Source of the DNA: an uncultured bacterium
GTDB taxonomy: Bacteria; Verrucomicrobiota; Kiritimatiellia; RFP12; UBA1067
DNA: 49,012 nt
Direction of reading: 5' to 3'
Assembly (NCBI GenBank): GCA_902763655.1
Contig: CACWSW010000005.1
Location: 1 to 49,012 of the forward strand
The notes beneath the pieces are model-generated. The model was given only the letters and a program-made list of their open reading frames with translations, had not been told where the DNA came from and did no database searches. Positions 1 through 49,012 of this stretch are shown here, one piece after another. Positions within the stretch are counted from its first letter, which is position 1, and every line of letters starts with the position of its first letter. Both the position numbers and the translations under genes were made by a program.

Positions 1-1
1 G

Positions 2-1498
2 GGCATCCTCGCGATGAACGAGGAGGACAGCCGCATCGTGCCGCTCGGCACGGAGGACGGCTGGGACCAGGTGGCGAACCAGCAGACCGCGATCTGCGGT
101 TGCACGTGGCGCATCGTGCCCGTGCCGCGTCCGCCCTGGCGCGACCTCTTCAAGGACGTCTATCCGGCCGAATCGTGGCGCATCGAACCGGTCGCCACGC
201 GCCTCTTCCACGACAAGGCGTTCTTCTACATGCACGACCTCGGTTCCTTCGTCACCAACGAGCGCACGCTCGCGTGGATGTTCGCGATCGGGTACCAGCT
301 CTCCTGGCGCGCGGGCGCGCAAAATTACGTTGCGGACAAGGCGGCGCAGGCCTGGTACGAGTGGCTGCAGCTGCTGCAGGACAAGGTGGTCTCGCGCATC
401 GCCCTGCAGCCGGTGGTCGCGTTCGCGCACGACCGCGCGCCGCTCCTCGCGCTGCCGGGCGACCCGTCGCGGGAGTCGGACGACGGCGTGGTGACGGCAA
501 AGTACGGCGACGTGTCGGTGGCTGTGAACCTCGGCGACGTGCCGCGCACGGTGGCGGGGAAGCGACTTGCGGCGTACGGCTGGTGGATTACCGCGCCCGG
601 CCTCGTGGCGGCGAAACTGGAAGGCGAAACGCCGTATGTGGAGGCCGAGGGGCGCCGCTGGGAGTATCGTCCTGCACCATCCGAGCCGGCGGTGCCGTGT
701 CCGCCCGAGGTCGCCGGCAAGCCGCTCTGCGAGACGACGCCAGCGGGCGCGCGTCTCGCTGTCCTCGACCTCGAAGGCGCGCACGGTTCGTGGGTGAAGG
801 CGTCGGCGGGCGACTGGAAGAACGCGCTCGCCGCATCGCCGCTCGTGACACGGCATGGGCTGAAGGTCGTGTCGCTCCGCGGCGCGGAAGAACTGCGTGC
901 GGCGCTCGCGGCGGGACGCACGGCGTACTTCGCCATCGTCAATCCCTACGGCGAGATTTTCCCTGTGGAGGGTCCTGGACGCTGGACGGAAATGATCGAC
1001 GCCATCCGAGGCTACGTGGCACACGGCGGCATCTGGGTGGAGACGGGCAGCGCATCGTTCTACAGCGCAGCGTGGAACGATGGCGGCAAATGGCGCCGCG
1101 AGGTCATCGGGCTGAAGGGATTGGGGCGCCTGAGGTCCGCGAACGCGATGGCGGACATCGACGAACCTCCAGTCGGGTTGCGCGCGTGCGCGGCGGCGGC
1201 GGCGTGGTTCCCGCCGCAGGTGCTGAAGCAGATTGCCGCCACCAAGTCGCAGGTCAACCGCGCGCCGTGCGACGGCATGGGCGAAACGGTGTTCCCGCTC
1301 GTGGAGGACGGCGAGGGACGTGCCTGGTTCGGTTGCCATCGACTTGGCGGCTGGGGGACGTTATGGCGTCTTGGAGGGTCGAACCCCGACCGCGAACTCG
1401 CGCTTGCGGTCGTTTCCGCCGCGCTCCTCCACCAGTACGAGCACGCACCGCTGCCTCACGCTCCCGCCCCCTACCGCAAGGTCGCCGCAGTCAAGTGA
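2..1498 (+). CDS. DUF6259-type glycosidase, C-terminal part (5' end outside window)
   Basis: The reading frame is open to the left edge, so the ATG at 14 is probably internal and this is the 3' part of a larger gene. The first ~200 residues have the signature of the end of a DUF6259/TIM-barrel glycosidase: a segment on a drinkable-text-like catalytic barrel end (FFYMHDLGSF), then a helical stretch and a beta-sandwich start (VAVNLGDVPRTV). This resembles the other two DUF6259 proteins in the window. The last ~250 residues contain a GATase/ThuA-like stretch (AYFAIVNPYGEIF, then YVAHGGIWVETG) as seen in trimerisation-type domains of secreted glycosidases. Likely exported, but the signal peptide is not in view. 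Substrate unknown. Codon use is GC-rich, like the genes after 11000 and unlike the island that follows it directly. Confidence 0.6.
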   Translation, partial: GILAMNEEDSRIVPLGTEDGWDQVANQQTAICGCTWRIVPVPRPPWRDLFKDVYPAESWRIEPVATRLFHDKAFFYMHDLGSFVTNERTLAWMFAIGYQLSWRAGAQNYVADKAAQAWYEWLQLLQDKVVSRIALQPVVAFAHDRAPLLALPGDPSRESDDGVVTAKYGDVSVAVNLGDVPRTVAGKRLAAYGWWITAPGLVAAKLEGETPYVEAEGRRWEYRPAPSEPAVPCPPEVAGKPLCETTPAGARLAVLDLEGAHGSWVKASAGDWKNALAASPLVTRHGLKVVSLRGAEELRAALAAGRTAYFAIVNPYGEIFPVEGPGRWTEMIDAIRGYVAHGGIWVETGSASFYSAAWNDGGKWRREVIGLKGLGRLRSANAMADIDEPPVGLRACAAAAAWFPPQVLKQIAATKSQVNRAPCDGMGETVFPLVEDGEGRAWFGCHRLGGWGTLWRLGGSNPDRELALAVVSAALLHQYEHAPLPHAPAPYRKVAAVK

Positions 1499-1510
1499 CC
1501 GTGTGGCCTC

Positions 1511-1546
1511 CCGCCGCAAGGCGCGGCGGAAATGTTTGCGGCGCGC
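1511..1546 (+). repeat. Hairpin repeat, module C, copy 1
   Basis: A 7-bp stem CCGCCGC/GCGGCGG at 1511-1529 is followed by the segment GGAAATGTTTGCGGCGCGCC. The same segment recurs at 2964-2986 behind a different stem (CACGCC/GGCGTG). The tail is conserved while both arms of the stem differ. Confidence 0.7.
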
Positions 1547-1572
1547 CTCGCGTCACCATCCCGCCGCCGCAC

Positions 1573-1642
1573 GGGAGGGTCGCAACTTGTTGCGACCGCA
1601 TGGAACGCCGCCACTGACTGGGAACGCCGCCATCTTGGCGGC
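1573..1642 (+). repeat. Composite hairpin repeat: module A followed by module B
   Basis: Module A is leader GGGAGGG (1573-1579) with a perfect 9-bp stem GGTCGCAAC-tt-GTTGCGACC (1578-1597). Module B is leader TGACTGGGA (1615-1623) with hairpin GCCGCCATCTTGGCGGC (1626-1642). Both modules recur in the window, including inside manA. Confidence 0.8.
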
Positions 1643-1672
1643 GCATTATTTTAAAAATCCCGTTTCGCCCTA

Positions 1673-1701
1673 TTGCAAGGGGCCATAAGATTTGATACGA
1701 T
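1673..1701 (+). promoter_or_regulatory. Predicted promoter for the DUF3800 gene
   Basis: TTGCAA at 1673-1678, a 17-nt spacer and TACGAT at 1696-1701. Transcription would start near 1708 and give a leader of about 100 nt before the gene. Prediction from the sequence only. Confidence 0.4.
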
Positions 1702-1759
1702 TAATCCGATCTCCCATTTTGGGTGGGATCATCTGGATGCGGGGGAAAGTCCTCGCGTT

Positions 1760-1797
1760 GGTGGCGGGAAGCAATTCCCACCACCTTCTCTTTATCG
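1760..1797 (+). terminator. Hairpin with T-rich tail upstream of DUF3800 gene (terminator or attenuator)
   Basis: GGTGG-c-GGGAA-gcaa-TTCCC-a-CCACC (1760-1785) is followed by a pyrimidine/T-rich run. It lies between the predicted promoter and the start codon. It may end an upstream transcript or act as a leader attenuator. Confidence 0.4.
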
Positions 1798-1807
1798 GTG
1801 CATGGCA

Positions 1808-2491
1808 ATGGACACTTTGAGCATATTTGTGGACGAGTCGGGACGCTTTCAGCATCCCGACAACGATTCGCGTTTCTATATTCTGGGAATGGTGTTCCAT
1901 GATCAGGATTCTGACATTTCTGCGCTAGTTGCCGATCTTGAACGTTCAGAATCGGAACTCGGGCTAGAAAACCATTGCTTTCACGCGGGACCTCTCATCA
2001 GAAAAGAAAAAGGCTACGAAATCCTAAGTCGAAGCTTTCGCGGGCGCATACTCTCTCGCATGATGGCGTTCGTCTCGCGCGTCGACTTCAGGTACCATTG
2101 CTTGAGCGTGGATAAGAAGTTCATCGATTCTGCAGCTCAGATCGTAGAACATCTTCGCGCCGCGCTCCTTGCGTTCATTGACTCTCATCGTGATTCGCTT
2201 GCCACTATTGCGCACATCAAGGTCTATTACGATTGTGGTCAATCGCCTGTGACGAATATCCTTCAAAAGACTTTTGTTGATGCGCTAGGCCCTTCTGTCG
2301 AGTTCAAGCAGGGAGTGAGGCCATCTCGTTACCGCCTTTTTCAAGTTGCTGATCTCGTATGTACACTGCATTTGATTGAGTTGCGCCTTGCCTACGGCAT
2401 GCCAATGACACAATCTGAAATTCGATTCTTTGGCGGCCCGCGCGACTTCAAGCGCAACATCCTAAGAAAGATCAAGGGCAAGGAAATATAA
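1808..2491 (+). CDS. DUF3800 domain protein
   Basis: A 227-residue protein with DUF3800 hallmarks: N-terminal acidic motif IFVDESG (residues 5-11), a hydrophobic strand FYILGMVF, and a C-terminal segment YRLFQVADLVC with conserved Q and D. DUF3800 proteins are predicted RNase H-fold-like nucleases, often found in defence and mobile regions. That is family knowledge and is not shown for this protein. The start is uncertain: ATG at 1808 or 1802 both precede the conserved motif and neither has a clear ribosome-binding site. An upstream TTG at 1673 would add an unconserved leader and was not chosen. Base composition is lower in GC than the flanking glycosidase genes. It is the first gene of the accessory island. 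Confidence 0.75.
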   Translation: MDTLSIFVDESGRFQHPDNDSRFYILGMVFHDQDSDISALVADLERSESELGLENHCFHAGPLIRKEKGYEILSRSFRGRILSRMMAFVSRVDFRYHCLSVDKKFIDSAAQIVEHLRAALLAFIDSHRDSLATIAHIKVYYDCGQSPVTNILQKTFVDALGPSVEFKQGVRPSRYRLFQVADLVCTLHLIELRLAYGMPMTQSEIRFFGGPRDFKRNILRKIKGKEI

Positions 2492-2495
2492 TCCT

Positions 2496-2621
2496 GCCGC
2501 CATCTTGGCGGCGCATGGAAAGGCACGGGCCAGTGGCCGGAAATGCCGCCGTCTGGAAGGCGGCTGTCCCAGTCATGGCTGCGCGTAGGGCGTTGACTGG
2601 GAACGCCGCCATCTTGGCGGC
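2496..2621 (+). repeat. Three module-B hairpins in a cluster
   Basis: GCCGCC-atctt-GGCGGC at 2496-2512. GCCGCC-gtctggaa-GGCGGC followed by TGTCCCAGTCA at 2545-2575, which is the module in the opposite orientation. Leader TGACTGGGA with GCCGCC-atctt-GGCGGC at 2594-2621. Confidence 0.8.
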
Positions 2622-2623
2622 GC

Positions 2624-2776
2624 ATGACCGAGGACATTGCCCAGACCAATTCCGTGCCTCCTAATGAAGGATACCATTTGCGCTGTAACGAGATTACGGT
2701 TCGTATGAAATTGCATGAAGCATCAGACAATCTCATCTGTACCTATCGCGGTTACCCACTTGTCGAATACGAGTAA
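2624..2776 (+). CDS. Small hypothetical reading frame (50 aa) or gene remnant
   Basis: The ATG at 2624 lies at the edge of a module-B hairpin and the frame runs 50 codons to TAA. The peptide starts MTEDIAQTNSVPPNEGYHLR and ends YPLVEYE. Composition is less GC-rich than the repeats around it and codon use looks coding-like. No family is recognised and no ribosome-binding site is visible. It may be the 3' end of a gene whose beginning was replaced when the repeat arrived. Confidence 0.3.
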   Translation: MTEDIAQTNSVPPNEGYHLRCNEITVRMKLHEASDNLICTYRGYPLVEYE

Positions 2777-2818
2777 TCCTACCCGCAACGACAATCCCAA
2801 CTACCCATCCCCGACGTT

Positions 2819-2906
2819 CGTTGTGGCTCAAAATTCCCCTCCTTGTACTCGGCTCGTCCTCTTGTTACGGTTCAAAATTCCCCTCGTTGTGGCTCAAAAA
2901 TCCCCC
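2819..2906 (+). repeat. Direct repeats, word TCAAAATTCCCC
   Basis: TCAAAATTCCCCT at 2828-2840 and 2872-2884, and TCAAAAATCCCC at 2894-2905. The first and third are preceded by GTTGTGGC. Confidence 0.65.
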
Positions 2907-2948
2907 TGTTGTGGGGACTTGGCCAAAAGCGGGAGAGGCCTTCCATAT

Positions 2949-2986
2949 CACGCCGCGAGGCGTGGCGGAAACGTTTGCGGCGCGCC
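2949..2986 (+). repeat. Hairpin repeat, module C, copy 2
   Basis: CACGCC-gcga-GGCGTG (2949-2964) is followed by GGCGGAAACGTTTGCGGCGC, matching the copy at 1511-1546 except for a changed but still self-complementary stem. Confidence 0.7.
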
Positions 2987-3060
2987 CCGCGCCGCGTATT
3001 GGCGGCGGGCCAATGGCTGGGCAGGCGCTAGGCCGCTTCGCGCTCCAACGCCTTGGCCAA

Positions 3061-3193
3061 GACACCCAGGACACCCAAGACACCCAGGACTACGCCTGCT
3101 TGGTGCGTATGCTCGCAAGCCATTTCCCGGCCACTGGCGCGCAAGCCTACCTTGCCACCGTTCTGGGTGTCTTGGATGTCCTGGGTGTCTTGG
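3061..3193. repeat. Inverted pair of 9-mer tandem repeats (GACACCCAR)
   Basis: The left arm is GACACCCAG, GACACCCAA, GACACCCAG, GAC (3061-3090). The right arm is its complement CTGGGTGTC, TTGGATGTC, CTGGGTGTC, TTGG (3163-3193). A 72-nt spacer separates them. A single-stranded copy could form a ~30-bp stem with slippable register. Confidence 0.8.
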
Positions 3194-3281
3194 TCTGCCC
3201 ACCAGAAAATGAAATCCTTTGCGGGCGGCTCGCCCACGGAAATCGGCATTCCCTCTCTCGCCAGATAACTTGAAATCCCGT

Positions 3282-3310
3282 TTGCTTTGGGCGGTGGGAA
3301 GGGGTATACT
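3282..3310 (+). promoter_or_regulatory. Predicted distal promoter of the MBL-helicase operon
   Basis: TTGCTT (3282-3287), 17-nt spacer, TATACT (3305-3310). Both hexamers and the spacing are identical to the predicted tRNA-Ala promoter at 34487-34515. The leader would be about 108 nt. Confidence 0.5.
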
Positions 3311-3374
3311 GTTTACACCTTGAGACAAAGATTTTGTTGACGGTCTTGCCTCAGAGCAGACCTAACAACGGAAC

Positions 3375-3402
3375 TTGTAGGAGAATTCTGACTTGATATA
3401 AT
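3375..3402 (+). promoter_or_regulatory. Predicted proximal promoter of the MBL-helicase operon
   Basis: A perfect TATAAT at 3397-3402 has a weak TTGTAG 16 nt upstream (3375-3380). The predicted start near 3409 lies downstream of a possible GTG start at 3404 and upstream of the ATG at 3425, which supports the ATG. Confidence 0.5.
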
Positions 3403-3424
3403 AGTGGATGAAAGGAAGGTTTTT

Positions 3425-4564
3425 ATGTCAAACGAGAACATGCAGTTCCAATTTATAAGAAGTTTTTTACCAGTAGGGCAGGGTGCTTTCTATTGCGAAA
3501 AATTTGACTTCACCGATTCTTCATTATCCATTGTTTATGATTGTGGAACGGTTTCCAGACAGAGTAGCATAAGGAATGTGATTGAAGAGACTTTCAAGAA
3601 GGGTGAGTCTGTAGATGCGCTATTCATATCGCACTTCCATGAGGATCATGTAAATGGAATACCTTTCTTGTTAGAACGTTGTAAGGTAAAACGTATATTC
3701 TTTCCAGCCGTGTCACCGCTGTACAAGATTATTTTGAAATTTGTGAATGATAAAATTCTTAAGGTACAGAAGTTTACTCTTGACCTTTCTGTGGATGCCG
3801 TTGCAACACTTATTAAAGTTATAAAAGATGTTAACATTATAAGAGACGATAAGCAGGAAACCTTGTTGTACATGGTCAGGGAGACCGGCTTCGATAACGA
3901 AACAATGACCGACATCCCTTCATTAGACAACATTATACTAATAAGATCTGGAGTAAATGTGTTAGACCAACTCATGGGAAAAGATTCACTTTTGTTAAAG
4001 TGGGGATGGCAGTTCGTTCCTTTTAATTTTAGGCAAAGAGAATTAATAATAAAACTTGAAGCAGAAATGAGAAGCCGATATGGGGAATGCTTCAGATGGG
4101 ATATGCTTGAAGACGATTTTCGCGATAAGGCGAAACGGCAAGAAATAAAGAACCTGTTTAGGGTCAAGTTAGGTGATCCTAACGTGAACTCAATGGTTCT
4201 GTATTCAGGCCCAAAGAATCCAGCTATACAAATTGGAGGCAACCAGAATGACAAACGAGCGACCGGATGCTTGTACACAGGGGATTACAATGCGAATATG
4301 GGTAATAGTTGGAAACAACTCAAAGGCGCATATGGTGGCCTTTGGAATATGGTAGGGTACATTCAAATTCCACATCATGGCTCAAAACACAGTTTTAATC
4401 GCGGAATGCTAGATGCTGGAGTTGAGTATGTAATATCTGCTGGCGAAAACAACAAATACAGGCATCCACATCGTGAAGTAATACGTTGGTTTGATGCCAA
4501 GGGGAACCTACATAGGGTTAGCGAATTGCCGAAAAGTCGTTATGACGTTACGCTTGGTCTTTAA
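3425..4564 (+). CDS. ComEC-like metallo-beta-lactamase-fold hydrolase (putative defence component)
   Basis: A 379-residue MBL-fold protein. Visible metal-site motifs: HFHEDH at residues 70-75 (HxHxDH), GDY at 286-288 and the HHGS motif at 317-320, with a late RHPH at 346-349. The order HxHxDH, GD, HHGS and a late SAG..N..RHPH segment matches the stand-alone ComEC/Rec2-type MBL branch, which includes nucleases and phosphodiesterases. There is no signal peptide or membrane segment, so it is cytoplasmic. ATG at 3425 was chosen because AGGAAGG (3413-3419) sits just upstream; the GTG at 3404 lacks one and falls before the predicted transcript start. Codon use is AT-rich, unlike flanking glycosidases. 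It is followed after 117 bp by the GHKL-helicase gene on the same strand, so the two probably form one system. The substrate cannot be read from sequence. Confidence 0.8.
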   Translation: MSNENMQFQFIRSFLPVGQGAFYCEKFDFTDSSLSIVYDCGTVSRQSSIRNVIEETFKKGESVDALFISHFHEDHVNGIPFLLERCKVKRIFFPAVSPLYKIILKFVNDKILKVQKFTLDLSVDAVATLIKVIKDVNIIRDDKQETLLYMVRETGFDNETMTDIPSLDNIILIRSGVNVLDQLMGKDSLLLKWGWQFVPFNFRQRELIIKLEAEMRSRYGECFRWDMLEDDFRDKAKRQEIKNLFRVKLGDPNVNSMVLYSGPKNPAIQIGGNQNDKRATGCLYTGDYNANMGNSWKQLKGAYGGLWNMVGYIQIPHHGSKHSFNRGMLDAGVEYVISAGENNKYRHPHREVIRWFDAKGNLHRVSELPKSRYDVTLGL

Positions 4565-4664
4565 TAAAAGATGGCACCATCAATTCGTCAGATATATGTT
4601 ATACTTGTTGCGTTCCAACGGTACTTCGTGGTACTTGATCGGCAGAGTAGTAAGTTTGAAGGAT

Positions 4665-4671
4665 TAGGAAA
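4665..4671 (+). promoter_or_regulatory. Ribosome-binding site of the GHKL-helicase gene
   Basis: AGGAAAG lies 10 nt upstream of the ATG at 4682 and supports that start. Confidence 0.5.
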
Positions 4672-4681
4672 GTGATTTAAA

Positions 4682-7600
4682 ATGGCAAATCAATTGACAG
4701 AGAAGGAATTGGCCTACTTCAAGGCTTTGACGGAAAAGCGGACTAGAAAGGCAGATCTTATTGATGAAGATCCAGGCCTTCGCAATATTATTGCGCAGAC
4801 TATTGACATGTATTCTGATCAAGCGCATTTTGTTTATGAATTAATCCAGAATGCTGACGATGCAGGAGCGACTGAGGCTGAATTTGCTGTCAGGGAAGAT
4901 AGATTAGTTTTTTCCCATAACGGAGCTCGGCGTTTTTCTATCTCAAATCCTGACACAGAAACTGACGATTTGCGAATCGCTAGGTTTGGTGATATAAACG
5001 CCATTACTGGTTCTGTTACAACAAAGAGTACAGACAATAAAGAGGGTAATGCGATAGGCAAATATGGAATGGGGTTCCTCTCTGTCTTCAATTACACGGC
5101 AACTCCAGAGATATACGATCCACATGTTGCTTTTAAGATAGAGCGGAAGATGATCCCTACATTACTAGACGACGACTATCCCGGACGTAAACCTGAAGAG
5201 ACGGTATTTGTTTTTCCCTTTGCCAGTAAAGGGGATGTGCGTCCTGCATTTGAATCTTTGGCGCGACTTACTTCGCTAATCTTTCCGACGCTATTTCTAA
5301 ATAACCTTCAAACTATTATATTCAATGGAGGATCAGAAGTCGGCGAGTATCGGAAGCGGATTCTGGAAGCGAGAGAGTTTGGTGATTCGGTTAACATAAC
5401 GAGCTGCAAGCGTATAGAGTACATGCAGGCGAATAGAAGTGAAACGACAACAACGCAAATATTCCTCTTTTCACGGAAGGACAAGGCGAATCATCGCTAT
5501 GCTATTGGCTTTATGCTTGATGAGAACGGACATCTGATTCCTGCGAATCACAAGGCATTCTGTTTCTTCCCAACTAAGTATGAAACAAAGCTCAAGTTTC
5601 TTATACACGCGCCATTTTTGTTGAATCCTAATCGTGAGGGAATAAAAGATGAAGATCCTCACAATATAGACATGTTCGACAAACTGGCTGATTTGATGTA
5701 CGATAGCCTGTTGTACATGCGTGATATGCGAACATCGGCAGGGGAACGATTGATTGACGATAGTATATTGAACATCATACCAATTGGTGGAGATCAAGAC
5801 GATCCATATGTTTTTCGAGTCTGTTGCGACAGGGCATTGAAGTGCTTTCAGACCGAGCGGATATTACCGACGATTGATGGTTATGCGGTGAAAGAAAATG
5901 CCTATTGGCCGAAAACTCAGGAGATTACTAGCGTATTCCCTGATGTAACCTTCCAAGAACTGTACAATGCGCCAGACAGGCATTGGGTGTTTTGCGGCAA
6001 ATGGAATGCACCGGGTCTTGATTTCGCCCTTAGAGATTTCGTGTCGGCATGTACGGTTGAATGCCCATCTGATGTGTCAATCTTGGATCGGATATCATCG
6101 TCATTTATCAAGAAACAAAAACTGCCATGGTTGTCGGCTTTTTACAAGTGGATTGATGGAAGTGACGACCGTCGTAAAAGAGCGATGGAACTTCCGATTT
6201 TTCTTGATCATAAAGGTGAGGCGGTTGCGGCGTTTAATTCAAATGGCGAGCATATCCTATTTTTACCGGCAGTAGGATCTGATGCTTTTACAACAATACA
6301 TGAGGATATCTGCCAAGATGAATATGCAATGGGACTGATTGCTCGCTGGAAGGTAGAGACTCCTTCGGAGGATGATCGTATTGGCGTCATCATAGATAAG
6401 ATTTCATCCTGCGAAAGGGAGGCTTCCGATGCTTTATTCAAGGAGATTGTTGAGTATTATGCTAGATGCCCACAAGAAAAGAAGGAAAATTTGACTAAGA
6501 AGCTGCAAGGGAAGGTCAAGCTAAGAGGGAAAGGTCTACGAAATAATGAAATTGTATATCTCTCGTCTTCAGAACTTTACTGGCCATCGGATTCAACGAA
6601 GGAATATTTTAGGGCTATTATGGAGTTTAATGGAGCGTTTGAAAATGTATTTGTCGTTGACCTCGCACATTATCATGAATTGATAGAGCAAGCTCTTCGG
6701 AGGGATTTTGACAGATTGCTGTCAAAAATTGGTGTAATGCCCGAACCATCCATTCGGAGTGGAGAAAGAACAGGAAGATGGGAAGAACTGGAGAATTTGT
6801 TGGCCCTGGACAAAGTGAAACTTGCAGAACCATCAAAAAGCAATAGGGAGAAACAAATATTTAGATACCAATATATTCATGGCGCATCTGAATTTCTTGA
6901 GCGGTTACTTGCGGAAAAGAATATGGAAGACAAAAGAGTTTTTTCTAGAATCCTTTGGAGCATTTTGAAGTCTCACGCCGACAAATATTTTCGAGAACTA
7001 ATAAAGAATAAAACAATTTCATTAGAGAGCTTCCTGAAGGTTCATAGTTGTTTCTGGAAAGGGGGTTATGGTCCAAATTTCTTAGGTGGGGTACATGAAT
7101 ATTTTAACCGAGAAATCCAACGCGAAGAATTTGATAGCCCACAATTGTTTGAATTCAGAGGTGCCAAGTGGATCGTTCTTAATGACTCTACCTGTGTATC
7201 ACCTGATAGCATCTCTGTCGATAGGCTTCCAGAAGAGTATGTGAGGCGTGATGATTCAGATCCGTTATTGAAGATGCTTGGGATCAAACCAGCCGAAGCA
7301 CCGACACCAATTCGCGCGTCGGAGAATGCGGTTGCGATTGCAATGGTAGAAGCTGAAGCAAGGGAAGGTCTTTCGGAGAATCAGAAACATACCATGAAGC
7401 TGGGTGAGGAGGCTGAAAGACGAGGATTGACGATTGAAGACTTGGATGAGTGCGTGCGGATTATGGCACAACTTAAACAACAGCGTCGAGAGAAAGTAGA
7501 GCAGTCATTAGGGCGCATTCATTATGTTGGCAAAGTCGAAGATGGCCTGAAAGAGGTTAGTGTGTCGCCAAATGAATTGTCCTCTATAGAGCATCCGCAT

Positions 7601-9772
7601 ACAGTAGATGTAGCCACCAGTTCAAGTGGTATATGTCATGACGGAAGTAATATTCAAGGTAGAGAACAGGGCCGGCCTGATGAAAGTAGCGTTGTCGGGC
7701 GGATTGAGGGCAGGGTGCGTAACTACAAGGAGTCTTTTAAAAGGAGTAGTGTTCCGCCTCCGTTGCCGAGTCTTGATGATGACGAAGGTGAGGATGATGA
7801 CGAACTAACGCCGAAAGCCATTGACTTCGCAAAGCGCATCAAGAACCGCGAGGATCAACAAGCGAGAGAAATAGCGACTTTGGAAAAGGGGGAGGAGCTA
7901 CAGCGGGAGGCCTGCGAGGCTGAAAGATATAGCCTTGGATGGTTCAAGGTCATGCTCGAACTCGAGATGCTGGGTAAGGAGAAGGAGGCTTCTTCGCAAA
8001 GAGAGGTGTCGATCTGCTTCACAAAAATTGAACGCGAGCCGAATACGGAACGTACGTTTATCTTAAAACGGCCATCACGGAATATTCCTCAATGGCTTGA
8101 GGATGTTTCGGACATCCCGCTTGATATGGTTGTCGCGGGGAAGTCGATCCGCCCGATGATTGAGGTCATGAATGTGCAGTCCTTCAATCTGCGAGTAAAA
8201 CTTAAGGCCGATTCTAAGCTTGAGGGTGTTGATCTGCAAAAGCTCGACGAAGCGCGGGTGGTGACACAGCGCCCATTATTCTTGATGGAGGAACTGAAGA
8301 GGGGGCTGGCGTATCTTCCGCTGCCCGATGAGATGAATCTTCGTACGGCTCTGACGAACAATATCGAGTTCGTGTTCGGGCCGCCTGGAACGGGGAAAAC
8401 GACGTTCCTCGCCGAGAAGCGAATCATGCCGATGATGCGCGAAGCACGAGACTGGCGGGTTCTTGTTCTCGCGCCGACTAACAAGGCGGCGGATGTGCTG
8501 ACTAGTCGAATCATATCCAAAATGGAGGGGGACATTTCTTATCGCAAATGGCTGATACGATTTGGATCAACGCTTGACGAGCATTTGGACGCAACGGGTG
8601 TGTGTGTCGGGAAAGAGGTTGATCTAAGAAAGTATCCAAGGCATGTGGTGATTACAACGATAGCGCGATTCCCATACGACAGCTGTATCACCGGCAATTC
8701 TGCACCACAGAGACTTGTTGACTATGAGTGGGATTGTATCGTTGTCGACGAGGCCTCGATGATTCCTCTTGCAAATATCATCTATCCCCTTTATGCGAAG
8801 AAGAACGCGCGGTTTATTATTGCAGGAGACCCCTTTCAGATAGAACCGATTATCTCTTGCGAAGATTGGAAGGATGAGAATATCTACAAGATGGTAGGAC
8901 TGAAGAATTTTGCCGCCCCAAAGACGGAACCGCACGACTACCATGTTGAGAGGCTGACTACACAATACCGAAGCATCCCGTCCATCGGAACGATCTTTAG
9001 CCGATATCGTTATGGTGGAATACTTGCTCATGCCCGTTCGGAAAGCTCGCGTCGCCCGCTTGAGATTGAGGGGTTTCCTGAAATTAGGTCGCTTACGGTA
9101 CTGAAGTTCCCAGTCCGTTCATACGAAAGCTTTTATCGCCCGAAGCGTTTGGGGATAAACGGCGGTTCTTCCTATCAGATTTACTCGGCACTTTTTGCGT
9201 ATGAGTTTGTGATAGCTCTCGCACGAAAGATGAAACCTCAGACTGACAAGTTTCGGATTGGTGTGATTTCTCCTTACAGGGCTCAGGCAGACCTTGTACA
9301 ACGGCTTGTAGAGCGAGCCAAATTCCCTGGTTATGTTGAAATCTTGGCTGGAACGGTCCATGGGTTTCAGGGCGATGAATGTGAGATGATAGTAACACTC
9401 TTCAATCCGCCCCCTGGGATTTCCGCCAACAAGGGATCGTTCATCAACAAGAAGAACATTATCAATGTGGCTGTGAGCCGTGCGCGTGATTATCTTGTCA
9501 TTTTGATGCCTGATGATGATACCTATAATCTTGAGAATATGGTTGAAGTGCGTAAGGTCGAGGCGCTAATGAATCAAGACGCGGGACATTGTATCGTCCA
9601 TAGGACGAATGAGCTAGAAGAATGCATGTTTGGGAATCCCAATTTCATTGATGAGAATTCGTTTTCAACCGGACATCAGTCTGTGAACGTGTACGGTGCA
9701 CCCGAAAAGCGATATGAAGTGCGCGCAGATGAGACGGCTGTCGATATCCAGATTCACGAGGATACGCATTAA
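4682..9772 (+). CDS. Sacsin/Hsp90-type GHKL ATPase fused to SF1 (UPF1-like) helicase
   Basis: A 1696-residue cytoplasmic protein. The N-terminal GHKL ATPase has N-box ELIQNADDAGA (from residue 53), a sacsin-type FSHNG (79-81 HNG) and the lid motif GKYGMGF (126-132). A long alpha-rich middle follows, with an acidic patch at 1032-1043. The C-terminal superfamily 1B helicase has Walker A GPPGTGKTT (1233-1241), DEAS (1356-1359), GDPFQ (1382-1386), GTVHGFQGDE (1557-1566) and VAVSRAR (1596-1602), so all ATPase motifs look intact. Sacsin-type ATPases fused to helicases or nucleases are known from bacterial conflict systems. The exact two-gene arrangement with a ComEC-like MBL is not one of the standard named systems I recognise. 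Role inferred: the helicase senses or remodels nucleic acid, the GHKL module acts as an ATP-dependent switch and the MBL acts as effector. Composition is AT-rich relative to the window, suggesting transfer. Confidence 0.85.
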   Translation: MANQLTEKELAYFKALTEKRTRKADLIDEDPGLRNIIAQTIDMYSDQAHFVYELIQNADDAGATEAEFAVREDRLVFSHNGARRFSISNPDTETDDLRIARFGDINAITGSVTTKSTDNKEGNAIGKYGMGFLSVFNYTATPEIYDPHVAFKIERKMIPTLLDDDYPGRKPEETVFVFPFASKGDVRPAFESLARLTSLIFPTLFLNNLQTIIFNGGSEVGEYRKRILEAREFGDSVNITSCKRIEYMQANRSETTTTQIFLFSRKDKANHRYAIGFMLDENGHLIPANHKAFCFFPTKYETKLKFLIHAPFLLNPNREGIKDEDPHNIDMFDKLADLMYDSLLYMRDMRTSAGERLIDDSILNIIPIGGDQDDPYVFRVCCDRALKCFQTERILPTIDGYAVKENAYWPKTQEITSVFPDVTFQELYNAPDRHWVFCGKWNAPGLDFALRDFVSACTVECPSDVSILDRISSSFIKKQKLPWLSAFYKWIDGSDDRRKRAMELPIFLDHKGEAVAAFNSNGEHILFLPAVGSDAFTTIHEDICQDEYAMGLIARWKVETPSEDDRIGVIIDKISSCEREASDALFKEIVEYYARCPQEKKENLTKKLQGKVKLRGKGLRNNEIVYLSSSELYWPSDSTKEYFRAIMEFNGAFENVFVVDLAHYHELIEQALRRDFDRLLSKIGVMPEPSIRSGERTGRWEELENLLALDKVKLAEPSKSNREKQIFRYQYIHGASEFLERLLAEKNMEDKRVFSRILWSILKSHADKYFRELIKNKTISLESFLKVHSCFWKGGYGPNFLGGVHEYFNREIQREEFDSPQLFEFRGAKWIVLNDSTCVSPDSISVDRLPEEYVRRDDSDPLLKMLGIKPAEAPTPIRASENAVAIAMVEAEAREGLSENQKHTMKLGEEAERRGLTIEDLDECVRIMAQLKQQRREKVEQSLGRIHYVGKVEDGLKEVSVSPNELSSIEHPHTVDVATSSSGICHDGSNIQGREQGRPDESSVVGRIEGRVRNYKESFKRSSVPPPLPSLDDDEGEDDDELTPKAIDFAKRIKNREDQQAREIATLEKGEELQREACEAERYSLGWFKVMLELEMLGKEKEASSQREVSICFTKIEREPNTERTFILKRPSRNIPQWLEDVSDIPLDMVVAGKSIRPMIEVMNVQSFNLRVKLKADSKLEGVDLQKLDEARVVTQRPLFLMEELKRGLAYLPLPDEMNLRTALTNNIEFVFGPPGTGKTTFLAEKRIMPMMREARDWRVLVLAPTNKAADVLTSRIISKMEGDISYRKWLIRFGSTLDEHLDATGVCVGKEVDLRKYPRHVVITTIARFPYDSCITGNSAPQRLVDYEWDCIVVDEASMIPLANIIYPLYAKKNARFIIAGDPFQIEPIISCEDWKDENIYKMVGLKNFAAPKTEPHDYHVERLTTQYRSIPSIGTIFSRYRYGGILAHARSESSRRPLEIEGFPEIRSLTVLKFPVRSYESFYRPKRLGINGGSSYQIYSALFAYEFVIALARKMKPQTDKFRIGVISPYRAQADLVQRLVERAKFPGYVEILAGTVHGFQGDECEMIVTLFNPPPGISANKGSFINKKNIINVAVSRARDYLVILMPDDDTYNLENMVEVRKVEALMNQDAGHCIVHRTNELEECMFGNPNFIDENSFSTGHQSVNVYGAPEKRYEVRADETAVDIQIHEDTH

Positions 9773-9774
9773 CG

Positions 9775-10032
9775 AACAATAAAAGTACGCGTACGCGGGC
9801 GACGGAGGCGACGAACGACTTCCGTATCGTGTCCATCGAGATGGTGGATGGCAAGCCGAAGGTGGAGTGGGAGCCGAAGACGAACCGCTGGACGGGGGCG
9901 GAGATACGTGCCGTGCTGAAGGGGGCGGAGAGGCTGGAGGGGCCGTGGGCGGATGTGCCGGAAGATGGCGGCTCGCCGGGGACGGCTCGCCCCACCATGC
10001 GGTTCTTCAAGGTGGTTGTAGAGTTGCCGTAG
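9775..10032 (+). pseudogene. C-terminal fragment of a secreted-type protein
   Basis: An open frame starts within a few bases of the helicase stop codon and has no start of its own that fits. It encodes about 85 residues: TRATEATNDFRIVSIEM, then KPKVEWEPKTNRWTGAEIR, LKGAERLEGPW and the end MRFFKVVVELP before TAG. It looks like the tail domain of a much larger protein, in which a calculation-like Trp-rich strand set is followed by FFKVVVELP. I believe such tails recur at the ends of large secreted proteins in this bacterial group; that is recollection, not a search. The upstream part is absent and GC content returns to the host level here. This marks the right-hand junction of the AT-rich operon. 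Confidence 0.6.
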
Positions 10033-10100
10033 CGGCGCGCGCGGGGCGCGCGCCCTACCAGAGCCGCCAAGATGACGGCTGTCGCAGTCAATTGCGGACG
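9984..10100 (+). repeat. 117-bp direct repeat, copy 1 (gene tail plus hairpins)
   Basis: It contains codons for MRFFKVVVELP and stop, a hairpin GGCGCGC/GCGCGCC, the phrase CCCTACCAGAGCCGCC, a module-B hairpin and CAGTCAATTGCGGACG. It matches 10885-11002 closely except at the first hairpin, where both arms differ. Confidence 0.8.
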
Positions 10101-10155
10101 CGCGGGAGCGCGTCCCTCCCGTTGCTGTTTTGGACGCAATAAATTGCGGCCTTCC
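10098..10155 (+). repeat. Module-A hairpins, inverted orientation
   Basis: GGACGCGC-ggga-GCGCGTCC followed by CTCCC (10097-10120), and GACGCAAT-aa-ATTGCGGCCTTCCC (10132-10155). These are reverse-orientation relatives of the GGGAGGG-hairpin module; the second matches the CGCAATaaATTGCG hairpins inside manA. Confidence 0.7.
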
Positions 10156-10255
10156 CAATGCGGTTACGCGGGGATGTTCCGCATTTCGGGGCATTCCCCG
10201 TTGCAGGGCGAATCGGATTGTGGTGTTATACCAACCGTCGGCAAAAACAGGAGAA

Positions 10256-10765
10256 ATGCCGACGAATGGTAAAATGCTCTATTCATTCGCAGAGTGCAGG
10301 AAACGATTCGGGTCGCCTTATCAGATAGACAAGGCGGTCGCGGCTGGTAGTCTCTGGAAACTCGAGTGGCGGCATCCGAACGCCGTCATGACGTTCGACA
10401 GCGCGTACTTCTACCATGACCTCACGGACATGGTGCCGGAGTTCTACTACATGGCGACAGCCCACGGAGCAAGACCGATTCGTGATCCGCTGGTGAAGCA
10501 GTTCTATATGCCAAGCGGGACTGAAGGGGTCGGCGTGACGACGATTGACTACTGCGGCGACAGGGTGAGGACTTTCGACCTCGAACGGCTTCTGATCGAG
10601 ACCGCGAGAATGAAGGGAAAGCTTGCACCAGACCTGTACAAGGAGGTTGTGCTTTCCTTTCGGCGGAAGTCGTCCAAGCTGGAGGCGTACAAGATAACCG
10701 ATTATCTCGCCCACTTCGCACGGCGCGACGCAATTGAGTCGATAATCTACGAGGAGGTGTTCTGA
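10256..10765 (+). CDS. AbiEi-like antitoxin/transcriptional regulator
   Basis: A 169-residue protein that reads like the AbiEi antitoxin of type IV toxin-antitoxin systems: an N-terminal winged-helix-like region (AECRKRF, VAAGSLWKL), the segment FYHDLTDMVPEFYYMATAHG, a short strand with FYMP, then VRTFDLERLLIETARMK and a C-terminal helix ending EEVF. In family members the N-terminal helix-turn-helix represses the operon and the C-terminal domain neutralises the AbiEii nucleotidyltransferase. The start is either ATG at 10256, which has AGGAG only 2 nt away, or ATG at 10274, which has no clear site. The stop overlaps the next start as TGATG, the usual translational coupling with abiEii, but that partner is truncated. 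The gene therefore looks orphaned. Confidence 0.75.
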   Translation: MPTNGKMLYSFAECRKRFGSPYQIDKAVAAGSLWKLEWRHPNAVMTFDSAYFYHDLTDMVPEFYYMATAHGARPIRDPLVKQFYMPSGTEGVGVTTIDYCGDRVRTFDLERLLIETARMKGKLAPDLYKEVVLSFRRKSSKLEAYKITDYLAHFARRDAIESIIYEEVF

Positions 10766-10944
10766 TGAAGTCGTTCGCCGAGCAGCTGGCCGACCTGGCC
10801 AAGGCCGGGTATCGCGTGGCCGAAGCACAGGCAAAGGTTGCGCACGACGCGATTTTGCTTGCCATGTACGTTGAGTCTTGTGGCGGCTCGCCCCACCATG
10901 CGGTTCTTCAAGGTGGTGGTGGAGTTGCCGTAGCGGCGCGTTGA
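10765..10944 (+). pseudogene. Truncated AbiEii-like toxin (5' stub only)
   Basis: It starts ATG at 10765, overlapping the antitoxin stop by one base, with GAGGAGG just upstream. The first ~35 codons (starting MKSFAEQLADLAKAGYRVAE, then HDAILLAMY) look like the N-terminal helix of AbiEii/nucleotidyltransferase toxins. From about 10873 the frame runs into the 117-bp repeat and encodes Gly/Val-rich nonsense to a TGA at 10942-10944. The nucleotidyltransferase motifs are absent, and no continuation of the toxin is found downstream. The toxin has thus been removed at the repeat boundary while the antitoxin frame stayed intact. Confidence 0.7.
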
Positions 10945-11002
10945 GGACAACGCGCCCTACCAGAGCCGCCAAGATGGCGGCTGTCCCAGTCAATTGCGGA
11001 CG
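10885..11002 (+). repeat. 117-bp direct repeat, copy 2
   Basis: It carries the same gene-tail codons (ending FFKVVVELP, stop 10931-10933), hairpin GGCGCGTTG-agga-CAACGCGCC and a module-B hairpin ending TGTCCCAGTCAATTG. It joins the cut toxin gene and overlaps the stop codon (10990-10992) of the next minus-strand gene. Confidence 0.8.
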
Positions 11003-12850
11003 TCCTTCCGGACGAGTTCGTGCGGGGCGAGGACGAGGACGGCCGTCTTGTCCGTGCCGTAGACGCGGTAGACGACGCGCTGTTCGCGGTCCGTCAGGTT
11101 CGCGGCCAGCAAGACGACCTTGCCGTCCGCCGTGCGCCACCAGTTGCCGCGCACGTCTGCCATCGTGGCGAACTTGCTCGGCGGCAGCTTGTAGGCGGGA
11201 TCGTAGAGGCTGTGGTGGGGGCGGCGGCCGAGCCATTCGTACGTCGTCTTGCCGACGGGTTCCGCGAAGCGCAGCTCGTCGAGCAGGTTGCCGTAGGCGA
11301 GCGCGTCGAGGTTCTTCTGGCGGAAGGCGCAGAGCTGGTTGAGGATCGCGCACTTGTCGGGCTTGTCGAGGAGGGTCGTTGTTCTCCGGGCTGCAGAAGT
11401 AGGTGGTGTAGCCGGAGTAGACGGCGTTGTGGAAGGGGATGTCCTTCGGGTCGCGCACGACCACCTGCAGGTAGCCGTCCACCATGTTGAGGCACATCTC
11501 GCCCGAACCTTCGGTGGTGATGAACGCGCCCTTGGCGTTCCACGCGCGGTGGATGGGCTCCATCATCTTCTCGTAGCCCTCGCGCCACCACTTGCCGCCG
11601 CCGAGCGGATGGCCGTGTGCGGGATCGTAGCAGGGGATGCCGGGCGCCGCGCCGATCTGGTCGATGAAGATCGACTTCGCCCCCAGTTCGTCGAGGATGC
11701 GTCCGGTGAAGGTCCGCACCACCTTCTGCCACGGCGCGCACGTGGGGCACATCACGGCGAGCGGCGCGGTGAGGCGTCCGTACTTCTCCACGTAGCGCGT
11801 GTCGTTCTGTCGTAGGACGGCGTAGGGTTCGGCGAGGATGAAGCCGCTCGTGGGGGCCGACCAGAGGCGTCCGTTCACGTAGGGCATCGGTTCCTGTCCC
11901 ATCGACTCGCAGTACGCGATGCATTCCTTCGTGCCGGGCTGTGCGGGGAAGTACTCGGGGTAGTTCACGTCGTGGCCCGAATGCTGCCAGAGATGCCAGT
12001 GGAGGCCGGTGGTGAAATTCGGGAAGATCGCCTTGGCGCGCGTGAGGACGTTGGACGCCACGTCGGGGTAGCCGTGGATGTTGATCCAGAGCGGGATCTC
12101 GCAGAGGCGGCGGGGATAGTCGGGGATGTCCTTGATGGGACCGCGCGCGGCCCATTTCTGCTGGAGCGCGTAGGCGCGGTAGCGCCGTGCGAAACTCCAC
12201 CAGTCGCCCTTGAGCGGCGCGAGCACCACGGGGTAGCGCGGGCCCTCGGCGGCCTTTCCGGGCACGCCGGCGTTTTCGACCGTCGTCTCGTAGCAGGCGT
12301 TCTGCTCGCCTTCAACGAGGAGGTTCTTGATGCGGGCCTCGGGGTCTTCGGGGACGAAGTAGAGTCCGTCCGTGCCGAGGAAGAACCCGGCAATCATCGG
12401 GCAGTAGCCGAGGTAGGCACGGCGGAAGGGCTTCGGCTGGGCCACGCGTTTCCTGAAGAGCTGCGCGCCATGGTCGTTCGATGGCAGCAGCACGTCGCCC
12501 GCGCCGTCGGGCGTCACGCGGTTGAGGCGCGGGAAAGCCGTCGTCATGAGCGTCCAGCGCGGCGAGCGGTTCGCGAACGCGAGTCGCCACGCCTGGGAGG
12601 TTCGCTCGCACGTTGCGGCCTCGTGCGCGCACGCCTTCACGCGCTTCGTGCGGTTCGTGCCGTCGGAGAACTCTGCCGTCCAAAGGTCGCCGCCGCCCGT
12701 CGCGAACGTGGCCGCGCCCACCGTGATCGACTGCAGCACGTTCTTTCCGTCGAACGTGACCGTCATCCGGTTCTGTCCGTCTGCCACGGCTGTCGCGAGC
12801 GCCGTGCAGGCGAGCGTTGTGAGGATTGCTTTCCATGTAGGTCGTTTCAT
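10990..12850 (-). pseudogene. DUF6259-type secreted glycosidase with a one-base frameshift
   Basis: The start ATG is at 12850, followed by a signal peptide (MKRPTWKAILTTLACTALAT). The barrel region contains FYLGTDGLYF-like strands, WINIHGYP, LHWHLWQHSGHDVNYPEYFP, IFIDQIG and a TEGSGE segment, as expected for DUF6259/GH-clan barrels. Near 11375-11385, after YFCSPENN, the frame breaks. Removing one base restores TLLDKPDKCAILNQLCAF and a normal beta-sandwich end (VVLLAANLTDREQRVVY) to a stop at 10990-10992, giving about 619 residues. Without the correction the frame runs on into unrelated sequence. Either a sequencing or assembly error or a real inactivation. The -10 box lies 7 nt before the ATG and no Shine-Dalgarno is seen. 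Divergent from the GH106 gene. Confidence 0.75.
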
Positions 12851-12857
12851 GGCGCAT

Positions 12858-12863
12858 AGTCTA
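12858..12863 (-). promoter_or_regulatory. -10 box placing the DUF6259 gene start at the mRNA 5' end
   Basis: TAGACT on the minus strand ends 7 nt before the ATG at 12850, so the transcript should begin at or within a base or two of the start codon. Confidence 0.5.
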
Positions 12864-12909
12864 GCAAACGTTTCGGCTGCTTGCGAAACAAAACAAAACG
12901 GAACCAGCT

Positions 12910-12939
12910 TTGCCGCAGGCGCAGGGAATGTGCTACAAT
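12910..12939 (+). promoter_or_regulatory. Promoter of the GH106 gene
   Basis: TTGCCG (12910-12915), 18-nt spacer, TACAAT (12934-12939). Predicted start is near 12946; the leader of ~24 nt contains GGAGG. Confidence 0.5.
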
Positions 12940-12969
12940 CTCCCCGATTGCGAAACGGAGGCGAATACG

Positions 12970-15111
12970 ATGGCGTTTGGAAGAACAGTTTCTTGCGCCC
13001 TGCTGCTCTTGGCGGCGGGGCAGGCGGCGGTTGGCGCCGCACCGGCGTGGCCCGAGGCGACACGCGAGATGAGACCGTGGGTCTACAACTGGTGGATGGG
13101 ATCGGCCGTCGACGAGAAAGGCCTGGAGTTCCAGAGCCGGGAACTTGTCGAGAAGGGCTTCGGCGGATTCCACGTGATCCCCATCTACGGCGCGAAGGGC
13201 TACGAGGCGAAGTGGAAGGAGTACCTTTCGCCAGAATGGATGGATGCTTTCTCGCTCGCCAAGCGCATCGGCGCGCGGCACGGGCTGGGCGTGGACCTGA
13301 CGATGGGCAGCGGCTGGTGCTTCGGCGGGCCGTGGCTCAAGAAGGAGGAGGGGTGCTGGAAGCTGGTGCCGGACAAGGACGGGCGGCTCGTGCCGCAGCT
13401 GACGGGCCAGCAGGTGAAGCGCGCCGGGCTTGGCGGGCGCGGGCCGATGATGAACCCGTTCTCGCCCGGCGCGATGGATTCGTTCCTCAAGAAGTTCGAG
13501 GTGTTCGACAAGCCGGGCGCCGCGTTGCCGGAACATTTCTACCACGACAGCTACGAGTATTTCGCGGCGTGCTGGAGCCCCGAGCTGCCGGCCGTGTTCA
13601 AGGCGCGGCGCGGCTACGACCTCATGGACAAGTGGGACGTGTTCTGCGGGAAGGGCGATCCGGAAGAGGTGGCGCGCGTGAAGTGCGACTACCGCCAGAC
13701 GCTGGACGACTTGATGGTGGAGGAGGTGTTTCCGAAGTGGGTCAAATGGTGCCACGCGCGCGGCGTGAAGACGCGCAACGAGGCGCACGGCTCGCCCGTG
13801 AACTGGCTGGATTTCTACGCCTTGGCGGACGTCCCGGAGACGGAGATGTTCGGTAAGGGAGACAGGGACATACTCGTCTCCAAGTTCGCCTCGTCGTCGG
13901 CGCACGTCACGGGCAAGCCGCATGTGACCGCCGAGTCCTGCACCTGGATCGCCGAGCATTTCACCGAGACGCTGGCCGAAGTAAAGACGTTCGTCGACCG
14001 GCTCTTCCTCTCCGGCGTGAACCGCATCTTCTACCATGGGTGCTGCTACTCGCCCGTGGAGGCGCCGTGGCCGGGCTGGTGCTTCTACGCGTCGCTGGAG
14101 ATGAACCCGCGCAATCCGATCTGGCGCGACGTGGGGACGCTGAACGCGTACGTTACGCGGTGCCAGTCCATCTTTCAGGCCTGCGAGCCGGACAACGACC
14201 TGCTCGTCTACTGGCCGTTGCGCGACTACTGGTGGAATCCTGACGGGCTCGAAAAGCGGATGAGCGTACATAATCGCGAGTGGTTCTACGGGCAGCCGAT
14301 CGGTCCGCTTGCGAAAAAGCTGTACGACGGGGGCTATGCGTTCGACTACGTGTCGGACCGGATGCTGCAGAACGCCGCCGCGCTCGGCCTCAAGGACCGC
14401 TACGCCGCGCTCGCCGTGCCGCCGTGCAGGCACATGCCGGAGAAGACGAAGGCGGCGGTGGCCGCGCTGGGACTGCCTGGCACGTCGAAGGCGCGCCGCG
14501 AGCCATTCGCCGCCGCGGGACTGATGTTCACGCGCTACCGCAAGGGGGCGGACACGGTGTATTTCCTCGCAAACCAGACCGACAGGACCGTTTCGGGGAC
14601 GTTCGCGCCGTCGTGCGCGCCTCGCGCCGCATGGCGCATGGACCCGCTTTCGGGCGCGATCGCGTCCGTGGCGGTGACGGACGGGAAGGTGGCGCTTGCG
14701 CTGGACGTGGGCCATTCGTGCTTCCTGTGGTGCTCGCCAGATGTGCCGCAAGGCTCTCCTAGCGCGCCGCAGGGGAAGGTCTGGCTCGACCTGGGCGAGG
14801 TGATCGGCAACGAGTCGGTGCGCGTGACTGTAAACGGGAAATATCTGGGGACACTCATCATGCCGCCGTATCGGATCGAGGTGCCTGCAGACATGTTGAA
14901 GGGACCGAAAGCGGAGGACAACGACATCAAGCTTGACGTGTGCGAGCGAGGGGCGAACCGCATCCGCGAGCTGGATCAGAAGGGAGTGAAGTGGAAGTAC
15001 TTCACTGACATCAACATGGTGGACATCAACTACAAGAAGTTCGATGCCTCGTCATGGCCCGTCCAGGAGCATGGCGTAAAGGGACCAGTGCGCCTCCAGC
15101 GCGAAAAGTGA
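12970..15111 (+). CDS. Secreted GH106-like alpha-L-rhamnosidase
   Basis: A 713-residue protein with a signal peptide (MAFGRTVSCALLLLAAGQAA). The family resemblance rests on the N-terminal barrel: RPWVYNWWMGSAVDEKGLEF, GFGGFHVIPIYG, GVDLTMGSGWCFGGPW, then FYHDSYEY, KTRNEAHGSPVNWLDFY and a region ending NRIFYHG. GH106 enzymes cut terminal alpha-L-rhamnose from rhamnogalacturonan-type glycans. The C-terminal ~200 residues hold a galactose-binding-like beta-sandwich (VWLDLGEVIGNESVRVTVNG). It is shorter than the ~1000 residues common for GH106, so some accessory domains are absent. ATG at 12970 was chosen for GGAGG at 12957-12961. Convergent with the GH28 gene, with only 2 bp between stops. Confidence 0.75.
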   Translation: MAFGRTVSCALLLLAAGQAAVGAAPAWPEATREMRPWVYNWWMGSAVDEKGLEFQSRELVEKGFGGFHVIPIYGAKGYEAKWKEYLSPEWMDAFSLAKRIGARHGLGVDLTMGSGWCFGGPWLKKEEGCWKLVPDKDGRLVPQLTGQQVKRAGLGGRGPMMNPFSPGAMDSFLKKFEVFDKPGAALPEHFYHDSYEYFAACWSPELPAVFKARRGYDLMDKWDVFCGKGDPEEVARVKCDYRQTLDDLMVEEVFPKWVKWCHARGVKTRNEAHGSPVNWLDFYALADVPETEMFGKGDRDILVSKFASSSAHVTGKPHVTAESCTWIAEHFTETLAEVKTFVDRLFLSGVNRIFYHGCCYSPVEAPWPGWCFYASLEMNPRNPIWRDVGTLNAYVTRCQSIFQACEPDNDLLVYWPLRDYWWNPDGLEKRMSVHNREWFYGQPIGPLAKKLYDGGYAFDYVSDRMLQNAAALGLKDRYAALAVPPCRHMPEKTKAAVAALGLPGTSKARREPFAAAGLMFTRYRKGADTVYFLANQTDRTVSGTFAPSCAPRAAWRMDPLSGAIASVAVTDGKVALALDVGHSCFLWCSPDVPQGSPSAPQGKVWLDLGEVIGNESVRVTVNGKYLGTLIMPPYRIEVPADMLKGPKAEDNDIKLDVCERGANRIRELDQKGVKWKYFTDINMVDINYKKFDASSWPVQEHGVKGPVRLQREK

Positions 15112-15113
15112 CC

Positions 15114-16520
15114 TCAGTTCGTGCGCGTGTCGATGGCGGGGAGGTCGCCGTCGGGCTTCGCGAACGAGCAGGCTGAATCGAACGTGATGCCGGTGCAGTC
15201 GTCCATCATGACGGCGGGACGTTCCTCGCGGCCGCCGGCGAAGCGGGTGCGGACGTTCTCGAAGCGGATGCCGTCGGCATGGCGGAGGTAGAACGCGTAT
15301 GCTGGCAGCATTGTGCCGAACATGCGGTTCTCGGGATACCCGCGCTCGTTCTCCTTGACGGGCGCGCGCACGTCGCCGACGGTGCCTCCGGCCTTGAGGA
15401 CGAGGTCGATGTTGCGCAGCACGATCCCGTTGGGGCGCAGGCCTGGCACACCGGTGACGGACGAGGCGATGAAGCTCGCGGAGGTGCCGGAGACGTTCTC
15501 GATCACGCAGTTGCGGAGGACGCTGGGCGCGTCGGGCTTCGTGCGACGGCGGCCGAGGCGGACGAAGATGGGCGTCTGGACGCCTCCTGTCAGCTTGATG
15601 TCGGAGACGTGGATGTTCTCGAGGATGCCGCCGTCCACCATCTCGAGCGCGACGCCGGAGATTCCGGTGATGGGGTCGGTGACGCCGGGCAGGCCCTTTG
15701 CGCGCTTGTCCCAGGAGCTGCGGGAGTGCCAGTTGCGGAGATGGGACTCTGCGCATGGGCGGAGGACGCAGTGGTGGACGAAGCAGTTGCGGAAGCCGCC
15801 GCGCGAGGCGGTGCCGAACTTGATGAAGTTGCAGTTCGAGGCGAGCGTGCAGTTGCGCACCTCGACGTTCTCGCAGATGAAGTCCGGGTTGTCGGACTTG
15901 GGGCAGATGGCATCGTCGTCGGAGTCGATGGTGCAGTTCTCGATCAGCACGTTCTTCGAGTCGATGTCGATGCCGTCGTTGTTGAAGTTCGCGTGTGAGT
16001 AGATGGTGACGCCGCGCACGACGCAGTCCACGCACTCCTTGAGGTAGAACGTCCAGGAGGCGGGGGCCTTCATCGTGACGCCCTCGACGCGGACGTCGCG
16101 GCAGCGGAAGAAGAGGGCGTCCTTCCAGCGGTTGGGGGCGCCGTCCCTGACTGGCGCGGCCCAGCCGCGACCGTCGATGAGACCCTCGCCCTCTATCGCC
16201 ACGCGCTTGGCGTCGACGGCGCCGACCACCGCGAAGAAGCCGCGCACGTAGTCGGCGGCGTTGGTGGAGCCGAGGAGGGTGGCGCCCTTCGAGAGGCGGA
16301 GCGTCACGTTGTCCTTCAGGCGGAGGCTGGCCGTCACGTAGGCGCCTGGCGGGACGACGAGCGTGCCGCCGCCGGAGGCGGAGAGGTTGTCGACTGCCTT
16401 CTGGAGCGCGGGCGTGGCCGGCGTTACGCCGTCGGCAGGCGCGTATGCGGTGCGGTCAGCTGCCGCGGCCGGAAGGGCGAGCGCGAGGATGATCGCGAGG
16501 GAGAACGGTGCGTTTTTCAT
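15114..16520 (-). CDS. Secreted GH28-family pectinase-like beta-helix protein
   Basis: A 468-residue protein with a signal peptide (MKNAPFSLAIILALALPAAA). A right-handed beta-helix of GH28 type follows: N-terminal GGGTLVVPPGAY, DNVTLRLSKGATLLGS, then the catalytic region NNDGIDIDS (N181-D182-G183) and DSDDDAI (199-205), and SNCNFIKFGTA. GH28 members hydrolyse polygalacturonan or rhamnogalacturonan backbones with three aspartates. The acids at NDG and DDD are present; the classical GHG motif is not clear. Export to the periplasm or outside is likely. The gene has TAAGAT ending 6 nt before its ATG, and a perfect TTGACA 19 nt further upstream, with no Shine-Dalgarno. Together with GH106 and GH78 it suggests pectin side-chain degradation. 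Confidence 0.8.
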   Translation of the reverse strand: MKNAPFSLAIILALALPAAAADRTAYAPADGVTPATPALQKAVDNLSASGGGTLVVPPGAYVTASLRLKDNVTLRLSKGATLLGSTNAADYVRGFFAVVGAVDAKRVAIEGEGLIDGRGWAAPVRDGAPNRWKDALFFRCRDVRVEGVTMKAPASWTFYLKECVDCVVRGVTIYSHANFNNDGIDIDSKNVLIENCTIDSDDDAICPKSDNPDFICENVEVRNCTLASNCNFIKFGTASRGGFRNCFVHHCVLRPCAESHLRNWHSRSSWDKRAKGLPGVTDPITGISGVALEMVDGGILENIHVSDIKLTGGVQTPIFVRLGRRRTKPDAPSVLRNCVIENVSGTSASFIASSVTGVPGLRPNGIVLRNIDLVLKAGGTVGDVRAPVKENERGYPENRMFGTMLPAYAFYLRHADGIRFENVRTRFAGGREERPAVMMDDCTGITFDSACSFAKPDGDLPAIDTRTN

Positions 16521-16526
16521 GGCGCT

Positions 16527-16557
16527 ATCTTACCATTTTCACCCTGGGGTGTGTCAA
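16527..16557 (-). promoter_or_regulatory. Promoter of the GH28 gene, leaderless type
   Basis: On the minus strand TTGACA (16557-16552), 19-nt spacer, TAAGAT (16532-16527), then 6 nt to the ATG at 16520. The predicted transcript starts at the ATG. Confidence 0.55.
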
Positions 16558-16571
16558 TGCCGCGAGTGTGG

Positions 16572-16577
16572 TAGAAT
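16572..16577 (+). promoter_or_regulatory. -10 box of the acyltransferase gene
   Basis: TAGAAT ends 8 nt before the ATG at 16586. Predicted 5' leader is 0-2 nt. No clear -35. Confidence 0.5.
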
Positions 16578-16585
16578 AAAGGGGC

Positions 16586-17770
16586 ATGCAGGAAACAGGC
16601 ACAAGAAGAAATGTCATCGCGGATGCGCTGCGCGGCGTCGCCGGGCTGCTCGTGCCGCTCTTCCACATTTCCGAGCCGTACGGGTGGAACAGGGGCGACG
16701 TGCCTGCGGTGCCGCAGGTCTGCGGGCACGGGTATTTGTGCGTGGAGTTCTTCCTCCTCCTGATGGGCTACATGCTGGCGTACGCCTACGACCGCCGGTG
16801 GAAGGAGGGGATGGGCCTGCGGGACTTCTTCGGGCGTCGCCTGCTGCGTCTGCATCCGCTCGTCGTCTCCGGCACCCTGCTCGGACTGGTCGTGTTCTTC
16901 GCGCAGGGCATGGGGTGTCCGCTCTGGGACAAGGCGTTGCGGGCGTTCGGTCCGTGGGAGTTCGCTGGGCTGGTGGCGGCGGGCCTCTTGCTGCTGCCGT
17001 ATCCGGGGTCCGGGTTCCTCGTGCCGTTCAACCCGTGCGCCTGGACGCTCTCCTACGAGTATCTTGCGAACATCCTCTACGCGCTCTTCGTGCGGCGGCT
17101 TGGGCGCGTTGCGCTTGCGGCGCTTTCCGTGGTCGCGGGCCTCTGGACGGCGTCGTACGCGCTGCACGTGGACCTCAACGCGATATTCGGCACGTCAAGC
17201 GAGTTCCTAGCGCAGGTCGCCGCGCGGAAGGGGGACACGATCGAGATCGGGTGGAGCCTCGGTGCGCAGCACGTTTACGGGGCGTGCGTGCGGCTCTTCT
17301 TCCCGTTCCTGTTCGGGATGTTCCTGGCGAGGACCGGCTGGAAGATACGGATTCCGCGCGGCGGGCTGGCGATCTGCCTGGCGGTGTTCCTGCTCGTGCT
17401 GTTCGTGCCGATGCCGTTCGGAGGCATGTGCCAGAACGGCGCGTTCGAGCTCGTGGCGCTGATGGTGGTGTTCCCGCTTCTGCTGCTGGCGGGGGCGGGC
17501 ACGGAGGTGACGCACGCGAGGACGGCGGCGGTGTGCGCGTTCCTTGCGGAGCTGTCATATCCTTTCTACATGTCGCATTATCCGTTCATGAAGATCCACA
17601 ACTGGTGGGTGCGGACGTACTCCGCCGGCTTTTCGGCCGGCTTCTGCGTGGCGCTCGGCGTGTGCGAGTACCTCGCGCTCGCCGCGCTGGCCTATGTGAT
17701 GATGCGCTTCTGGGACCGCCCCGTCAGGCGAATGCTGAGCGGCGCGAAAAATGTTGGTATGGGTACTTGA
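16586..17770 (+). CDS. Acyltransferase 3 family membrane protein
   Basis: A 394-residue integral membrane protein of the acyltransferase-3 (OafA/NodX-like) family: N-terminal cytosolic RRNVIADALRGVAGLLVPLFH with the conserved His, then VEFFLLLMGYML and RRLLRLHP, followed by eight or so further hydrophobic helices. Members acylate sugars, lipopolysaccharide or peptidoglycan using acyl-CoA. In this neighbourhood it may modify cell-surface glycan, but no specific substrate can be named. The end is RFWDRPVRRML, again typical. ATG at 16586 is preceded by TAGAAT at 8 nt and no Shine-Dalgarno, so leaderless translation is likely. Divergent from the GH28 gene. Its stop codon overlaps the -35 box of the next promoter. 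Confidence 0.85.
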   Translation: MQETGTRRNVIADALRGVAGLLVPLFHISEPYGWNRGDVPAVPQVCGHGYLCVEFFLLLMGYMLAYAYDRRWKEGMGLRDFFGRRLLRLHPLVVSGTLLGLVVFFAQGMGCPLWDKALRAFGPWEFAGLVAAGLLLLPYPGSGFLVPFNPCAWTLSYEYLANILYALFVRRLGRVALAALSVVAGLWTASYALHVDLNAIFGTSSEFLAQVAARKGDTIEIGWSLGAQHVYGACVRLFFPFLFGMFLARTGWKIRIPRGGLAICLAVFLLVLFVPMPFGGMCQNGAFELVALMVVFPLLLLAGAGTEVTHARTAAVCAFLAELSYPFYMSHYPFMKIHNWWVRTYSAGFSAGFCVALGVCEYLALAALAYVMMRFWDRPVRRMLSGAKNVGMGT

Positions 17771-17795
17771 CTATCGATAAGTAATTATCTATAAT
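17767..17795 (+). promoter_or_regulatory. Strong consensus promoter after the acyltransferase
   Basis: TTGACT (17767-17772), 17-nt spacer, TATAAT (17790-17795). This is the best sigma-70-like match in the window. Predicted start is near 17802. Confidence 0.65.
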
Positions 17796-17801
17796 ATACG
17801 C

Positions 17802-17943
17802 CGTCTTCCAACCCACAAAGGGTTGTGACGGGAACTTGAGGCCGCGAGGCCATGAGGCTCTCGCCCCGGAAGGCGCGGCACGCATGGGATTTTCTCCCCC
17901 TTTCTTCCATGTGTCCCGCGCCTTTCGGGGCGAGATGCTTTTT
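17802..17943 (+). ncRNA. Candidate small RNA or structured leader upstream of the GH2 gene
   Basis: About 140 nt run from the predicted start to a T-run at 17939-17943. Hairpins in order: AACCC-acaaa-GGGTT, GGCC-gcga-GGCC (17840-17851), then a long stem with 28-nt arms 17860-17887 and 17907-17934 (25 of 28 positions paired), followed after 4 nt by TTTTT. A second -10 (TAGAAT, 17962-17967) lies beyond the T-run, just before the GH2 gene, which suggests two units. It matches none of the common RNAs I checked by eye (4.5S, 6S, tmRNA, RNase P, SAM, TPP and ZTP riboswitches). Confidence 0.45.
17860..17943 (+). terminator. Long hairpin with T-run
   Basis: The left arm begins CTCGCCCCGG and the right arm ends CGGGGCGAG, with a 19-nt loop and TTTTT at 17939-17943. 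It could end the small RNA or attenuate the GH2 gene. Confidence 0.5.
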
Positions 17944-18019
17944 CGGACGGCGGGTTTTTGGTAGAATGGGCGAAAAACGCCGCCAGAAGGGTGGCGGAAC
18001 CAACAAGGAGTATGTCGAT

Positions 18020-19774
18020 ATGCGATTCGGACAGAAGACTGGAATGCTTGCGGCGCTGGCGGCCGCGCTGGCGGCGGGAACGCTTTCGGGCGTCGAGAAG
18101 CTTGCCCTGGACGGGCTGTGGGACTTCCGCCTGGAGAAGGGGAAGTCGCTGGAGGAGGTTTCGCTGCCGGCGTTCGAAGCGAACGACAAGATGACGGTCC
18201 CCGGCTGCTGGAACGCGATGTCGCGCTACTTCAACCAGCACGGCACCGGCTGCTACAGGCGGCAGTTCGCGCTCGCGGCGGACGCGGCGAACGCGTTCCT
18301 CGTGGTTGACGGCGCAGGACTGCGCTCGCGCTTCTGGATCGACGGGCGCGAGATCGGCATGAGCAAGCTGCCGTGGAGCAGGTTCGAGTTCGCGACGGGA
18401 CCGCTCGCGAAGGGGACGCACGAGCTGGTGGCGGCCGTCGATTCCGTCGTGGACAACGCCAAGGTGAAGCTTTTCTGGGACTTCTACGACTTCTATCCCT
18501 TCGGCGGGTTCCACCACGGCGTGTGGCTGGACGTGCAGGCGAAGCCCGTCGAGCTTCGCCGCGTGGTGGTGCGCACGCGCGACATCAAGACCGGCCGCGT
18601 GGAGCTGGAGGCGCAGTTCGCGGGCGAAGGTGCGCCGGCTGACTTCGAGGCGGAGGTGGCGTTCGACGGAGGAGCGGCGCGGAAGCTGGCGTTCAAGGGA
18701 CGGAGGGCGTCGGTTTGCGTGCCCGACTTCAAGTTGTGGAGCCATGACGCGCCCAACCTGCACAAGGTGGCTGTGACGCAGAACGGCGTGACGGCATGCG
18801 CGCGCTTCGGCATCCGCCAGGTGGGCACTGCCAACGGGCGGATCACGCTCAACGGACGCCCCGTCTACTTGAAGGGCGTCAACCGGCACGAGTCGCACTA
18901 CGAGTTCGGCGTGACGACGCCCGTGCAGCTCATGTACGAGGACGTGCAGAACCTCAAGGATCTGGGCGGCAACTTCATCCGCGGCAGCCACTACGCGCAG
19001 TGCGAGGCGTTCCTCGACCTCTGCGACGAGCTGGGCGTCCTGGTGTGGGAGGAGTCGCTCGGCTGGGGTAACAAGCCCAAGCAGCTGAACGACCCCGAGT
19101 TCTGCGACCTCCAGGAGGAGGAGACGCGCCTCATGGCGCGCAACTCCATCAACCACCCGTGCGTGATCGTGAGCGCGTTCCTGAACGAGCCCGATTCCGA
19201 CACGAAGGTCTGCAAGGCGCTCGTCGACCGCCTCCTCGCGGCGCTCCGCGCCGAGGACACTGGCCACCTCGTCACCTTCGCGTGCCACCGCAACCTGAAG
19301 GACATCTGCCACGCGAACACGGACATCATCGCCTACAACACCTACCCCTGCTGGTACTCGTGGGAGATGGAGACCGGCTCCTCCGAGGAGATGCGCCGCA
19401 ACATCCGCGCGTGCCACGAGGAGATCGTGGCCTACTTCCGCAACCGCTACAAGGACAACCGCCCGATCATCGTGAGCGAGACGGGCGTGAAGGCGGACTA
19501 CGGCGTGCGCGATCCGCGCGGCAAGGCGCAGTACACCGAGGATCATCAGGCCGAGTACGAGCGGATCATGCTGGAGGAGATGTTCGCGATGAAGGACATC
19601 GCCGGCGTCGCCATCTGGCAGTTCACGGACTGCAAGACCTACACGCGCACGCGTGGCGCGCGCAACCGTTCCTACGGCGTGAACACGGGCGGACTCTACG
19701 ACCTCTACCGCCGCCCCAAGCTCGTGGTCGACGAGGTCCGCGCCCTCTACAAGGCCAAGAACGAATCGGACTAA
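18020..19774 (+). CDS. Secreted GH2 glycosidase (beta-glucuronidase/beta-galactosidase type)
   Basis: A 584-residue protein. Signal peptide MRFGQKTGMLAALAAALAAG, then a sugar-binding sandwich (LDGLWDFRLEKG, VPGCWN, YRRQF, YPFGGFHHGVWLDV), an immunoglobulin-like domain and a catalytic barrel (LNGRPVYLKGVNRHESH). The acid/base is Glu390 in the NEP motif and the nucleophile Glu487 in VSETG; the 97-residue gap fits the beta-glucuronidase side of GH2. Such enzymes remove terminal beta-linked galactose or glucuronate from plant or host glycans. ATG at 18020 was chosen for AAGGAG at 18005-18010. The stop overlaps the stop region of the convergent DUF6259 gene by 4 bp. No C-terminal extra domain is present, so it is a compact member. 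Confidence 0.8.
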   Translation: MRFGQKTGMLAALAAALAAGTLSGVEKLALDGLWDFRLEKGKSLEEVSLPAFEANDKMTVPGCWNAMSRYFNQHGTGCYRRQFALAADAANAFLVVDGAGLRSRFWIDGREIGMSKLPWSRFEFATGPLAKGTHELVAAVDSVVDNAKVKLFWDFYDFYPFGGFHHGVWLDVQAKPVELRRVVVRTRDIKTGRVELEAQFAGEGAPADFEAEVAFDGGAARKLAFKGRRASVCVPDFKLWSHDAPNLHKVAVTQNGVTACARFGIRQVGTANGRITLNGRPVYLKGVNRHESHYEFGVTTPVQLMYEDVQNLKDLGGNFIRGSHYAQCEAFLDLCDELGVLVWEESLGWGNKPKQLNDPEFCDLQEEETRLMARNSINHPCVIVSAFLNEPDSDTKVCKALVDRLLAALRAEDTGHLVTFACHRNLKDICHANTDIIAYNTYPCWYSWEMETGSSEEMRRNIRACHEEIVAYFRNRYKDNRPIIVSETGVKADYGVRDPRGKAQYTEDHQAEYERIMLEEMFAMKDIAGVAIWQFTDCKTYTRTRGARNRSYGVNTGGLYDLYRRPKLVVDEVRALYKAKNESD

Positions 19775-22350
19775 TCCTTGAGCAAGCGGATCTCGTCGGG
19801 GGCGAGGGTCAGGGTCTGGGGGCCGCTCTTGCGGAATAGCGTCACTTCCTGCTTGAGCGCGGTGGAGTTTACGAGAACCACGGCCCTGCGGCCGTCGAGC
19901 GACTCGTATGCCGCGTGGAACACGCACGGCGTATCGCGGTCGTTGAAGCTCTGCGTCCCGCAGACGAGGCGCGGCGGCTTGACCTGGCGTCCGAAGGCGA
20001 GCCACTCGCGGCCTTCGCCGTGGTAGAGCGCCACCCACTTCTTCATGAAGTCGTCGTAGGCCGAGCGTCCGGAAAGCACTAGCGGCTTGGCGGTGCCGTC
20101 TCCGGCGACGGACTCCAGCTTCATGCCGTCGACCCACGCGGTCGCCTCGCCGTCGACGTGGATCATGATGCGGATCATCTCGGAACCGGCCGGGAGGGTG
20201 AAGTCCTTCGCGACGAGCCGCCAGCCGTCCTCGGGTTTCGGGAAGGGGAGCGAGCCGCCGCCGAGCCCCTTGAGGCCGGGCGCGAAGATGCCGAAGCGGA
20301 TCGAGTTGCCGCGCACCATCTTGCCGGTCTTCATCCACGCGGAGAGGCGGTACTTCGCGCCCACGCGGAACGCCGCCATGTCGTCGGTGGACACGTTCTG
20401 CGACACCTGGACCGTCTCCTTTGCGCCGGTCTCCAGGCGCAGGCTGGCCGCGCCGTCCTTCTTCTCGCTGCGGTCGACGAACCAACGCCCGCTCCAGACC
20501 GCACCGTTGTAGCCGTTGAGGCGCTCCCAGCTGGCGAAGCCCGCGTCGTCCTTGTTCGCCATCTCGAAGTCGCCGTTGGCGAGCGCAATCAGGTTGGCGT
20601 TAAGGTCGCGCTTGGATGGCGAGAGATGCGGAATCTGTCCGTCCGCCGCCTCGTGCGCCTGCCACACGCGGTTGCCGCGACGAGGGTTGGACTGGAAGCA
20701 CGGCACGAACTCGTGGTAGAGGTAGTTGAAGACGCTGGCCCACTCGTGCTTGATCTCGCAGTCGCGGTAGTCCTGTATGCCGACGAGGTGGTTGAAGTGC
20801 TCGTTCGGCTCCTCGAAGCAGACGATGGAGTCGGGCTCGACCTTCTTCATCGTCTCGGCCATCGTGACCAGCTGCTCGCGGAAGCAGTCGGTCTTCCACT
20901 TGCCCTCCCCCGGGGGATGGGGATGGTTCTTCGCCCAGCAGGGCGGGAAGGCGCCGCCGACCACCTGGTCGACCTGGATCATCTCGCAGCCGAGCTTCAC
21001 GAGCGGCAGGCACACCTCGTCGTTCCACCAGCGGATCGTCCACGGGTCGCCGCCGCACATGCAGGTGCAGTTGCCGCCGCACAGCCAGGATGGCGTGCGG
21101 ATGTACATCAGGCCGTTGCGGTTGTGGATCGCGTGTGGGCGGGCGTAGGAGTCGAACCGCGCGCGGTCGTCCCACAGGAACGAGCCGTCCGGCTGCTTGG
21201 TGTAGAGGAGCGTCCAGTGGTAGCCGCTCGGCCACGGGAAGGCGTGTCCACCGAGCTTGCGCATGTCGCGGACTAGCGATTCGAAGGTGGCGTCGTCTGG
21301 ATAGACGGGATAGTAGTCGGGCGTGACCCAGTAGCCGCGCTTCTCCCATCCCCAGTAGGCCATGACGAGCGGGGCGGAGACGAACTCCTTTAGCCAGTAG
21401 TCCTTCATCCATGCGCGGATGTCTTCGGTGCGGCCAAGCCAGTCGCGTCCGAAGCGCACCATCGCGGGAGCGTCCTTCATCCAGGCGGGGAGATCGGTGC
21501 GGAACTTGAGAGGCGTCGCGCACCACGGCTGGCGGAGCGCCCATGCCTTGTAGATGTCGGCGGCGTCGTGCCAGTCGGCGAGCGAGCCGTCGGCGCCCTC
21601 GAAGGCGGCGGTGACGACGTCGTAGGACTGCTCGTCGTCCTTGGCGAAGCCGATGCGCTTGACGGCGAACACGAGCGCGTTGCGGGCGCGTTCGACGGAA
21701 AGGTGCTTTGTGTGGCCCTGCGCGTCCTCGGCGGCCATGTAGAATCCGCCACGGTCGTCGTAGAGGCAGGAGAACTGGGCCACGAGGTTGCCGGGTTCGC
21801 GTCCGCTCGTTGCCCAGCCGGGCTTGTTGGCGCCGGGGTTGCGGATTATGCCGCCCTTGGCCATGCCGAGGACGCACGCGTCGTCGGCGCCTGAGGTGCC
21901 GAGCTGCGTTGCGAGAGGAATGCGCGGGTAGCTGGTGTCGGTGACGGCCCATCCGTCTCGCGCGGCCGTCTTGATGCGCCAGCGGATCTTGGTGTCGCCG
22001 GCTGGGGCGCGCACGGTGCAGACTACCTTCTCCACCGGGCCTTCGGCAAACGCGTAGACGAGGCGGGCGCCGTCGGCGAGCCGCTCGGCCGAGAATGTTG
22101 TGGCGTCGGCGGACGAGACGTAGGCGATGTTCGTGTAGCTGTCCGCCCGGCAGAGGCTGAGCGCGAAGAGCGGGGCGTGGCTTTTGATCGCGCCCAGCTC
22201 CTGTCCGCGGACGGCTACGACGCGCGCGACGGCGCCTTTTGCCTGCTCGTCGAACGAGACAGAGAGGGAGGAGCTCGTCACGTCTATTGCGAGAGCCTCG
22301 CAGCCGATGGCGGCCGCGACGGCGGCGGAGTAGAGAAGTGTGGCTTTCAT
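19771..22350 (-). CDS. Secreted DUF6259 glycosidase with carbohydrate-binding-like domain
   Basis: An 859-residue protein. Signal peptide MKATLLYSAAVAAAIGCEAL, then an N-terminal beta-sandwich (SLSVSFDEQAKGAVARVV), a barrel with SYPRIPLA, WGWEKRGYW, FPWPSGYHWTLLY, the Cys-rich CGGNCTCMCGG, MIQVDQVVGG and CFEEPNEHFNH, then a jelly-roll binding domain with NGDFEMAN and VSQNVSTDD, and a C-terminal all-beta strand set (AVVLVNSTALKQEVTLF). It is intact, unlike the frameshifted paralogue at 10990-12850. The catalytic residues of this family are not established, so substrate is unknown. -10 box TATAAT ends 7 nt before the ATG and there is no Shine-Dalgarno. Overlaps the convergent GH2 gene end by 4 bp. 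Confidence 0.75.
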   Translation of the reverse strand: MKATLLYSAAVAAAIGCEALAIDVTSSSLSVSFDEQAKGAVARVVAVRGQELGAIKSHAPLFALSLCRADSYTNIAYVSSADATTFSAERLADGARLVYAFAEGPVEKVVCTVRAPAGDTKIRWRIKTAARDGWAVTDTSYPRIPLATQLGTSGADDACVLGMAKGGIIRNPGANKPGWATSGREPGNLVAQFSCLYDDRGGFYMAAEDAQGHTKHLSVERARNALVFAVKRIGFAKDDEQSYDVVTAAFEGADGSLADWHDAADIYKAWALRQPWCATPLKFRTDLPAWMKDAPAMVRFGRDWLGRTEDIRAWMKDYWLKEFVSAPLVMAYWGWEKRGYWVTPDYYPVYPDDATFESLVRDMRKLGGHAFPWPSGYHWTLLYTKQPDGSFLWDDRARFDSYARPHAIHNRNGLMYIRTPSWLCGGNCTCMCGGDPWTIRWWNDEVCLPLVKLGCEMIQVDQVVGGAFPPCWAKNHPHPPGEGKWKTDCFREQLVTMAETMKKVEPDSIVCFEEPNEHFNHLVGIQDYRDCEIKHEWASVFNYLYHEFVPCFQSNPRRGNRVWQAHEAADGQIPHLSPSKRDLNANLIALANGDFEMANKDDAGFASWERLNGYNGAVWSGRWFVDRSEKKDGAASLRLETGAKETVQVSQNVSTDDMAAFRVGAKYRLSAWMKTGKMVRGNSIRFGIFAPGLKGLGGGSLPFPKPEDGWRLVAKDFTLPAGSEMIRIMIHVDGEATAWVDGMKLESVAGDGTAKPLVLSGRSAYDDFMKKWVALYHGEGREWLAFGRQVKPPRLVCGTQSFNDRDTPCVFHAAYESLDGRRAVVLVNSTALKQEVTLFRKSGPQTLTLAPDEIRLLKD

Positions 22351-22357
22351 GCGGACG

Positions 22358-22363
22358 ATTATA
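22358..22363 (-). promoter_or_regulatory. -10 box of the DUF6259 gene, leaderless type
   Basis: A perfect TATAAT on the minus strand ends 7 nt before the ATG at 22350. No clear -35. Confidence 0.5.
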
Positions 22364-22398
22364 CCACAATATCGCCGTACAGGCCCCGCGAATTATGA

Positions 22399-22404
22399 TA
22401 CAAT
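22399..22404 (+). promoter_or_regulatory. -10 box of the GH5-like gene, leaderless type
   Basis: TACAAT ends 6 nt before the ATG at 22411, so a start 7 nt beyond the box falls on the A of the ATG. Confidence 0.5.
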
Positions 22405-22410
22405 GCCGTC

Positions 22411-24375
22411 ATGAAACCATCAGCTTTCCATACGATGTTTGCCGTTGCCGCCTTTTCGGTCGCGGCGGGCGCTGTCGATATTCTGCCGTCTGGCAAGATG
22501 GCGCTGGGCGCGAACTACTGGGCGAGCCACGCCGCCACCGAGATGTGGCGCAAGTGGGACGCGAAGGCCGTGGACGAGGATCTGCGCGTCCTCGCCGCGA
22601 ACGGTTTCCGCGTCCTGCGCGTGTTCCCCAACTGGGCGGATTTCCAGCCCATACACGCCTGCTACCTGAGCGCCGACAAGTTCGACCAGGTGAACGAGAC
22701 GCGGATGTTCGACTCGGAGGAGCCTCTCCCCGACACGCCCTGCGGCCGCGCCGGCGTGGACGAGCGCATGGTGGAGCATTTCGAGGAGTTTTGCGACCTC
22801 GCCGAGAAACACGGCATCCGTCTCATCGTACCGCTCCTCACCGGACAGATGACGTTCCGCAACTACATCCCTCCGGCGCTCGCGAACCGCAACCCGTTCA
22901 GCGACCCCTACGCGCTCATGTGGGAGGGGCGCTACCTCGAGTGCATGGTCTCGCGCCTCAAGGCGAAGAAGGCGATCGCGGCGTGGGAAAGCGGCAACGA
23001 GTCGCGCATCCTCGGCAAGAGCGAGAACACGTTCCATTCCGAGGCGTGGCTGCGGTACGTCCATCAGACCATCCGCTGCGCCGACCCGTCGCGTCCCGTC
23101 ATCGGCGTGGACGGCCTCAACATCTCGCGCGAGGACAAGTGGCCGAGCGCGATGAACGCGTCGCTCTCCGACTACACGACCACCCATCCCTACGGCTTCT
23201 GGGGCGCCGTCTACAACGACGACTTCCTCTCCGTGCGCTCGCTCACCTTCGCCGCCGCCCAGACGTACGCGCTCGAGCAGATCGGCGGCAAGCCCGCGTT
23301 CATCGAGGAGCACGGCTCGCGCCGTCAGGAGCAGACGAGCCAGAAGGGCGTGGCGAACTACATGCGCGGGATGCTCTGGAACTCCTGGGCGCTCGACTGC
23401 AAGGCGATGCTCTGGTGGTGCGCCTACGACCAGACGGGAATGACGATCGCCCCCTACAACTGGCGCCAGCCCTGCGTGGAGCTCGGCATCTTCCGGCGCG
23501 ACCGCACGCCGTACCCGGCCGTGGACGTGGTGCGCAAGTTCGTCGCGCTGCAGGACGGCCTGCCGTTCGACGCGCTCCCGAAGGCGCGGACGGACGCCGT
23601 GGTGCTTACGACCGACGCCGCCGTGGCGCACTCCTCCTACATCCTCGCGCGCCAGGCCGGCATCATGCCGCGCTTCGCGAACCCCGAGGAGAAGCTGCCC
23701 GACGCGAAATGCTACTTCCTGCCCAACGCGCTCGGACGCGCCTACCTCACGATCGAGCGCTGGGAGGAGCTGAAGGCGAAGGTGCGCGCCGGCGCCACGC
23801 TCTACCTCTCGTGGAACGACACGTTCCTCGACGCGATGGAGGAGGTGGGCGGCATCGAGGTCGCGTTCCGCCAGGCGACGGGCGGCTCGGACGTCTGCGA
23901 CTTCGGCGACTTCAAGCACACGTTCGGCTATTCCGTGAAGCGCCGATTCAACGCGCTCACCGCTGAGACGCTCGCGAAGAACCAGGACGGCGAGGGCGTG
24001 TTCTTCCGCAACCGCTACGGGAAGGGCACGGTGTACGTGTTCATCCACAACTTCGAGAAGACGTACTACGGGGCGGCGGGCAAGTACGAGGGCGACGCCT
24101 GGAAGGTGTGGGCGAAGGTGTGTCCTGTCAACCGGCTCGTGCAGACCGGCAACAAGAACGTGTTCGTGTCGGAGCATTGCTTCGGCGGCGGCCGATGCGG
24201 CGTGCTGGTGGTGAACAACGGCGCGCGCACGTATTCGGGCACGCCGCAGCTGTGGAAGAACTGGCGCGTGACGCGCGCGCTCACGGACGATCCGGATTTG
24301 GCGAAGTGGGAGGACGGCAAGCTGACGCTCGCCCCCTGCGCCGGCATCCTCCTCATGGCGGAGAAAGTACAGTGA
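22411..24375 (+). CDS. Secreted GH5-like (clan GH-A) glycoside hydrolase
   Basis: A 654-residue protein with a signal peptide (MKPSAFHTMFAVAAFSVAAG). The barrel is of clan GH-A type: GANYW near the N-terminus, DLRVLAANGFRVLRVFPNW, HGIRLIVPLLTG, then acid/base Glu197 in WESGNES and a nucleophile at Glu299 or Glu300 in FIEEHGS. These distances fit GH5/GH42-like beta-mannanases or related enzymes. After residue ~370 a second domain (ILARQAGIMPRFANPEEKL, then LKAKVRAGATLYLSWND) resembles the glutamine-amidotransferase-like or trimerisation domain of GH42-type proteins. The C-terminal strand set ends CAGILLMAEKVQ. Exact family and substrate are not certain. It looks leaderless: the -10 is 6 nt before the ATG. 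Confidence 0.7.
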   Translation: MKPSAFHTMFAVAAFSVAAGAVDILPSGKMALGANYWASHAATEMWRKWDAKAVDEDLRVLAANGFRVLRVFPNWADFQPIHACYLSADKFDQVNETRMFDSEEPLPDTPCGRAGVDERMVEHFEEFCDLAEKHGIRLIVPLLTGQMTFRNYIPPALANRNPFSDPYALMWEGRYLECMVSRLKAKKAIAAWESGNESRILGKSENTFHSEAWLRYVHQTIRCADPSRPVIGVDGLNISREDKWPSAMNASLSDYTTTHPYGFWGAVYNDDFLSVRSLTFAAAQTYALEQIGGKPAFIEEHGSRRQEQTSQKGVANYMRGMLWNSWALDCKAMLWWCAYDQTGMTIAPYNWRQPCVELGIFRRDRTPYPAVDVVRKFVALQDGLPFDALPKARTDAVVLTTDAAVAHSSYILARQAGIMPRFANPEEKLPDAKCYFLPNALGRAYLTIERWEELKAKVRAGATLYLSWNDTFLDAMEEVGGIEVAFRQATGGSDVCDFGDFKHTFGYSVKRRFNALTAETLAKNQDGEGVFFRNRYGKGTVYVFIHNFEKTYYGAAGKYEGDAWKVWAKVCPVNRLVQTGNKNVFVSEHCFGGGRCGVLVVNNGARTYSGTPQLWKNWRVTRALTDDPDLAKWEDGKLTLAPCAGILLMAEKVQ

Positions 24376-24386
24376 ATGGAAATTAG

Positions 24387-24473
24387 ACAGGATTACAGGA
24401 TTAAGAGGATTAACAGGATTAGATTTCAGAATCGAAAATCCTGTAAATCCTAAAAATCCTGTAATCCTGTTTT
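24387..24473 (+). repeat. Inverted pair of tandem repeats (ACAGGATT), terminator-like
   Basis: The left arm (24387-24421) repeats ACAGGATT and the right arm (24436-24473) repeats its complement AATCCTGT, ending in TTTT. A long AU-rich stem followed by U residues lies between the GH5-like gene and manA, so it may terminate transcription. Confidence 0.75.
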
Positions 24474-24539
24474 ACGCCAAAACCGCCTCAGAGAAAACAT
24501 TTGCGATCTTGGAACTTTGCGAAGTGAGGGGTATGGAAA

Positions 24540-25577
24540 ATGATTGCTAAATTACTGCCCAACCGCGTGCGCCGCACCTATCTGGGTGGCGGCCGGATCG
24601 ATGCCTTTACGGGAGGGTCGCGCTTGTCGCGATTGTCAACGGGCGAGACGCCCGTTGTCCCAGTAGAGATGTCCATGCCCGAGGACTGGATGGCGTCTAC
24701 GACCACTGCGTTCAACGGCACGCTTGAGATCGAGGGCGAGGGGCTGGGTCGGCTCGAGGACGGGCGGCTCGTGAAGGACGTGGTCGGCACGTTGCCGATT
24801 CTCGTCAAGTTGTTGGACAGCGACGAGCGTCTGGTGATTCAGGCTCATCCCACCGTGCCGTGCGCGAAACGGCTCTTCAACTCGTCCGTGGGCAAGACGG
24901 AGTGCTGGTATTTCCTCGACGGCACGGCGCCCGACGCGTGCGTGTATCTCGGCTTCAAGCCTGGCATTACGCGGGAGGCGTGGGAGGAGGCCTTCTGGGG
25001 AGGGTCGCAGCTTGCTGCGACCGCGGCGGACGCAATAAATTGCGCCCCTCCCGAGTTGCTCACCTTCCTCCACCGCATTCCGGTGAAGACGGGGGACTTC
25101 GTGTTCGTGGACGGAGGCATGCCGCACGCGATCGGCGGTGGGTGCTTCATGATCGAGCTGCAGGAGCCGAGCGACCTCATGGTGGTGGCGGAGCGCGTCA
25201 CGCCGTCGGGTCGGCGCATCCCCGACGCGAAGATGCACGGCGGCGTCGGCTGGGAGAAGATGTTCGAGGTGTACGAGTACGAAGGGCGGACTTTTGAGGA
25301 GACGTGCGCAAGGTATGTGAAGCGCGCGGCGGGCGCAATAAATTGCGCCCCTCCCGTGACGCAAATCCTCGGGCCGGAATTGACGGACAAGTTTGAGATG
25401 TGGCGCGTGACGAACGGCGGGAGGGTCGCGCTCCAGCGCGACCGTTCTGTCGCCGTGGTCACGGACGGGACTGGCGAGGTGAACGGCCTTGCCGTGAAGA
25501 AGGGGGATAGGCTGGTAATAGCGAACGAGCGTCAGCTCGCCGTGTCCGGCGAAGTGACGCTCGTCGTCTGCGCGTGA
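24540..25577 (+). CDS. manA: Mannose-6-phosphate isomerase, class I, with in-frame palindromic inserts
   Basis: A 345-residue protein that interconverts mannose-6-phosphate and fructose-6-phosphate in the cytosol. Zinc-site motifs are present: Gln101 and His103 in VIQAHPT, Glu121 in GKTECWYFLD and His196 in GGMPHAIG, followed by FMIELQEPSDLMV. The sequence is interrupted at four places by repeat-derived peptides: GGSRLSRLSTGETPVVPV (about residues 25-42), GGSQLAATAADAINCAPP (about 154-171), GAINCAPP (about 265-272) and GGRVALQRD (about 294-302). Each is encoded by a perfect hairpin of the module A/B family, yet the frame stays open and the metal ligands are intact. GAGGGG lies 7-8 nt before the ATG. 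Convergent with the esterase gene, 6 bp apart. Mannose use fits the GH5-like enzyme upstream. Confidence 0.85.
   Translation: MIAKLLPNRVRRTYLGGGRIDAFTGGSRLSRLSTGETPVVPVEMSMPEDWMASTTTAFNGTLEIEGEGLGRLEDGRLVKDVVGTLPILVKLLDSDERLVIQAHPTVPCAKRLFNSSVGKTECWYFLDGTAPDACVYLGFKPGITREAWEEAFWGGSQLAATAADAINCAPPELLTFLHRIPVKTGDFVFVDGGMPHAIGGGCFMIELQEPSDLMVVAERVTPSGRRIPDAKMHGGVGWEKMFEVYEYEGRTFEETCARYVKRAAGAINCAPPVTQILGPELTDKFEMWRVTNGGRVALQRDRSVAVVTDGTGEVNGLAVKKGDRLVIANERQLAVSGEVTLVVCA
24611..24664 (+). repeat. Composite hairpin insert 1 inside manA
   Basis: GGGAGGG leader, stem TCGCG-cttgt-CGCGA, then stem CAACGGGCG-aga-CGCCCGTTG followed by TCCCAGT. The last piece is the reverse complement of the module-B leader. 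Confidence 0.8.
24998..25052 (+). repeat. Composite hairpin insert 2 inside manA
   Basis: It is bounded by GGGAGGG and CCCTCCC. Inside are stem GGTCGCAGC-tt-GCTGCGACC (25003-25022) and stem CGCAAT-aa-ATTGCG (25031-25044). The whole unit is itself an inverted arrangement of two module-A elements. Confidence 0.85.
25331..25355 (+). repeat. Hairpin insert 3 inside manA
   Basis: GGGCGCAAT-aa-ATTGCGCCC followed by CTCCC, an inverted module-A element with a 9-bp perfect stem. Confidence 0.8.
25419..25443 (+). repeat. Hairpin insert 4 inside manA
   Basis: GGGAGGG (25419-25425) overlapping stem GGTCGCGCT-cc-AGCGCGACC (25424-25443), a 9-bp perfect stem. Confidence 0.8.
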
Positions 25578-25583
25578 TCCTGC

Positions 25584-27071
25584 TTACTTGTCGAGTGAGC
25601 GGATGCGGATGTTGCGGAAGTAGGGCCGGGATTTCCCGTGCATGCCCTGGAATCCGATCTTGCCCTTCGTGGGGAGGTCGGCCCACGGGCGGCTGAGCCA
25701 TGGCGGGATCTTCGTGCCGTCGGGGTTCTTCTTCGCGTCGGTCCACCTGGAGAGGTCGGCGTCGAGCACCTTCTCACCGTTGCAGATGATCTGGATGTTC
25801 TTGCCGCGCGCGAAGACGGTCATGCGGTTCCACTCGCCGGCGCGGCGAACAGTCTGCTTCGTGGGCGCGCAATGTCCGTAGAGCGAGGCGTTCAGCATGT
25901 ACGCGGGGTCCTTGGACCACTTCTCGGCGTAGTCGTCGAGGAGCTGGACCTCGACAGTGTTGGGAATCCAGTTCTTCGTGTCGGAGCCGTAGATGAGCAC
26001 GCCGGAGTTGGCGCCGGGCTCGAGCTTGTACTCGAAGTCGAGGGCGAAGTTCTCGTACTCGGCCTTCGTCCAGAGGGCGCTGTCCTTGTTCGCGGTGATC
26101 TCGCCGCGGCGGCCCTTCTGCTGCCACACGCCGGGCTCGACGTCGAACTGGTCCTCGATCTTCTGGCCGCGGTTGTAGAGCGGCTTCCAGGGGGCGACGC
26201 GGGAGTTGGGGTGGCCGGAGACGATGTCCATCTTGACGGCCCACTCCCACACGCGGCCCTTCCAGGTGTCGGCGGGCGTGCCGGGCGTGGGCTCGTTCAT
26301 GAAGCAGTGGGGCTCGAGGGCCATCACGTGCAGCTCGGCGGGGATGCCCATCGTGCGGAGCTTGTGGTAGACACGCACGGAGACCATCGGGGACCAGCCG
26401 TCGGCGTCGCCGTGCACTAGGCACATAGGCGGCGTCTTCGCGTCGAACTTGAACTCCGGGACGAGCGGCGCTGAGAGGTCGTCGCACGCCTTCACCTCGC
26501 CCTTCTCCGCGTTCGGCACGAGGCCGTAGGCGGGGTAGACGGGCACGGCCCAGTTCACGTGGCACGGCAGCTTGTCGATGTCGTCGATGGGCTCGTAGGC
26601 GGGCGTCTGCGAGGACGTGGCGACCATGAGGGTGAGGTGTCCGCCTGCGCTGCAGCCGGTGAAGCCGATGTTGTCGGGGTCAAGTCCGCGCTTCGCCGCC
26701 TCGCTGCGCACGATGCGCACGGTGCGCTGGGCGTCCTGCCAGGCGGTGACGTGCTTCGGGAGATTCTTCGGGCGCGGGGTGCGGTACTTCATCGTGACCA
26801 CGGTGACGCCGCGCGCAAGGAAGTAGTCGCGGATGGGCGAGACCTCGAACCCCTCTACGCCGCAGCCCATGTACGAACCGCCGGACACGGAGATCAGGAT
26901 GGCGTCGCTGGTCCTCTTTTCGGGAGTATGCCAGATGAGGTATGGCTTCTCCGGCTGGTTCGCCTGGACGGAGGGCATCTTGCCTTCCGGCCACAGCGGG
27001 ACCTTGGGGCCGGAGGCGCCGAAGAGGGCGAAGCCAGCTATGCAGAACACGGCAATCAGGTTTGTCTTCAT
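25584..27071 (-). CDS. Secreted alpha/beta-hydrolase esterase fused to DUF1080 domain
   Basis: A 495-residue two-domain protein. Signal peptide MKTNLIAVFCIAGFALFGAS. Residues ~22-265 form an esterase/lipase-type hydrolase: oxyanion region SVSGGSYMGCG, nucleophile Ser141 in GCSAGG, acid Asp222 or Asp224 (HGDADGWSP) and His255 (ALEPHCF). Residues ~280-495 form a DUF1080 (3-keto-disaccharide-hydrolase-like) jelly roll: FALDFEYKLEPGANSGVLIYG, VQLLDDYAEK, GEWNRMTVFARG and the end YFRNIRIRSLD. The esterase half resembles sugar acetyl-esterases. The fusion would act on acylated glycans in the periplasm. It lies 37 bp downstream of the SSS symporter gene on the same strand, so they are probably co-transcribed. 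Confidence 0.8.
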   Translation of the reverse strand: MKTNLIAVFCIAGFALFGASGPKVPLWPEGKMPSVQANQPEKPYLIWHTPEKRTSDAILISVSGGSYMGCGVEGFEVSPIRDYFLARGVTVVTMKYRTPRPKNLPKHVTAWQDAQRTVRIVRSEAAKRGLDPDNIGFTGCSAGGHLTLMVATSSQTPAYEPIDDIDKLPCHVNWAVPVYPAYGLVPNAEKGEVKACDDLSAPLVPEFKFDAKTPPMCLVHGDADGWSPMVSVRVYHKLRTMGIPAELHVMALEPHCFMNEPTPGTPADTWKGRVWEWAVKMDIVSGHPNSRVAPWKPLYNRGQKIEDQFDVEPGVWQQKGRRGEITANKDSALWTKAEYENFALDFEYKLEPGANSGVLIYGSDTKNWIPNTVEVQLLDDYAEKWSKDPAYMLNASLYGHCAPTKQTVRRAGEWNRMTVFARGKNIQIICNGEKVLDADLSRWTDAKKNPDGTKIPPWLSRPWADLPTKGKIGFQGMHGKSRPYFRNIRIRSLDK

Positions 27072-27108
27072 CTTGCGTTACCTTTCGTGTGTTTCAGGGT
27101 TGACATCG

Positions 27109-28701
27109 CTAGCGGACCGTCTCCGCGCCGAGGGCGGTGGCCTGCTGTACTACGGTGGTCTTCTCGTAGCAGGCGAACGCGCCGTCGACGAGCTCCTTCG
27201 GCGGCTTGCGGCTGAAGAGGTTGACGACCGGCACGATGACGAGTCCGCCCAGCATGGCGAGAGCGCCCGTGTTGATGGGCGACTTCAGGAGCGCAGGCAT
27301 CGCGTCGCGGCAGAAGACGCCCACGAGCGTGAAGGCCGGGGCGAGGATGAAGCACACCCAGCATGACGCTGCCGTCACCTTCTTGGAGTAGAGCGCGTAG
27401 AGGAACGGCGCGAGGAACGCGCCCGCCATCGCGCCCCACGAGACGCCCATCATCTGCGCGATGAAGGCGATCGGGCTGGTGCTCTTGTACTGCACGAGCG
27501 CGAGGATGGCGGAGATGGCGATGAACACGACGATCAGCGCGCGGATGCAGAGCACCTGCTTCTTGTCGCTCATCTTCTTCACGACGGTGCCGTTGATGAA
27601 GTCGATGGTGAAGGTGGAGGACGAGGTGATGACGAGCGAGGATAGCGTGCTCATGGAGGCGGAGAGGACAAGCACCACCACGAGGGCGATGAGCATTGGG
27701 GACAGGCCCTCGAGCATCTTCGGGATGATGGCGTCGAAGCCGCCGGCGGGAATGCCCTTCGGGCCGATGTTCAGCACGTCCGAGAAGAGACGTCCGAAAC
27801 CGCCGAGGAAGTAGCATCCGCCCGCCACCACGAAGGCGAATAGGGTGGAGATGATCGTTCCCTTCTTGATGGAGCCCTCGTTCTTGATCGCGTAGAACTT
27901 CTGCACCATCTGTGGGAGACCCCAGGTGCCGAGGGAGGTAAGGATCACGACGAAGAGCAGGTTCAGGGGCTCGGGGCCGAGGAACGAGGTGAAGATGCCG
28001 GGCGTCGGCTCGCCGCCGGGAATCATGGCGGGACCAGGGACGCGGGCGAGGCCGTCGAGAGCCGCCACGAGGCCACCCTTGGAGGCGAGGATCGCCCAGA
28101 TGACGGCGGCGATGCCCACCAGCATCACGAGCCCCTGGATGAAGTCGTTGATCGCCGTGGCCATGTAGCCGCCCGCGATCACGTAGATGGCGGTGAGGAC
28201 GGACATTAGGACGATGCACCAGGCGTAGTCGATGGAGAACGCCATGCCGAACAGGCGGGAAAGGCCGTTGTAGAGCGAGGCCGTGTAGGGGATGAGGAAG
28301 ATGAAGATGATGGCGGCCGCCATGAGCTTCAGGGCCGGGCTGCCGAAGCGCTTGGCGAAGAAGTCGGGCATGGTGGCGGAGTCGAGGTGTTGCGTCATGA
28401 TGCGCGTGCGGCGCCCGAGGACAGCCCAGGCGAGGAGCGAGCCGATGAGCGCGTTTCCGATGCCGGCCCAGGTGGCCGAGATGCCGTAGCGCCAGCCGAA
28501 CTGGCCGGCGTAGCCCACGAACACGACGGCGGAGAAGTAGGAGGTGCCGTAGGCGAAAGCAGTCAGCCACGGACCTACGGTGCGTCCTCCGAGGACGAAG
28601 CCGTTGACGTCCGTGGCTTTCTTGCGGCACATCCAGCCGATGGCGATCAGCAGGGCGAAATAGGCGGCGAGCAGAATGGTGTTGACTAGTATCTGGTTCA
28701 T
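27109..28701 (-). CDS. Sodium:solute symporter (SSS family)
   Basis: A 530-residue inner-membrane transporter with about 13 hydrophobic helices, of the SSS/SLC5 family: N-terminal AYFALLIAIGW, GFVLGGRTVGPWLTAFAYGTSYFSAVVFVGYAG (the helix carrying the sodium-site residues), IYVIAGGYMATAINDFIQG and LSASMSTLSSLVITSSS. The closest general resemblance is to sugar or sialic-acid type SSS carriers; the exact solute is not readable. ATG at 28701 was chosen because AAAAGGA lies 11 nt upstream and residues before it are hydrophilic and unconserved. A -10 (TATACT) at 28741-28736 predicts a 28-nt leader. It heads an operon with the esterase gene and probably imports sugars released by the enzymes of this region. 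Confidence 0.85.
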   Translation of the reverse strand: MNQILVNTILLAAYFALLIAIGWMCRKKATDVNGFVLGGRTVGPWLTAFAYGTSYFSAVVFVGYAGQFGWRYGISATWAGIGNALIGSLLAWAVLGRRTRIMTQHLDSATMPDFFAKRFGSPALKLMAAAIIFIFLIPYTASLYNGLSRLFGMAFSIDYAWCIVLMSVLTAIYVIAGGYMATAINDFIQGLVMLVGIAAVIWAILASKGGLVAALDGLARVPGPAMIPGGEPTPGIFTSFLGPEPLNLLFVVILTSLGTWGLPQMVQKFYAIKNEGSIKKGTIISTLFAFVVAGGCYFLGGFGRLFSDVLNIGPKGIPAGGFDAIIPKMLEGLSPMLIALVVVLVLSASMSTLSSLVITSSSTFTIDFINGTVVKKMSDKKQVLCIRALIVVFIAISAILALVQYKSTSPIAFIAQMMGVSWGAMAGAFLAPFLYALYSKKVTAASCWVCFILAPAFTLVGVFCRDAMPALLKSPINTGALAMLGGLVIVPVVNLFSRKPPKELVDGAFACYEKTTVVQQATALGAETVR

Positions 28702-28735
28702 TTGTACGCGTGTCCTTTTAAAAAGAAACGCGCGT

Positions 28736-28741
28736 AGTATA
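28736..28741 (-). promoter_or_regulatory. -10 box of the symporter-esterase operon
   Basis: TATACT on the minus strand, about 28 nt of predicted leader and a Shine-Dalgarno AAAAGGA. No good -35. Confidence 0.4.
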
Positions 28742-28772
28742 TCAAAAATACCGCCGTTTCGCCATGCGGATA

Positions 28773-29123
28773 TCACCAGTATCGGCGATATGCGCGCGGG
28801 TAGGCGACTGGGGCCGGATAGACCACTGGCGGGGGCGCGACGACCACTGGGGCGGGCGCGACGACTGGAGCGGGGACGACCACGGGGGCGGGTACGGGGG
28901 TCGGATAGACCGTCGGAGCCGTGTAGACCGCTGGGGCCGGGGCTATGATGTCATGCGCAAGTCCCACCGTGGCGGCCGTCAGGCCGACGATGCCTGCCGC
29001 TAGGCCGAGACCATGGTGGTGGTGATGGTGATGATGTCCCCACCCGCCGCGGGGGCCGTGTGCGAAAACGCACGTGGCAGCAGTCATTGCAAGGGCCATA
29101 ACTAAGATTTTCTTCGTGTTCAT
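28773..29123 (-). CDS. Small secreted His- and Pro-rich protein
   Basis: A 116-residue protein: signal peptide MNTKKILVMALAMTAATCVFA, then a run of eight histidines after GGWG, a short hydrophobic Gly/Ala segment (LGLAAGIVGLTAATVGL) and about 50 residues of PAPVV/VYPAP repeats ending YPRAYRRYW. ATG at 29123 is preceded by GAGG at 8 nt. The histidine run could bind metal ions, and the Pro-rich tail suggests an extended cell-envelope protein. Small proteins with this layout are common in PVC genomes, but no family function is known. The repeats make the coding call safe: the pattern of third-position changes keeps Pro, Ala and Val. Confidence 0.65.
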   Translation of the reverse strand: MNTKKILVMALAMTAATCVFAHGPRGGWGHHHHHHHHGLGLAAGIVGLTAATVGLAHDIIAPAPAVYTAPTVYPTPVPAPVVVPAPVVAPAPVVVAPPPVVYPAPVAYPRAYRRYW

Positions 29124-29220
29124 GATTTGCCTCGTCTTTCTGTTTGCTGTGGGCACCATCGCCCGACATGAATGCTAGGAATCTCGCCCTCGGCCATCTG
29201 ACACGCATTTGAAAAATTTT

Positions 29221-29252
29221 TCTCGTTCCCCGTTCCCCATTCCCCGTTCCCC
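29221..29252 (+). repeat. Tandem word repeat (CGTTCCCC/CATTCCCC)
   Basis: CGTTCCC, CGTTCCCC, ATTCCCC, GTTCCCC units lie just before the predicted -10 box of the TIM-barrel gene. Confidence 0.6.
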
Positions 29253-29256
29253 ATGA

Positions 29257-29281
29257 TATACTTGTCGCGTGCGTGCGCGAC
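29257..29281 (+). promoter_or_regulatory. -10 box and leader hairpin of the TIM-barrel gene
   Basis: TATACT at 29257-29262 is followed at once by stem GTCGCG-tgcgtg-CGCGAC (29264-29281). The hairpin would be at the 5' end of the mRNA. Confidence 0.4.
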
Positions 29282-29312
29282 ATGGTGTCGGGCGCGCAAG
29301 GAAAATATGCAC

Positions 29313-30251
29313 ATGTCGAACGAAAACTTTTCGAGGCGCGGGTTCATGGCGGCTGGTGGCGGCCTGTTGGCGGCGGGATGTCTTGGCACCGATGCGCAGA
29401 AGTCTGCGCAGTGCTGTTCGCGCGGACGGTTCGCGCTCAACCCCGCGACGATACGCGGGTACAAGCTGGAGCTTAAGGACCAGGTCAAGTGTGCGATCGC
29501 CGCTGGCTACGACGGCATCGAGCCGTGGCTCGCTGACGTGCAGAAGGCGAAGGACCGCGGCGAGCTGGGCGACATCAGGAAGATGTGCGCCGACGGCAAC
29601 CTGAAGATCGTGGACGGCATCGGCTTCGCTCACTGGTCGTTGCCGGACGACGCGGCGCGCGCGAAGGGCATAGAGGAGATGAAGCGCGACATGGCGCTCA
29701 TGGCCGAGCTGGACTGCCCCTACATCGCGGCGCCGCCGTTCGGGCTGCAGAAGCCCGGAAGTCCGCACGTGCCGATCGCCGATTTCATACCCAGATACCG
29801 CGCCGTGCTGGAGCTTGGCGACAAGATGGGGGTGACGCCTGTCCTCGAGTTCTGGGGACACTCCGCGAACCTGAGCCGCCTGAACGAGGCGCTGTTCGTG
29901 GCGTCCGCGAGCGGCCACCCCAAGGCTGCGGTGCTGGCCGACGTGTACCACATGTATCGTGGCGGAAGCGAATACGAGGGGCTGCGCTTCCTCTCGCCGT
30001 CCACGCTTCCCATCCTGCACATGAACGACTTCCCGGCGCAGCCCGCGCGGGAGAAGATGACTGACGCTGACCGCGTGTGGCCGGGCGACGGCTGCGCGGA
30101 CTGGAAGCAGATATTCGGCATCCTGCGTGCCGGCAACCTCAATCCGTGGCTATCGCTGGAGCTCTTCAATCCTTCATACTGGAAGACGACGCCGCTGGAG
30201 ACGCTGAAGACTGGCTTGGCAAAGATGAAGCAGGTGGCAAACTCAATCTAA
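29313..30251 (+). CDS. Tat-exported xylose-isomerase-like TIM-barrel protein
   Basis: A 312-residue protein. The N-terminus has a twin-arginine signal (NFSRRGFMAAGGGLLAAGC) that also ends in a lipobox-like LLAAGC, so it may be exported folded and lipid-anchored. The rest is an AP-endonuclease-2/xylose-isomerase-like barrel: AIAAGYDGIEPW, VDGIGFAHW, LDCPYIAAPPFG, TPVLEFWGHSANLSR, LADVYHMYRGG and ILHMNDFPA. Such proteins include sugar epimerases, isomerases and inosose dehydratase-like enzymes; ligands of the metal site (E in LEFWG, D in LADVYH, H in ILHMN) are visible. ATG at 29313 was chosen for AAGGA at 29299-29303; the ATG at 29307 is a near alternative. Probably first gene of a run with the next two. 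Confidence 0.75.
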   Translation: MSNENFSRRGFMAAGGGLLAAGCLGTDAQKSAQCCSRGRFALNPATIRGYKLELKDQVKCAIAAGYDGIEPWLADVQKAKDRGELGDIRKMCADGNLKIVDGIGFAHWSLPDDAARAKGIEEMKRDMALMAELDCPYIAAPPFGLQKPGSPHVPIADFIPRYRAVLELGDKMGVTPVLEFWGHSANLSRLNEALFVASASGHPKAAVLADVYHMYRGGSEYEGLRFLSPSTLPILHMNDFPAQPAREKMTDADRVWPGDGCADWKQIFGILRAGNLNPWLSLELFNPSYWKTTPLETLKTGLAKMKQVANSI

Positions 30252-30270
30252 CGACAGAAAGGAACAGACG

Positions 30271-32379
30271 ATGCACAAATGGCAATTCTTCAAGTCGGCA
30301 CGCTGCGTGCAGGCTAAGGTGGAGACGGGCGACGACCTTCTTGCGCTCAAGGAACTTGACAAGAAGCTGTGGACGGTGCTGGCCGCGCCGACCACGGGCG
30401 TTCGCTTCGACGCGGCGACGCTGAAGCTGCTCGACGCCGACGGCGACGGGCGCGTGCGCGTGCCAGAGGTGCTGGCGGCGGTGGACTGGATGGCGGCGCG
30501 CTTCAAGAAGCTCGACTTCCTCTTCGCCGGCAACGCGGAGATCCCCCTTGACGAGCTGAAGGACGACACGCCCGAGGGCCAGGCGCTCCTTAAGTCCTTC
30601 AAGAACCTGCTCGCTCGCGCCGGCAAGTCTGATGCGGCCACGTTAGCGCTGGCGGACGTGACGGGCATGACTGACGTCTTCAACGCCCAGCCGTTCAACG
30701 GCGACGGCGTGGTCACCGCCAAGTCCACAGCCGATGCCGCCTTGGCGGACACGATTTCGGCAATCGCCGCGGCAGAGGGAACGGTTCCAGACCGCAGCGG
30801 AGAGGCTGGCATCGACCAGGGGAAGGCAGATGCCTTCTTTGCCGATGTCGCCGCGCGTCTCGCGTGGAAGTCGTCCGCGGCCGACGCCGCAGTGCTTGGC
30901 GACAAGACCGCCGACGCCTATGCCGCGTTCAAGGCCGTTGAAGAGAAGATCGACGAGTTCTTCACTCCGCCGGAGGATCTGCCGCTCGTGACGGACGCTC
31001 CGGATCCCGTGCTGCCGCTGACGGTTGGCGTGCATCCGTTCTGGCGCGGCAAGTTCCGCGCGTTCGCGGATGCGGTGGTTGCGCCATCGACGGAGATCAC
31101 GCGCGAAGAGTGGGATGCCGTCAAGGCGAAGTTCGCTCCCTACGAGGCTTGGCTCGCCGCCGAGGCGGGCAAGCCAGTGGCGGGGATTGCCGACGATGCG
31201 CTTGCGGCGTTCGCGAAGGATGGCGCCGCGCAGGCTCAGGTGAACGACCTGATCGCCAAGGACCTGGCGCTCGCGGACGAGTATGGGCGGCTTGTGGACT
31301 GCGAGCGCGCCGTGCGCTATGCGGCCAACCTCGTGCGCTGGCTGCACAACTACGTCAACCAGGCCAACCTCTACGATCCCAAGCGCGACGGCGTGTTCCG
31401 CACCGGCGACCTGTACATCGACGGGCGCGTGTGCCGCCTCTGCTTCGAGGTCGTCAACGAGGGCGCTCACGCCGCGCTCGCAGAGCGCAGCAAGTGCTGT
31501 CTGCTCTACGCGAAGCTGACGCGGCCCGCGACTGGCGAGGCGCGCGAGGTGTGCGCGGTCGTAACGGCGGGACCGACGGCAGGCCTCTACGCCGGACGGA
31601 ACGGACTCTTCATCGACTGCGACGGCAAGGACTGGGAAGCCGTCGTGGCGAAGGTGGTTGAGGCGCAGGTGTCGCTCAAGGAGGCTTTCTGGGCCCCGTG
31701 GGCGAAGATAGGGAACACGATCTCCGAGCAGTGCAAGAAGTTCCTCTCCTCCAAGCAGGACGCCGCAGTGGCGCAGGTTGGCGAGGGGGCTACCGCCGCC
31801 GCATCCGCACCTAAGGCGGCCGAAGCGCCTAGCGGCGCTGCGATCGCGTCTAGCGTGGCCGCGCTTGGCGTGGGCATCGGCATGGCTGGTGCCGCGGTCG
31901 GCGGCCTGATCGGCCTCGTGGCCGGCTTGCCGCTCTGGAAGGTGCTGGCTGGCGTGGCGGCCGTGATCCTGATAGTGTCGCTGCCGAGCGTGATCCTTGC
32001 GTGGTTCAAGCTTCGCGCGCGCGATCTTGGCGCCATCCTCAACGCCGGCGGCTGGGCGGTGAACCGTCCGCTCACCTTCTCGATGGGACTGGCGCGCACG
32101 TTCACGCGTCCCGCAAAGATGCCGGTGGGTTCAGCGGTGGCGCGCGATCCGTACGCGTCGCACGGCTGGCTGAAGGTGCTGTTCGTGCTGCTTCTGCTGG
32201 TAGGAATCGCGGCAGGCGTCTGCTGGAAGCTCGGCGTTTGTCCGTTCAGCTGCTGCAAGAAGCAGTCGGCTCCCGCCGCATGCACGGAGCAGGCGGGCGA
32301 GACCAAGCCTGCAGAAACACCCGCAAAATGCACGGATCAGGCGGGTGAGGCCAAGCCTGCAGAAACACCCGCAAAGTGA
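30271..32379 (+). CDS. Large EF-hand-like membrane-anchored protein of unknown function
   Basis: A 702-residue protein, not recognised as a named family. It has no signal peptide. EF-hand-like calcium loops appear at residues 55-67 (DADGDGRVRVPEV) and near 143 (NGDGVVTA), then long Ala-rich helices. A conserved-looking segment RYAANLVRWLHNYVNQANLYD precedes a Cys-containing region (GRVCRLCFEVVNEG). The C-terminal third is membrane-associated: hydrophobic segments at about 525-600 and about 635-660 (VLFVLLLLVGIAAGVCW), then CPFSCC and two copies of a Pro/Lys-rich repeat (QAGETKPAETPAKCTDQAGE) to the stop. AAAGGA precedes the ATG. It follows the TIM-barrel gene by 19 bp. A role in sensing calcium or in a membrane complex is guesswork. 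Confidence 0.7.
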   Translation: MHKWQFFKSARCVQAKVETGDDLLALKELDKKLWTVLAAPTTGVRFDAATLKLLDADGDGRVRVPEVLAAVDWMAARFKKLDFLFAGNAEIPLDELKDDTPEGQALLKSFKNLLARAGKSDAATLALADVTGMTDVFNAQPFNGDGVVTAKSTADAALADTISAIAAAEGTVPDRSGEAGIDQGKADAFFADVAARLAWKSSAADAAVLGDKTADAYAAFKAVEEKIDEFFTPPEDLPLVTDAPDPVLPLTVGVHPFWRGKFRAFADAVVAPSTEITREEWDAVKAKFAPYEAWLAAEAGKPVAGIADDALAAFAKDGAAQAQVNDLIAKDLALADEYGRLVDCERAVRYAANLVRWLHNYVNQANLYDPKRDGVFRTGDLYIDGRVCRLCFEVVNEGAHAALAERSKCCLLYAKLTRPATGEAREVCAVVTAGPTAGLYAGRNGLFIDCDGKDWEAVVAKVVEAQVSLKEAFWAPWAKIGNTISEQCKKFLSSKQDAAVAQVGEGATAAASAPKAAEAPSGAAIASSVAALGVGIGMAGAAVGGLIGLVAGLPLWKVLAGVAAVILIVSLPSVILAWFKLRARDLGAILNAGGWAVNRPLTFSMGLARTFTRPAKMPVGSAVARDPYASHGWLKVLFVLLLLVGIAAGVCWKLGVCPFSCCKKQSAPAACTEQAGETKPAETPAKCTDQAGEAKPAETPAK

Positions 32380-32384
32380 CGTTC

Positions 32385-32417
32385 TGATCAGTTCAACATG
32401 AAGTCAGTTCAACATGA
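32385..32417 (+). repeat. 16-bp tandem duplication over the KamA-like start
   Basis: TCAGTTCAACATGAAG occurs twice in tandem, giving ATGs at 32398 and 32414 that are 16 nt apart, so in different frames. Only 32414 opens the gene. Confidence 0.8.
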
Positions 32418-33322
32418 AGCCATCGCCGGAGATCGAGCAAGTCACAGAGCGTTTCCCGTTCGTGGCGTGCGAGTACGCGCGTGCGCTGGCGGAGTCGAGC
32501 GACGCGTTCCGGCGGCAGCTGGAACCGGACGTGCGAGAGCTGGAGGATGAGGAGGATTTCGGCTCAGACCCCTTCGACGAGGAGGGGGAGGCGAGCGGAT
32601 GCTTCGGGCTCAAGCAGCGCTTCCCAGACCGCGTGCTGGTGATGACCTCGAACGCCTGCTTCATGAACTGCCGCCACTGCACGCGCAAGGGGCTGCTGCG
32701 CCACGCGGAGGTGGTGCGGTCAGACGAGGAGCTCGCGGCGTGCGCCGCCTACGTGCAGGAGCATCCGCTCGTGCGCGACGTGCTGCTCTCTGGCGGAGAC
32801 CCGCTCGTGCTGCCGGATGTCGAGGTGATGCGGTTCGTGCGCGCGTTCGCTGCGTTGCCGCAGGTGGATGTGGTGCGCCTCTGCACACGTGCGCCGTGCG
32901 TCAACCCCGCGCGCGTCACGCGCGACCTGGCTGCGCTTCTCGGCCGTTGCGGCAAGGTGTGGGTGAACACGCAGTTCAACCATCCCGACGAGGTGACGCC
33001 TGCGGCGACTGAGGCCTGCACCAACCTGGTTCGTGCCGGCCTGCCGGTTTCGTGCCAGACAGTCCTGCTCGCGGGCGTGAACGACTCGGCGGACGTGCTG
33101 CTCGACCTGTTCCGCGCGCTCCAGCGCGCGCGCGTGCGGCCATACTACGTGTTCCAGTGCGACCCGGTGGCGGGAATCTCGCACTTCCGCGTGCCGCTCG
33201 AGCGCGCGATCGAGATCGAGCGCGAATGCGCAGCGCGCATCGGCGGGCTGGGACTGCCGCGCTTCGTGGCGGACATCCCAGGGGCGGACCGCAAGATTCC
33301 GCTGGCGGAAGTTGAAGGTTAA
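32414..33322 (+). CDS. KamA/EpmB-like radical SAM enzyme (lysine 2,3-aminomutase family)
   Basis: A 302-residue cytosolic protein with the lysine-2,3-aminomutase-type radical SAM core: iron-sulfur cysteines Cys82, Cys86 and Cys89 in CFMNCRHC, SAM motif SGGDP at 126-130, RLCTRAPCVNP, VNTQFNHPDEVT and a C-terminal PLP-lysine segment DIPGADRKIPL (Lys294). The family isomerises alpha- to beta-lysine; EpmB does so on the way to EF-P modification. At 302 residues it is shorter than KamA (~415) and EpmB (~340), with a short acidic N-terminus (RELEDEEDF). No epmA or efp lies in the window, so the exact role is open. No Shine-Dalgarno is evident; the start sits in a 16-bp duplication. Confidence 0.8.
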   Translation: MKPSPEIEQVTERFPFVACEYARALAESSDAFRRQLEPDVRELEDEEDFGSDPFDEEGEASGCFGLKQRFPDRVLVMTSNACFMNCRHCTRKGLLRHAEVVRSDEELAACAAYVQEHPLVRDVLLSGGDPLVLPDVEVMRFVRAFAALPQVDVVRLCTRAPCVNPARVTRDLAALLGRCGKVWVNTQFNHPDEVTPAATEACTNLVRAGLPVSCQTVLLAGVNDSADVLLDLFRALQRARVRPYYVFQCDPVAGISHFRVPLERAIEIERECAARIGGLGLPRFVADIPGADRKIPLAEVEG

Positions 33323-33412
33323 ATGGTTAAATGGTTGAAAGTTTAAAGGGTTGGCGGGTTGGAAGGTAGCGGGTTGGAAAGGTTAGAAGTTTAAAGAGTT
33401 AAAATCGAAAGA
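33323..33412 (+). repeat. Tandem word repeats (GGTTAAAT, GGGTTGG)
   Basis: The spacer before the GDPD gene is made of GGTTAAAT, GGTTGAAAG, GGGTTGGCGGGTTGGAAGG, GGTTAGAAG and GAGTTAAAA. No other signal is seen. Confidence 0.65.
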
Positions 33413-33424
33413 AGAGGTGTTGAG

Positions 33425-34264
33425 ATGATGAAGCGAATCGGAGTTGTGTCGGTGATGTCGTTTTGCTGCGGGTTGGCCGCGTTTGCGGACCTCAAGATGC
33501 AGAACATAGCCCATCGCGGCATGTGGGACAAGGAGGTTCCGCAGAACACGGTGGAGGCCATCAAGCGCGCGTACGACTCTGGCGCCACGTGGGTGGAGAC
33601 GGATTTCCACCATACGAAGGCCGGACAGATGGTGTGCATGCATGCGGACGGCGAGCTGAAGTCGTATACGGGCTGCACGAAGAAGGTCAGGGACCTCACG
33701 CCGGAGGACCTGGCGACGCTGAACCTCGGCACGCGGGACAAGTTGCAGAAGGTATACCGCATCCCGCTCCTGGACCAGGTGCTGGACGTCGTGCCGAAGC
33801 ACGGCGTGGTGCAGGCTGAGATCAAGGGCTATTCGCCGCAGTACGCCGACATATTCGACAAGGCGGTGAAGGCGCACGGTCTAACTGAGAAGAACATCGT
33901 GGTGTCGTCGTTCAACTACGATGCGCTGAAGGACTTCAAGGCGCGCTATCCGAAGTACCGCGCCGTGTGGCTGACCGGCCTTTCGAAGAAGAAGCCGTTC
34001 GCAGTCCAGGACTACATCGCGAAGTGCAAGGCGGCGAACATCGAGGTGTTCTGCCCGGGCTGCGGCTCCACGAAGGGCGTCATGACGCCGGCCGACGCGG
34101 ACGCCGTGCGGGCGGCGGGCCTCGAGTTCCGCATGTTCGGCGTCAACTCGCTGAAGGATCTCGAGCAGGCCAAGGCCCTGGGCGCGGTGGGCTTCACCTG
34201 CAACCACTGGCTGAAGGCGTTCGAGTGGGCGAAGGAGATCGGCGGCGTGACGCTGTTGAAGTAG
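33425..34264 (+). CDS. Secreted glycerophosphodiester phosphodiesterase-family protein
   Basis: A 279-residue protein: signal peptide MMKRIGVVSVMSFCCGLAAFA, then a GDPD barrel with active-site His30 (AHRGMWDK), PQNTVEAIK, VETDF (E58, D60), MHAD (His73) and a late QAEIKG. GDPD enzymes cleave glycerophosphodiesters into glycerol-3-phosphate and an alcohol, using divalent metal. The periplasmic location suggests phosphate or glycerol scavenging from lipids or teichoic-type polymers. GAGGTG upstream with ATG 33425 or 33428. It follows the KamA-like gene by about 100 bp of word repeats and has no evident terminator downstream. Confidence 0.85.
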   Translation: MMKRIGVVSVMSFCCGLAAFADLKMQNIAHRGMWDKEVPQNTVEAIKRAYDSGATWVETDFHHTKAGQMVCMHADGELKSYTGCTKKVRDLTPEDLATLNLGTRDKLQKVYRIPLLDQVLDVVPKHGVVQAEIKGYSPQYADIFDKAVKAHGLTEKNIVVSSFNYDALKDFKARYPKYRAVWLTGLSKKKPFAVQDYIAKCKAANIEVFCPGCGSTKGVMTPADADAVRAAGLEFRMFGVNSLKDLEQAKALGAVGFTCNHWLKAFEWAKEIGGVTLLK

Positions 34265-34330
34265 ATTGCTTCGTTCCCTACTTTGTTCTATTTCCAACCC
34301 ATAGTCCTTGCATCAAGAATGACGGTTTCC

Positions 34331-34378
34331 GGAAAACGAGAAATGCGTCTCACCCTTGATTTCATTGGGCGAAACGCA
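34331..34378 (-). terminator. Terminator of tRNA-Ala
   Basis: On the minus strand TGCGTTTCGCCC (34378-34367) pairs with GGGTGAGACGCA (34355-34344) over 12 bp, using two G-U pairs, then a run TTTCTCGTTTT. The plus strand has two mismatches in the same stem, which argues for minus-strand use. Confidence 0.6.
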
Positions 34379-34387
34379 CTTTTAACA

Positions 34388-34463
<76 letters not shown>

Positions 34464-34486
34464 ACAGGGCGGGAAAAACAGGTGAC

Positions 34487-34515
34487 AGTATATCGTATCT
34501 GGCGGGCGAAAGCAA
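34487..34515 (-). promoter_or_regulatory. Promoter of tRNA-Ala
   Basis: TTGCTT (34515-34510), 17-nt spacer, TATACT (34492-34487). Predicted start is about 17 nt before the tRNA. Confidence 0.6.
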
Positions 34516-34539
34516 GGGGTATTGCAAAAAATCTGCGAA

Positions 34540-35568
34540 TCAGGACTTCTTGGGCAAGGATGTGACCTGGCCCTCGGGCGGCAGATCGGCGCGTGACTTG
34601 CCGCATGCCGCGAGCACCTTGTCGGTAGTCTGGAAGTGCGCCTTGCAGTGGTTCATGAGCCATGTGGGGCCGTGCTTGCGCACCATCTCCTCCGCCATCT
34701 GGCGCACGCGAGGGTCGCTGCTGCCGCGCGGGATCATGTCGAGCGGCACCTTGTCGACGGGGATTGGCCCATCCTCCACGGCCATTGCGGCGATCGCGCG
34801 CAGGAACTGCTCGCGGGCGACGACGGACGCGGCGGCGACGGCGATGTCGTCCTCGGCGCGGTGACGCTGCTCCACCACGATCTTCTTGCCGCGTTCCTTC
34901 AGCGCGCGGCGGATGGTCGCCTCGGTGGGCGCGAACTGGTCGACAACCACCTTCGGGCAGGCCTGCTGCTTCTCCAGCAGCTCCTCGATGCATGTGCCGT
35001 GCGCCCACGCGAGCAGGCGGTTGATGTTCTTGATCTTCGCGTAGAGTCGGTTGTATGCGGCGGGGCCGATCTTCACGACCGCATAGCGGTTCGGGCCGAG
35101 GAGCTGGCGAAGCCTGGCGCCGACCGTCATCACGGCCTTGTCCGTCATCTGCTTGCAGTCCTTGACGCCCATCTCGCGCATTTCCTTCGAGAGCGTCTCG
35201 TCCGTGTAGCAGCACGCCACCACGAGCGGGCCGAAGTAGTCGCCCTTGCCGGACTCGTCGCTTCCTCCGTGCGCGGAGCTGCGGCCCGGGTCCAGCACGT
35301 CCTCGTAGCCGACGGTCGCGACGCCAAGCACGTTCGGCTCGAGGAAGAACTCCACGAAGTCCTGCGCCTTCGAGCCCTGGATGCAGAGCTTGCGGCGACC
35401 ATGCTTCTCCTTCTGGTACAGGGCGCAGTTGAAGCCGTCGCCCTCGACGGCGACCATGGAGTAGGGGACGGTGCGCGGGCGGTAGTTGCCTACGGCCAGC
35501 ATGGCGAGCAGCTTTTCCTGCTGCTCGGCGTCCAGCTCGTATGTGAAGGATGTCTTGGGTGTCGGCAT
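34540..35568 (-). CDS. rnhC: Ribonuclease HIII
   Basis: A 342-residue protein of the RNase HIII type. The N-terminal ~90 residues form a TBP-like substrate-binding domain and the catalytic core begins GSDESGKGDYFGP (Asp104, Glu105), continuing with VVVDQF (Asp210) and the ED pair at 239-241. It cuts RNA in RNA-DNA hybrids in the cytosol, removing R-loops or primer remnants. The TBP-like N-terminus and GSDESGKGD motif separate it from RNase HII. The ATG at 35568 follows TATACT by 6 nt and has no Shine-Dalgarno; the box is preceded at 17 nt by TTGCGG, so the mRNA is probably leaderless. An upstream in-frame ATG at 35628 lies above the promoter and was rejected. Confidence 0.9.
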   Translation of the reverse strand: MPTPKTSFTYELDAEQQEKLLAMLAVGNYRPRTVPYSMVAVEGDGFNCALYQKEKHGRRKLCIQGSKAQDFVEFFLEPNVLGVATVGYEDVLDPGRSSAHGGSDESGKGDYFGPLVVACCYTDETLSKEMREMGVKDCKQMTDKAVMTVGARLRQLLGPNRYAVVKIGPAAYNRLYAKIKNINRLLAWAHGTCIEELLEKQQACPKVVVDQFAPTEATIRRALKERGKKIVVEQRHRAEDDIAVAAASVVAREQFLRAIAAMAVEDGPIPVDKVPLDMIPRGSSDPRVRQMAEEMVRKHGPTWLMNHCKAHFQTTDKVLAACGKSRADLPPEGQVTSLPKKS

Positions 35569-35574
35569 GCGGGA

Positions 35575-35603
35575 AGTATAGCACACGCGCTCTCCGCCCG
35601 CAA
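35575..35603 (-). promoter_or_regulatory. Promoter of rnhC, leaderless type
   Basis: TTGCGG (35603-35598), 17-nt spacer, TATACT (35580-35575), then 6 nt to the ATG. Confidence 0.6.
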
Positions 35604-35690
35604 CGGCAATGACAGGTCTAGCGATCATGGATTGATTGTGTCATAATTGATTGTATCATATTTGAATGGACTGGGTGCGGGAAGATGTAA

Positions 35691-35724
35691 TAGAATATGC
35701 GCAAAGCAAGCAACGCAAGGAGAG
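35691..35724 (+). promoter_or_regulatory. -10 box and Shine-Dalgarno of the 771-aa secreted protein gene
   Basis: TAGAAT at 35691-35696 and AAGGAGAG at 35717-35724. Predicted leader is 25 nt. Confidence 0.45.
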
Positions 35725-35727
35725 TTT

Positions 35728-38043
35728 ATGGACAATCTGACAAAGGGCGGTTTTACGCGAATCCGCATGAATCTTGCCGTGTTCTGTAGCGCGGTAGCGC
35801 TATGCGCGATTGCGGGGGGCGCGGCGGCTTCCGATCTGCTAGTTAGGTTCTGGCGGGAGAATGACGGCAAGACGGTTCGCCGCCTGCCGGTGGACGTGGT
35901 GCCGGAGAACGTGTTCTGGGGCTTTGGCACGCGCGATTTCCCGGATGGCCTGAAGGCATTCAGCCGGATGATCGACGAGAGTGTCGCAAGAAGCACCTAC
36001 AACTGCGTCACGCTCACGCTGCGCTGCAACCCGGAGCTCGGCGACCCTGAGACGATGGCCGCCGCCAAGGCGGTCAACGAAAAGGCCCATGCCGCCGGCA
36101 TCAAGGTGTACATGGACACGGATCCGCGCATCGCGCGCCGCGAGTTCCTCGCCCGCTGGCCGAAGGACATGCAGGGCATCGCGACCGTCGTCACCGCCGT
36201 GCCCACGAATGGCGTTGCCGCCTTCACGCACACGTTTAAGGATGCGACCGACCACATGACCGGCGGCGCGCGGAACTCGTACCGCCCGGTCTCGGCGCGC
36301 GTCGCAGCCGCGTTCGCCGTGCGGAGGCGCGCTGACGGGACGCTCGACCTCTCGAAGCGCCGCCCCGTGGATGTCTCGGCAGATGTTTCGGTGCAGAACC
36401 GGCGCGACCAGGGTGGCGGCGGATACATGGACCGTGCCGACGCCGTCGTGAAAGGAACGGCGACTGGTCTCGCCGCCGACGAGATGCTGGTCGCCACGCT
36501 CGAGTCCGACTACTTCTCCATCGACTTGTTCTCGACGCACATCATACCGTTTGCGCGCGAACTGATGGCGCGCTACAAGGCGCTTGGGGCGGACGGCGGC
36601 ATGCGCGACGAGTGGGGCTTCATTCCCGACCACGCTCCCAGTCTGCGCAAGTTCTGGTGGTCGCCGAACTTCGAGGCCGCCTATCGCGCCGCTTGCGGAC
36701 GGAGCCTGATGGACGACTTCCCGCTCATGGCCTTGGGCGCGAAGGGCGATGTTGTCCGTTCTGCAGCGATCGGCACGTTCATGAAGCTCGTTCTCGCCCG
36801 CAACGTCGAGATTGAGCGCGATTTCTACGAAACCGACAAGCGCCTCTTCGGCGCGGGCGTGTACGTGGCGAAGCACCCCACCTGGCACAGCGCCGTCTGT
36901 CCGCAGGAGTACTTCCACAACGGCCTCGACTGGTGGCAGGCCCCACGCGACTGGGCGCAGGGCGACGAGAACGCACCCATCTACGCGCTGAACGCGATGG
37001 CGAAGAAGTTCGGCGGGCCGGTCTGGCTCAACGAGGGCTACACCGCCACGCCCGAGCGCAACGTCTTCCGCGTGTGGACGTACGCGATGTGCGGCGGCCG
37101 CCAGGTGTACCACGGCCTCTACAGCGGTAATGCCCAAGAGATGAAGAAATACAACGAGATGCCCTGGGAAGATCGCCGCGTGCGCACGGCCACCGACCTC
37201 CTCGCGCCGGGCAACGTCACGGCGCAGACGCGCGTGCGCCTGCCGAACCTCATTTCCCGCGCGCAGGTGGATTCCCCCGTCGCCTACGTGTTCGGGCACG
37301 AGCGGCTCGTGGACTGGAGCGGCGACGGCTGGAATGACCACGGCAAGTGGAAAATCCTCGCGCTGATGTCGCAGGGCTGGTGGTGCGACGCCTATCCGGC
37401 CAGCGAATGCAGTCTCGGGACGTTCACTGTCGATGCCGAAGGCTACTTGCGCGTCGGCCAGCAGCGCTACCTGGCTGTAATGCTCCACAACCTGAGCACA
37501 GGCGAGAAGGACGCCTTTGACGCAATCGTGAAGGGACACACCATCAAGACACGCATCCTTGGCGGCGACGAGGACAAGGCGGTCGCCGACTATCTGCAGC
37601 AGGTAGGCGCCGTGCGCCAGCCGCTCGTGAAGGGCGTAACGAAGGCCGGCCACGTCTATCCCGAGCCGGATGGAACCTTGCACCTCATCGACGGGACGGC
37701 TATCCGCATCCGCGCCGATTGGGAGCATCCGCGCGGATTGCCTATCGCGGAGGCGATGGAGTCGAACGGCGTGAAGGTTGAGGTTGAAGCGGAAGGGCTG
37801 GCAGCAGTCCGTGCCGAGAACGGACAGGTGACGGCGCTTGCCGCAGGTGGCCTTAGGCGCGTGGCAGGTCCGGGGCTCGCCCTGGCGCTCGACCGTCCAG
37901 AGGATGTCGTGCTCCTGAAGATCGACGGCGAATGGCACGGCATCTGGCAGACGGCCGACGCTAACGGCCCTATCCCCGCTCCGCTTGCCGCAATCGCTAC
38001 GCATTGGATGCGCCTTATCCTGCCGCCGCACCTCGCTCGCTGA
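35728..38043 (+). CDS. Secreted glycosidase-like protein, family not recognised
   Basis: A 771-residue protein with an N-terminal export signal (MNLAVFCSAVALCAIAGGAA, after a short basic lead). It reads like a clan GH-A style barrel: VFWGFGTRDFPDGLKAF, AGIKVYMDTDPRIARREF, DEWGFIPDH, FYETDKRLFGAGVYVAKHPTW and a likely acidic active-site segment near DEWG and NEGYT. A central beta-region (TDHMTGGARNSYRPVSARVA) interrupts the barrel, and the C-terminal ~150 residues are all-beta. I cannot assign a GH family. The start ATG 35728 has AAGGAGAG close upstream; an internal ATG at 35767 would give a shorter signal peptide. Its neighbours (rnhC, a permease) do not clarify the substrate. Confidence 0.65.
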   Translation: MDNLTKGGFTRIRMNLAVFCSAVALCAIAGGAAASDLLVRFWRENDGKTVRRLPVDVVPENVFWGFGTRDFPDGLKAFSRMIDESVARSTYNCVTLTLRCNPELGDPETMAAAKAVNEKAHAAGIKVYMDTDPRIARREFLARWPKDMQGIATVVTAVPTNGVAAFTHTFKDATDHMTGGARNSYRPVSARVAAAFAVRRRADGTLDLSKRRPVDVSADVSVQNRRDQGGGGYMDRADAVVKGTATGLAADEMLVATLESDYFSIDLFSTHIIPFARELMARYKALGADGGMRDEWGFIPDHAPSLRKFWWSPNFEAAYRAACGRSLMDDFPLMALGAKGDVVRSAAIGTFMKLVLARNVEIERDFYETDKRLFGAGVYVAKHPTWHSAVCPQEYFHNGLDWWQAPRDWAQGDENAPIYALNAMAKKFGGPVWLNEGYTATPERNVFRVWTYAMCGGRQVYHGLYSGNAQEMKKYNEMPWEDRRVRTATDLLAPGNVTAQTRVRLPNLISRAQVDSPVAYVFGHERLVDWSGDGWNDHGKWKILALMSQGWWCDAYPASECSLGTFTVDAEGYLRVGQQRYLAVMLHNLSTGEKDAFDAIVKGHTIKTRILGGDEDKAVADYLQQVGAVRQPLVKGVTKAGHVYPEPDGTLHLIDGTAIRIRADWEHPRGLPIAEAMESNGVKVEVEAEGLAAVRAENGQVTALAAGGLRRVAGPGLALALDRPEDVVLLKIDGEWHGIWQTADANGPIPAPLAAIATHWMRLILPPHLAR

Positions 38044-38096
38044 CGTTTACTCGCCAAGCGGAGGTCTTGCTCCGGCCGCGAAAGGCCAATTTATGT

Positions 38097-38102
38097 TATA
38101 AT
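38097..38102 (+). promoter_or_regulatory. -10 box of the OppC-like gene, leaderless type
   Basis: A perfect TATAAT ends 7 nt before the GTG at 38110, so the mRNA should begin at or one base before the start codon. Confidence 0.5.
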
Positions 38103-38109
38103 CTTTGGC

Positions 38110-39012
38110 GTGCTGAAGCCTGAAGAGAAATCCGGTCCTGCGGCGGTGCCAGGACGCACCGGCGGCATCTGGCGCCGGCTGCGCCTGGGCGGCAAGCTGT
38201 GCCTTGTCGTCATCGCGGCGTATTTCGCGCTCGCGGTGTACGGCGAGGTGCAGTACCGCGTGGCGAAGATGCGTGACGTGACGCCGTCGTACAACGTCGT
38301 CCACGAGGAGTTGCGCTACCAGCCGCCGTCGTGGGCGCATCCGATGGGGACGGACAACCTGGGGCGCGACGTGGCGCAGCGGCTCGTGCAGGGCGCGCGC
38401 ATATCTTTCCAGGTGGGCATCGTCACCTCGCTCATCGCCATCCCGATCGGCGTGCTGCTCGGTCTTCTTGGCGGATACTTCGGCGGCAAGACGGACTCGG
38501 TGGTGGTGTGGCTCTGCGCGACGGTTGCGTCGATGCCGGGCCTGCTCTTCATCCTCGCGATCTCGCTTGTGGTGGGGCAGGGGCTGGTCGGCATCTGGCT
38601 CGGCATAGGCCTCACGACGTGGGTGGGCGTGTGCCGAACGATCCGCGCCGAGGTCATCAAGCACCGCGACCGCGCCTACGTGCAGGCTGCGCGCGTCCTC
38701 GGATACTCGCACGCGCGCATCATGTTCAGGCACATTCTCCCGAACGTGGCGCACATCATCCTCATCCAGTTCTCCGTGCGCTTTCCCGGGGCCGTCTCGA
38801 CGGAAGTGTTCATATCCTTCCTCGGCATCGGCGTGCAGGGCGAGCCGAGCTGGGGCGTGATGATCAACAACGCGCGTCTGCGCCTGTGGCAGGGAGTGTG
38901 GTGGGAGATGACGTTCGTGACGCTCGCCATATTCGCGCTCGTCCTGGTGTTCAACCACCTGGCCGATGAGCTGCGCGACATCCTCGACCCTGCGCTGAGG
39001 AATGAGGGTTGA
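38110..39012 (+). CDS. OppC/DppC-type ABC transporter permease
   Basis: A 300-residue inner-membrane permease of the peptide/nickel (OppBC) class: an N-terminal helix (LCLVVIAAYFALAVYGEVQY), the periplasmic start HPMGTDNLGRDVAQRLVQGARISF typical of OppC, five further helices and the cytoplasmic EAA loop RAYVQAARVLGYSHARIMFRHILPN. The family imports peptides, oligosaccharides or nickel with an OppB partner, two ATPases and a binding protein. None of these is within the window, so the gene is isolated from the other subunits. GTG start with TATAAT 7 nt before it and no Shine-Dalgarno. Followed 25 bp later by queF on the same strand. Confidence 0.85.
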   Translation: MLKPEEKSGPAAVPGRTGGIWRRLRLGGKLCLVVIAAYFALAVYGEVQYRVAKMRDVTPSYNVVHEELRYQPPSWAHPMGTDNLGRDVAQRLVQGARISFQVGIVTSLIAIPIGVLLGLLGGYFGGKTDSVVVWLCATVASMPGLLFILAISLVVGQGLVGIWLGIGLTTWVGVCRTIRAEVIKHRDRAYVQAARVLGYSHARIMFRHILPNVAHIILIQFSVRFPGAVSTEVFISFLGIGVQGEPSWGVMINNARLRLWQGVWWEMTFVTLAIFALVLVFNHLADELRDILDPALRNEG

Positions 39013-39037
39013 GAGGTTGAGGTGTTGAGGTGTTGAG
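39004..39037 (+). repeat. Tandem word repeat (GGTTGAGGTGTTGAG)
   Basis: The spacer between the permease and queF reads GGTTGAGAGGTTGAGGTGTT and continues GAGGTGTTGAGATG, running into the queF start. Confidence 0.6.
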
Positions 39038-39502
39038 ATGAGAAATGATCTGAATAAACTGAAGGCGCTGGGGAACAGCGTGAAGGGGACGGGCGACTAC
39101 GACGCGTCGATCCTGGAGGCGTTCGCGAACAGGCATCCGGAAAGAGACTACTGGGTGACGTTTACTTGTCCGGAGTTCACGACGCTCTGCCCGAAGACGG
39201 GCCAACCGGACTTCGCGACGCTCACTATCCGCTACATACCGTCGAAGCTGCTGGTTGAGTCGAAGTCGCTCAAGCTGTACCTGTTCGGATTCCGCAACCA
39301 TGGCGATTTCCACGAGGACGTGGTGAACGTGATCTACGACGATCTCGTGAAGCTCCTCAAGCCGAGGTACATGGAGGTGATCGGCAAGTTCGCCGCGCGC
39401 GGCGGCATCTCGATCGACCCGTTCGTGAACGGCGGCACTGGGACGAAGTACAAGGCGCTCGCGGCCGCGCGCTTCGCGTCTTGGAACGGAGTGAGGGGCT
39501 AG
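39038..39502 (+). CDS. queF: NADPH-dependent 7-cyano-7-deazaguanine reductase (queuosine synthesis)
   Basis: A 154-residue QueF of the short, unimodular type. It reduces preQ0 to preQ1 with NADPH in queuosine tRNA synthesis. Visible hallmarks: [16 protein letters not shown] with nucleophile Cys51 and Asp58, the QueF motif [20 protein letters not shown] with Glu74 and His92-Glu93. Length fits the unimodular family. No preQ1 riboswitch is visible in the 25-bp word-repeat spacer upstream. The stop is 2 bp before the M20 peptidase start, so the two genes are probably translated from one mRNA. Confidence 0.9.
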
Positions 39503-39504
39503 GC

Positions 39505-40851
39505 ATGGACGAAGCGATACTCAAGGAGTATTTCGAGCTTCTGCGCTTCCCGACCGTCGGGGCGGAGCCGAGGCGCCTGCGCGACTGCGTGGACTGCGCG
39601 ATGTGGATAAAGAAATGGTTGGCGCAGCTCGGCTTCAAGGGCGAGCTCATGCAGGCGCCGGGAATGCTCGGCACGCCGCCAATCCTCTTCGCGGAGCGCA
39701 AGGGCGGCGAGCATGCGCCGACCGTGCTCTTCTACGGCCACTACGACGTGCAGCCGCCGGATCCGCTGGAGGAGTGGGAGACGCCGCCGTTCGAGCCGAC
39801 GCTTAAGGACGACGGGCGCGTCTACGCGCGCGGCGCGCAGGACGACAAGGGACAGTGGTTCTCGTTCCTGTGCGGGCTCAGGAAGCTGGTGGAGTCCGGC
39901 GCGACGCTTCCGACGATGAAGGTCGTGCTGGAGGGCCAGGAGGAGAGCGGCAGCACTGCGCTCGCCGCGCTTGCGCCAACGATCAAGGACCGCCTGCGCG
40001 CGGACGTGCTGCTCGTGTGCGACACGAGCGCGGCGGCAGACCTGCGCCCGGCGATCGTCGCCGGCCTGCGCGGCGTCAGCCACTTCACCATACGCCTCGA
40101 GGCCGCCAGCCATGACCTCCATTCCGGCGAGTTCGGCGGCATCGCGCCGAATCCGGCGCAGGGGATGGCGGAGCTGATCGCGAGCCTGCATGCGCCTGAC
40201 GGCTCGATCGCGGTGCGCGGCTTCTGCGACGGCGTGGAGCCGCCGACGGACGAGGAACGCGCGGCGGCGGAGTCGGCCGCGATGAGCGACGAGCGCTACG
40301 AGGCCGAGATGGGATGTCCGCCCGTGGGAGGCGAGGCGGGCCTCACGCCGACAGAGCGCAACTCCTTCCGTCCGACCATCGAGGTGAACGGCATCCATAC
40401 GGGCTACGGCGGTCCGGGATCCAAGACGGTGATTCCCGCCTCGGCGCTCGCGAAGATCTCGATGCGCCTCGTGCCGGGGCAGCGTCCGGACGAGGCGATG
40501 GCGTGCGTGGAGCGTCACCTGCGGCAGCATACGCCGCGCGGGATGCGTCTCTTCGTTGAGGACTTGACCGGCGAGGCGGCAGGGTTCCGCCTCCCGCTAG
40601 CCTCGCCTGTGTTCAGGCTGGCGGCGGCGGCGCTGGAGGAGATGGATCCGCGCGGGCCGGTGTTCCAGTGGGACGGCGCGTCGATTCCGGTGGTGTCGGC
40701 GCTGCGGCAGTGCAGCGGCGCGGCGCCGCTACTCGTGGGCTGGGGACAGCCGCAGGACCGCATCCATTCGCCGAACGAGTCGTACGGTCTCGAGCAGTTC
40801 AAGCTCTCGATGGCGTGGGCAGAGAAGATACTTGCCATGCTTGCAGGGTGA
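39505..40851 (+). CDS. M20 family metallopeptidase (dipeptidase-like)
   Basis: A 448-residue cytosolic peptidase of the M20 family. Zinc-site residues: His79 and Asp81 in YGHYDVQPP, Asp113 or Asp114 in GAQDDKGQ, Glu146 and Glu147 in EGQEESGS and a later SPNESYGL near the end. The lid domain includes LEAASHDLHSGEFGG. The YGHYDVQP signature is typical of carnosinase/CNDP-like dipeptidases, which cleave short peptides. ATG at 39505 is preceded by GAGGGG within the queF stop region. Paired with an OppC-type permease two genes upstream, it may help use imported peptides, though this is inference from neighbourhood alone. Confidence 0.88.
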   Translation: MDEAILKEYFELLRFPTVGAEPRRLRDCVDCAMWIKKWLAQLGFKGELMQAPGMLGTPPILFAERKGGEHAPTVLFYGHYDVQPPDPLEEWETPPFEPTLKDDGRVYARGAQDDKGQWFSFLCGLRKLVESGATLPTMKVVLEGQEESGSTALAALAPTIKDRLRADVLLVCDTSAAADLRPAIVAGLRGVSHFTIRLEAASHDLHSGEFGGIAPNPAQGMAELIASLHAPDGSIAVRGFCDGVEPPTDEERAAAESAAMSDERYEAEMGCPPVGGEAGLTPTERNSFRPTIEVNGIHTGYGGPGSKTVIPASALAKISMRLVPGQRPDEAMACVERHLRQHTPRGMRLFVEDLTGEAAGFRLPLASPVFRLAAAALEEMDPRGPVFQWDGASIPVVSALRQCSGAAPLLVGWGQPQDRIHSPNESYGLEQFKLSMAWAEKILAMLAG

Positions 40852-40904
40852 GTGGCTAGTGGTTGGTTGCTAGTGGCTGATGGCTTGTCGGCAGGAGGTT
40901 GGCA
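40852..40904 (+). repeat. Tandem word repeat (GTGGCTAGTGGTTG)
   Basis: GAGTGGCTAGTGGTTGGTTG and CTAGTGGCTGATGGCTTG occupy the spacer between the M20 and GHL10 genes, followed by AGGAGG. Confidence 0.6.
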
Positions 40905-40905
40905 G

Positions 40906-43083
40906 ATGGCATGTAGAAAGATGTATGCGTTTGTGGCGGTTGCGTTGACGATGATGGCGTTTGGACGAGGGGCGGCGTTCGAGCCGGCAATGAAGGGCGA
41001 GGTGTCGATCACCGGGCCGGCGACCGCGCGCGTGGACAACAAGCGCATCGCGCGCGACATGCCGATTCGGCGCGACATGACGGCCGTCAAATCCTTCCGC
41101 TTCGACATGCGCATTTCGAATCCGGCCGACTTCTCCGCCTACATCTGTTACTTCAAGAGCGGCGGCGGCTGGTACAAGGCCTCGCTTGAGCTGCCCGAAG
41201 ACGCCGCTCCGGGCGGCTGGTACCCGATGACGGTTACCACGAAGGACACGGAAGTAGAAGGAAAGCCGGACGGGTGGAAGAACGTGGAGGCCGTGCGCAT
41301 CGCGGGGTACCGCGCGACGACGAATGCGGTCTCCCTCACGTTGCGCAACATCGGGTTTGATGTGACGAAGCCGGAGGCGTATGTGGTGCAGGGCCGCGCA
41401 AGCAAGACAGACGACGGCAGCCGGCACGCGGGCATCTTCGCGCAGGCGCTTGAGAATATCGACGTTGAGGTGCGGCAGGTGTCCGAGGCCGATGTGGTGC
41501 CGGGGCTCTTCGACGGCGCCGCGTTCGTGGTGCTGCCGTTCAATCCGCAGATGAAGCCGGAGGCGTGCGCAGTGGTGGAGGCGTTCGTCAAAAAGGGCGG
41601 CAAGCTGTTCGCGTGCTACGGGCAGCCGCCGTCGATCATGGGACTCCTCGGAGTCGCCGTGAAGGGGAGCGCCTACCGTCCGTCGGACGGCGGCAACAGC
41701 AACCTGCTAGGTTTCGCGAAGGCTGGCGCGGGGCTTCCCGGTCAGCCCGACTTCCTCGCCCAGGCATCGTGGATGTGCCGCGTGGTGAAGCCGCTTGCGG
41801 GGGCCGAGGTGGCCGCGTTCTGGCGGACGCAGGACGGAAAGACCACGGACATGCCGGGGCTCGTCGTCTCGCCCAACGGCGCCTACCTCTCGCACGTGTG
41901 GCTGAATCCGGGCTCGCCGGAGTCGAGCGTCTTCCTCATGGCGGTGGTCGACCGTCTCAAGCCGGGCGTGCGCGCGCGGTTCGAGGCGCGGCTTGCGGCG
42001 GAGCGCGCGGAGGAGGCACGCATGCTCGCGGCCACGCGCGCGATGCCGTCGCGCGCCGGGGAGCGGCGTCTCATCTGGTGCCACTCGGCGTGGGGTCTCG
42101 GCGGCACGAACGACTGGGATTCCACCTGCCGGTTCCTGCAGAAGAACGGCTTCACGGACCTCGTGGTGAACCTTGCGTGGGGTGGCTATACCTACTATCC
42201 CTCGAAGGTGCTGCCGCAGGCGGAGACGGAACGGGGCGACGCGTTGGAGCAGTGCCGCGCCGCGTGCCGGAAGTACGGCATCAAGATGCACGTGTGGAAA
42301 GTGTGCTGGAAGATGGGGCGCGCGGTGTCGCCCGAGTTCGTGCAGGCGGCTAAGGACGCGGGGCGCGTGCAGCGGACGCGCGGCGGCGAGGTGAACGACG
42401 ATCTGTGGAACTGTCCGTCGGATCCGTACAGCCAGCAGCTCGAGATCGACGCGATGGTGGAGCTCGCGCTCGAGAAGAAGGTGGACGGCATCCACTTCGA
42501 CTACATCCGCTATCCCGGTTCGAATTGCTGCTTCTGCGACGGATGCCGGAAGCGCTTCGAGGCGAAGCTGGGGCGTCCGGTGGCCAACTGGCCGAAGGAC
42601 ACGCAGTCCGACGAGGCCGTGGCGTCCGCGTGGTCGGCCTTCCGCCGCGACAACATCACGCACGTGGTGAAGACCGTGCACGACCGCGTGCGTGCGGCGG
42701 GTTCGCGCGTGGAGATATCCGCTGCCGTCTTCCGCGACCCGGTGCGGGATCCCGAGACGGTGGGGCAGGACTGGCTGCGCTGGTGCGCGGAGGGGTGGCT
42801 CGACTTCGTGTGCCCGATGGACTACATGAAGAGTCCGCGCCGCTACGCGGAGCGGATCGCGCGCCAGCACGCCGCGCTGAAGGAGGCGGGCTCGAAGGCT
42901 AAGTTCTATCCGGGGATGGCGATCATGTGCTCGCATTTCAACCGTTCTCTGTCCCCTCTCACGGTCGCGCAGGAGATCGCCGCCGTGCGCGCGGAGGGGC
43001 TGGAGGGTTTCACGCTCTTCGCGCTCTCGCGTACCGCCGAGAAGGTGCTGCCCGTCCTGCGGGAGGGGCCTCTCAGCGAGTAG
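40906..43083 (+). CDS. Secreted GHL10-family glycosidase-like protein
   Basis: A 725-residue protein. Signal peptide MACRKMYAFVAVALTMMAFG, an N-terminal beta-sandwich (SFRFDMRISNPADFSAYICY), then a Rossmann-like segment (LFDGAAFVVLPFNPQMK, VVEAFVKKGGKLFACYG) of the GATase or BPL-like type. The C-terminal half is a GHL10 (YngK/DUF187-like) barrel: FTDLVVNLAWGGYTYYPSKV, GIKMHVWKVCW, VDGIHFDYIRYPG, CFCDGCRKRF and LDFVCPMDYM. GHL10 proteins are predicted peptidoglycan or polysaccharide hydrolases. ATG at 40906 was chosen because AGGAGG (40893-40898) lies 7 nt upstream. Probably transcribed with the M20 gene before it; the next gene has its own promoter. Confidence 0.78.
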   Translation: MACRKMYAFVAVALTMMAFGRGAAFEPAMKGEVSITGPATARVDNKRIARDMPIRRDMTAVKSFRFDMRISNPADFSAYICYFKSGGGWYKASLELPEDAAPGGWYPMTVTTKDTEVEGKPDGWKNVEAVRIAGYRATTNAVSLTLRNIGFDVTKPEAYVVQGRASKTDDGSRHAGIFAQALENIDVEVRQVSEADVVPGLFDGAAFVVLPFNPQMKPEACAVVEAFVKKGGKLFACYGQPPSIMGLLGVAVKGSAYRPSDGGNSNLLGFAKAGAGLPGQPDFLAQASWMCRVVKPLAGAEVAAFWRTQDGKTTDMPGLVVSPNGAYLSHVWLNPGSPESSVFLMAVVDRLKPGVRARFEARLAAERAEEARMLAATRAMPSRAGERRLIWCHSAWGLGGTNDWDSTCRFLQKNGFTDLVVNLAWGGYTYYPSKVLPQAETERGDALEQCRAACRKYGIKMHVWKVCWKMGRAVSPEFVQAAKDAGRVQRTRGGEVNDDLWNCPSDPYSQQLEIDAMVELALEKKVDGIHFDYIRYPGSNCCFCDGCRKRFEAKLGRPVANWPKDTQSDEAVASAWSAFRRDNITHVVKTVHDRVRAAGSRVEISAAVFRDPVRDPETVGQDWLRWCAEGWLDFVCPMDYMKSPRRYAERIARQHAALKEAGSKAKFYPGMAIMCSHFNRSLSPLTVAQEIAAVRAEGLEGFTLFALSRTAEKVLPVLREGPLSE

Positions 43084-43101
43084 GCAGCCCCATGTTTAGG
43101 C

Positions 43102-43130
43102 TTGCCCTTGGACGCAAGATAGACTAAAAT
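43102..43130 (+). promoter_or_regulatory. Promoter of the GH78 operon
   Basis: TTGCCC (43102-43107), 17-nt spacer, TAAAAT (43125-43130). Predicted leader is about 49 nt with AAAGGAG at 43171-43177. Confidence 0.5.
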
Positions 43131-43185
43131 GCTCGCCGTCCATCTAGTATTCAGACATTTGACAAGAAACAAAGGAGATTCAACA

Positions 43186-46095
43186 ATGCGAAAAGTGATC
43201 ATGCCGGCATTGGCGCTGGCGACAGGGTTGCTGGCGGGGTGCTGCGGATGGTTCTGCGGGTCCTGCGAGACGAAGACGACGGGGCTGACGACCGACCAGC
43301 TCGTGTCTCCGGCGAACATCGGCGAGACGCCGTCGTTCAGCTGGCGGATGTGCTCGGAGAGGGAAGGGGCGGCGCAGACCGCCTATCGTATCATGGTGAA
43401 GGAGGGTGCTCCCACCGGCCAGTGCGTGTGGGACTCCGGCGAGGTGGCCTGCGGCAAGTCCGTGGGCGTGAGGTACGCCGGAACGCCGCTCAAGAGCGCC
43501 ATGAAGTACTTCTGGCAGGTTGCGGTGAAGGACGAGAAGGGCGTATGGTTGGCGCCGGCGAAGGGCTTCTTCGAGACGGGCCTCTTCAAGAAGGACGACT
43601 GGAACGGCTCCGTGTGGATCTCCGCCGCCGACGCGAAGGTACGGTCCGATCCGCAGGCCCACGGCAAGGGCAAGCAGGAGGCCGAGGACGGCACGGCCTG
43701 CTTCGTGAAGACCCTCGAGAACGCGAAGGACGTGAAGGAGGCCTACTGGTCGGTGGCCGGCCTGGGCGCGTTCGAGGCGTACGTGAACGGCGAGCCTGTC
43801 TCGCGCAAGGGCTGCAAGGCCATCGGCGGCAAGCTGGTGCGCGACTACCTGAAGCCCGGCTTCACGCACAACGGCAAGACGAAGTATTCCTTCACCTATG
43901 ACGTGACGCACCTGATGAAGACCGGCAAGTCCGAGGCCAACACGTTCTCCGCGCAGGTCTCCGCCGGCTGGTGGCGCGACAAGATCGTCAACTTCTTCGG
44001 CAAGAAGTCCGCCTTCCGCGCGCAGCTCATCCTGCGCTACGCCGACGGCACCGAGAAGCGCTTCGGCACCGACACGACGTGGCTCTCCGCCACGACGGGT
44101 CCCGTGATCCGTGCGGCCATCTTCGACGGCGAGGACTACGACGCGCGCGTGAAGACGTGCTGGATGAAGGGCAAGAAGCCCTGCGACAAGTTCCGCGCCT
44201 CCGAGGTCAACACGGAGTTCAAGGGCGAGCTCTTCCCGATGACGGGCGCTCCGATCCGCCTCAGGTGCGATCTGGCCATCGCGCCTGCCGAGATGTACGT
44301 GTGGAAGGGTGCCGAGGGCGCGAAGGAAGGCGAGTTCGGCAAGGTGAAGAAGCTCCGCTCCTACAAGGACGGCGACAACATCGTGGTGGACAAGGACGAG
44401 ACGCTCGTGGTGGACTTCGCGCAGAACGCCGCGGCCATCCCCTGCTTCGTGTTCTCGGCCGCCGAGGGCGTGACGCTCAAGATGCGTCCTGCCGAGATGC
44501 TGAACGACGGCAACGGCGCCAAGAAGCGCGGCTGCGACGGTCCCGAGGGCTCCGCCTACTTCACCAACTACCGCCAGGCGCGCACGACGCTCAACTACAC
44601 GTTCGCTGGCACGGGCGAGGAGAAGTACCGCCCGAACTTCACGTTCTTCGGATACCGCTACGTGTCCATCACCACGACGGGCAAGGTGACGATCAAGAAG
44701 CTCCGCTCCATTCCAGTCACGTCCATCCCGAAGTGGACCGAGACCGGCTGCATGGAGACGGGCGTGAAGGACGTCAACCAGCTCATCTCCAACGTCAAGT
44801 GGGGCCAGTACTCCAACTATCTCTCCGTCCCGACGGACTGCCCGCAGCGCAACGAGCGCCTGGGCTGGACGGCCGACACGCAGGTGTTCACAGAGGCGGC
44901 CACCTACAACGCCAACGTCTACGGCTTCTTCATGAAGTGGATGCGCGACATGCGCGACACCCAGCACGACGACGGCTCCTACACGGGCGTCGCGCCGCTG
45001 GCGCAGTACGGCAGCGAGCGCGGCCACCAGCTCGGCTGGGCGGACGCCGGCATCATCGTGCCGTACACGGTGTGGAAGCAGTTCGGCGACACGCGCGTCG
45101 TCGAGGCGAACTGGGAGTCGATGAAGCGCTACATGAAGCTCCTCGAGGACATGAAGTACACCTCCCCGCAGGCGACGGGCCACCAGTGGGCCGACTGGCT
45201 CTCGTACGAGAAGCTGGAGTCCTGCAGCGGCCAGGCCTGGGAGAAGGGGCCGGACGGCAAGCGCCGCGTGAAGGCGGACGCGCTGAAGTACTGGCAGTAC
45301 CTCGGCTGCTGTTACTGGCTGTGGGACGCGCGCATGATGGTCACGATGGCCGAGGCGATCGGCAAGAAGGACGACGCGGCCGCGTTCCGCGCCATGGCCG
45401 ACCGTGCGCTCAGGTTCCTCCGCGAGAAGTTCGTGGACGCCAAGGACGGCATGCTCCTGCCCGTCTTCCGCGACATGCAGACGCCAGCGCTGTTCGCGAT
45501 CAAGCTCGGCCTTCTCGACAAGGCCGACGCGATCGCGAAGACTAAGGCCGCCCTGCTCCAGAACTTCAAGGACCACGGCGACTGCCTCCAGACCGGTTTC
45601 CTGGGCACGTCCATCCTGATGGACACGCTCACCTACGACGTGGGCGCGCCCGAGATGGCCTACACGCTCCTTCTCCAGCACAAGAACCCGTCGTGGCTCT
45701 ACTCCGTTGACCAGGGCGCCACGACCATCTGGGAGCGCTGGAACTCGTACACGAAGAAGGACGGCTTCGGCTCGGCCGGCATGAACTCGTTCAACCACTA
45801 CGCCTACGGCGCGGTGCTCGCGTGGATGTACGGCACGATGGCCGGCATCCAGGAGGACGTGGCCTGCCCCGGATTCAAGCACATCATCCTCGCGCCGGTG
45901 CCCGACAAGCGCATGGGCAAGGTGAAGGCCTGCTTCCGCTCGCCCTACGGCCCGATCAAGAGCGCCTGGTGCTACGACGAGGCTGGCAAGTGGACGTGGA
46001 CGTTCACGATCCCGGCGAACACTACCGCCACCGTCACGGTTCCCGGCGAGCAGCCGAAGGAGTACGTGGCCGGCACCTACACGGTCGTGAAGTGA
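43186..46095 (+). CDS. GH78 alpha-L-rhamnosidase, predicted lipoprotein
   Basis: A 969-residue enzyme. Lipoprotein signal MRKVIMPALALATGLLAGCC, then a fibronectin-like domain (PSFSWRMCSEREGAAQTAYR), two beta-sandwich domains (AYWSVAGLGAFEAYVNG) and the (alpha/alpha)6 catalytic barrel. GH78 motif DCPQRNERLGWTADTQVF (from Asp551, with Glu557 and Asp564) and the later GATTIWERWNSY and SFNHYAYGAV segments are present. GH78 removes alpha-L-rhamnose from pectin, flavonoids or surface glycans. The length fits full GH78. AAAGGAG lies 8 nt upstream of ATG 43186. The stop overlaps the coaX start in GTGA, so the two are translationally coupled, which is an unusual pairing. Confidence 0.9.
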   Translation: MRKVIMPALALATGLLAGCCGWFCGSCETKTTGLTTDQLVSPANIGETPSFSWRMCSEREGAAQTAYRIMVKEGAPTGQCVWDSGEVACGKSVGVRYAGTPLKSAMKYFWQVAVKDEKGVWLAPAKGFFETGLFKKDDWNGSVWISAADAKVRSDPQAHGKGKQEAEDGTACFVKTLENAKDVKEAYWSVAGLGAFEAYVNGEPVSRKGCKAIGGKLVRDYLKPGFTHNGKTKYSFTYDVTHLMKTGKSEANTFSAQVSAGWWRDKIVNFFGKKSAFRAQLILRYADGTEKRFGTDTTWLSATTGPVIRAAIFDGEDYDARVKTCWMKGKKPCDKFRASEVNTEFKGELFPMTGAPIRLRCDLAIAPAEMYVWKGAEGAKEGEFGKVKKLRSYKDGDNIVVDKDETLVVDFAQNAAAIPCFVFSAAEGVTLKMRPAEMLNDGNGAKKRGCDGPEGSAYFTNYRQARTTLNYTFAGTGEEKYRPNFTFFGYRYVSITTTGKVTIKKLRSIPVTSIPKWTETGCMETGVKDVNQLISNVKWGQYSNYLSVPTDCPQRNERLGWTADTQVFTEAATYNANVYGFFMKWMRDMRDTQHDDGSYTGVAPLAQYGSERGHQLGWADAGIIVPYTVWKQFGDTRVVEANWESMKRYMKLLEDMKYTSPQATGHQWADWLSYEKLESCSGQAWEKGPDGKRRVKADALKYWQYLGCCYWLWDARMMVTMAEAIGKKDDAAAFRAMADRALRFLREKFVDAKDGMLLPVFRDMQTPALFAIKLGLLDKADAIAKTKAALLQNFKDHGDCLQTGFLGTSILMDTLTYDVGAPEMAYTLLLQHKNPSWLYSVDQGATTIWERWNSYTKKDGFGSAGMNSFNHYAYGAVLAWMYGTMAGIQEDVACPGFKHIILAPVPDKRMGKVKACFRSPYGPIKSAWCYDEAGKWTWTFTIPANTTATVTVPGEQPKEYVAGTYTVVK

Positions 46096-46838
46096 GGCTG
46101 ATCGCCGTAGATGTGGGAAACACGAGCACGGCCGTTGGACTCTGGTCCGGCGGCCGCGTCTCGCGCGTCTCGCATGTCGACGGCGACCGCGCCGCCGCCT
46201 TCGCGGCGGCAGAGGCGCTCCTTGCGCTCGGAGCGGACGGCGTCGCCTACGTGAGCGTGGTGCCGCGTGCGGATGCCGCGTGGCGGCGTTTCGCGAAGAG
46301 CCAGGGTGTGCCGTTCATCTGCGTGGACCACGAGCTGTTCGGCGCAGCGTCGGGTCTCTCGCTCGACTATCCGCATCCCGAGACGATCGGCGCTGACCGC
46401 CTGGCGGACGCGGCGGCGGCGGTGGACCGCTACGGCGCGCCCGTGATCGTGTGCGACTTCGGGACGGCGTTCACGGCGGCGGCGATCACGGCGGACCTCA
46501 CGTGGCGCGGCGGCGTGATCGCCCCCGGCTTCCCGCTCATGCGCGACTATCTCTACGAGCGCACGGCCCAGCTCCCGCGCATGAAGCTGGGCGGGCGCTG
46601 TCCGAAGATCGGACGTTCCACCGAGGAGGCCATGCGCTTCGGCGCGCTCGTGGGCTACCGGGGGATGGTGCGCGAGATCGTGTCCACCTTGGCGCGCAAC
46701 TTCAAGACGGACTTCAGGCTCGTCGCCACCGGCGGCTTCGCTAAGTGGGTGCTGCGCGACAGCGGAATGCCGTTTGTCATTGACCAGACGTTGACCTTGC
46801 ATGGGGCAGGGCTGTTGGCAGCGAAAGGTGAATGGTGA
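46092..46838 (+). CDS. coaX: Type III pantothenate kinase
   Basis: A 248-residue cytosolic kinase of the CoaX type, phosphorylating pantothenate in the first step of coenzyme A synthesis. Visible motifs: N-terminal phosphate loop LIAVDVGNTSTAVGLW, YPHPETIGADRLADA, VIVCDFGTAFTAAAI and GLVGYRG-like GALVGYRGMV, ending FVIDQTLTLHGAGLL. The start is GTG at 46092, overlapping the rhamnosidase stop. No separate Shine-Dalgarno is visible, so translation probably depends on coupling. ASKHA-fold, usually dimeric and needing a monovalent cation. Spaced 42 bp from the next gene by a word repeat. Confidence 0.9.
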   Translation: MRLIAVDVGNTSTAVGLWSGGRVSRVSHVDGDRAAAFAAAEALLALGADGVAYVSVVPRADAAWRRFAKSQGVPFICVDHELFGAASGLSLDYPHPETIGADRLADAAAAVDRYGAPVIVCDFGTAFTAAAITADLTWRGGVIAPGFPLMRDYLYERTAQLPRMKLGGRCPKIGRSTEEAMRFGALVGYRGMVREIVSTLARNFKTDFRLVATGGFAKWVLRDSGMPFVIDQTLTLHGAGLLAAKGEW

Positions 46839-46862
46839 AAGGTGAATGGTGAAAAGTGAGCC
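46823..46862 (+). repeat. Tandem word repeat (GAAAGGTGAATGGT)
   Basis: GAAAGGTGAATGGT occurs about twice at the coaX stop, then GAAAAGTGAG. The first units encode the last coaX codons. Confidence 0.7.
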
Positions 46863-46880
46863 CTAAAGGAGAAAGTCGCA

Positions 46881-47489
46881 ATGTTTGACAGTCGATCTTC
46901 AATCTTCAATCTAAAATCTTCAATCCTCTTTCTTGCGCTCGCTACGCTCTCTGGCTGTGGGCTTTTCTGGGACGATCCGTACGTGACGGTGACGGTGACC
47001 CCGCTGAACTGGTGCGAGATCCACTACTACAACGCCACGCGCGAGCCGGTGCGGCGCGTCTCTGTTCGGATCACCGGAGCTGGGTTCGTGGACGTGAAGA
47101 GCGGCACGTCGCGGCGCGTATCGGACAGCTTCGCGAAGTCGATGGACGACGCCACGTGGGATGACTATCGCGCGCGGCAGTTCAGCGTTGATCCGGAACA
47201 TGTCCGCGAGGTGTTCCAGAACCTCGTCAACGCGGGGCTGTTCGACAGGGACAAGATGTTCACGTCCACGAAGTATCCGTCACACGGGAGGTTTCTGGCC
47301 GTGCGCGCCGCTATAGACAACAAGACGTATTCCGAGGTGAAAAACCTCTTCGAGGAAGATCCGGAGTTGGCGGAGCGCCTGTACAACGTGGTGCTGGAGT
47401 TCAACCGTCCTACGCTTGGCAGGCAGCGGGCTGTCCCCAGCAGGCCAAAGCCACCTTCGGAGAAAAAGCAGGAACAGGAGGCGAAATGA
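46881..47489 (+). CDS. Predicted lipoprotein of unknown function
   Basis: A 202-residue protein. The N-terminus MFDSRSSIFNLKSSILFLAL ends in lipobox LSGC (ATLSGCGLFW), so it is likely lipid-anchored. Part of the leader is encoded by a tandem word repeat (TCTTCAATC). The mature part has an EIHYYNATREPVRRVSVRI strand, then VREVFQNLVNAGLFD and a Lys/Glu-rich tail (PSEKKQEQEAK). No family recognised. AAAGGAG at 46865-46871 precedes the ATG. It overlaps the next gene by 4 bp (ATGA), placing it in a coaX-lipoprotein-ktrA operon; this does not suggest a function by itself. Confidence 0.75.
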   Translation: MFDSRSSIFNLKSSILFLALATLSGCGLFWDDPYVTVTVTPLNWCEIHYYNATREPVRRVSVRITGAGFVDVKSGTSRRVSDSFAKSMDDATWDDYRARQFSVDPEHVREVFQNLVNAGLFDRDKMFTSTKYPSHGRFLAVRAAIDNKTYSEVKNLFEEDPELAERLYNVVLEFNRPTLGRQRAVPSRPKPPSEKKQEQEAK

Positions 47490-48154
47490 GAAGGATAGGA
47501 ATCATCGGCGCGGGGCGGTTCGGGCTCTCGCTTGCGGAATCGCTGGCGGAAGCCGGTCAGGAGGTGCTGCTCTTGGACCGCAACGGTTCCCTCGTGCAGA
47601 AGGCGCGCGACATCGTGGAGCAGGCCGTGCAGGGAGACGCGACCGACGCGCGGACGCTTGACGAGGCCGGACTGCGCGAGTGCGACGTGGCGGTGGTGGC
47701 CATCGGCTCGAACATCGAAGCGTCTACCCTTGCGACGGCCAACTGCAAGGAGCTGGGCATCGAGACGGTGGTGGCGAAGGCCACGAGCGAGCTGCACGGC
47801 AAGATACTGCAGAAGATCGGCGCGGACCAGGTGATCTTCCCCGACCACGAGAGCGCCCACAGGCTGGCGCGGTCGCTCGCGAACCGGGGTGCGTTCGACC
47901 TGCTTGAGATCTCCGAGGGATGCTCCATCGCAGAGATCAACGTCCCGGAGTCATGCGTCGACAAGACGCTAGCGCAGGCGGATCTCCGCAACAAGACGGG
48001 CGTGACAGTGCTCTGCATCCGCCGCCAGGACGAGAACCCGAAGAAGCCGCGCGCCATCATGATCCCTGGGCCGAACGACCAGATTCACGCCGACGACAAG
48101 CTCATCGTCTTCGGCACCACCAAGCAGATCGACGAGTTGAACGCGCAGACGTAG
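47486..48154 (+). CDS. ktrA: KtrA/TrkA-type potassium channel regulatory protein
   Basis: A 222-residue cytosolic protein with an N-terminal RCK/Rossmann domain (GIIGAGRFGLSLAESLAEAG, LLLDRN, VQGDATD, VVAIGSN) and a C-terminal RCK_C domain (ISEGCSIAEINVPESCVDKTLAQADLRN through DDKLIVFGT). One copy of each domain fits KtrA rather than the two-copy TrkA of enterobacteria. It gates a KtrB/TrkH potassium channel in response to nucleotides; no channel gene is in the window. The ATGA overlap with the lipoprotein gene indicates translational coupling. A strong hairpin follows the stop. The symbol ktrA versus trkA is a matter of convention here. Confidence 0.85.
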   Translation: MRRIGIIGAGRFGLSLAESLAEAGQEVLLLDRNGSLVQKARDIVEQAVQGDATDARTLDEAGLRECDVAVVAIGSNIEASTLATANCKELGIETVVAKATSELHGKILQKIGADQVIFPDHESAHRLARSLANRGAFDLLEISEGCSIAEINVPESCVDKTLAQADLRNKTGVTVLCIRRQDENPKKPRAIMIPGPNDQIHADDKLIVFGTTKQIDELNAQT

Positions 48155-48196
48155 TCCGCCCGGCATTCATGCAGTTGCATGGTTGCCGGGCGGAGT
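48154..48196 (+). terminator. Strong hairpin after ktrA
   Basis: TCCGCCCGGCA and TGCCGGGCGGA form an 11-bp stem around a smaller stem (CATGCA-gt-TGCATG). The T-run is poor, so it may be a Rho-dependent or bidirectional end for the convergent genes. Confidence 0.5.
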
Positions 48197-48220
48197 TGCC
48201 ATAATTGGCTGTCTTTTAAT

Positions 48221-48910
48221 TTACGATGCCGATGGCGCTTCTGGCGTCGACGGCGATGCGGGGGCTTCTGCTTCTGGTGCCGGCGGCGTTGCAGGCGAGG
48301 CATCGCCGCCGCCAATAGCCTCGTCATATGCGGCGGCAACCATGCAGTAGAATATTGGCATCGTGAACAGGAGGCCGATGCCACACAGCATGAAACCAAG
48401 ACCGGCGATAAGGCTTGCCACGAAGACAACCAGGAAGAATGACCAGAACGGCTTCTTCCCTATCATGTTGAGCGGAGTGCTGAACGCCTCACCGAATGTC
48501 GCGTTTTGGTCTGCAATTAGGAGGATTGCCAAGACCATTATCGCAGGAAAGAAGATGGAAAGGAACCAATTTACAAGCAAGCCGAGAAGCGGCACAAACG
48601 CAAAGAAGAGGTTTATGACAGTGAAGCAGAGAGATAACACGAGGAGGACGAGGAATGCAGGAAGGAACTTGGAGAATCCCTTGAAAAGATCGCCAACTTT
48701 CGGCTTCTGTTCCTGGCCGCGGATAAGGGCGAGCAGGATACCGAACAGGCCACACACCATTGGTCCCGCGCAGATGCTGCAAGTAAAGAAAGAGATTAAG
48801 CCGGCGATGAGCGTGGCCAACAAGACAAGGCCAAAATTTTCCTTGTAGATTTTCCAGCCTTTGCTAAGGCAAGTTCCTACCTGGGCATCATGAATTAACG
48901 GTTTGATCAT
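48221..48910 (-). CDS. Multi-pass membrane protein of unknown function
   Basis: A 229-residue integral membrane protein. It begins MIKPLIHDAQVGTCLSKGWK with an amphipathic lead, then about five hydrophobic helices (LVLLATLIAGLISFFTCSIC, FLPAFLVLLVLSLCFTVINLFF and others) and a Pro/Ala/Glu-rich cytosolic or periplasmic tail (GGGDASPATPPAPEAEAPAS). The layout resembles DUF975/glycerophosphoryl diester phosphodiesterase membrane-domain-like proteins, but no firm family can be given. AGAAAGGA precedes the ATG. It is convergent with ktrA across a hairpin. The last ~100 bp of the window beyond its start hold no gene. Confidence 0.75.
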   Translation of the reverse strand: MIKPLIHDAQVGTCLSKGWKIYKENFGLVLLATLIAGLISFFTCSICAGPMVCGLFGILLALIRGQEQKPKVGDLFKGFSKFLPAFLVLLVLSLCFTVINLFFAFVPLLGLLVNWFLSIFFPAIMVLAILLIADQNATFGEAFSTPLNMIGKKPFWSFFLVVFVASLIAGLGFMLCGIGLLFTMPIFYCMVAAAYDEAIGGGDASPATPPAPEAEAPASPSTPEAPSAS

Positions 48911-49012
48911 TGCTTTTCCTTTCTTAGGGATGAAGATGATGTAAGTTTAGCAGATTGGGTCTTGATATACAAGAGGCTTGTTTTCTCAAATTCTCTCAAA
49001 ATCAGTCCCTCA

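Follow-up and report, generated by a model that had tools for sequence, protein, structure and literature searches.

The gene at positions 24540..25577 (plus strand) of the window, i.e. of the whole 49,012-nucleotide stretch analysed here, encodes a class I phosphomannose-isomerase-like protein of 345 aa and contains hairpins with a GGGAGGG foot at 24611 (+), 24998 (+), 25052 (-) and 25355 (-). The initial annotation had read four sites of this gene as in-frame insertions of a mobile palindrome. Two questions therefore arise: whether the palindromes are inserts or repeat-like stretches of ancestral coding sequence, and, if they are inserts, what kind of element they represent and how coding sequences come to accommodate it.

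The host frame is uninterrupted over its entire length in spite of the hairpins, as had been claimed, and the proposed metal ligands Q101, H103, E121 and H196 are indeed invariant in 19 aligned homologues. The assignment of the gene to mannose-6-phosphate isomerases is justified for the fold, as 1qwr was matched both by the protein in a phmmer search (E 4.5e-10) and by its AlphaFold model in a Foldseek search (E 6.9e-17), but the protein stays under the curated ManA cut-offs in both Pfam and NCBIfam (50 bits for TIGR00218), and a second, distant PMI homologue is encoded elsewhere in the same genome. Therefore, ManA-like is the safe name. Just upstream of the gene, positions 24387-24470 form an 88% inverted repeat (ACAGGATTACAGGATTAAGAGGATTAACAGGATT and its complement) composed of degenerate GGATTA-type repeats; a likewise repeat-built palindrome, a 34-nt inverted repeat of the CCAAGACACCCAGGACACC type with 94% complementarity, is located at 3057-3193.

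If the peptides were ancestral, repeat-less relatives would carry the same residues at these positions. Inserts were called from protein and codon alignments with named metagenome-assembled genomes (MAGs) of Kiritimatiellae and Verrucomicrobia. Site 1 is compound. Its first half is a GGGAGGG-type REP with a 5-bp stem (24611-24632, plus strand), which is missing from the homologues L042, L043, L046, L047, L048, L014 and L018, while L039 and L040 carry different content there. Its second half is an unrelated hairpin, CAACGGGCGAGACGCCCGTTGTCCCAG (24637-24663), i.e. a type C REP, CTGGGACAACGGGCGTCTCGCCCGTTG, on the minus strand, which encodes STGETPVVPV and matches the REP of the RAYT-UxaC fusions considered below. 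Site 2 (24998-25052, plus strand) is a head-to-head pair of GGGAGGG REPs (a REPIN) encoding GGSQLAATAADAINCAPP; it is empty in L041, whose protein is 90% identical, and in L042 and L047 sites 1 and 2 are both empty. Site 3 (25331-25355) is a single antisense GGGAGGG REP encoding GAINCAPP; the sister genome G003 holds two additional units here, one of them a 30-nt indel, and L042 retains an old insert decayed by substitution. The ManA sites of L039 and L040 hold other combinations of the same unit kind, always in frame.

Site 4 (25419-25443, plus strand), vice versa, is a look-alike hairpin in ancestral sequence: it encodes GGRVALQRD, and repeat-less relatives have GGRVALPRD or GGRIVLPRD, of equal length. 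The structural model divides the sites in the same way, with pLDDT below 50 at residues 9-15, 27-58, 157-169 (at site 2) and 266-269 (at site 3), stretches that include the three inserts, and site 4 lying in a strand (residues 294-297, block pLDDT about 89). Thus, the ManA-like gene has in-frame palindromic inserts at three orthologous sites, not four, and the view of a mobile palindrome tolerated in protein loops stands for sites 1-3, which vary or are absent in relatives and fall in low-confidence loops, and has to be dropped for site 4. The opposite view, that all four peptides are ancestral to the enzyme and merely repeat-like, holds for site 4, but sites 1-3 being absent or replaced in L041 (site 2) and in six of the other relatives named above (L042, L046, L047, L048, L014, L018) refutes it there, and its overall probability is negligible.

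The repeat unit measures 25 nt, has the layout GGGAGGG-N-CG-stem-CG-N'-CCGC, and occurs in many stem variants with base changes on both arms. Over whole genomes, the pattern had 360 matches in the genome of the window (G000, a gut member of the Kiritimatiellae), 420 in G003, 541 in G006, 189 in G004 and 411 in G023, a member of another genus, while most other genomes had few or none; a reversed control pattern yielded 0 matches in G000 and near zero across the genomes counted. This bears out the earlier remark that related intergenic hairpins occur elsewhere in the window (1573-1597, plus strand; 10096-10120, minus strand). The hairpin, gene-location and phase counts given for G000 cover stretches of 1.44 Mb. 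There, 111 hairpins follow GGGAGGG, as against 0-9 for ten control leaders, and 23 of the 45 neighbouring unit pairs are head-to-head (+-), the family occurring both as single units and as such pairs, 52-85 nt long. A tandem pattern, GGGAGGG..GGGAG, was rejected as the repeat unit.

A second foot, GGTAGGG, was found in 19 copies, compared to 98 with the GGGAGGG foot. As the layout of the unit is identical, the tag is a GGAG/GTAG pair, and the GGGAGGG foot carries a GGAG variant of GTAG, which is the canonical tag of classical REPs (PMC3733652, PMC2817692). In the 1.44 Mb, GGTAGGG REPs were observed outside genes in 16 cases and inside in 5, all five antisense, unlike GGGAGGG REPs, which are mainly intragenic; one sense frame of GGTAGGG contains a TAG stop, whereas GGGAGGG has no such stop. 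Repeat-family analysis of the window also yielded an intergenic type B REP, CTGGGAACGCCGCCATCTTGGCGGCG, at 1615-1646 (plus strand), with other copies at 2485-2516, 2534-2565, 2594-2625, 10063-10097 and 10965-11014.

Most units in G000 are situated in genes: 85 of 111, compared to 88% of random positions, with genes called on a MAG by a simple small dicodon model. The hosts include CarA, PyrG (two inserts), CoaE, carboxynorspermidine decarboxylase, a kinase, a sugar transporter and several glycosidases, and the inserts in PyrG, CarA, CoaE and NspC fall at gaps in the alignments with PDB homologues. PyrG occurs as a single copy, and its score of 748 bits exceeds the cut-off of 463; the insert-bearing enzyme is thus, judging by its sequence, probably functional. 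In G023, 31 of the 38 units are intergenic, hence the element need not be mainly intragenic.

In either orientation, the in-gene units tend to occupy one codon phase (xxG GGA GGG, or ..CCT CCC), observed for 71 of 85 units in G000, while 31.2 would be expected if the open frames were equally used (p about 9e-19 with units treated as independent, which neighbouring units are not). The same tendency was observed in G003 (36/41), and the length of in-gene head-to-head pairs is 1 mod 3 in 16 of 17 cases in G000 and in 9 of 9 in G003. Several causes were considered. Avoidance of stop codons was rejected, as it predicts 31 units rather than the observed 71, and so was the pre-existing phase of GGGAGGG, as ordinary in-gene copies (37/17/6) favour another phase; a short CGGG target would explain the bias only partly, the matching phase amounting to about 47%. 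The bias could stem from selection on the peptide or from an insertion target tied to the codon phase; taken together, the evidence supports selection that keeps the frame open, alongside a preference for one phase.

We then compared the content of the loops between species by flank searches in G003, G004 and G006, the orthologues being sought with one chimeric query of the insert-flanking segments. At site 2 of pyrG, the GGGAGGG units of G000 correspond to a AGTGCCTAGTGC palindrome in G003, whose flanks are 97-98% identical, and to a CACAAAGGACACAAAG palindrome in G006, the site being nearly empty in G004; in coaE, G003 has one extra unit (39 nt). Thus, elements come and go between close species, here in multiples of three, and unrelated palindromes replace each other at the same loops. 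No target-site duplication was seen at the compared sites, where most empty sites differ in flanking residues too, and no clean empty site with a target duplication was found among the compared relatives of G000. The same loops also accept in-frame inserts of another class, namely short direct repeats of degenerate sequence (GTCGAAAGTCGAAAG, GTGAAAGGTGAAAGG, AGTGCTTAGTGCC, CTCTGTGCCTCTGTG), seen in the ManA loops of L044, L045 and L049, in NspC of L157 (VNGERGKVKGEGGMVKGERGKVKGEG) and at pyrG site 2 of G003. These repeats often form large palindromes, occur between genes as well, and differ strongly between sister species.

RAYT genes (REP-associated tyrosine, Y1/HUH) of the family and order often carry their own REPs on the flanks, different in each lineage. 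The type C REP of ManA site 1 flanks RAYTs in the congeners G003 and G014, a hairpin very similar to the type B REP at 1615-1646 flanks the RAYT of the congener G013 (L265), and GGTAGGG units lie alongside the C45 RAYT of G000 (L141), downstream of it. For the GGGAGGG units, searches with PF01797, NF047646 and a RAYT profile built from two sequences yielded none flanked by them among the RAYTs whose surroundings were read; the nearest RAYTs are about 0.6-1.7 kb away or belong with other REP types, and the RAYT of the unit-rich G023 is flanked by a different hairpin. The C163 RAYT (8337-8864), in an open frame of 250 aa, is a candidate cognate of the GGGAGGG REPs. REPs were also seen in frame within the transposase itself, in L269 (peptide EFFNGQDARCPNARY) and L141 (1985-3649).

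In several relatives, a whole RAYT together with its REPs lies in frame within a host enzyme, fusion proteins being predicted from the reading frames. In G003 (L269) and G014 (L270), a single open reading frame of 746 or 768 aa contains a RAYT within a uronate isomerase (UxaC) paralogue, which lacks it in the congeners G004, G006 and G001. Type C REPs flank the RAYT and sit within these fusions, where they encode ATGETPVVPV and are read in all three phases. As these genomes have another UxaC gene elsewhere, complete in G014 and close to complete in G003, the copy hosting the RAYT may be dispensable. Further RAYTs are found within an FAD flavoprotein (G003, G001), within a type IIG restriction-modification enzyme (G040, G063), adjoining a helicase domain (G024), and in a PFL-like gene of G071 after the motif KPVEKMLA, a position occupied by a GGGAGGG unit in G000 and by another palindrome in G003. 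Pfam and NCBIfam matches back these fusions, the NCBIfam REP_Tyr_transpos match inside the UxaC fusion scoring 69 bits against a cut-off of 80. REP-encoded peptides are present on the flanks of the embedded RAYTs (L251:16558-18747, L086:172-2562, L269:637-2874, L270:460-2763, L271, L279, L275, L280). In one survey, Y1 proteins of excessive length were dropped, being taken for fusions or errors of annotation (PMC6006769).

Hence, the ManA inserts are very probably REP elements, that is, non-autonomous hairpin mobile DNA of the kind moved by RAYTs, in a REP/RAYT system living largely inside genes. We infer that a RAYT acting on single-stranded hairpins would insert the units, selection would remove those that disrupt the frame or put it in the wrong place, and inserts would survive in surface loops as the permissive places. 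Some of these loops have served unrelated REP families again and again and, in relatives, have taken up a whole RAYT together with its REPs. Alternatively, the GGGAGGG palindromes could be MITE-like or RPE-like elements moved by a non-RAYT enzyme and resemble REPs by convergence. In-frame insertion across unrelated genes is a hallmark of the Rickettsia RPEs (PMC10969869), and none of the unit-rich genomes examined yielded a RAYT with GGGAGGG flanks. However, the sister family with the GGTAGGG foot shares the layout and is located next to a RAYT, three distinct REP types that have RAYTs in congeners act alike in genes, and neither long terminal inverted repeats nor, at the compared sites, target duplications were seen, all of which makes convergence improbable. 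An assembly or binning artefact is still less credible, to the point of being very remote: G000 and its relatives, as all closely compared genomes, are MAGs, fragmented ones, and repeats are prone to misassembly, but inserts occur at the same sites in the independently named assemblies RUG11483, RUG572 and RGIG2765, with lengths in frame throughout, and breaks or chimaeras would not preserve the frame in genes genome-wide.

On the other hand, the inserts might be selected for the encoded peptides as useful linkers, with elements adapted so that both strands encode an innocuous peptide in one frame. In favour of this, one codon phase prevails in both orientations in G000, and likewise in G003, beyond the contribution of stops or of the ordinary GGGAGGG phase; the preferred peptides, GGSxxxAT and DAxxxxPP, are small or hydrophilic, and insert sites are re-used between species. 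At the same time, the content of a site changes freely between species with 97% identical flanks, so no particular peptide is kept, the type C REPs in UxaC occupy all three phases, and the old insert at site 3 of L042 has eroded by substitution; we consider this explanation doubtful. A broader version of the REP/RAYT reading, in which the system has settled in open reading frames, elements tending to enter or persist in one codon phase, a RAYT with its REPs may become a translated in-frame domain of an enzyme, and protein surface loops serve as reusable docking sites for unrelated REP families, is offered tentatively, as a possibility falling somewhat short of an even chance.

REPs, which rank with the most frequent repeats of bacteria, are extragenic by definition, whereas here they reside mainly in genes, in one phase, and in essential single-copy enzymes. 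They thereby amount to natural insertion experiments on known folds, in which one can test directly how loops arise in proteins, how insertions pass the filter of selection and whether REPs are still mobilised by RAYTs. Annotators should be aware that GGSQLVAT, DAQERVPP, TGETPVVPV, KVGQAFLPA and similar peptides in this group's proteins stem from mobile DNA. We found no open-access paper on REPs in Kiritimatiellae and no report of in-frame RAYTs in the open-access literature. Intragenic REPs as such are already known from Opitutus and Rickettsia, but their scale here, the single phase, the turnover of unrelated REP families in loops and the in-frame RAYTs look new, being undescribed in the papers searched.

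Among known systems, the most familiar in-frame inserts are the palindromic elements of Rickettsia, and for one enzyme bearing such an insert, Gmk, activity has been shown (PMC2229807). The parallel drawn with them in the initial annotation is apt as regards behaviour, i.e. in-frame insertion in many unrelated conserved genes with protein function tolerated (PMC10969869, PMC2229807), but does not extend to family identity. RPE-1 is about 100-150 bp long, R. conorii RPEs are CGTC-tagged (PMC3733652), and no transposase is associated with them; here, single units measure 25 nt and pairs 52-85 nt, the tag is GGAG/GTAG, and sister families have RAYTs. Thus, the GGAG/GTAG tag of the hairpins, their head-to-head pairing and the presence of sister REPs at the flanks of RAYTs assign the family to RAYT-associated REPs rather than to RPEs. 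A REP of Pseudomonas putida (TGTGGGAGCGGGC..GCCCGCGAA; PMC2817692, Table 1) similarly has a G-rich foot with GGGAG followed by a GC-rich perfect hairpin, a likeness compared at the foot only, and is found mainly between genes.

With the GTAG-tagged REPs and REPINs (PMC3733652; PMC2817692; PMC3116915) the family shares a short perfect palindrome in the range of 20-40 nt, a tagged 5' foot, dispersed high copy number, head-to-head dimers, and stem variants with changes on both arms. RAYTs with inverted REP flanks occur in the same group, for type C in G003 and G014 and for a close match of type B in G013, and none was found with flanks of GGGAGGG itself among the RAYTs read. Predominantly extragenic location, also usual for REPs, is a descriptive rather than a defining trait, since Di Nocera and colleagues documented intragenic REPs, most of them in Opitutus terrae and Rickettsia conorii, with dimers encoding 20-30 aa (PMC3733652); in O. 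terrae, a verrucomicrobium, REP dimers were likewise reported inside conserved genes. Unlike the GTAG REPs, the present family has GGGAGGG (GGAG) as its foot, with GGTAGGG as a minor form, three quarters of its units are intragenic, those in genes being read mostly in one codon phase, a given loop may be occupied by different REP families in sister species, and whole RAYTs occur in frame in enzymes.
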